The translations under genes and the position numbers were made by a program. Below the pieces are notes generated by a model. The model was given only the letters and a program-made list of their open reading frames with translations. It was not told the origin of the DNA and searched no databases. Shown here piece by piece: positions 1 through 33,498 of a DNA stretch of 33,498 nucleotides. Within the stretch, counting starts at the first letter, position 1, and each line of letters begins with the position of its first letter. Origin of the DNA: an uncultured Alphaproteobacteria bacterium (GTDB lineage Bacteria; Pseudomonadota; Alphaproteobacteria; RF32; CAG-239); assembly GCA_944391435.1 (NCBI GenBank), contig CALXTP010000073.1, positions 1 to 33,498 of the forward strand, given 5' to 3'.

Positions 1-91
1 CGCAGGCAATATACTCCGCCCCCGGAAAAAGCTCTTTGCAGGCTATATGCGAATACGCGCCCATCGCTCCCTGAAACGTAATTTTCTGCAT
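1..91 (-). CDS. pheA: Prephenate dehydratase, N-terminal 30 codons only
   Basis: Read leftward from an ATG at 91, the 30 visible codons include FQGAMGAYSHIAC followed by KELFPGAE. This is the characteristic amino-terminal substrate-binding segment of prephenate dehydratase (FQGxxGAYSH). The enzyme converts prephenate to phenylpyruvate in phenylalanine synthesis. The reading frame leaves the window at position 1, so neither the catalytic TRF motif nor the ACT domain can be seen, and a fusion to chorismate mutase cannot be excluded, although the protein starts directly with the dehydratase fold. A GAGGA Shine-Dalgarno sequence lies about 8 nt before the ATG and a good promoter lies at 136-163. 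The identification rests on a short but very typical stretch. Confidence 0.85.
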   Translation of the reverse strand, partial: MQKITFQGAMGAYSHIACKELFPGAEYIAC

Positions 92-135
92 CGTCGTATC
101 CTCTTTACTTCATTTTTATTAAAACACAGCCTAAA

Positions 136-163
136 ATCATAACCTAAAAAGCCAAACTGTCAA
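136..163 (-). promoter_or_regulatory. Sigma-70-type promoter of pheA
   Basis: On the minus strand TTGACA (158-163) is followed after 16 nt by TATGAT (136-141). This matches the housekeeping consensus closely. Predicted transcription starts near 129, giving a leader of about 38 nt before the pheA ATG at 91. It is divergent from the promoter at 223-251. Confidence 0.7.
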
Positions 164-222
164 GCCAGATATGCGGCTCGCCTGCACTTCTCTCACTCTT
201 CAAAAAAAGCGGCAAAAGAAAC

Positions 223-251
223 TTGACAAAAATATGAATATTCAGTATAGT
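223..251 (+). promoter_or_regulatory. Near-consensus sigma-70 promoter of the secreted protein gene at 273
   Basis: TTGACA (223-228), a 17-nt spacer and TATAGT (246-251) form an almost perfect housekeeping promoter. The predicted start near 258 leaves a leader of only about 15 nt before the ATG at 273, or about 42 nt before the in-frame ATG at 300. Confidence 0.75.
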
Positions 252-272
252 ATTCTCTGAGAAGTTATCATT

Positions 273-890
273 ATGTCTAACCAAAAAAATTCTATTATCA
301 TGAAGAATTTTTTCGCAATTGCAGCCCTTGTTGCTGTAATGAGTGTATTAAGCGCATTTACCGCTAATGCGCAAGTGATTAACCCTCAGGCTCAGTCTGG
401 CGCTGAGATTCAAAACCCGAAATGGTTATGGGTCGGTGATACTTTCTTTGAATGGACCGATGAACTGCTCATTGTTACATCCATTCAGAGCAAAGATGCA
501 CCTATAAGGCTTTCTCAGCCCGTGCTGCAAAAAGACGGTTCTTTCACCGAGACTCCGCCGAGAAACATTTTCACCGACGTTTACAACCCAGTAACCGGAT
601 GGGAAAATGAAAGACCGATAGTTATCGGCGGCAGCGGAAGGCCTGAATCGTACATGGTGGCAGAAAAGACGTATACCGAATACGTTAATAACCTCATCAA
701 AACCGATTACTATGAGGTTCCCAACAAAAACGGCTTCATAGAAACGATCAGAGACCACCTGGTCTATGATGTAAAGGTCGAGAAGGGAAAGGTCTCGCTC
801 CGCATTCATTGCATCACTTACACTGATGGCGAAGAAACCGGAGACAAAACCTTGTTCGAGCATACCTATGTTCTCGAAACCAACCGTTGA
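273..890 (+). CDS. Secreted/periplasmic hypothetical protein, 205 aa
   Basis: Not recognised as a known family. The N-terminus is a clear signal peptide: a short polar lead, then KNFFAIAALVAVMSVLSAF, ending in TANA before QV, so cleavage is expected near residue 34. The mature part is rich in aromatic and charged residues, has a single Cys near its end, and shows no membrane segment or repeats. It looks like a small soluble beta-rich periplasmic protein. The start at 273 has a GAGAAG sequence 8 nt upstream; the in-frame ATG at 300 would also give an intact signal peptide but has no ribosome-binding site. A strong promoter at 223-251 drives it as a single-gene unit, and a hairpin terminator follows at 922-956. 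It is convergent with the cysteine-rich gene at 1018. Confidence 0.75.
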   Translation: MSNQKNSIIMKNFFAIAALVAVMSVLSAFTANAQVINPQAQSGAEIQNPKWLWVGDTFFEWTDELLIVTSIQSKDAPIRLSQPVLQKDGSFTETPPRNIFTDVYNPVTGWENERPIVIGGSGRPESYMVAEKTYTEYVNNLIKTDYYEVPNKNGFIETIRDHLVYDVKVEKGKVSLRIHCITYTDGEETGDKTLFEHTYVLETNR

Positions 891-921
891 AATCCGTCTT
901 GGAAATCAGCGGCTTAACCTC

Positions 922-956
922 AAAAAAAGTTCCCCCTGCAAAGGAGGAACTTTTTT
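922..956. terminator. Bidirectional rho-independent terminator between convergent genes
   Basis: AAGTTCC (927-933) pairs with GGAACTT (946-952), with an inner CCT/AGG pairing. The stem is flanked by an A7 run on the left and a T6 run on the right, so it can end transcripts from both the gene ending at 890 and the leftward gene ending at 1018. Confidence 0.8.
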
Positions 957-1017
957 CTTACCCGTTAAAAACCGCACGGCATACGGACGGCTAAACCGCC
1001 ATATCTCACATTGCCGT

Positions 1018-1731
1018 TTATTTTTTATCTCTCTTCAACACACACACGTCATTCCCTTCGCGTTCATCTGGGCAAAAACGTTCGCACAACCGTTCATTCC
1101 ATCTCAATCCGACGACAATAGGCGCATCGCACGCATAGCATATTCCCTCATCATCCATCAATGGCTTGTCCGGCGGACAATTCGGAACGCTCGGCACATT
1201 GCCGCCCACCCAATACAAAATGGTGCGGTTCGGACAAATATCTTCGCAATCTTTATCTATATTGCAATCCGACGGAATACGCACCGCCTTTTCTTCATCA
1301 CAGGCAAAGCAGGCACCGTCCCACCTTTGCAGCGGCTTATCCGGAGGGCAGATAATGTCCTCCTGTGAATTGTCCGATATTATATTGTCGTTATTGGTAT
1401 TTTCTTTCTTGGCAAACTCTTCGCCCGCTTCATAATCGGCAACCTCAGCCTCATGCGGGGTCGCAAAACAGCTGCCATACGGCGATTTGTAAGGAAATTC
1501 TTTCGGACATTCTTTAAGAGCACAGTTAATCCTGAGCACGCTGCTGCCGCTCCCCTCATAATTAGTTTCGCGGTTTGGGCACAAATAAGTGCACGCCTCG
1601 TCACTTCCCACTTCAAAAGCAAACCGGCTATCACACGATTCGCAACGGTTAAACTGGATAAAATCGCACTCCCCGGCATAAGCCGAAGAAACTGCCAACA
1701 TACCCGTCAACAACAATAAAAAAGTTCTCAT
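1018..1731 (-). CDS. Secreted cysteine-rich repeat protein, 237 aa
   Basis: A signal peptide is obvious: MRTFLLLLTGMLAVSSAYA followed by GE, with cleavage about residue 20. The mature protein has three related cysteine modules. Each has a C-x-x-C-D element (CESCD, CFACD, CYACD) followed by a C-x-x-x-C-P-[ND]-R element (CTYLCPNR, CEDICPNR, CERFCPDE). CPPDKPL occurs twice just before the CxACD elements. An acidic, Asn-rich linker sits between modules 1 and 2. The even, dense cysteines suggest a disulfide-stabilised periplasmic or surface protein, but no function can be assigned. The start is supported by a GGGAG sequence about 8 nt upstream. It lies 44 nt downstream of the deaminase gene and may be its operon tail. 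Its C-P...G-x-C-[FY]-x-C pattern resembles the giant protein beginning at 23300. Confidence 0.75.
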   Translation of the reverse strand: MRTFLLLLTGMLAVSSAYAGECDFIQFNRCESCDSRFAFEVGSDEACTYLCPNRETNYEGSGSSVLRINCALKECPKEFPYKSPYGSCFATPHEAEVADYEAGEEFAKKENTNNDNIISDNSQEDIICPPDKPLQRWDGACFACDEEKAVRIPSDCNIDKDCEDICPNRTILYWVGGNVPSVPNCPPDKPLMDDEGICYACDAPIVVGLRWNERLCERFCPDEREGNDVCVLKRDKK

Positions 1732-1775
1732 TTTCCACTCCCTTCATATAGGCAGCACACCGGCCGCGGTATTGG

Positions 1776-2303
1776 TTAATATTCCCCCGCCGCGGCAAAT
1801 TTGTCCTTCCAGGTTTTCATCACGGCAACCGCTTCCTCGCGGCATTCCGGCATCGCTATCCCGTAAACCCCGTCTTTAAGCATTTGGTAAAGCTCATCGT
1901 CCCTGAAGCCGATTGCTGCCGCATCTTCCCTGGTTGCCGCAAAATAAATTTTTTCAATATTCGCCCATTTCGCCGTCATCAGGCACATCGGGCACGGCTC
2001 GCAGCTGGTATAAAGCACACAGCCAGACAAATCCCATGTCCCCAAAACCTTGCATGCCTCACGTATGGTATAGACTTCGCCGTGCGCCGACGGGTCATTT
2101 TCTGCCAGCACATGGTTGCACCCGCCGGCAACCTTTTTGCCGTCTTTATAGATAACCGCGCCGAACGGCCCACCGTATAATTTATCTTCCTGCACCGCTG
2201 CCGCCGATAAAGCAATCGCCTCTTTCATCGCCGCAACATCGGCCGCACCATACTTTTTGCCAATCGCATCTCCGGCCGTTGTCCTCGTCCGTACCTCTGT
2301 CAT
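1776..2303 (-). CDS. Nucleoside/guanine deaminase family protein, 175 aa
   Basis: This is a cytidine/deoxycytidylate-deaminase-fold enzyme, most like guanine deaminase (guanine to xanthine plus ammonia). The zinc motif is visible as HGEVYTIREACK (His74, catalytic Glu76) and CEPCPMC (zinc ligands Cys104 and Cys107). The usual second residue of HAE is Gly here, which is uncommon but does not remove a ligand. The tail WANIEKIYFAATREDAAAIGF fits the GuaD branch better than TadA. The length of 175 aa is slightly longer than the usual ~155, the excess being an N-terminal extension. The start has AAGGAG 5 nt upstream. It follows parC by only 20 nt on the same strand, so it is probably co-transcribed. 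Substrate is inferred, since tRNA adenosine or other nucleobase deamination cannot be excluded. Confidence 0.85.
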   Translation of the reverse strand: MTEVRTRTTAGDAIGKKYGAADVAAMKEAIALSAAAVQEDKLYGGPFGAVIYKDGKKVAGGCNHVLAENDPSAHGEVYTIREACKVLGTWDLSGCVLYTSCEPCPMCLMTAKWANIEKIYFAATREDAAAIGFRDDELYQMLKDGVYGIAMPECREEAVAVMKTWKDKFAAAGEY

Positions 2304-2322
2304 CTCTGCTCCTTACTCTTTT

Positions 2323-4557
2323 TTATTCTTTAAAAAACTTATTGCTTTTCGGAAATCCGAACGGCACCAGCCGTCCGACCTGAGCCCTGTGTCCAAGCCA
2401 GGTCAGCAACTCTTTTTCGTTTGCCACGCCGCCCGAACGGTTATAGCAAAAGCCGTCTTCTTCCTTAAATATCTGCATATCGCTCATTTTTCCGCCGGTC
2501 TGATATTTTTGCAAACCGACGCCACGCCCGCGCGCCATGGTCGGAATTTCCTCCAGTTTAAAAATAAGAAGCTTGCGGTTTTCGCCGACCACGGCCACCA
2601 TATCGCCAGTAATCTTCTTGCAGAATGCCGCGTTTTCGCCATCCGCCAGATTCAATATCTTGCGCCCGTTGCGGGTTTGTGCCAGAATATGGCTTTCGTC
2701 AATCACAAATCCGTGCCCGCAATCGGAAGCAACCACATACTTGGTCCCCTTTTCAAACGCAAACATCGCACACACGTTGTCGTTGACACCCAAATCCGCC
2801 ATCAGCCGCACCGGCTGCCCGAACCCTCGCCCGGAAGGTATCTCGCTGGCATTGATATTAAAGAATTTGCCTGATGTATCAAACAGGATAATCTTATCCG
2901 TCGTATAGGCATGGATAGCCAGCTGCAGCGCATCATCTTCCTTAAACTTAAATTCATCGCCGAGCGGGACATAACCTTTCATGCTCCGTATCCAGCCTTT
3001 CTGCGACAAAATAACCGTAATCGGCTCTTTTTCAACCATAACTTCAATCGGCACGTCCACATCTTCCGGCATATCCGCAAACTGGCTGCGACGGCGCCCG
3101 AGCGGCGTCTTCTTGCCGAATTTTTCCTTCATGGCGTTGATTTCTTCCGCCAGTCGCGCAAACCGCATTTCTTCGCTGCCCAAAAGTGCCTCAAGCCCGT
3201 TTTTTTCCTCCGTAAGCTCATCAAACTCGCCGCGGATTTCTTCTTCTTCCAGCTTGCGCAAATTTCTGAGCTTCATATTGAGGATAGCCTCCGCCTGATT
3301 ATCGCTCAGCCCGAATTTCGCTATCAACGATGCCTTGGCATCGTCTTCCTCGCGGATAATGCGTATAACCTCATCCAGATTAAGGTACGCCACCAGATAG
3401 CCGGATAAAATCTCCAGCCTAGCCAAAATCTTGTCCAGCCGGTATTGCGACTTGCGGATAAGCACTTTGTGCCGATGGTTCAGATATTCTTTCAACACTT
3501 CTTTCAGGCTCATCACCCGCGGCACGCAATCCGATGACAACACATTCATGTTCATCGCAAAACGGATTTCCAGCTCCGTCTGCTTAAACAAATGCTCCAT
3601 CAAAAGGTTCGCATCCACCGAACGATTCTTCGGCTCCAGCACAATCCGCACATCATGTGCTGACTCATCGCGCACATCTGACAACAGCGGCAGCTTTTTA
3701 TCTTCCAATAGCTGGGCTATCTTTTCAATCAGTTTGGATTTAACCACCTGATACGGAATTTCCGTTACCACAATCTGATATTGCCCTTTGCCGAGGTCTT
3801 CTTTTTCCCATTTGGCACGAATGCGGAAATACCCCTTGCCGGTTTCATAGGCATTGACAATCGCTTTCTGGTCAGCAATAATCAGCCCGCCGGTCGGAAA
3901 ATCCGGCCCTTTGACAAATTTAACCAAATCAGCCGTTTCACATTCGGGATTTTTTATCAGATACAACAAAGCATCGGCCACTTCGCCGAGATTATGCGGC
4001 GGAATATTGGTCGCCATGCCCACGGCAATCCCCGAAGACCCGTTGCACAAAAGGTTCGGCACCGCTGCCGGCATAACCACCGGCTCCTGCTCCTCGCCGT
4101 CATATGTATCCATAAAATCAACGGCATTCTCGTTTAACCCCTCCATCAGCGCAATGGCAAACTCGGTCAGCCGGGCCTCTGTGTACCGCATTGCCGCCGC
4201 GCCGTCACCGTCAATATTGCCGAAATTGCCCTGCCCGTCCACCAGCGGATAGCGCACCGAAAAATCCTGCGCCAGGCGCACCATGGCGCCATAAACCGCA
4301 CTGTCGCCATGCGGATGGTATTTACCGATAACATCGCCGACCACGCGCGCACATTTTTTAAAGCCGGATTTCGGATCCAGCTTCAACTGCCGCATGGCAT
4401 ACAGCAAACGGCGGTGCACAGGCTTCAAACCGTCGCGCACATCAGGCAGCGACCGCGCCACGATTGTTGACATCGCATAAGAGAGATAGCGCTTGCTTAA
4501 TTCTTCTTTGAGTTTGACGTCATGAACTCTTTCATCAACAATTTCTTCTTCTTCCAT
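2323..4557 (-). CDS. parC: DNA topoisomerase IV subunit A (ParC), 744 aa
   Basis: ParC is the DNA-breaking subunit of topoisomerase IV, which with ParE decatenates daughter chromosomes. The breakage-reunion domain begins with [28 protein letters not shown] and contains [15 protein letters not shown] and the catalytic [10 protein letters not shown] (Tyr125). The long coiled-coil region and a shortened six-blade C-terminal domain with [11 protein letters not shown] follow. The total length is that of ParC, not of the roughly 870-residue GyrA. The start at 4557 is chosen because GAGGTAAAA lies directly before it; a further in-frame ATG at 4662 would add 35 residues without homology. Ser86 matches E. 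coli Ser80 in the quinolone pocket, but Gly90 stands where E. coli has Glu84. The gene follows recO by 77 nt, the common alphaproteobacterial order. Confidence 0.96.
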
Positions 4558-4634
4558 TTTTACCTCAAATTCCCTGATATGCGTTTGCCAATACCGCTTG
4601 CCAGGCACTTTTCCGCCGGGTTTCACAACCTGAT

Positions 4635-5546
4635 TTATTCGGCAGCCTGCGCCAGCAGACAATCGCCTGCCACCGTTTTCCCCGCAGCATAATCATTGCG
4701 AACCACGGCTTTTTCATCCTCAGCTCGTCCGGCATCTGCCACCGCTCCGTTCCCTGCACCGCCGGCAACCGCAGCCGCCGGCATATTCCCTGCCGCAACC
4801 GCAGCATTGCCAACCGCGCCGCAGGCCTCCCCGGCCCAATGCCGCAACAACGCCGCCCGCCCTTTGGGCACAGACAGATTATGAAACTTGAAAAAGTGCT
4901 CTTTCAAGAAAAATCCTGTCATTTTTAGCACATTAAAAATTTCAGCATAAGTCGCATCATAGCGGTTATCCACAACAAAATGCGGATACAAAAACAGCCG
5001 GTCATGATAGGGCGCCCCGACCTCGCGGCACACTGCCTTTCCGGTTTTGGGCGAAACATAACAAAGTTCTCCTGTCTGCCCCGTCACCGCACAGCAGTCC
5101 AGCGATAGCCCCAGCCCCAGATATTCCAGCGCATAAAACTCAAAATACGCATAATGCAGCAGCATATCTTTGACGCTGCCCGCCGTAAAAAAGCGCCCCG
5201 CCACATCATACAACAGCGGCACTTCCTCATTTTCATTAAGCAGCATCGTAAACATCGGCAACAGCGAGCTCATCAGCTCCAGCCGCGGCATATCGCCCAT
5301 CATCAGCACTGCATTCGGCTCCAGCAGCTCCAGCCGGAACAGCCGCCGCATATTTTCTTCCAGCCGTGCCGACGCCTCAAAAAAAAGCTTATTCCCCGGT
5401 TGAAACAGCCCGCGGTTTTTCTTCCCCGCCCCTTCGGACACAAACCCGGCAATTTTGCCTTTGCCCTTGGTCAAAAGCGTAACAATCAGCGCCTTTTCGC
5501 CGTATTTGCGTGCTCCGAGCACATATCCTTCATCTTTGATAATCAT
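4635..5546 (-). CDS. recO: DNA repair protein RecO with an Ala/Gly-rich tail
   Basis: RecO helps load RecA on gapped DNA in the RecFOR pathway. The amino-terminal OB fold reads [22 protein letters not shown] and the core carries [24 protein letters not shown], both typical of RecO. The family normally ends after the segment seen here as [13 protein letters not shown] (near residue 237). This protein continues for about 66 residues of low-complexity Ala/Gly/Val sequence, giving 303 aa against the usual ~240. The tail DNA is GC-rich and could reflect relaxed selection on the stop codon. The ATG is preceded immediately by GGCGGAAG, with no proper spacer. A ten-codon frame at 5530-5562 with its own GAGG overlaps the start and may couple translation. 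kdsA lies upstream and parC downstream on the same strand. Confidence 0.92.
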
Positions 5547-5725
5547 CTTCCGCCGGCAACATTATCCTCATTGGCAAAAGCATAAATCCCGGCTTGCCAA
5601 ATGTCAAGCCTGATACCGGCCTTTTCCTCCCCGGTTCACGCTTGCCAGCCCATGCCGTCCCAAACCGTTTCTCCAAAATACGTCAAGCGCCCACGATACA
5701 GCCGCGGGCGCCCTGCTATATTTCT

Positions 5726-6568
5726 CTAAAAAATATCCAGCCGTTTGCGCACTTCGTCAAACTGTTTCAAAACTTCCAACACGCCTTTCATATCTTTGAG
5801 CGCAATGGTATTCGGCCCGTCGGAAAGTGCCTTGTCCGGATTCTCGTGCGTTTCCATAAACACTGCCGCCACGCCGACGGCAACCGCCGCCCGCGCCAGC
5901 ACCGGCGCAAACTCGCGTTGTCCGCCCGAACTGCCGCCCATGCCGCCCGGCTGTTGCACCGAGTGCGTCGCATCAAAAATAATCGGGCAGCCCGTATCCG
6001 CCGCCATCCGCGGCAGCCCGCGCATATCCGTCACCAGCGTGTTATAGCCGAAACTTGTCCCCCTCTCGGTGAGGCAGACATTGCGGTTGCCCGATTCATC
6101 GCACTTGATGACCAGATTTTTAGCCTCCCACGGCGCCAAAAACTGCCCTTTTTTAATGTTAATAACCTTGCCGGTTTTGGCCGCCGCCACCACCAGATCC
6201 GTCTGCCGGCACAAAAACGCCGGTATCTGCAACATATCAACGTGTTCCGCCACAATCGCACATTGCTCTTTCTCATGCACGTCGGTAACAATCGGCAGAT
6301 TGTTATAAAGCTTCTTGATTTCATCAAACGTGCGCATTCCTTCTTCAATGCCGACGCCGCGCGCCCCGTGAATAGACGTCCGGTTCGCCTTGTCAAACGA
6401 CGCTTTAAAGATATATGGGATATTAAGTTCCTTTGTTATCTCCACCATCGCGCCGGCAATATCAACCGCATGCTGCCGGCTCTCTATCTGGCACGGGCCG
6501 CAAAGCAAGCCGAACGGCAGGTTATTTGCAAGTTTCACGCCGTTAACATCAACAACTCTCTGTTCCAT
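5726..6568 (-). CDS. kdsA: 3-deoxy-8-phosphooctulonate synthase (KDO-8-P synthase)
   Basis: KdsA condenses phosphoenolpyruvate with arabinose 5-phosphate, the committed step to KDO for lipid A-core assembly, so the organism makes LPS. At 280 aa it is full length. Visible signatures include CGPCQIESR, PYIFKASFDKANRTS, GMRTFDEIK, DVHE, and DATHSVQQPGG. Cys26 occupies the position where the metal-independent E. coli enzyme has Asn26. Together with the His of DATHS, the Glu of METHE and the Asp of LSDGPN, it points to the metal-dependent class (class II, Aquifex-like). The start has AAGGAG 7 nt upstream, and a candidate promoter lies at 6605-6633. recO follows after about 180 nt on the same strand. 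Confidence 0.96.
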   Translation of the reverse strand: MEQRVVDVNGVKLANNLPFGLLCGPCQIESRQHAVDIAGAMVEITKELNIPYIFKASFDKANRTSIHGARGVGIEEGMRTFDEIKKLYNNLPIVTDVHEKEQCAIVAEHVDMLQIPAFLCRQTDLVVAAAKTGKVINIKKGQFLAPWEAKNLVIKCDESGNRNVCLTERGTSFGYNTLVTDMRGLPRMAADTGCPIIFDATHSVQQPGGMGGSSGGQREFAPVLARAAVAVGVAAVFMETHENPDKALSDGPNTIALKDMKGVLEVLKQFDEVRKRLDIF

Positions 6569-6604
6569 GGGATATCTCCTTAAAAAAAATCCATATATGC
6601 CGCC

Positions 6605-6633
6605 AGAGTAAGACCGTTTTCAGCCCGCGTCAA
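6605..6633 (-). promoter_or_regulatory. Candidate promoter of kdsA
   Basis: On the minus strand TTGACG (6628-6633), a 17-nt spacer and TACTCT (6605-6610) lie about 40 nt before the kdsA ATG. The -35 box is strong and the -10 box weak, as is frequent in alphaproteobacteria. Confidence 0.4.
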
Positions 6634-6734
6634 ACAAAATTCCCCTTTTCTCAACAAACCGGCATTCAGGCCGCATCCCTTTTTAACCGCAACAAAACCG
6701 GTAAAATAACCTGCCGAAACTTCATTGCCCGCAT

Positions 6735-6777
6735 AAAAAATCCCCTCGGCCGCAAACGCGGCGGAAGGGATTTCTTT
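6735..6777 (-). terminator. Rho-independent terminator after the gene at 6802-7344
   Basis: Read leftward, AAATCCCTTCCGCCGC, a GTTT loop and a GC-rich return arm ending GGGGATTT are followed by a T run. It begins about 25 nt downstream of the stop codon at 6802. Confidence 0.75.
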
Positions 6778-6801
6778 AATGAAGACGCAAATCAAAACAG
6801 A

Positions 6802-7344
6802 TTATGCACGTTTGCCGCGCATCCTGTCCATTTGGGTCATCTGATAGGCATAAATCGTCGCATAGGACACGCCTTTCTGAGCCATCAGCTCTTCCAGGGA
6901 TGAACCGACCGTTTCGGCTTCTTTCAGAGCACGTTCGCGGACAATTTCCAAAACCTCGGGCTGCAACGCAATGTTATAGTTGACGGCATACGTAAACAGG
7001 GTCCGGATATCAGACTTCAACAAATGTTCCTGCAAAGCAGCCACCTGCGATATGCCCCCGCGCACCAGATACTTTTTGTTTTTGTATCTTCTGTGCCATC
7101 CGCTCCGGCTCAAAGCCAAAGCAAACGTAAACAGCGTCGGGTTGTTATCCAGAAGATAATCCAACGACTGAAGATAGAACTGAGACGTTTTCAGATTGTC
7201 CATATACATACGCAAAAATTTTCGCGCATTAAACAAAGACATCTGACACAAAGCATGCATAAATGCACATTCATTCTCTGCGCAAACAGCGCTGACCTCG
7301 GCCTCGCGAATAAGCGATAATGCCAACTTTTCTGAATCTTTCAT
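6802..7344 (-). CDS. Hypothetical helical protein, 180 aa
   Basis: No family recognised. The protein is predicted almost entirely helical, has no signal peptide or membrane segment, and carries a basic central patch (GWHRRYKNKKYLVRGG) and a basic C-terminus (DRMRGKRA). A segment IALQPEVLEIVRERAL resembles the PEVQxAI repeat start seen in the protein at 19533-20174, so a distant relationship is possible but unproven. The gene is a single transcription unit: promoter with an embedded palindrome at 7380-7417, terminator at 6735-6777. The leader between them is extremely U-rich and has no Shine-Dalgarno sequence. A DNA- or RNA-associated role is suggested only by the basic patches. Confidence 0.7.
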   Translation of the reverse strand: MKDSEKLALSLIREAEVSAVCAENECAFMHALCQMSLFNARKFLRMYMDNLKTSQFYLQSLDYLLDNNPTLFTFALALSRSGWHRRYKNKKYLVRGGISQVAALQEHLLKSDIRTLFTYAVNYNIALQPEVLEIVRERALKEAETVGSSLEELMAQKGVSYATIYAYQMTQMDRMRGKRA

Positions 7345-7379
7345 AATAAAAAAAATAAAAATTTAAAAAAAATAAGGAA

Positions 7380-7417
7380 TGTCTAAATAAGATAATCCAT
7401 TTAGACACATTTGTAAA
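7380..7417 (-). promoter_or_regulatory. Promoter with embedded palindromic operator-like site
   Basis: On the minus strand TTTACA (7412-7417), a 17-nt spacer and TATCTT (7389-7394) form a promoter for the gene at 6802-7344. A perfect 9-bp inverted repeat, TGTCTAAAT (7380-7388) and ATTTAGACA (7399-7407), surrounds the -10 box and fills half the spacer. A dimeric repressor bound there would block RNA polymerase. The regulator is unknown. Confidence 0.5.
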
Positions 7418-7468
7418 GCCCTAATCGCTCATTTTTTCTTTTTTACCGAAAAATTCCCCTCATCGGCA

Positions 7469-7495
7469 AAACGGCCGGAACAATTCCGGCCGTTT
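7469..7495 (-). terminator. Terminator hairpin after the Lon-like protease gene
   Basis: A perfect 12-bp inverted repeat, AAACGGCCGGAA (7469-7480) and TTCCGGCCGTTT (7484-7495), has a 3-nt loop and lies 26 nt beyond the stop codon of the protease gene. The following T run is short in either direction. Confidence 0.65.
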
Positions 7496-7520
7496 ACCAA
7501 AAGCTGCCCTCGGCACTATT

Positions 7521-9956
7521 TCAGACGGCGCCGTGTGTCTCTTTGGCAAATTTGACATAATCTTTGTAATACTCTTCCAGGCTCTGCTGAACCAGATAAT
7601 TGACTGTTCCCTTCAGAAAACGCCCGCGCCTGTCGGCCTTGCCTGCGGGAATTCCCGTCAACAGTTCTATACCGTCATCTACATTATCAATCGCATAAAT
7701 GGAAAATTGCCCGTTTTCCACTGCCTCCACCACATCTTCGCGCAGCATCAGGTTGACCACGTTGGTACGCGGAATAATAACGCCCTGGTTGCCGGTCAGC
7801 CCGTTATATTTGCAAACCTCAAAAAAGCCCTCTATTTTCTCGTTAACACCGCCTATCGGCTGTATCTCGCCGAATTGGTTGATAGAGCCCGTTACCGCAA
7901 GCGACTGTTTAATCGGCAGCTCGGCAATGGCAGACAACATGCAATAATATTCGGTTGAAGACGCCGAATCGCCGTCCACACCGCCATAAGACTGCTCAAA
8001 CACGATGGATGCCGACAACGACAGCGGCGAATGTTTGGCAAAGCGGTTGGAAATAAGCGCCTGCAATATCAATACACCCTTAGAGTGTATAGGCCCGCTC
8101 ATCGCCACTTCGCGCTCAATATTGACAAATTCTCCTCGCCCGAGTCGCACCTGCGTCGTAATCCGCGTCGGTTTGCCGAAAGAGTTGCGGGTAAAGTTAT
8201 AGACCACCAGCCCGTTGATTTGCCCGACCCCTTCGCCTTTGACATCAAGCAAAATCGTCCCTTTGTCAATCTGTTCCAACATGGCACGGTTAATCCGGTC
8301 CGAACGATAAATTTGCGATTTAATCGCCTGGTCAACATGGTTTTTGCCGATTTGGCTGGCTTTAGACATCCGCGCCCAATAATCCGCCTCTTTCAACAAA
8401 TCGCCGATAGAAGAAATATGCGCCGTCAGCTTTTCCGTATCATCGGCCAACCGCGATGAATATTCAATCACGCGCGCCACGGCCTGTTTGTTTAACGACC
8501 GCAGATTTTTCTTCTTAGTCAGCGAACCGATAAGTTTGGCATATTCAATCTCGTTTTCATCGGTGCGGTCAATAATCGTGCCAAAATCGGCTTCCACCTT
8601 AAAATAATCGCTGAAATCAGGATCGCGTTCGCTCAACAGGTCATACAATTCGGCATCGCCGGTCATAACCACTTTGACGTCAAGCGGTATAGGCTGCGGA
8701 TCAAGCGATATGGTGGAAAAGCTCGTATCTTCATTAGGCGCCTCAATTTTAATTTCCTTGGACGCCAAGGCCCTTTTAAGCGAATCCCACGAATACGGCT
8801 GCAATAAAAGTTTACGCGCATCAATCAGCAGAAATCCGCCGTTTGCCTGGTGCAGGGCTCCGCCTTTAATCAGGCTGAAATCGGTAATCAGCGCACCGAA
8901 CTGTTGAATCCTCTCCACTTTGCCGACCAAATTTCCCTGTGTCGGATGATCCAGCAAAATAATCGGCGCCCCGCTTTCCGGCACGTTTTTAACCACCACG
9001 TTAACCTTAAATTTGCTGTATTTATCTTCTTCCTGCTGGTTTTTTAATTGGCTGAGCAAGCCGTTGACCGGATCTTCTTCTCCCTGAGCTTTGCTGTCCT
9101 GGTTATAGTCCGGCACAAAACTGGAAATATTTTCCAAAATATACTTCTGTACGGATTTTAGATATTCGCCCAGCTTTTTGTTGCCGCGGTATTTCTTTTT
9201 AATTTCGTCCAGCGGTTTTTTTATGGCTTCTTTAACCAGGCGTTCCTGCAGCTTTTTAATTTCTTCGGTCTGCTTTTCTTCCCAACCCGGCGCTTCGTCC
9301 TGGTGCATGGCAATTTCTTCCTGCATGGCGTTCAAATCCGCCATAATCTCGTTTTTTTCTTCATCAGAAAGCGTATCAAACACGTCCGGGCTGATAATTT
9401 CGCCGTTTTTCATCGGCGCCACGACCACGCCCATGGGCATATGCAGCAGCGACACTTTTTTGCCTTTGGCTTTTTTCTGCAAGACTTTAATATATTCGTT
9501 GCGTTTTTCCTGATATTTTTCGCGAATTTCGCTGAGCTGTTCCTCATAAATCTCATTTTTAACGGCTTCCGGCAGTTCATGTTCTACCCTAAAGGCAAAT
9601 TCTTCCATCTCCTTGGCAAAGCCGGCAGCCTGCCCGGCCGGAAAATTCAGCGCAACAGGTTTATGCGGCTCGTCAAAATTATAAACATAAGCCCAATCAT
9701 CCGGTGTCGGCCTTTTTTTGCCTTCTTTTTCAAGGATTCTTTTGACCAGGCTGGTTTTTCCGGTACCTTCGGGCCCGAGGCAAAACAAATTATAGCCGCG
9801 GGATTTGATGTTAATGCCGAGTTCTACCGCGCAAATAGCCCTGTCCTGCCCGAGCGTGGACATTCTTTCCTCCAAATCTGCCGTTGTGTTAAAATCAAAT
9901 TTGGAAGCATCGCATTTGCGATAAAGTTGCGCGGAAGTCAATTTCGTAATAGCCAT
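7521..9956 (-). CDS. LonB/LonH-type ATP-dependent protease, 811 aa
   Basis: This is a cytosolic AAA+ serine protease of the Lon family that lacks the classical LAN substrate domain (AAA_32 plus Lon C-terminal domain, as in E. coli YcbZ/LonH). The Walker A motif GPEGTGKT is at residues 61-68. The signature DWAYVYNFDEPHKPVALNFPAG follows, then a long charged coiled-coil insertion (about 140-280), and a Walker B-like GGFLLIDARKLL. The proteolytic domain has the catalytic dyad Ser664 in GDSASS and Lys707 in VNEKIEGF; the 43-residue spacing equals that of E. coli Lon. The start is supported by AGAGGATAT upstream. It stands alone, with a terminator at 7469-7495 and a divergent neighbour at 10125. 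Physiological substrates are not known for this branch. Confidence 0.92.
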   Translation of the reverse strand: MAITKLTSAQLYRKCDASKFDFNTTADLEERMSTLGQDRAICAVELGINIKSRGYNLFCLGPEGTGKTSLVKRILEKEGKKRPTPDDWAYVYNFDEPHKPVALNFPAGQAAGFAKEMEEFAFRVEHELPEAVKNEIYEEQLSEIREKYQEKRNEYIKVLQKKAKGKKVSLLHMPMGVVVAPMKNGEIISPDVFDTLSDEEKNEIMADLNAMQEEIAMHQDEAPGWEEKQTEEIKKLQERLVKEAIKKPLDEIKKKYRGNKKLGEYLKSVQKYILENISSFVPDYNQDSKAQGEEDPVNGLLSQLKNQQEEDKYSKFKVNVVVKNVPESGAPIILLDHPTQGNLVGKVERIQQFGALITDFSLIKGGALHQANGGFLLIDARKLLLQPYSWDSLKRALASKEIKIEAPNEDTSFSTISLDPQPIPLDVKVVMTGDAELYDLLSERDPDFSDYFKVEADFGTIIDRTDENEIEYAKLIGSLTKKKNLRSLNKQAVARVIEYSSRLADDTEKLTAHISSIGDLLKEADYWARMSKASQIGKNHVDQAIKSQIYRSDRINRAMLEQIDKGTILLDVKGEGVGQINGLVVYNFTRNSFGKPTRITTQVRLGRGEFVNIEREVAMSGPIHSKGVLILQALISNRFAKHSPLSLSASIVFEQSYGGVDGDSASSTEYYCMLSAIAELPIKQSLAVTGSINQFGEIQPIGGVNEKIEGFFEVCKYNGLTGNQGVIIPRTNVVNLMLREDVVEAVENGQFSIYAIDNVDDGIELLTGIPAGKADRRGRFLKGTVNYLVQQSLEEYYKDYVKFAKETHGAV

Positions 9957-10124
9957 TTTAAAAAATATCCTCTAAAACTAATAAATACCAAAACCGGACG
10001 GCAACGGAAAGCAATATTTTTCCGCCGCGCCGCCTGCCCGCAGCCTGTTCCGAAAACGGGCAAAAAGGCGTTTTTCTTATAAAGCGGAGTATAAGCAACA
10101 AAAACTAATATAGAGTTAAAAGCG

Positions 10125-11543
10125 ATGCAAGAATTGGGTTTAACCGGCATATTTTTTATCCCTCTGGCACTGGGAACCGCCGCCGTGATATTTTTTGTCA
10201 TGCGTTTTCGGCTGCTGCACGAAATCCGCATTGCCGCACAAAAAAGCCTCTCCGCCCTGCAAAAAAAAGACCTGCCTGTTTTTTACTCGTCTTATTGGTT
10301 AAAAAACGCCTGCATCCGCCGTTTTCTCCGCCTGCCCCCGTCCATGGAATCCCGACTGGCCCGGCGTGCGGCAGATAATCCCGGACAAACCCGCCGCATC
10401 CTCGCCCGCCTTATTCGCAAACAGCCGCATAATGCCGCCTTGTTGCTGATGTACGCCGATTTATGCCGACTTCTCCACCACCGCAGCGAATTTCAACATG
10501 CCGTCAGTCGGATAAAACTGCCCTTTTTCTTCCCCTCAGCCCTAAAAGCGGATTACTTGCGCCTGTGCGCGCTGGATTCGCTATACCAGACCGATATGCT
10601 CGCCGCATCATCGCAATGTTCCGGCGCGTTGAAACTATATCAAAAATCCGGCTTTGCCTTTGAAGAAGCCGAGTGCTACCTGTGTTTGGCCCAGATTTAC
10701 CGCATCAGCGGCGTGTTTGACGTTGCCGAAACTATGCTCCGCGAAGCCGCAAAAATATACAAAGAGCTGTCTGCCCACGCCAAATATGCCGAAACGGAAG
10801 CATACCGCGGATTGGTTGAAATCGGGCGGGAGAACTATCCGGCCGCCGGCGAATATCTGGAAGCCGCCGCCGCCGTTTGCAGGCAATACCGGCTGGAAAA
10901 AACCGGCGCGGATATTGCCAACTGGCAAGGATTGGCCTGTTATCTGCAAAAAAGCCTGCCATCCGCCAAACATTTTTTCGCCTCGGTTTTGCACCGGCAA
11001 TCGCAAGCCTCTCCCGAAGCAAAGGCTTTTGCCGCCGAAATGGCGGCACGTATCGACCTGCAAAAAAAAGACTTCACCGCAGCGGTACGCCGGGCAGACG
11101 AAGCCGTGCTCATCCACCGCAGCCTGCACCACCGTCCCGGTATTTTTGAAAACCTGTACCTGAAAGCGGAAATTCTGTACGCCGCCGCCGACTATAACCG
11201 CAGCGCCGAGATTCTAACCGCCTTGATAAAAGAAAAGATGCCGCCGTCATCAATATATTATCCTGCCAACGCCTACACTCTCTTGGGGCTGATATATTTG
11301 GAAACCGGCAGGCTCGGCCCCGCGCGCACAATGTTTAAGAATGCCGTTGATATGGAAAACAGCCAAAACCGGCTCAAAGGCGCCGCCATTGACTATAACA
11401 ACCTGGCCGAACTGGCTCTGCGCGAAGGCTGCCGCGGCGAAGCACGCACCTGCCTGGAACGGGCCCTCAAATACGCTGAAACGCTTGAAGACAAAGAGTT
11501 AGCCACTTATCTGGAAGATAAGCTTAAACAATCCGAAGGCTAA
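10125..11543 (+). CDS. Membrane-anchored TPR-repeat protein, 472 aa
   Basis: Residues about 7-27 (TGIFFIPLALGTAAVIFFVM) form a single hydrophobic helix followed by basic residues, so the long helical remainder probably faces the cytoplasm or is held at the inner membrane. From about residue 190 onward it contains successive tetratricopeptide-type helix pairs with Ala/Gly/Tyr/Leu spacing, for example AEAYLCLAQIYRISGVFDVAETMLREAAKIY-like units and NAYTLLGLIYLETGRLGPA near the end. TPR proteins are scaffolds; no partner is indicated here. The Shine-Dalgarno sequence (GAGTT) is weak. The next gene, 11757, also starts with a membrane anchor and lies 213 nt downstream, so a functional pair is possible. 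DNA is GC-richer and codon use more C-ending than in the hypothetical gene at 12904. Confidence 0.8.
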   Translation: MQELGLTGIFFIPLALGTAAVIFFVMRFRLLHEIRIAAQKSLSALQKKDLPVFYSSYWLKNACIRRFLRLPPSMESRLARRAADNPGQTRRILARLIRKQPHNAALLLMYADLCRLLHHRSEFQHAVSRIKLPFFFPSALKADYLRLCALDSLYQTDMLAASSQCSGALKLYQKSGFAFEEAECYLCLAQIYRISGVFDVAETMLREAAKIYKELSAHAKYAETEAYRGLVEIGRENYPAAGEYLEAAAAVCRQYRLEKTGADIANWQGLACYLQKSLPSAKHFFASVLHRQSQASPEAKAFAAEMAARIDLQKKDFTAAVRRADEAVLIHRSLHHRPGIFENLYLKAEILYAAADYNRSAEILTALIKEKMPPSSIYYPANAYTLLGLIYLETGRLGPARTMFKNAVDMENSQNRLKGAAIDYNNLAELALREGCRGEARTCLERALKYAETLEDKELATYLEDKLKQSEG

Positions 11544-11756
11544 ACCGCCTCTTTCAAACCATACCCGCAGGAAGTTTAGGTTGCAATCGCTCCGGCATAA
11601 ACTATATTTTTCCTGTTTGCCCGTCCCCGCCCTTATCCGGGATGCCTTGGCACCTGCCCGAAACCCGTGATAAAGTTCCGTACCTTTTATATTGTGATGT
11701 CCGTAAAATTTTGAATGACTGTAAAGCATCAAACGTAAAAAGAGGAAGTATCAGCC

Positions 11757-12737
11757 GTGTTAAATCTGTTGTCCGTCATTTTGCAATATATGCTGCCCGT
11801 CCTTGCAGCCGCGTTGCCGGCGGCATTGTTTTTAGCCGTTCGCAACCGGCACACAGCTCCCGCAGCGGAAAGCGCCGCCCCCGTCGGCCCCGATGTCGCC
11901 GAATTGGAAAAAAGGCTTTCCGGCCTGTTGGAAATAAACCGTTACAACGAACAAATAGCTTCCATGCAAAAAAAACTGCAACAATCGCCCAGCGGCATCA
12001 TCGCCTCATATTTAAAAATGGGAAAAAAAGACCTGAAAGGCTTTCATTTATTCCAACATATTTTCGCCCTGCTGAAAAACCGCACCGATGATGCAAAAAT
12101 CATAAAGCTTCTCCGCCGTTATCTGCCCTCGTGTGCCACATCGCACCTTTACGCCGTATTGCGCTCTTTTAAAATATTCTTAAACCTGTGCCGCCGCGAC
12201 CGGAACACGGCCGCAATCTGGCGCGACCTGAACAATAACCGGGTACGCTCGGCATTGCTTTATCTGGAACAGCAAATAAACCGCACCCTGAACCGGTTTT
12301 CCGAAACACCGGAAGAAGCAAGGCAAAGCCTTCTTGACCGTGCCGCCATATACAGCCTTGTATTCGCCTCTTTTTCCGAATTTTACGACCGCGAAGCCAC
12401 GGCTAAAATCCTGCGCCTTGCCCTCAGCCTGTCGCCGGATATTTTCCGCTACTGGCATAGCGTGCCGCACCGTTCGTCCGAACCTTTTCCTTTCAACGAC
12501 ACTCTGCTGCTCCGCTTAGAAGATGCCGGCATGCCTTCTTCCGAACGGTTAATTCCGTCGCCCGACGGCCTCGCGGCAGCCCATTCTCAGACGGCCGCCT
12601 CTCCGCAACACGCCGCCGCCGGTACCGGCCCCGCTGCAACGACAGCCACATTTCGCCGGCCGCCCGCATTCCTGCAGAAAAAAGAAGCATCAGCCCGCCC
12701 GTCTTCGTCATCGGAATCCTCTCACCCGCGGGCATAG
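11757..12737 (+). CDS. Hypothetical membrane-anchored protein, 326 aa (GTG start)
   Basis: Not recognised. Residues 2-27 (LNLLSVILQYMLPVLAAALPAALFLAV) are one hydrophobic anchor, followed by an Ala/Pro-rich linker. A helical domain (about 45-245) comes next, and then a disordered Pro/Ala/Ser-rich C-terminal tail of about 75 residues. The start is a GTG at 11757, chosen because AGAGGAAG lies about 9 nt upstream and the next ATG would truncate the membrane anchor. The helical domain is rich in Leu/Arg and might be a degenerate TPR-like solenoid, in keeping with the preceding gene. No terminator is evident between 12737 and the next gene. Confidence 0.7.
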   Translation: MLNLLSVILQYMLPVLAAALPAALFLAVRNRHTAPAAESAAPVGPDVAELEKRLSGLLEINRYNEQIASMQKKLQQSPSGIIASYLKMGKKDLKGFHLFQHIFALLKNRTDDAKIIKLLRRYLPSCATSHLYAVLRSFKIFLNLCRRDRNTAAIWRDLNNNRVRSALLYLEQQINRTLNRFSETPEEARQSLLDRAAIYSLVFASFSEFYDREATAKILRLALSLSPDIFRYWHSVPHRSSEPFPFNDTLLLRLEDAGMPSSERLIPSPDGLAAAHSQTAASPQHAAAGTGPAATTATFRRPPAFLQKKEASARPSSSSESSHPRA

Positions 12738-12903
12738 TCTATATTTTATCCAACACAAATCAAGATTTTTCAATGGATTGCAAGAAATAAAATCAAAAGT
12801 ATCTCTTTTTTTTCATTTTTTACTTGTTTTTGTCCATTTACTGTGTTAAAGTAACAACCGCAAAAAAACGAATTATGTAAACTATTAAAAAAAAATTACA
12901 ATT

Positions 12904-13938
12904 ATGACAAAAAAGATTTTTATCAGCTTTAACGTCATAACAGACGAAAGCTTGCGTTTTTCCTGCAAAAAGGAAAGCGGCAATCAGATTTCGGCCACAG
13001 CCCAGGAGGCTCACGGCAACCGGAAAGTTTCGGCGCAAAGTTTCCCCAAACCGGATACCGCGGTAAAAGAAATTTTCCGCATTGACAATTATTATTTCTT
13101 TTATGTCTTCAACCGCAGCAATGGCAAAAACACTTATTCGCTGCGTGAGATTACCGAGAAGGAATATAACCTCCGCCGTGAAGAGATTTTGCAGCAGCGG
13201 CCCGCGCCGGGAACTTCGAAATGGCGTGATAAACAATGTTCATACAGTGTTTACCACTTCTACAACAGAGAATGGCAGCGCAGCATTCCGGCCGGGGATT
13301 GCATATTCATCACAAAAGACAATCCGATTAAGGACGTATGCGATGCCGTAACTTCTGAAGCGCTCATCCGCGATAAACAGGAAAACGAACAGTTAAAAGC
13401 TGAAAAGCGTGAATACGCCAAACAATGCGGTGGTCTTGCCCATCGGCTTGGTATTGAGTTTATTAACGTTTTACAGCTCAAGCCCATAAAAGGAAAACTG
13501 ATGAAATTTAAGGAATCCTATGAACGGGCTATTCAAAAATGCTCCAAAATGTCTTTGTCGGAACAAAAGCAAATGTACAAAAACTTGTTTTTGGAAGGAC
13601 GGGACAAGCGCAAAAAAGCCATGGACGCATTGGAGATAAATTATTTTGAAGCAGACGTTAGCCGGCTCAATCTCAAAGAGCTTGAAGAGCTTTTGCTGGA
13701 CAACTTAAGCAAGTACGAAAAAGAAAGTGCCACGCAAGCTCTGCAGAATGCAATAAATGCCGACTATGACACGCGCGCTCGCCTGTATGAAGCCTTGATG
13801 AAAGGCAACAGTACCGCCAAACAGTCAGCCCTGCAAGAACTCGGGGTTAACGTTGATGCAATTATTTTAAAAAAGTACCCCTTGTCCGAAATTAAAAGGG
13901 CCTTGGCATCAACTTTGGGCTACGAAACAGAAAGATAA
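12904..13938 (+). CDS. Hypothetical cytoplasmic protein, 344 aa
   Basis: No family recognised. There is no signal peptide or membrane helix. The first ~145 residues look mixed alpha/beta with many aromatic residues (IDNYYFFYVFNR, SYSVYHFYNREW). From about 155 the protein is charged and helical, with a probable coiled coil (RDKQENEQLKAEKREYAKQ) and a helical C-terminal half containing LNLKELEELLLDNLSKYEKE. The ATG has an A-rich leader without a Shine-Dalgarno sequence. A weak promoter candidate, TTGTTT (12824-12829), 17 nt, TAAAGT (12847-12852), lies upstream. It is more AT-rich than its left neighbours and is closed by a strong terminator at 13960-13994, so it is probably a separate unit. Confidence 0.7.
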   Translation: MTKKIFISFNVITDESLRFSCKKESGNQISATAQEAHGNRKVSAQSFPKPDTAVKEIFRIDNYYFFYVFNRSNGKNTYSLREITEKEYNLRREEILQQRPAPGTSKWRDKQCSYSVYHFYNREWQRSIPAGDCIFITKDNPIKDVCDAVTSEALIRDKQENEQLKAEKREYAKQCGGLAHRLGIEFINVLQLKPIKGKLMKFKESYERAIQKCSKMSLSEQKQMYKNLFLEGRDKRKKAMDALEINYFEADVSRLNLKELEELLLDNLSKYEKESATQALQNAINADYDTRARLYEALMKGNSTAKQSALQELGVNVDAIILKKYPLSEIKRALASTLGYETER

Positions 13939-13959
13939 GGTGTACGCGAAAAAAAGATT

Positions 13960-13998
13960 CCCCCGTTGCTGCTCTTTGCTGCAACGGGGGTTTTGTTT
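13960..13998 (+). terminator. Rho-independent terminator of the gene ending at 13938
   Basis: CCCCCGTTGC (13960-13969) pairs perfectly with GCAACGGGGG (13981-13990) and is followed by TTTTGTTT. It lies 21 nt after the stop codon. Confidence 0.85.
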
Positions 13999-14052
13999 AC
14001 CCAAAAGCTTTTCCGATAACACCTCTTGCATATCAATTTCCTGCCCGGGCAC

Positions 14053-14085
14053 AAAAAAAGGGCGGGAGAAAAAATCTCCGGCCCT
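14053..14085 (-). terminator. Rho-independent terminator of the M16-like gene
   Basis: Read leftward, GGGC-C-GGAG and CTCC-C-GCCC pair with one central mismatch and are followed by seven T. With the terminator at 13960 it insulates two convergent genes. Confidence 0.8.
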
Positions 14086-14103
14086 AAAAAATTTTTCTAA
14101 AAA

Positions 14104-15306
14104 CTAAAACATTAGCTTTGCCTGCAATTCTTCTAGCGAATAGACTTCGTCATCGGAATTCGTCGCAACAACATACGTCGGTACCCCTTCGCAGAAAATG
14201 CGGCACGCAAGCTCGCGTACATCGTGGGCATCCACACTGCTGATGCTCTGGATGCGGTCGTTGATGTCATACATACGCCCGCGGCCAACCATCTGCCAGG
14301 CAACTTCCAAAACCTTGTGGTTAAATTCGCCTTTCTTCCGTTCTTCCTCGGTCTCCCATTTCAGCTTGCCGTTCATTGCCCTGTTTTTTGATTTTTCCAG
14401 GCGTTCGTCCGAAGCAACTTCTTGGCAAAGCCGGTTGACAACTTTAATAAAGACGTCTGTTACCTGATTGGCATCGGTATCTTCGGCCTCAATGAAAGCC
14501 TGTATGTTGCGCAATCCGTAATAACCGGAAATATCCACGATGACCGTTGCTTTAATGCCCGCATTGGCAAACGCGAGCTCCAGCCGGCGAAGGAACATGA
14601 CCATCAGAACGTTTGCAACCGGAGAGTCATCAATCGTCAGCGATGCAGCATCAAAGCCAAACATCAGTCTGACCTTTGCATCAGGGCTGTCCAACCGGCC
14701 AAAACCGCCGGTATAGATATCCTTTGCCGATTTCGGCTGCGGCTGGCCTGCCGGAATATCGCCGAAGTACCGCTTAATGGCGTCCTTCGCTTGTTCCAAA
14801 TCACCCACTCGCCCAGAAACAACCAACACGGCATTACGTCCGGTATAATAAGTATTGGCAAACTCACGAACCTCTTCTACCGTATACGAACGGATACGCC
14901 GGAGGTACTCATCGGGTTCAACCACACGTCCATAGCTGTACGCCGTGTGCTTATACAACAGTTTCATCTGCCGCATAATCCGCTGGGCCTCGCAAAGCGT
15001 TGAGTTTTCAATATCCGTCTTAGCCTGTTCTACAAACGCTTCGTCTACCACCGTTGCGTTAAAAATCTGGGAAAGCTTCTGCAGCATATCTTCCACATCT
15101 TCGCCGCAGGCCGTATACGCCGTCATAGTACCGCCAAAGTCAGGAACAATTCCCGTTACCTGTCTCAACAACGTTTTTTCAAACAAAGCCGCAATACCGG
15201 TCTTCGGTTCATTGACATGGCCGACGTTAATGCTCAGACACGATGAATAATCCTGCGAAGGAACCAACACAACGGACATACCGTTGTTCAAAGTAAATGT
15301 TTTCAT
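14104..15306 (-). CDS. M16-family pseudopeptidase lacking the zinc motif, 400 aa
   Basis: The fold is that of insulinase/processing-peptidase (M16) proteins. The first strands read LNNGMSVVLVP and INVGHVNEPKTGIAALFEK. A GGTMTAYTACGED segment and the central TYYTGRNAVLVVSGRV follow, with a second M16 domain down to residue 400. Active members carry HxxEH in the helix after VGxxxEPxGxxGLAH. Here the same place reads A40-L-F-E43-K44, so both histidine ligands are replaced and zinc binding is not expected. M16 enzymes commonly have an inactive partner encoded next to an active one, but no active M16 gene is in this window. There is no signal peptide, so it is probably cytoplasmic. Translation starts after an approximately 50-nt U-rich leader with no Shine-Dalgarno sequence. 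Confidence 0.85.
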   Translation of the reverse strand: MKTFTLNNGMSVVLVPSQDYSSCLSINVGHVNEPKTGIAALFEKTLLRQVTGIVPDFGGTMTAYTACGEDVEDMLQKLSQIFNATVVDEAFVEQAKTDIENSTLCEAQRIMRQMKLLYKHTAYSYGRVVEPDEYLRRIRSYTVEEVREFANTYYTGRNAVLVVSGRVGDLEQAKDAIKRYFGDIPAGQPQPKSAKDIYTGGFGRLDSPDAKVRLMFGFDAASLTIDDSPVANVLMVMFLRRLELAFANAGIKATVIVDISGYYGLRNIQAFIEAEDTDANQVTDVFIKVVNRLCQEVASDERLEKSKNRAMNGKLKWETEEERKKGEFNHKVLEVAWQMVGRGRMYDINDRIQSISSVDAHDVRELACRIFCEGVPTYVVATNSDDEVYSLEELQAKLMF

Positions 15307-15382
15307 AAAAAAAACTTTTAAAAAAATTAAACAAAAAAATTAACTAAAAAATAACTAATGTGGATACTCCTTACTTCCTTTT

Positions 15383-15411
15383 TCTTATTTTGTCAACAAT
15401 AAATTTGTCAA
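15383..15411 (-). promoter_or_regulatory. Candidate promoter of the M16-like gene
   Basis: On the minus strand TTGACA (15406-15411) and ATAAGA (15383-15388) are separated by 17 nt. A second TTGACA at 15391-15396 could serve another start. The leader to the ATG at 15306 is about 70 nt and extremely U-rich. Confidence 0.45.
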
Positions 15412-15523
15412 AAAAAATATGCCGCGCAACCGCAACGGCACATTGCCTTTTCTTTAACCGGCGCAAACCGGAACCGAACTTTTTACGTACAAATCGTGTA
15501 AAACAAAATTCGCACGCGATTAG

Positions 15524-16021
15524 CTAAATTTCCCGCGCGTAAATATTGGTAACCGCCCACCGGTCGCCTTTGCGCGTCAAAGAATAAATAACCGTTCCTT
15601 TGCACAGCCCGAACCATGTAGCATCGCAATCCGAAGTGGTATAAACGGAAATATCGCCTCCGCCCGGAATCGGTTTAATCTTTGTAATCGCAAAGGAAAT
15701 TTCCGTAGGCCTGGGCGCCTCTTCTATTTTGCCCAGCACAAACCCCGGCACATATTCTTTGTCACACCCGGCAAAATCCGGCTTAATCGTACATTTGACC
15801 ACCTGTTCTATGGCGCAAAAAATCCCGTCTTCTGCCGCACATTCTTCTTTCAGCTCATCAAGGGCATACGAATGTACCGAGTCGCTGACACTTTGGGCCA
15901 CCGTAACATCTGCAGCGTTTTCCAACACCGGCGCCTCTTGCCCTTTCATCGCATAAAGGGCATACAGCGCCGCCCCGCACATAATCGTAAATCCGCCGAC
16001 AATCAACATTCTTTTCAGCAT
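15524..16021 (-). CDS. Membrane-anchored periplasmic cysteine-containing protein, 165 aa
   Basis: Residues 5-25 (MLIVGGFTIMCGAALYALYAM) are an uncleaved signal anchor or signal peptide; the rest should be periplasmic. Six cysteines lie in the exported part, in CAAEDGIFC, CTIKPDFAGC and CDATWFGLC, suggesting three disulfides. The second half (ITKIKPIPGGGDISVYTT ... VIYSLTRKGDRWAVTNIYARE) looks like a small beta-rich domain. No family name can be given. AGGAGG lies 8 nt before the ATG, an excellent ribosome-binding site. It is divergent from the pilin-like gene at 16201 and shares its 179-nt intergenic region, so co-regulation with the pilin is possible. Confidence 0.75.
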   Translation of the reverse strand: MLKRMLIVGGFTIMCGAALYALYAMKGQEAPVLENAADVTVAQSVSDSVHSYALDELKEECAAEDGIFCAIEQVVKCTIKPDFAGCDKEYVPGFVLGKIEEAPRPTEISFAITKIKPIPGGGDISVYTTSDCDATWFGLCKGTVIYSLTRKGDRWAVTNIYAREI

Positions 16022-16082
16022 AAGCCTGCCTCCTGAAAATATCTTTTAAATTTAAGGACATTTTTAACCTTAATAAATTAAA

Positions 16083-16109
16083 AGTATAGAAAAATATCGC
16101 TTTTATCAA
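16083..16109 (-). promoter_or_regulatory. Weak candidate promoter of the gene at 15524-16021
   Basis: On the minus strand TTGATA (16104-16109) and TATACT (16083-16088) are separated by only 15 nt. Both boxes are good but the spacing is short, so this is tentative. Confidence 0.35.
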
Positions 16110-16118
16110 ACAAAACCA

Positions 16119-16147
16119 TTGCCAACATCGTCTTTTTCTGCTATAAT
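16119..16147 (+). promoter_or_regulatory. Strong promoter of the pilin-like gene
   Basis: TTGCCA (16119-16124), a 17-nt spacer and a perfect TATAAT (16142-16147) precede the pilin-like start codon at 16201 by about 53 nt. Confidence 0.75.
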
Positions 16148-16200
16148 CATACTAATATACGCAGCAAAAAGCAACTCAAATGGGGAGGGAGGCATCGGCC

Positions 16201-16806
16201 ATGCGTGGCAAAAATAACGAAACCGGTTACACCATGATAGAAACCATCATGTACATCAGCATATTGGGAGTCTTAGGCGTCGTTCTGGCTTCTTATGCCA
16301 ATGCCGTATTCACCCGATACAAAACCGGACGGATAGCCCAGCAGATTCTTGATTTGAAAAAAGCCATCCTGTCCTATACGGCTGCCGAGGAAGACTATTC
16401 CACTCTTGATAAAACCAAAATGCAGGAAGACAAAGCCATTCCTCTGGATATGCGCGACCTGCACCACGCCTTGGGCGGCAGCATAGAGCTGGGGCCAGTC
16501 GGCAACAGCACCACCAGCAAATACCTCTATTACATAACATTCAGCGGCATTTATCAAAAAGGTTGCATTGAATTATTATCGCAAGGGCAGTTTTACGGCG
16601 ACGGCTCAGAAATGGATACTTTGATTGTCAATGACCGTACGGCCTGGTATTATGACGGGTCTTTTTACGATTCCAGCGATATCCCCACCCGCCACCGGAT
16701 GCAGTCTGCCTCCAATCCGGCTATATCCGTCCGCCCGACGATGGAACAGATTACCAATGCCTGCAACCGCAAAGACGACAACAGCATTACCTGGATATTC
16801 AGCTGA
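16201..16806 (+). CDS. Type IV pilin-like protein (prepilin signal, PilS-like), 201 aa
   Basis: The N-terminus is a short prepilin leader ending in Gly9, followed by the methylated-Tyr/Phe position and hydrophobic helix YTMIETIMYISILGVLGVVLA, with the Glu at position +5 that is needed for pilin assembly. A prepilin peptidase should cut after Gly9, outside the membrane helix. The globular part (about residues 40-201) has two cysteines (KGCIEL and TNACNRK) that could close the typical pilin D-loop. The start at 16201 is chosen over the ATG at 16180 because GGGAGGGAGG lies between the two, 8 nt before 16201. No assembly ATPase, platform or peptidase gene is in this window, so the protein may be used by a machine encoded elsewhere. 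Confidence 0.8.
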   Translation: MRGKNNETGYTMIETIMYISILGVLGVVLASYANAVFTRYKTGRIAQQILDLKKAILSYTAAEEDYSTLDKTKMQEDKAIPLDMRDLHHALGGSIELGPVGNSTTSKYLYYITFSGIYQKGCIELLSQGQFYGDGSEMDTLIVNDRTAWYYDGSFYDSSDIPTRHRMQSASNPAISVRPTMEQITNACNRKDDNSITWIFS

Positions 16807-16884
16807 GCCCGAACTTCCCGCCGCCAATCCGGCACATCAAAAACAAAAAAATAAGACAAATAGTTAATTACTGGCTTTTTTTGC

Positions 16885-16912
16885 TTGCAGTTAGAATTTC
16901 TGTTGCTATTTT
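16885..16912 (+). promoter_or_regulatory. Tentative promoter of the dksA cluster
   Basis: TTGCAG (16885-16890), 16 nt, TATTTT (16907-16912) lies about 58 nt before dksA. Both boxes are only partial matches. Confidence 0.3.
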
Positions 16913-16969
16913 ATCATAAAATAATTTTCTGGAGTATTGTTCACATCATAACGATAAGGAGAGAGAACG

Positions 16970-17395
16970 ATGGAAAATGCAGTGACCTTGCCGCCGGATT
17001 ACGTTCCGAGTAAAGACGAAGAATACATGAACGATATGCAGCTGGAATATTTCCGGCAAAAACTGCTGGCCTGGAAAAAAGATTTATTAAACCAGTCCAG
17101 CGGCACTCTGGAAGACTTGCGCCAAGGCGGTTTAAACCAGCCTGATGACATTGACCGCGCCTCGTTGGAAACGGACAAATCCATTGACCTGCGCACCAAA
17201 GACCGCGCCCGCAAGCTGATTATAAAAATTGACGAAGCGCTTGACCGGATTGATGACGGGACATACGGCTATTGCGAAGAAACCGGCGAAGAAATAGGCA
17301 TAGACCGCCTATTGGCGCGCCCGATAGCCACCTTGTGCGTAGAAGCGCAGGAACGCCACGAACGCATGGAAAAAACTTACGATAATGAAGCCTGA
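16970..17395 (+). CDS. dksA: RNA polymerase-binding transcription factor DksA, 141 aa
   Basis: DksA enters the secondary channel of RNA polymerase and with ppGpp tunes rRNA and amino-acid promoters. The coiled-coil (about 20-100) contains the tip motif DDIDRASLET, with Asp62 and Ala64 at the positions of the functional Asp74/Ala76 of E. coli. The globular end reads YCEETGEEIGIDRLLARPIATLCVEAQERHER. Of the four zinc cysteines of E. coli DksA only two remain (Cys102, Cys123); the others are Thr105 and Ala126. Loss of part of this zinc site is usual in alphaproteobacteria. AAGGAGAG stands just before the ATG. It heads a tight cluster with maf, RNase E/G and yacG. Confidence 0.93.
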   Translation: MENAVTLPPDYVPSKDEEYMNDMQLEYFRQKLLAWKKDLLNQSSGTLEDLRQGGLNQPDDIDRASLETDKSIDLRTKDRARKLIIKIDEALDRIDDGTYGYCEETGEEIGIDRLLARPIATLCVEAQERHERMEKTYDNEA

Positions 17396-17418
17396 AAAAG
17401 CAGGTTGACGGCAAAATA

Positions 17419-17994
17419 ATGGAACAGGCAAAAAACTTCATATTGGCTTCGGGATCGCCGCAGCGTCGTGCGCTGTTGGAAAGCATCGGCTACGCGCCCA
17501 AAGGCATTTGCGCAGCAAACATTGATGAAACGCCGCTTGCCGGAGAAAAGCCCCTGCCTTATATCCGCCGCATGGCACGCGCCAAAGCATTGGCTGTCGC
17601 GGCCAATATGCCCGGAGAAAACATTTTAAGCGCCGACACCATAATTGTCGCCGACCGCCGGATTATTCAAAAATCGCCGGACGCCGCAACCCAGACGGAA
17701 GTTATGAAATTGCTCTCGGGGCGTACGCACCGGGTCATAACGTCTGTCTGCCTGTCTGCCCAAAACGGGCGCATCAGCCAAAAGACGGTTACAACCAAAA
17801 TTGTCATGAAACATTTAGACAACACAGAGATTGAAGAATACGTCGCCTCCGGTGAATGGTGCGGAGTCGCCGGCTACAAGATAGAAGGAATGCTTGCCGG
17901 CTACGTCAAAAAGATTGTCGGATCATATTCGGGCGTCATAGGCCTGCCCCTGTATGAAACCAAAAATTTATTAAACGGTGCCGGCATCCGCTGA
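17419..17994 (+). CDS. maf: Maf-like nucleoside triphosphate pyrophosphatase, 191 aa
   Basis: Maf-family enzymes hydrolyse non-canonical or selected NTPs to NMP and pyrophosphate and have been linked to septum formation. The N-terminal FILASGSPQRRALL is the family signature (SxSPRR-type loop). Downstream are NILSADTIIV (catalytic Asp), a Thr/His-rich KLLSGRTHRVITSV, and the closing GEWCGVAGYKIEG and YSGVIGLPLYET. The length is normal. It follows dksA by 23 nt and precedes RNase E/G by 46 nt; maf beside an RNase E/G gene and yacG is a common alphaproteobacterial arrangement. The ribosome-binding site is weak, consistent with translation within an operon. Confidence 0.93.
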   Translation: MEQAKNFILASGSPQRRALLESIGYAPKGICAANIDETPLAGEKPLPYIRRMARAKALAVAANMPGENILSADTIIVADRRIIQKSPDAATQTEVMKLLSGRTHRVITSVCLSAQNGRISQKTVTTKIVMKHLDNTEIEEYVASGEWCGVAGYKIEGMLAGYVKKIVGSYSGVIGLPLYETKNLLNGAGIR

Positions 17995-18040
17995 CGGCGG
18001 TACCCCGGCAAAAGCAACCTTAACCCAAGGAGCAAAAATA

Positions 18041-19210
18041 ATGATAAAAGCAGATACGATAGTTTATGAAAAATCAGGCATAGATGCCTGCCTCGCCGTA
18101 TTGGACGAAGGACATCTCCGCGAATTTGAAGTTTTTAATGAGAGCGGTGCCGCCGAAGGCAACGTTTATCTCGGCCGCATAGTCAAAAAGGTGCCGCTGG
18201 CCGATGACAAATTCGGATTTATGGTTAACATCGGCGACGACAAAGAAGCTTTTATGAGCGCACAGGAACGCGGCCTGCTTGAAGTCAATATGACAGAAGG
18301 CCAGTGTGTTGTCGTACAGGTTTCAAAAGAAGCCCGTGCAGACAAAGGCGCCAAGCTGGTACGCGCCGTCCAGATTGCCGGCACCTACCTGGTTTACCGC
18401 CCGTTCGGAACTTTTGTTGATGTTTCAACAAAAATCACCGATGAAGAAAAGGCAAACGAGCTGCACGCCGCCGTTACCAAAAACGTCAGCTCGCAGCAGG
18501 AAGGATGGGTTGTCCGCACCGCTGCGGCCGAAGCCGACATCAATACCGTTATTGAAGAAATGGCCGAATTGCGCAGCATTTATGAAAATATCCGTATCAA
18601 GGCCCGTTCAGCTAACGCGCCGGCCTTATTGTATGCCAAAGAAAACCCGCTGTTTAACTTAATCCGCCGCTACCGTGGCACATTGCAAAACGTCATCGTC
18701 AACGACCACACGCTGGAAGATAAGGTCAAAGCCGTTTTTGCCGGCAACGTCAGTTACGAAGCCGACCCGAGCGAGCGTTTCGGCCTGCAGGATATGTTAC
18801 AGGAAGCTTTGCAAAAAACTGTCCGATTGCCATCCGGTGGAGAAATCCACATTGAAGAAACCCGCGCTTTTGTCGCCATAGACGTAGACAGTGCCGGGCA
18901 CATAGCCCGCGGCGAAACCGACAACCTGAACAAAGAAGCTGCCCGCGAAATTGCCCGCCAGATTTTGCTGCGCAACCTGGCCGGAAAAATCATCATAGAC
19001 TTCGCCGGCTCCGGCGAATACCGTTTTATGCGCGGCATTATGGACATTTTGGATGAAGAGCTGGCCGGCGACGCTCTGGGCGCCCGCGTTTTAGGCTTAA
19101 GCAAAGCCGGCAACGTAGAAATCATCCGCCGCCGCAAACACCCGAGCTTGCTGGAGCAGTTTTCGGCAGAATGTCCGACCTGCGGCGGCACCGGACGCGT
19201 GGAGCCGTAA
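18041..19210 (+). CDS. rng: Ribonuclease E/G family protein, short (389 aa)
   Basis: This is an endoribonuclease of the RNase E/G family, involved in rRNA and mRNA maturation. An S1-type RNA-binding part is seen at GNVYLGRIVKKVPLADDKFGFMVNIG (about 43-68). The 5'-sensor/RNase H-like region follows. The DNase I-like catalytic part has FVAIDVDSAGH and KIIIDFAGSGEYR, supplying the two metal-binding aspartates. The zinc-link-like motif CPTCGGTG is at the very C-terminus. At 389 aa it is shorter than E. coli RNase G (about 490) and lacks any degradosome tail. The start at 18041 has AAGGAG 8 nt upstream; an upstream in-frame ATG at 17978 lies inside maf and is unlikely. yacG follows after one nucleotide. 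The choice between RNase G and a minimal RNase E is uncertain. Confidence 0.9.
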   Translation: MIKADTIVYEKSGIDACLAVLDEGHLREFEVFNESGAAEGNVYLGRIVKKVPLADDKFGFMVNIGDDKEAFMSAQERGLLEVNMTEGQCVVVQVSKEARADKGAKLVRAVQIAGTYLVYRPFGTFVDVSTKITDEEKANELHAAVTKNVSSQQEGWVVRTAAAEADINTVIEEMAELRSIYENIRIKARSANAPALLYAKENPLFNLIRRYRGTLQNVIVNDHTLEDKVKAVFAGNVSYEADPSERFGLQDMLQEALQKTVRLPSGGEIHIEETRAFVAIDVDSAGHIARGETDNLNKEAAREIARQILLRNLAGKIIIDFAGSGEYRFMRGIMDILDEELAGDALGARVLGLSKAGNVEIIRRRKHPSLLEQFSAECPTCGGTGRVEP

Positions 19211-19211
19211 G

Positions 19212-19430
19212 ATGGACAGTGAAAAATCTTCCGGACAGGCGGCAGACGCCGCCCCGACGGCCAAAGTGGTAAAAGTCCACAAATGCCCGATTTGCGGCAA
19301 GCTGACCGATAATGCCAAATACCGCCCGTTTTGTTCCAAGCGCTGTGCAGACATAGACCTGGGCAACTGGTTTACCGAAGGCTATGTCATAGAGGGCAAG
19401 GCGCCGATAGACGAAGAAGAAGGCGAATAA
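19212..19430 (+). CDS. yacG: DNA gyrase inhibitor YacG, 72 aa
   Basis: YacG is a small zinc protein that binds GyrB and inhibits gyrase in E. coli. The four zinc cysteines are visible in KCPICGK and PFCSKRC, followed by the conserved IDLGNWFTEGYVI segment. The length is normal, with a slightly longer, disordered N-terminal lead and an acidic tail. The ATG begins one nucleotide after the RNase E/G stop codon, so the two are translationally linked. A terminator at 19456-19492 closes the cluster. Confidence 0.93.
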   Translation: MDSEKSSGQAADAAPTAKVVKVHKCPICGKLTDNAKYRPFCSKRCADIDLGNWFTEGYVIEGKAPIDEEEGE

Positions 19431-19455
19431 CATAACCGCCTGGCATTTAAGCATA

Positions 19456-19492
19456 AAAAAACAGGTTTCGCCCAAAGGCAAAACCTGTTTTT
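19456..19492. terminator. Bidirectional rho-independent terminator
   Basis: AAAACAGGTTT, with an inner GCC/GGC pair, pairs with AAACCTGTTTT and is flanked by A and T runs. It ends the dksA-yacG cluster and can also end the leftward gene finishing at 19533. Confidence 0.8.
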
Positions 19493-19532
19493 AAACTGTT
19501 CACAAAACCTCTCGCTAACGCTTCTTCGTCGT

Positions 19533-20174
19533 TCAGCATATATTGCCTAAGCCTCTATCACGAATAGCCTCCAATGCTTCAAAAGAAAGCTTTTGACAAT
19601 GGAGAAATCTATAAAATAACGTCTGATCGGCGTCGGGATTTAAACTTTTGATAAACGCGACCTGCACTTCAGGAGAAAATTTTTGACACTCAACCAAATC
19701 AGATATGTAACACCTTCTATCAACGACAATCTTCATCAGCGCCTCAGAGCAGAGTCGGCGCACTGATAGCAAATGACATGTCAATTGGATGTCACCTATA
19801 TCAACCAACGCCACCTGCACTTCGGGAAAAAGGTGTTTCTGATAGTTGATCAAACGATAATACCATAGCGATCTGCCGCTCTTAACAATCCACATCTGCA
19901 CCTCACGGGAAAGTTGATTCTGAGCACTTGTTATATGAACAGACATCATCGCATCAACAAGCTCTATATTCCCGGTATTGCAAATGGCCATTTGCACCTC
20001 AGGAATAAGTGGGCGATTATAAATCATACGCTTGATATAAATTAAGTTTCCGATATCAAAAATAGCCCACTGCAACTCAGGAGGCACTGGCTGCGTAGCT
20101 ATCAGATCCAAAACCATTCTTTCACAACAGGTGTTGATAAACGACGTCCATTCCGCTCTAGATAAATTTTTCAT
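19533..20174 (-). CDS. Helical-repeat (about 27-residue unit) protein, 213 aa
   Basis: No named family recognised. The protein is built of seven or eight tandem units of about 25-31 residues. The pattern is P-E-V-Q-x-A-I-x-x-x-G-[ND]-I-x-L-x-x-x-L-L: PELQWAIFDIGN, PEVQMAICNTGN, REVQMWIVKSGR, PEVQVALVDIGD, SEALMKIVVDRR, PEVQVAFIKSLN and FEALEAIRDRGL. This predicts a short two-helix solenoid, as in HEAT or ankyrin-like scaffolds, suited to protein binding. There is no signal peptide. The gene at 20677-21138 has similar but weaker units. The leader contains a hairpin (20196-20228), and no Shine-Dalgarno sequence precedes the ATG. Function unknown. Confidence 0.7.
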   Translation of the reverse strand: MKNLSRAEWTSFINTCCERMVLDLIATQPVPPELQWAIFDIGNLIYIKRMIYNRPLIPEVQMAICNTGNIELVDAMMSVHITSAQNQLSREVQMWIVKSGRSLWYYRLINYQKHLFPEVQVALVDIGDIQLTCHLLSVRRLCSEALMKIVVDRRCYISDLVECQKFSPEVQVAFIKSLNPDADQTLFYRFLHCQKLSFEALEAIRDRGLGNIC

Positions 20175-20394
20175 AATTTCGGTTTCTTTTTTTATACGAG
20201 GTTAAGCTCCTTTTAGCCGAATCCTCGTGAAACGATGCCGCATAGGAACCGCTTCAGGATTAAAAATTTAATTGACAGAACACAGTTACCATCCCAAACC
20301 AAATCATAATCCGGAAAAGGAAAACCCAAACCAAATTTATGAAAAGTTCAAAATAATAAGCCATATTCTTACATTGTATAACTTTATTGTACCT

Positions 20395-20470
20395 TATTTT
20401 TCAGCAGTTTGCAAGAAAATCTTTTATGTATTTTAAATATCTTATCTTTTGGCACAACTGCTGAAAAATA
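20395..20470. repeat. Inverted repeat, 15-bp perfect arms, 46-nt spacer
   Basis: TATTTTTCAGCAGTT (20395-20409) is repeated inverted as AACTGCTGAAAAATA (20456-20470). The AT-rich spacer has no coding potential. It could be a long hairpin in a transcript, a remnant of a small mobile element, or a protein-binding pair. No target-site duplication was identified. Confidence 0.7.
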
Positions 20471-20624
20471 AAGTGCTGATTCTGCAGTTTTTTCCAACCC
20501 CTCTCCGGCACCAGATTCGCCACACTCCGCACCTATCTCGCGTCACCTGTTACCTCGCCGCCGCCATTCCCCAAACTTCGCCGCACCGCCCCACAAAAAA
20601 CGCCAATCGCCCACCACTTTTCCC

Positions 20625-20663
20625 AAAAAAAAAGCCTTCACCCTCTCGGATGAAAGCCTCTTT
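20625..20663 (-). terminator. Rho-independent terminator of the gene at 20677-21138
   Basis: Read leftward, AGGCTTTCATCC pairs, with G-U pairs, with GGGTGAAGGCTT and runs into nine T. It lies 14 nt beyond the stop codon. Confidence 0.8.
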
Positions 20664-20676
20664 TTCAAGGTTCGCG

Positions 20677-21138
20677 TTAAAACGCGCCATAACGTTTTTG
20701 AAATTCGTCAATCAGCCCGGAATCTTCCAGATAAGTCCGGATTTCATACCCTTCTAACGCCACTTTGCCCCAATAGCCAAAATAGGCATCTGTCAATTCG
20801 GTATGCCCGAGCTTTATCAAAGCGATAGCGTTCTTGTCTTGCAGCCGATACGGCGGGTGTCCGTTATTACCGCTAACAAACCTGAATAGCAGCGGAATAT
20901 CTTTCTGCTCAATCAAGCGGCATACAACATCTTCCGACAACAAAACCGGAGAAGCCATCAAAAAACTGACCGCTCTGTCATCTCCATGTTTCAACACGGC
21001 CTCAACAAACGCATCGGACGGATCACACCACTGTTGGCTCTCGTCCATACCTTGCAACACAAGCAAAATCAATTCCGCATCATAATGCTCCAGCAGATAC
21101 TTTTCTACCGGCAGCAATTTTGAATTGTCCTTTCTCAT
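20677..21138 (-). CDS. Hypothetical helical-repeat protein, 153 aa
   Basis: Not recognised as a named family. It is helical, with about four units resembling those of the protein at 19533-20174: DAFVEAVLKHGDDRAVSFLM, EDVVCRLIEQKDIPLLFRF, and KNAIALIKLGHTELTDAYF share the hydrophobic spacing and the central G-[DH]-x-x-L turn. This suggests a paralogous solenoid. No signal peptide or membrane segment is present. It is its own transcription unit, with a promoter candidate at 21188-21215, a U-rich leader of about 45 nt without a Shine-Dalgarno sequence, and a terminator at 20625-20663. Function unknown. Confidence 0.7.
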   Translation of the reverse strand: MRKDNSKLLPVEKYLLEHYDAELILLVLQGMDESQQWCDPSDAFVEAVLKHGDDRAVSFLMASPVLLSEDVVCRLIEQKDIPLLFRFVSGNNGHPPYRLQDKNAIALIKLGHTELTDAYFGYWGKVALEGYEIRTYLEDSGLIDEFQKRYGAF

Positions 21139-21187
21139 AAAAATAAATGAATAAAATTAATAAACAAAAAAATAAAGCAATACCCCG

Positions 21188-21215
21188 CTTTTAGCACCAT
21201 TGCGCCAAAAGTCAA
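21188..21215 (-). promoter_or_regulatory. Candidate promoter of the gene at 20677-21138
   Basis: On the minus strand TTGACT (21210-21215), 16 nt, TAAAAG (21188-21193). It starts just beyond the stop codon of the pentapeptide-repeat gene and lies about 50 nt before the ATG at 21138. Confidence 0.4.
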
Positions 21216-21224
21216 TATTTTTTA

Positions 21225-21866
21225 TCAATAGGAATCAAGCACTTTAATCCCCAGCAGGCGCACCAGTCCGCCAGCCTGCCGTGCCGTAATCACCGCTCCG
21301 CGCAATTCGGAAAAATCGCTGGAGAGTGTCACGCCGCCGATTTCCGTATCAGTCAAATCAACCCCGGAAAAATAAGTCTTAAAACAATTTGTCCCGGAAA
21401 AATCCGCCTCCACCGGCTGCAAGTTTTGCAATCTGCATTCGGAAAACTCAGAATCAACAAGCCGCGTTTTTTCCAAAAGCACCGACCTTAGCAATCCTCC
21501 GTTCAGATTAACATATTGCAGCAAACTGTTTATAAACGCCGTATCCTTCAAAACCGCACCGGTCAGTGTACACCCGACAAATTTGCAGTCTTTGGCATAA
21601 ATGCCTTGCCAATAGCAGCCCTCAAAATTACAATTTACAAAAGAACATTGCTCAATCAAAGCCTTATTCCACGACGTTTTATAAAAGCTGCAATTTTTGA
21701 ATTTACACCCTGACAGGTGCACCGTATCAAAATCCGTCCGGTCAAAAGTTCCGCCGTCAAAAACAAGCCCCTGTCCTGAAGCATTGGCAATTTCCCCTTC
21801 TTCAACAGCCTCTGTCGCCATCGGTTGCAAAAGCGGAAAAACCGGCTTTTGCCATAATTTAGGCAT
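21225..21866 (-). CDS. Pentapeptide-repeat protein, 213 aa
   Basis: From about residue 33 to 185 every fifth residue is Phe/Leu/Val preceded by a small residue, as in LSGCKFKNCSFYKTSW, QCSFVNCNFEGCYWQG and VDLTDTEIGGVTL. This is the right-handed quadrilateral beta-helix of pentapeptide-repeat proteins. The end, LRGAVITARQAGGLVRLLGIKVLD, is a frequent C-terminal cap of such proteins and is also seen in the Qnr gyrase-protecting group, whose length (about 218 aa) is similar. That alone does not show a gyrase role. Eight cysteines line the helix. The ATG overlaps the stop codon of the M20 peptidase by 8 nt, so translation is coupled to it. Confidence 0.88.
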   Translation of the reverse strand: MPKLWQKPVFPLLQPMATEAVEEGEIANASGQGLVFDGGTFDRTDFDTVHLSGCKFKNCSFYKTSWNKALIEQCSFVNCNFEGCYWQGIYAKDCKFVGCTLTGAVLKDTAFINSLLQYVNLNGGLLRSVLLEKTRLVDSEFSECRLQNLQPVEADFSGTNCFKTYFSGVDLTDTEIGGVTLSSDFSELRGAVITARQAGGLVRLLGIKVLDSY

Positions 21867-22965
21867 CTGCCAGGCTCCTCAGGTATTCAATCTGGATTTG
21901 CGCCAGCTCTTCAACCGATTGTAAAACCACATATTCGCCGTCGCCATGCATTCCTTCGCCGGAACCCGAGTGCATAATCACGGTTGCCCCTTTTTCGGCA
22001 AACAGCCGCGCGTCGGTCGCCCCACCGATTTGCTGAAACTCTATCGGACGCCGCATAATCTTTTCCGCCTGCTTTTTATAGTTTAAAATCTGCGGATTTT
22101 TTTCGCTCATCACCACCGGGGTTGAAGAAGAAACGACCTTATAGCTGACACCTTCGGCGCAGGCCTCCTGGATATTCATCTCCAGCTCTTCAAGCATAGA
22201 CGTCTCCGTCAGCCGGATGTCAAGCAATGCTTCGGCATGCCCTGCAATAATGTTTGAAACTTCGCCGCCGTTTATCAGGGCAACATGCATCGTATCAACC
22301 CATGTATCTTCCGGCGCGCCGCTGTTCATGTCAAAATAGGGATACTTTTCTCTGAGGTTGGCAATCGTCCGCATCAGCATTTCATTGGCATCAAGCCCTT
22401 CCCAGGGTGTAGAGCCGTGCGCTTGTCTGCCTTCGGCTATCAATTTGACAAACACCGGATTTTTGCATTTATTGATAATTTTGGCAATATCGCCGCCGAC
22501 ATCATTATCCAACACGACATTTGCCGTCAAATCCGGATATTTTTTCAAAAAGGCATGCGTGCTTTTGCTGCCTTTTTCTTCATCGGTAGATAAAATAATC
22601 CCGAATTTGACCGGCAATTTGTGTTCCAAGACATAATGCATGGAATTCATTGCCACCGCAGCAAAAGATTTCATATCAAGCGTCCCCCGCCCGTACATTT
22701 TGCCCTCGGCAACACGCGGTTCAAACATATCATCGGCAGCCTTGACCACATCAATATGCCCCAAAACCAGGGCATCTTGCTTCATCTCGGAATTATTGCT
22801 GATATAAATAACCGGGCTCGCATCGTCAAACCGTTCAATCCGCACGCACGCCGCCGTTCCCGCAAAACTGTCGGCAATATAGGCCAGACATTTGTCAATT
22901 TCAATATTATTGCCCGTTTCGGTTCTGAAACGCACCAAATCTTCTATCGTTTTAATTAATTCCAT
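21859..22965 (-). CDS. M20-family metallopeptidase/amidohydrolase (ArgE/DapE-like), 368 aa
   Basis: This is a cytosolic di-zinc hydrolase of the M20 family, whose members remove acyl groups from amino acids (ArgE, DapE) or cleave small peptides. Ligands and catalytic residues are visible: GHIDVV (His70, Asp72), GRGTLDMK (Asp97), STDEEKGS (catalytic Glu129, ligand Glu130), VLDNDVGGD (Asp153/155) and HGDGEYV (His340). The dimerisation lid contains QAHGSTPWEGLDAN. The length is normal. Nothing in the context decides between acetylornithine deacetylase, succinyl-diaminopimelate desuccinylase or a peptidase. AGAGAGGA precedes the ATG. Its stop codon overlaps the pentapeptide-repeat gene, an unusual pairing. 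A hairpin at 22984-23008 sits in the leader. Confidence 0.9.
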   Translation of the reverse strand: MELIKTIEDLVRFRTETGNNIEIDKCLAYIADSFAGTAACVRIERFDDASPVIYISNNSEMKQDALVLGHIDVVKAADDMFEPRVAEGKMYGRGTLDMKSFAAVAMNSMHYVLEHKLPVKFGIILSTDEEKGSKSTHAFLKKYPDLTANVVLDNDVGGDIAKIINKCKNPVFVKLIAEGRQAHGSTPWEGLDANEMLMRTIANLREKYPYFDMNSGAPEDTWVDTMHVALINGGEVSNIIAGHAEALLDIRLTETSMLEELEMNIQEACAEGVSYKVVSSSTPVVMSEKNPQILNYKKQAEKIMRRPIEFQQIGGATDARLFAEKGATVIMHSGSGEGMHGDGEYVVLQSVEELAQIQIEYLRSLADA

Positions 22966-22983
22966 AGCTTTCCTCTCTTTACT

Positions 22984-23008
22984 GTGCTGCCGTACACTTT
23001 GGCAGCAC
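22984..23008 (-). promoter_or_regulatory. Hairpin in the leader of the M20 gene
   Basis: GTGCTGCC (22984-22991) and GGCAGCAC (23001-23008) form a perfect 8-bp stem with a 9-nt loop. On the minus strand the stem ends only a few nucleotides before the Shine-Dalgarno sequence of the M20 gene. It could be an operator or an RNA structure affecting translation. Confidence 0.45.
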
Positions 23009-23044
23009 CAAAAACTGACGCCAGTTTATTTTGCCTTTTGCAAA

Positions 23045-23073
23045 CAAATAGTTAATTTCGGATTTAAAATCAA
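23045..23073 (-). promoter_or_regulatory. Candidate promoter of the M20-pentapeptide operon
   Basis: On the minus strand TTGATT (23068-23073), 17 nt, TATTTG (23045-23050). Transcription would begin near 23038, upstream of the hairpin at 22984-23008. Confidence 0.4.
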
Positions 23074-23146
23074 GCACTTGGCTTTCCGATTTAAATTGAC
23101 AAAATAAAGATACGCCATTTCCTGTCTGCTAAATATAAATTATGGC

Positions 23147-23284
23147 GAGTCGTCGCAACTAAGTTAAAGGAAAAAATCATTTATCCAACTATCTGAAAAG
23201 ACTCTGTTTAGACTCAAAAATAGACTCAATTAAACTTTTTTTGTTTGTTTTTTACCGATTCTTAATGATTACAGCTTTAGAATC
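23147..23284. promoter_or_regulatory. Cluster of six GANTC sites with three phased AGACTC repeats
   Basis: GANTC sites occur at 23147 (GAGTC), 23200, 23211 and 23223 (all GACTC), 23257 (GATTC) and 23280 (GAATC). The three GACTC copies sit in AGACTC repeats at 23199, 23210 and 23222, that is 11 and 12 bp apart. GANTC is the target of the alphaproteobacterial methylase CcrM, whose methylation affects promoters read by GcrA and others. About 0.5 site would be expected by chance in this length, and no GANTC occurs in 22966-23146. Control of the giant gene is inferred. Confidence 0.55.
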
Positions 23285-23299
23285 GCAACAAAGGTGTAT

Positions 23300-26200
23300 A
23301 TGCGGAGAACTTTTTTGAAAAAGCTGATAAAGCGCCTCGGAACGGTGTTAAGTACACTTTCCATGGTCATGATACTAAATATAAACTCTGCCGCGGCGGC
23401 AACCAGATTGACGCCGTATCACCTGTATTTATGGGCAAAAAACGCTAACGTCGCCCGCCTTGAAGAGTTCAAACGCTACATCAACATCCAAGATTACACC
23501 ACCAGAAACACCGCCATTTGCATCGCCCAACAGCACAAAGACTACGCCGCATATAAGCTTTTGCTACAATTTGGCGCCTCCGTCCGCGTCGCCTGCCATG
23601 ACAATACCGATTTGCAATGCCGCAAAATTATCACCGAAGTCGGCGGCATAGACACCGGCATCGTTTTGCTCGGTGCCGCCGCACTCGGGGCCGGAGCCAT
23701 AGCGCTGGCCGCCGGAGGCGGTGGTGGCGGAGGCGGCAGTGCCGGTCCCGTATGCGATGTCAGCCAATATCCGCTGGACTCCTGCCCCGAACATGGCGTC
23801 TGCTCAACTTGTGAAGAAAAATATAAGCTGGATTCCTGCGCCCAATTTTGGCAAATATCAGGCAATTCCTGCGTCCCGGCTGCCTGTCCGGCCGGCGAAT
23901 ACCTTAAAGGCGGCTGTCCCGCCGCTGCCGCCGGAACCGTTTTGGAAGAAGTGCCGAGCTCATCATTTTCCGGCAATGCGCAATGCTACCGTTGCAACTA
24001 CATCTGTCAGGAAAGTGCCGGTTTTTACCAAGACCGTGCCACCTGTCAAAACACTTTCCCCGGCTACGGCTGCGTCCTGCACGCCAACGGCTGCTTTATC
24101 CGCGGCGAAGCATTGGATTGCCCGCAAAATGAATCAACCGAATGCGAACCGGCCGAACCTGGCTTCACCCTGACCCAAACCGAAACCGGCAATCTTTCCG
24201 GCACACAAAAATGCTACCTCTGCACATACGCCCCCAAACCCTGCCCCGCCGACCAATACACAGAAGGCAACTGCCCGGCAGAGAGTTGGCAAAGCCCCGT
24301 TTACAACCCGACTGAAAATTTCTCCGGCAACAACCGCTGTTATACCTGTTCTTACAAATGCAACACGGCCGGCGGCTATTATGACAGCCGGGAAAGCTGT
24401 GAAAATGCCAACACAAACAAAAGCTGCGACTTAAAAGGGGGCACCGGCTGTTATGCCGTTACCGGCTGTAACAATGCCCAAGGCTACTACGGCACAGCCG
24501 ACGAAGTAACTGACCTTTATCCCGGTTATGATACAAAATATGAAAACGGCTGTTTTACCAGAGGCGACCCCAAAGACTGCCCGGATGGCACTGCCACTTA
24601 CGGCAACTGTCCAGGCATAACCGGTGGCGTAGCGCAATACACCAACTTGTCGGAAGGGAATTTTTCCGGCACCAGTCGCTGCTATAATTGCATATATATA
24701 TGTGATACCGGCAATCACTATTACGCCTCCGACAGCGCCTGCAAAGTTGCCAACCCCGGCCTTTCCTGCACACCTTACGAGATTCCGGGTCGTACCTGCT
24801 ACATTGCAGACACCTGTAATATTGCCGAAGGATATTATGAAAACGATACAGAGTGCAAAGCCGCCAATCCCGGCCACATTTGCCAGCCGGATGAAGACAG
24901 CGGCTGCTCCAAAGTCCAAGGCTGCGACAACGATAATGGCTATTATGACGACCCTTCCGAAATTTCCCCCGGCTATGAAACCATTCAGCAATATGGATGC
25001 TACAGGCAGGGCGAAGCCAAGGAATGTCCGAGCGGCGAAGAAGAACAGTGCTACACCAGCGACCCGTATAAAGAAGACATCTCCACCGAAACCGGAAACT
25101 TTTCCGGCGAAACGCCTTGCAAAATCTGCGCCTTTCAATGCCGTTCCCAGCTTGGCTACTACGATACGCGCCAAATCTGCCAGACCACCAACCAAGGCCA
25201 CACCTGTGATTATGCCTCCGGCTCCACCTGTTTCACGCCAACCGGCTGTAATAACGCCCTGAACTATTATAAACTTCCCTCCGAATGTGAAAGCGCCAAC
25301 CCCGGCTACAATTGTTATGCCACCCGCAGCCCTAACGGCGCCAATGTCTGCTATACCAAAAATAGCAGCGACATCAAAAAATGCCCGTCCGGCGAATATC
25401 TGATGGGCCAATGTCCCTCAAAAGACGGCACCACCCCGAATTACAACCCGACCGCCAACAAGCAGGGCGAAGAACAATGCTACACCTGCACCTACCAATG
25501 CAACGGCACCACCCACTTCACTGAACAGGAAACCTGTGAGGACGCCAACCCCGGTCATAGTTGTTCACAAGATGCAGATACCGGCTGTTTCATACGTGCC
25601 GGCTGCAACACAGCTGACGGCTATTATGAGAATGACGAAGACTGCCGAGCCCACAGCACCGGACACCTGTGCGAGCTGGAGCCCGACTCGCAATGCTATG
25701 TCCAGAGCGAAACCTGCGATGAACTAAACCAATATTACAACGACCAATCAGACTGCGAAAACAATTACATCGGCTACTCCTGCAGCATAGCTTACGGCTG
25801 CTATGTCAAAGGCGAAGCAAAACCATGCCCTGACGGTGAACATACCCAATGCGAAGAAAAGCCGGGAACCGATGTTGAAGCCACCGAAACCGACAACAAA
25901 TCCGGCGAAAACAAGTGTTACACCTGCACCTACACCTGCCTGGAGAGTGAGCAGCACTATGCCGACAAAGAACGCTGTGAAGAAGTCAACCCGCAAAAAT
26001 TCTGTGCCGAAGAAAGTGCCTCCGGCTGTTACATTCCGTCAGCCTGCAACACCGCCGCCGGCTATTATGAAGAAAAAGACGATTGCGAAGCTGCCGAAGA
26101 TAATAAAGGCTACTACTGCAAGTTGGTTGGCGAATGCTACCAACAAGGCGACCCGGCTCCCTGCCCCGGCGATGAAAGAACCGACGGCCAATGCGACCCG

Positions 26201-29200
26201 CGCGAATATAATGACCTGAGCTATGACCCGACCGATAATAAAAGCGGCGAAAATCAATGCTATAGATGCGTATATACATGTCAAACCGCAAATAACCGCT
26301 ACCCAAATGCCGAAAACTGTGAAGCCGCCAACACCGGACGCTCCTGCGTTTTAGAAAGCGCCTCGCAATGCTACATTGCCGGCAGCTGCAACACGGAGGC
26401 TGGCTATTATGAGGATAATGGCGCCTGCACCTCCGCCAATCCCGGACGCACTTGCGAACAAGACCCTGTTTCACAATGTTATATTAAAGGCAACTGCGAT
26501 ACGGCACAAAAACACTATGAAGACGAACGTACCTGCACCACGGCCAACCCCGGCATGAACTGCGCTCCGGAAGAAGAATCCGGCTGTTACATCCCATCTG
26601 CTTGCAACACTGCCGCCGGTTACTATGAAGAAAAAGGCGACTGCGAAGCGGCCGACAATAACAAGGGCTACGTCTGCGAACTGCAAAGCAACGGCTGCTA
26701 TTTTAATCAGGGTACGCCCGCCGATTGCCCGGAAAACGAATACACAACCTGTCCCGAGCATCCCGAACATAATGCGACACCCACGCCGACGGATAATTTT
26801 TCCGGCAAAAATCAATGCTATACCTGCGAATATACATGCAACACCGCAGAAAATTTTTATGACCGGCAGGATGACTGCGAAGCGGCCGCAGACAACCGCG
26901 GCTACACCTGCGCTCTGACCGAAAACAACTGTTACACCAAAGACGTTGCCAAAGAATGCCCGGAAAATTCATACACCGAATGTCCGCCCCGCGACGGCAA
27001 AATCCCCACGCCGATTCCGACAGACGACTATGCCGGCGAAAATCAATGCTTTACCTGCTCATACGGTTGCGATACATTAAATAATTACTATGACGACCAA
27101 TCTTCCTGCCTTCAGGTTCACCCGGGCAACACCTGCGATATCGACTCCACCGGCTGCCACGTTCCCGGCCCCTGCGACACTGAAGCCGGCTGGTATGAAT
27201 CCGAAAAGCTTTGCCAAGCCGCCTTCCCCGGCTGGACATGCCAGGAAAACGCCGGCTGTTACACCAGGCAAACCGCCCTTAAGTGTCCGGAAAACCAATA
27301 TACCGCCGGCAACTGCCCCCCAAAAACCGGCAATACTGCATCTTACATAGAAAGCGGTTCCTGGGCCGGCGACCAACAATGCTATACCTGCGAATACACC
27401 TGTGACACCGGAGAGGATTATTATACCACCGAAGAAGAATGTACCGGCGCCAACCCTTCAAAACTGTGCCCTTACGATGATGAATCCGGCTGCCACAAGC
27501 CTGGCCGCTGCAACACGGGCTTGGGAAAATACGACGAAGAAGGAGAGTGTGAAACAGCCAATGCCGGCTATTCCTGCATACCGGAAGGCGATTGCTATAT
27601 ACAGGGTGAAGCCGTTCCCTGCCCCGAAGGCGAATATTCAGAGAGTGAAGAATGTCCCGCCGCCGTAGAAGGGAAAACGCCGGTTAAGGTTCCGAGCGGC
27701 AGCATGAGCGGCGCCGAGAAATGTTACCGTTGCGAATACGAATGCGACGAAGAACGGGGTTTTTATTCTTCCACTGAGGCTTGCCGCCAAACCCACCCTG
27801 AATTGGCCTGCAATGTTTATGACAGCTACACCGGCTGTTATATGCCCGGAACCTGCAACACCGAAGACGGCTATTATGCTGACAACAGAGAATGCCTGGA
27901 CGACAACAAAGGCTATACCTGCGAACCTGTCGGCCAATGCTATCACCAGGGTGAAGCCACGCCCTGCCCCGAAGGCGAAGAACCGGCCTGCACGCCCAAA
28001 CCGGGCCACACCCACACCGAAGACCTCACCGACAACTATTATGGCGAACAGCAATGCCGTATTTGCACCTATGCCTGTGACACCGAAAACTATTATTACG
28101 AAGATGAAGAAGCCTGCCTTGCCGCCAACAGCGAATATACCTGCTTGCCTGATATTGAATCCGGCTGCGTCAAACGTGAATCCTGTGATACCGGCAAAGG
28201 ATTTTACGGCGATTCATCTTCATGCGAGGCCAATTTCCCCGGTTTTTATTGCAAACTGCAAAACGGCTGTTACACCAAAGATGAAAGCCTCGTAAAACAA
28301 TGTCCGGACAATGAATATGTAACCTGCCCGGAAATTGACGGCACCATCGTCACCCCCACGCCGACCGATAACATCTCCGGCGGACAGCCCTGCAATACTT
28401 GCGCCTACACCTGTAATGAAACAACGCATTACCAGCTGGAAACAACCTGCCAGGTCAACCATCCGGCCAGTATTTGCTCTCCGGTGGAAGACTCCGGCTG
28501 CTATACAGCTCTCCGTTGCGACACCGGCCGTGGCTACTATGACGGCCTCAGTGCCTGCCAGCAGGCTTTCCCCGGCTATGAATGTGTGGAAGAAAGTGGC
28601 TGTATGACCAAAGGCGCCGTCAAACAATGCCCGACTGATCAAGTAACCGACGGCAAATGCCAACCCCGCGTCGGAAACGACGTTAAACAAGTAGAAAGCG
28701 GTTCTTTCACCGGCGACGAGCCATGTTACAACTGTGTCTACACCTGCCTTTCCGATGACGGTTATTACCAGGATACCGACAGCTGCGAAGAGGCCAATAT
28801 CGGACGCTCCTGCGCAATAAACAACGAATCGCAATGTTACATGGTATCCGGCTGCCGCACGGACATGGGATTATACGCAGATGAAAACCGCTGTCTTGAA
28901 GCTTTCCCCGGCTACACCTGCATTGAGGCACCCGACACGCTGGGATGTTATGAACAAGGCCCGGCGGCAGACTGTCCGCAGGGGCAATTCCTGGAAAACG
29001 AGGAATGTCCCACAAGGCCGCACACAACCTCTGAAAAAGACGAAAGCGGCTCTTTCAGCGGCGAAAATAAATGTTACAACTGTATATACACCTGCCTGAC
29101 CTCTGAAGGCTATTACCAAACCTCCGGCGAGTGCACCGCGGCCAACCCCGGCAAAAGCTGCTACCAAGAGGAAACATCAGGCTGTTACACAGATTCCGGC

Positions 29201-32200
29201 TGCGACACGGATAACGGCTATTATGATACAAAAGAACTCTGCGAAGCCGCCGATGGCAACAAAGGCTATTATTGCAAAAACGCCTCCGCCGGCACCTGCT
29301 GGATTAAAGATGAAGCCTCCCCGCGCACCTGCCCTTCCAACGAAGTCCTGAAAGACGGTTGCACCCCAAAAGAGGGTACCAGCTTAGATGAAGTCCCCAC
29401 CAACAATTATGCCGGCGAAAAACAATGCTACCGCTGTGTCTACACCTGCCTTGAGGATGAAGGCTACTACACCGAACAAACAACCTGCGAAACAAACAAT
29501 CCGAATTTTATCTGTGAAAGGGACAACAATTCCGGCTGTTATCAGGCAACGGAAGGAGTCCCCTGCCCTGAAGACGAATATTTGCATAACGAATGCCCTC
29601 CCCAAACCGGCAAAACCCCGATAGAAACGGAAACCGGCAACATGTCCGGCTCTCAAAAATGCTACACTTGTTCTTACAAATGCAACACGGCAAGCCAATA
29701 CTATGACACCGAGGAAGAATGTAAGAGTGTCAATATAGGCCGCACCTGCCCCAAAGACAATGAGTCGTCCTGTTACCGGCCGACCGGCTGTGATGAAGCT
29801 CAGGACTATTATGAAGATATTGAAAAATGCGAACAGGAAACCGGCTACGAATGTGGTGAAAAGAACAGCTGCTACGTTGCAGATACAACACCTTTGCCCT
29901 GCCCTGACGGTGAAACCACCCAGTGCCTTGAAATTCCGGGCACGATTCTGGAAGCGACGGAAACCGGCAACAAATCCGGCGAAAACAAGTGTTACACCTG
30001 CACCTACACCTGCAATACGGAAGAAAGTTACTATGAAAGCGATGACTTATGCACCGCTGCCTTCCCCGACCATAAATGCGATTTGGATCCGGCGTCCCAA
30101 TGTTATCACCCTGGCACTTGTTTGGAAGAAGAATTTTATTATAACAATCAGCAAACTTGTGAAAACAATTATCCGGGCTACAACTGCGAGCTCAATGCCA
30201 CCGGCTGCTATATCCTGAACCCGGACAGCATCAAGCCTTGCCCCGGCGATGAACAAACCTCCTGTGAAGAACGTACCGGCATGAACCTGACGGGCCAGAC
30301 GGAAACGGGCAATGTTTCCGGCACCGAAAAATGCTACCAATGCACCTACGAATGTAACAACACCACGCATTACACGGAAATCGGCCAATGCCAGGCCGAA
30401 CACCCGAACAAATTGTGTGAACCGGATCCGGCGACCGGCTGTTACACCGACCGTGCCTGCGATACCGGCAATGGGTTTTACGACAGCCAGGAAAAATGCC
30501 AGGAAGCATTAAAAGGATACAGCTGCAAATCCGACAGCGATGGCTGCTGGATAGAAAATGAAGTTCTGCCCTGTCCCGATAATGAAACCACTCAATGCGA
30601 AGAAAAAGAAGGAAATACGCTGCGATCCATCCCGACCGAAAATTTCTCCGGCGGCATGCAATGCTACACCTGTGAATACACTTGCGATACCAGCGAGGGC
30701 TATTATCAGGATAACGATAGCTGTACCGATGCCAATGAGGAATATTTATGCGATTACAACAATGCTTCCGGTTGTTTCAAAATCGGCAAATGCAACACTG
30801 CCAACAACTTTTATGACGATATAATGTCATGCACAAGCAGTAATCCGGGCTACAACTGCGACGAACAGCAAAAAACCTGCGTCACGCCGGGAACACCGAA
30901 AGAATGTCCCGCAGACGAATATGTTACCTGTCCGGATAAGCCGGGAAAGCTGGTCACCAAGTCTACTCCGACGGCCAATTATGCCGGTAGCGAACGTTGC
31001 AATATTTGCTACTACAACTGCAACGAGGATTTAGGATACTATGACGGACCAATTGATTGCCCCTTTATAAACGAATGTCATGAAACTCCGGATCCGGAAA
31101 CAGATTGCTACATCGTCGCCGGATGCACCGCCGAAGGGCAATATGCCACAATGTCGGCCTGCGAAGAAGCAAATCCCGGCTATACCTGCCAAAAAGAATA
31201 TTCAGCCTGCTTTGTCAAAACCGATACGGCAAAAGATTGCCCTGAAGGCGAGTATGTTACTTGTCCGGAAATTACCGGCACAATCCCCACCGCAACTCCG
31301 ACAGCCAACAAATCCGGCGAAAACACATGCAACACCTGTGAATATAAATGCGATTCGGCACAAGGATACTACACAACTCCCGATGAATGTCCTGAAGAAA
31401 ACATTTGCACGCCTGATGAAGCTTCCGGCTGCTACAAAATCAACGGCACCGCCATTACCAATCAGCAAACCACGCCGTTATCAATCAAGAACACGCGTGC
31501 GATAGAGATAGAGAGCAGCGGCAGCGAAGACATATACGGCTTAAAGAGCAGCGCCGATATAACCAACGCGGTAGATGAAACAACCGGTTCGGCAGGCTCT
31601 GTCAACATTGAGCACAAAGGCACCGGCGCCGCCTACGGCATTTACGCCGCCGTGCCTGAAACATCAGACACCACGGGCGAAACCACAGATAACGCCGGGC
31701 TTTCCGGCAAGTTGGATATATCTTCCGGCGCCATCGGCTCGCTCACGCCCGACACGCCCCCGACGGCCGGAACCGTTATCAATGAAGCCGGAGCTTCCGT
31801 CAACATCCACAGCCACAATGGCGGAGACGCCTACGGCATTTATGCCGGAACCGGCGGCACCGTCATTAACAGCGGCTCCGTCAACATTACCGGCAATGCC
31901 GAAAACGCTTACGGCATCTACGGCGAAGGCCAAAACACCATCACCAACGCCGGCGACATTTATGTTGAAGGCAAAAACGCCTACGGCATCTATGTCAAAG
32001 ACGGCTCCGGAACTTCCGTCACCAACGAACAAGGCGCAACCATCACCGTCAACACCCTTGACGGCCAGGGCAACGCCCACGGCATTTACATAGCCGAAAA
32101 CAATGAAGACGCCGTCGTTGCCAACCACGGCATCATCAAAGTCAACGGCACCGTGGTTGACGGAAATGCGGGCATTGCCCTCAATGGCGCCAGACTGAGC

Positions 32201-33498
32201 AATTACAGCCTCATGACGTTCAGCGGCGATGCCGATTTAGACGCCCTCGGCGGCAAAATCTATCTTGAAGATGGCGGCGTTTACGAAGCTCAGAGCCTTA
32301 AAGGCGATTTAGATGTCGGCACTTCTGCCGTCACCGGTAGCAATCAAGACACCTACGTCCAGGAAAACAGCCTCAAGACCGAAGACATCAGCGACCTGAA
32401 CCTAGGTTCGGAATCGGCACTCTTCAACGCCGCGGCACAAAAGAACAACAACGGCAGTTACGATGTCGTCCTCAACCGCCGTAGCTTCAACGAATTCACC
32501 GATAATGCCTCGCTGTCCGGCTATCTGGAGCAAAACTACAAAGAAGGGAAACTGACCGGCCTCTACGATGACATCAAATCCGAAAGCACGGACTTTGGCA
32601 CCCGCCAAAACATCGCCGGACAAACAGGCTTTGACACCTTGTTGAACTTCGCCGACGAGAACTTCCAAGTTCTCCGTAGCCTCAACCGCAGCATGGCCGA
32701 TACCATCTTAAAGCCTTCCGACGAGCCTTACCGCGTCTTGGCCGGCTACGACAACTTCAATCTTGAAACCGATACCAAAGGCATCTTGTCCGGTTACGAG
32801 TTGTCCTCCAACTCTATGTACACCTTCGGCGATAAGCGCCTGGACAACAAAAACCGCCTCGGCCTCGGCCTGAGCTACACCAAGCTGTCCTCCAGCTATG
32901 ATGTGGGCGGCGACCGCGACTTGAACATCTTCACCGTCTTTATGCCCTATTTGCATAAATTCAGTGACAACCTCCGCCTCGCTTCCGTCTTAAGCTTTGG
33001 TTACGGTTACGGTGACTACGACCGCGGCTCGGATCGCGAATCTGACATTACCGACTACTTCTACGGCCTGACCAACGAACTCCGTTATACCATTGACCTC
33101 AACGGCTTTGCCGAACTTGAGCCCGCCCTCATGCTCAATGCCCTGGGCTACTCCGAAGACGGCTTTGACGAAGGTTCCGGCGAAAACGCCCTTGTCACCA
33201 AACGCACCAACAACCTCTCCGTTGAAGGCGGCATCGGCCTCTTCCTCAAAAAAGACGTCAAAATGGAAAAATACGGCAAAATCGGCTTCAAAATCGGCGG
33301 TATTTATTACCACGAGTTCGCCTCCCCTTACGACGACATACGAGCTCAGCACCGCGGCGCCTCCGGCTGGTACACGATTAACGACTACGCCAACCTTTAC
33401 CAGCGCGACCGCGCCGTCCTTGAAGCCGCTATTGACTACGAATACAAAGACATCGCTCTTTATGCCAAGTATAATAGGCTAATACAAAAGAACGACCC
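23300..33498 (+). CDS. Giant cysteine-rich autotransporter (type V secreted), at least 3399 aa, 3' end outside window
   Basis: One open frame without a stop runs from ATG 23300 (AAAGG 5 nt upstream) to the window end. Domains in order:
- basic signal peptide, residues 1-34 (ends NINSAAAA);
- an ankyrin-like helix pair, about 40-105 (NTAICIAQQHKDYAAYKLLL, then FGASV);
- a hydrophobic segment 120-138 followed by eight Gly;
- cysteine-rich tandem modules, 152-2711;
- a beta-helix-like stem with five AYGIY/AHGIY copies, about 2778-2930;
- a linker, then an autotransporter beta-barrel from about 3146 (YRVLAGYDNF, RLGLGLSYTKLSSSYDVGG, FGYGYGDYDRG) with alternating aromatic strands; only the last strand or so is missing.
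The barrel should place the passenger on the cell surface. No peptidase, lectin or enzyme motif was recognised. A role in adhesion or surface coating is only inferred. It is divergent from the M20 gene, with a GANTC cluster upstream. Confidence 0.88.
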   Translation, partial: MRRTFLKKLIKRLGTVLSTLSMVMILNINSAAAATRLTPYHLYLWAKNANVARLEEFKRYINIQDYTTRNTAICIAQQHKDYAAYKLLLQFGASVRVACHDNTDLQCRKIITEVGGIDTGIVLLGAAALGAGAIALAAGGGGGGGGSAGPVCDVSQYPLDSCPEHGVCSTCEEKYKLDSCAQFWQISGNSCVPAACPAGEYLKGGCPAAAAGTVLEEVPSSSFSGNAQCYRCNYICQESAGFYQDRATCQNTFPGYGCVLHANGCFIRGEALDCPQNESTECEPAEPGFTLTQTETGNLSGTQKCYLCTYAPKPCPADQYTEGNCPAESWQSPVYNPTENFSGNNRCYTCSYKCNTAGGYYDSRESCENANTNKSCDLKGGTGCYAVTGCNNAQGYYGTADEVTDLYPGYDTKYENGCFTRGDPKDCPDGTATYGNCPGITGGVAQYTNLSEGNFSGTSRCYNCIYICDTGNHYYASDSACKVANPGLSCTPYEIPGRTCYIADTCNIAEGYYENDTECKAANPGHICQPDEDSGCSKVQGCDNDNGYYDDPSEISPGYETIQQYGCYRQGEAKECPSGEEEQCYTSDPYKEDISTETGNFSGETPCKICAFQCRSQLGYYDTRQICQTTNQGHTCDYASGSTCFTPTGCNNALNYYKLPSECESANPGYNCYATRSPNGANVCYTKNSSDIKKCPSGEYLMGQCPSKDGTTPNYNPTANKQGEEQCYTCTYQCNGTTHFTEQETCEDANPGHSCSQDADTGCFIRAGCNTADGYYENDEDCRAHSTGHLCELEPDSQCYVQSETCDELNQYYNDQSDCENNYIGYSCSIAYGCYVKGEAKPCPDGEHTQCEEKPGTDVEATETDNKSGENKCYTCTYTCLESEQHYADKERCEEVNPQKFCAEESASGCYIPSACNTAAGYYEEKDDCEAAEDNKGYYCKLVGECYQQGDPAPCPGDERTDGQCDPREYNDLSYDPTDNKSGENQCYRCVYTCQTANNRYPNAENCEAANTGRSCVLESASQCYIAGSCNTEAGYYEDNGACTSANPGRTCEQDPVSQCYIKGNCDTAQKHYEDERTCTTANPGMNCAPEEESGCYIPSACNTAAGYYEEKGDCEAADNNKGYVCELQSNGCYFNQGTPADCPENEYTTCPEHPEHNATPTPTDNFSGKNQCYTCEYTCNTAENFYDRQDDCEAAADNRGYTCALTENNCYTKDVAKECPENSYTECPPRDGKIPTPIPTDDYAGENQCFTCSYGCDTLNNYYDDQSSCLQVHPGNTCDIDSTGCHVPGPCDTEAGWYESEKLCQAAFPGWTCQENAGCYTRQTALKCPENQYTAGNCPPKTGNTASYIESGSWAGDQQCYTCEYTCDTGEDYYTTEEECTGANPSKLCPYDDESGCHKPGRCNTGLGKYDEEGECETANAGYSCIPEGDCYIQGEAVPCPEGEYSESEECPAAVEGKTPVKVPSGSMSGAEKCYRCEYECDEERGFYSSTEACRQTHPELACNVYDSYTGCYMPGTCNTEDGYYADNRECLDDNKGYTCEPVGQCYHQGEATPCPEGEEPACTPKPGHTHTEDLTDNYYGEQQCRICTYACDTENYYYEDEEACLAANSEYTCLPDIESGCVKRESCDTGKGFYGDSSSCEANFPGFYCKLQNGCYTKDESLVKQCPDNEYVTCPEIDGTIVTPTPTDNISGGQPCNTCAYTCNETTHYQLETTCQVNHPASICSPVEDSGCYTALRCDTGRGYYDGLSACQQAFPGYECVEESGCMTKGAVKQCPTDQVTDGKCQPRVGNDVKQVESGSFTGDEPCYNCVYTCLSDDGYYQDTDSCEEANIGRSCAINNESQCYMVSGCRTDMGLYADENRCLEAFPGYTCIEAPDTLGCYEQGPAADCPQGQFLENEECPTRPHTTSEKDESGSFSGENKCYNCIYTCLTSEGYYQTSGECTAANPGKSCYQEETSGCYTDSGCDTDNGYYDTKELCEAADGNKGYYCKNASAGTCWIKDEASPRTCPSNEVLKDGCTPKEGTSLDEVPTNNYAGEKQCYRCVYTCLEDEGYYTEQTTCETNNPNFICERDNNSGCYQATEGVPCPEDEYLHNECPPQTGKTPIETETGNMSGSQKCYTCSYKCNTASQYYDTEEECKSVNIGRTCPKDNESSCYRPTGCDEAQDYYEDIEKCEQETGYECGEKNSCYVADTTPLPCPDGETTQCLEIPGTILEATETGNKSGENKCYTCTYTCNTEESYYESDDLCTAAFPDHKCDLDPASQCYHPGTCLEEEFYYNNQQTCENNYPGYNCELNATGCYILNPDSIKPCPGDEQTSCEERTGMNLTGQTETGNVSGTEKCYQCTYECNNTTHYTEIGQCQAEHPNKLCEPDPATGCYTDRACDTGNGFYDSQEKCQEALKGYSCKSDSDGCWIENEVLPCPDNETTQCEEKEGNTLRSIPTENFSGGMQCYTCEYTCDTSEGYYQDNDSCTDANEEYLCDYNNASGCFKIGKCNTANNFYDDIMSCTSSNPGYNCDEQQKTCVTPGTPKECPADEYVTCPDKPGKLVTKSTPTANYAGSERCNICYYNCNEDLGYYDGPIDCPFINECHETPDPETDCYIVAGCTAEGQYATMSACEEANPGYTCQKEYSACFVKTDTAKDCPEGEYVTCPEITGTIPTATPTANKSGENTCNTCEYKCDSAQGYYTTPDECPEENICTPDEASGCYKINGTAITNQQTTPLSIKNTRAIEIESSGSEDIYGLKSSADITNAVDETTGSAGSVNIEHKGTGAAYGIYAAVPETSDTTGETTDNAGLSGKLDISSGAIGSLTPDTPPTAGTVINEAGASVNIHSHNGGDAYGIYAGTGGTVINSGSVNITGNAENAYGIYGEGQNTITNAGDIYVEGKNAYGIYVKDGSGTSVTNEQGATITVNTLDGQGNAHGIYIAENNEDAVVANHGIIKVNGTVVDGNAGIALNGARLSNYSLMTFSGDADLDALGGKIYLEDGGVYEAQSLKGDLDVGTSAVTGSNQDTYVQENSLKTEDISDLNLGSESALFNAAAQKNNNGSYDVVLNRRSFNEFTDNASLSGYLEQNYKEGKLTGLYDDIKSESTDFGTRQNIAGQTGFDTLLNFADENFQVLRSLNRSMADTILKPSDEPYRVLAGYDNFNLETDTKGILSGYELSSNSMYTFGDKRLDNKNRLGLGLSYTKLSSSYDVGGDRDLNIFTVFMPYLHKFSDNLRLASVLSFGYGYGDYDRGSDRESDITDYFYGLTNELRYTIDLNGFAELEPALMLNALGYSEDGFDEGSGENALVTKRTNNLSVEGGIGLFLKKDVKMEKYGKIGFKIGGIYYHEFASPYDDIRAQHRGASGWYTINDYANLYQRDRAVLEAAIDYEYKDIALYAKYNRLIQKND
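23753..31432 (+). repeat. About 23 tandem cysteine-rich modules of roughly 110 residues (in-frame coding repeat)
   Basis: Each module contains [NS]-[FKYM]-[SA]-G-E-x-x-C-Y-x-C-x-Y-x-C, then one or more C-[ND]-T-x-x-G-Y-Y-x(5)-C-x-x-A-N-P-G-x-x-C sub-units with S-G-C-Y. It closes with C-P-x-x-E-[YF]-x-x-C-P and a Pro/Thr linker. I counted 23 copies of the G-x(3)-C-Y-x-C box, beginning near 23950 and ending near 31330. Modules differ in how many GYY sub-units they hold. Cysteine spacing and GYY/ANPG are kept while other residues and codons vary, so selection acts on the protein. A 46-nt stretch is identical at 25894-25939 and 29968-30013, in the same frame. Confidence 0.85.
31631..32089 (+). 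repeat. AYGIY repeats in the autotransporter stem
   Basis: Five AYGIY/AHGIY copies start at 31631, 31829, 31907, 31979 and 32075 (66, 26, 24 and 32 residues apart), separated by short Gly/Asn/Thr-rich strands such as VNIHSHNGGD and ITNAGDIYVEG. The pattern fits rungs of a beta-helix next to the barrel and contains no cysteine, in contrast to the region before it. Confidence 0.75.

Follow-up and report, generated by a model that had tools for sequence, protein, structure and literature searches.

A giant autotransporter-like protein with a cysteine-dense repeat passenger in an uncultured alphaproteobacterium of the order RF32

Organization of the giant gene and its surroundings

The window analyzed in the current study is a complete contig (C73; 33,498 bases) from the 1.5 Mb, 92% complete genome of an uncultured alphaproteobacterium. 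On its forward strand we detected a giant frame of 3399 aa that opens with a methionine codon at 23300, stays uninterrupted up to the last base of the contig (33498), and encodes, in this order, a signal peptide, an ankyrin-like head, a hydrophobic helix with poly-glycine, a cysteine-rich part, a cysteine-free segment, and a PF03797 barrel. The signal peptide (aa 1-33, 33 residues; 23300-23398) was read by eye and from the ortholog alignment, based on its basic start, hydrophobic stretch, and Ala-rich cleavage site between SAAA and ATRL. The putative head (aa 34-115; 23399-23644), which contains three cysteines, is followed by a Gly/Ala-rich hydrophobic helix, GIVLLGAAALGAGAIALAA (23657-23713), conserved in position in relatives, and by a poly-Gly linker (23714-23737), the two together spanning aa 120-146. 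The cysteine-rich passenger (aa 152-2711; 23753-31432) holds 270 cysteines in 2560 residues (10.5%) and is composed of A-type units, 23 in number, and of B-type units placed between them, the order being mostly A-B-B. The 688 residues C-terminal of it contain no cysteine, the cysteines thus being fully segregated from the barrel-proximal region.

The cysteine-free segment with YGIY repeats (31445-32539) is matched by the Pfam family BigA_beta at 32291-32482 (25.3 bits, the cut-off being 24.3) and is probably beta-solenoid or autochaperone-like in fold and role. A solenoid-like appearance is confined to this barrel-proximal part of the passenger, and the beta-helix that is typical of, but not obligatory for, such passengers was not found in the cysteine modules, which AlphaFold2 predicts to be short helices and hairpins. 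The Pfam autotransporter barrel (PF03797; 32765-33475; E 2.5e-19, 70.5 bits vs. a Pfam cut-off of 26) aligns to positions 1-319 of the 331 of a profile made from complete relatives, and the contig edge therefore cuts off about 12 residues of the C-terminus. The aromatic C-terminal residue of the barrel would lie beyond the contig end, complete orthologs ending in YKF or FNF. Combining a signal peptide with a PF03797 barrel at its C-terminus in one polypeptide, the predicted protein has the layout of a type Va autotransporter. The frame, the 270 cysteines, and the barrel confirm the proposal of a first-pass annotation that the locus encodes a giant protein of autotransporter architecture with a cysteine-packed passenger. 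Its outline of signal peptide, cysteine part of about 2560 residues, and barrel also holds, although it had missed the ankyrin-like head and hydrophobic helix, the two-type A-B-B repeat, the cysteine-free segment adjoining the barrel, and the sharing of the head across passengers.

Upstream, an M20 peptidase gene on the reverse strand (21859-22965; Pfam) serves as a synteny anchor: eight other assemblies (L061-L065, L067-L069) carry it in the corresponding position, just upstream of the giant gene, and most of them also have RNase E/G, Maf, and DksA genes there. The relatives that could be named are uncultured Alphaproteobacteria or Rhodospirillales, some of them from roe deer, water deer, or yak gut or rumen, and the genome presumably belongs to the gut lineage for which the name RF32 is in common use. 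Besides, the window contains a PilS-like (type IV pilin) gene at 16180-16806 that is kept at the matching place in relatives. Two further contigs of the same genome encode cysteine-rich proteins. Contig C67 (L050) carries at 1-3561 a second, paralogous cysteine-rich passenger with 111 cysteines, whose last 460 bases, at the contig end, match 31468-31937 of the window (forward strand) with 96% DNA identity, which suggests that the barrel end was duplicated or underwent gene conversion. Contig C53 (L051, reverse strand, frame of 1781 aa) encodes an apparently exported protein with 81 cysteines and GAYSS-PNTSFF-SGSTCYRG repeats, with no barrel-like C-terminus.

An ankyrin-like head shared by different passengers

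The head was modelled by AlphaFold2 with a pLDDT of about 84, and its top Foldseek matches were nearly all ankyrin repeats, these matches being weak (best E 0.28, prob 0.9). The paralog on contig C31 gave an Ank_4/Ank_2 match below the cut-off. A profile of the head (A2) matched 79 of 127 genomes of the order, a broader distribution than that of the cysteine modules, which were matched in 25 of 153 genomes of the order, mostly of the genus of the window. In a class-wide sample, the own genome was the sole match and no modules were detected in the 384 other genomes. Among the genomes searched, the modules were found only in the order of the window.

Within the same genome, the head is also present on the autotransporters of contigs C44 (a complete protein with 52 cysteines) and C31 (10 cysteines), and on a subtilase protein of contig C39. 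The latter (L102; 595-3660) has the ankyrin-like head fused to a subtilase (PF00082) domain, and no PF03797 match was found in it. The ankyrin-headed autotransporters of the order (C44, C31, L103-L111) share the signal peptide, head, hydrophobic helix, and C-terminal barrel with the giant protein, while their passengers range from 4-11 cysteines in 3000-4500 aa, as seen in other genera where the barrel is related, up to 52-157 cysteines. L111, from another genus (reverse strand, frame of 2848 aa), is ankyrin-headed and autotransporter-like, with a start rich in cysteines that looks EGF-like and 100 cysteines in total; its cysteine richness has perhaps a separate origin. Since the head with its hydrophobic helix occurs order-wide on autotransporters with very different passengers, the cysteine passenger is, as judged by these comparisons, one of the exchangeable passengers carried on a chassis of the lineage.

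That head and helix are conserved across unrelated passengers suggests that they serve secretion or anchoring and not the function of the passenger itself. It might also indicate that the head folds in the periplasm and stays there unexported with the helix, in which case both ends of the passenger would be held in place and it would form a loop or rod. Such a topology would be compatible with a disulfide-braced passenger, but we consider it unlikely, as the N-terminus in type Va secretion is normally the last part to leave and yet does exit, and as the segment is only marginally hydrophobic for membrane insertion (summed insertion scale of about 0.1). Moreover, if a cleaved signal peptide were followed by a real stop-transfer helix, the passenger would be stranded in the cytoplasm. 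In our preferred reading, the head would sit at or near the free end of the stalk formed by the passenger.

Cysteine modules, their conservation, and disulfides versus metal

The usual A-B-B repeat comprises about 112 residues and 12 cysteines, the A unit being typically C-x7-C-x21-C-x2-C and the B unit C-x12-C-x8-C-x(5-7)-C. The spacing C-x12-C-x8-C was observed 31 times vs. 0.33 expected (maximum of 3 in 1000 shuffles) and is the signature of the modules, while CxxC pairs, by which they had originally been described, occur at chance level (24 observed vs. 22.9 expected from composition). No DNA tandem repeats were found by TRF, indicating that the repeats are old. Recombinational shuffling of the modules was also considered and is disfavored, the repeat order and cysteine counts being nearly identical in all orthologs.

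Two adjacent tandem repeats (26957-27619, forward strand), which the first-pass annotation had suggested modelling, gave a confident AlphaFold2 prediction (mean pLDDT 95.7, pTM 0.66, 52 aligned rows), in which the second cysteine of the B unit (C2) lies in a helix and the third (C3) in the next strand. The modules had no family match in Pfam or NCBIfam, no sequence match in the PDB, and no fold match by Foldseek (PDB, viral) or VIA, in agreement with the initial impression that they belong to no known family. Aligners of the Foldseek and VIA type perform poorly on elongated repeats, and a new fold is therefore not proven by these searches.

Among six orthologs, 269 of the 270 cysteines are invariant vs. 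641 of 2238 other positions (29%), and all but one of 146 repeats (145) have an even number of cysteines. Thirteen full-length aligned B units lack C2 or C3, and 12 of them lack both; many or most of these units are at orthologous positions and hence represent few independent events. Pairwise dN/dS values of 0.03-0.2, obtained with dS near saturation, suggest that the giant gene is under purifying selection. The invariance of the cysteines, their even parity, and the paired loss of C2 and C3 favor, but do not prove, intramodular disulfides rather than metal sites, and the disulfides of the B unit may be nested (C1-C4 and C2-C3).

A metal-binding surface protein that keeps its modules reduced, with Zn, Cu, or Fe-S held by cysteine clusters, would agree with cysteine numbers in multiples of four (132 of 146 repeats). 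Thiols would also be favored by the habitat, the gut being largely anoxic, and by the redox machinery, as neither DsbB nor VKOR was found in any of the 127 genomes of the order searched. However, 13 repeats have 10 or 14 cysteines, arising via the paired loss of C2 and C3, and these counts, together with the chance level of CxxC pairs, argue against metal binding, including the earlier option of coordination through CxxC pairs, and render it improbable. The DsbA family was detected in all 127 genomes, the own copies having CGHC or CGYC motifs. DsbA matches seem more numerous in the genus of the window (mostly 3-5 vs. mostly 2), a difference that is confounded by split matches and shared ancestry, and a genome of this genus without modules (G016) also has four. 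The own DsbA-like genes (L078 and L079 loci) include a near-adjacent pair on contig C10.

Intramodular disulfides remain our preferred assignment, within a gene that is found complete elsewhere. In L068 (SUUK01000002.1; 3370 aa, 265 cysteines, ending FNF-stop) and L069 (JAGAZZ010000055.1; 3235 aa, 248 cysteines, ending YKF-stop), head, cysteine modules, and barrel lie within one unbroken frame, which supplies the complete C-terminus that was looked for and is absent from the window contig. That an assembly or frame artefact fused a cysteine-rich gene to a barrel gene, a frameshift or join about which the first-pass annotation had cautioned, could be suspected from the contig terminating inside the giant gene, from the near-identical paralog DNA of C67 just downstream of the cysteine part, and from several related contigs breaking at this same place, but is largely refuted and has hardly any probability left, since two other assemblies hold the gene complete in a single frame, and given the synteny of the locus and the purifying selection.

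Comparison with known surface proteins and proposed export

Passengers of type V systems have few cysteines, the chlamydial Pmps reaching up to 18 (PMC8151025), so that the 270 found here represent a roughly fifteen-fold higher number. In a PmpD passenger fragment, all 18 cysteines are reported to be disulfide-bonded (PMC6005502). Both are autotransporters with several passenger cysteines, but the giant protein has another repeat, no Pmp Pfam match, no GGA[ILV], and six FxxN motifs in 3399 aa, and is thus not assigned to the Pmps. Multi-disulfide fusions are reported to be largely incompatible with transport by Hbp (PMC3521207), and the conflict with published disulfide limits that had been pointed out from the sequence is indeed apparent from this literature (PMC8151025, PMC3521207). 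The giant protein resembles BigA-like type Va proteins in its PF03797 barrel, barrel-proximal BigA_beta match, and giant size (BigE has 10,429 aa; PMC3419190), but differs in that most of its passenger is predicted to consist of cysteine-rich mini-domains rather than a beta-solenoid. The cysteine-rich surface proteins of gut protists (Giardia VSP type) are similarly long, cysteine-dense, and of surface type, a likeness by analogy only, and differ from this putatively barrel-exported bacterial protein, in which CxxC is not enriched; no Pfam match to VSP-type families was detected in it at E<=1, and VSP-like membership was rejected.

Based on these results, we consider it fairly probable that the giant protein is a type Va-like autotransporter in which about 135 disulfides staple about 23 tandem mini-domain repeats into a surface stalk or adhesin that would be long and probably resistant to proteases, carrying the head at or near its free end. 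This explanation is supported by the single frame with a barrel, the two further complete genes, the invariance and even parity of the cysteines, the low dN/dS, the confident fold model, the paired C2/C3 loss, the cysteine-free 688 barrel-proximal residues, the ubiquity of DsbA, and the PmpD precedent. The missing DsbB and VKOR, the anoxic gut, and the poor export of multi-disulfide fusions by Hbp count against it. We hypothesize that the barrel inserts and that the adjoining cysteine-free segment is the first to emerge and fold, after which the cysteine modules may follow, either as reduced chains or as small knots formed beforehand, and become locked outside. Only tentatively, and at somewhat less than even confidence, do we propose that the barrel and BAM translocate a passenger with so many disulfides, whether as 270 thiols kept reduced until outside in a lineage with no recognizable DsbB or VKOR or as a chain of small pre-formed knots, and that A-B-B is a new small disulfide fold.

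The most likely role of the passenger would be that of a rod-like adhesin or coat. With about 270 fixed cysteines in a protein of autotransporter layout, the rule that many disulfides block export becomes directly testable, and these passengers offer a natural test of the capacity of the barrel/BAM pore and of the timing of disulfide formation. The modules could also serve as a compact, highly cross-linked building block.
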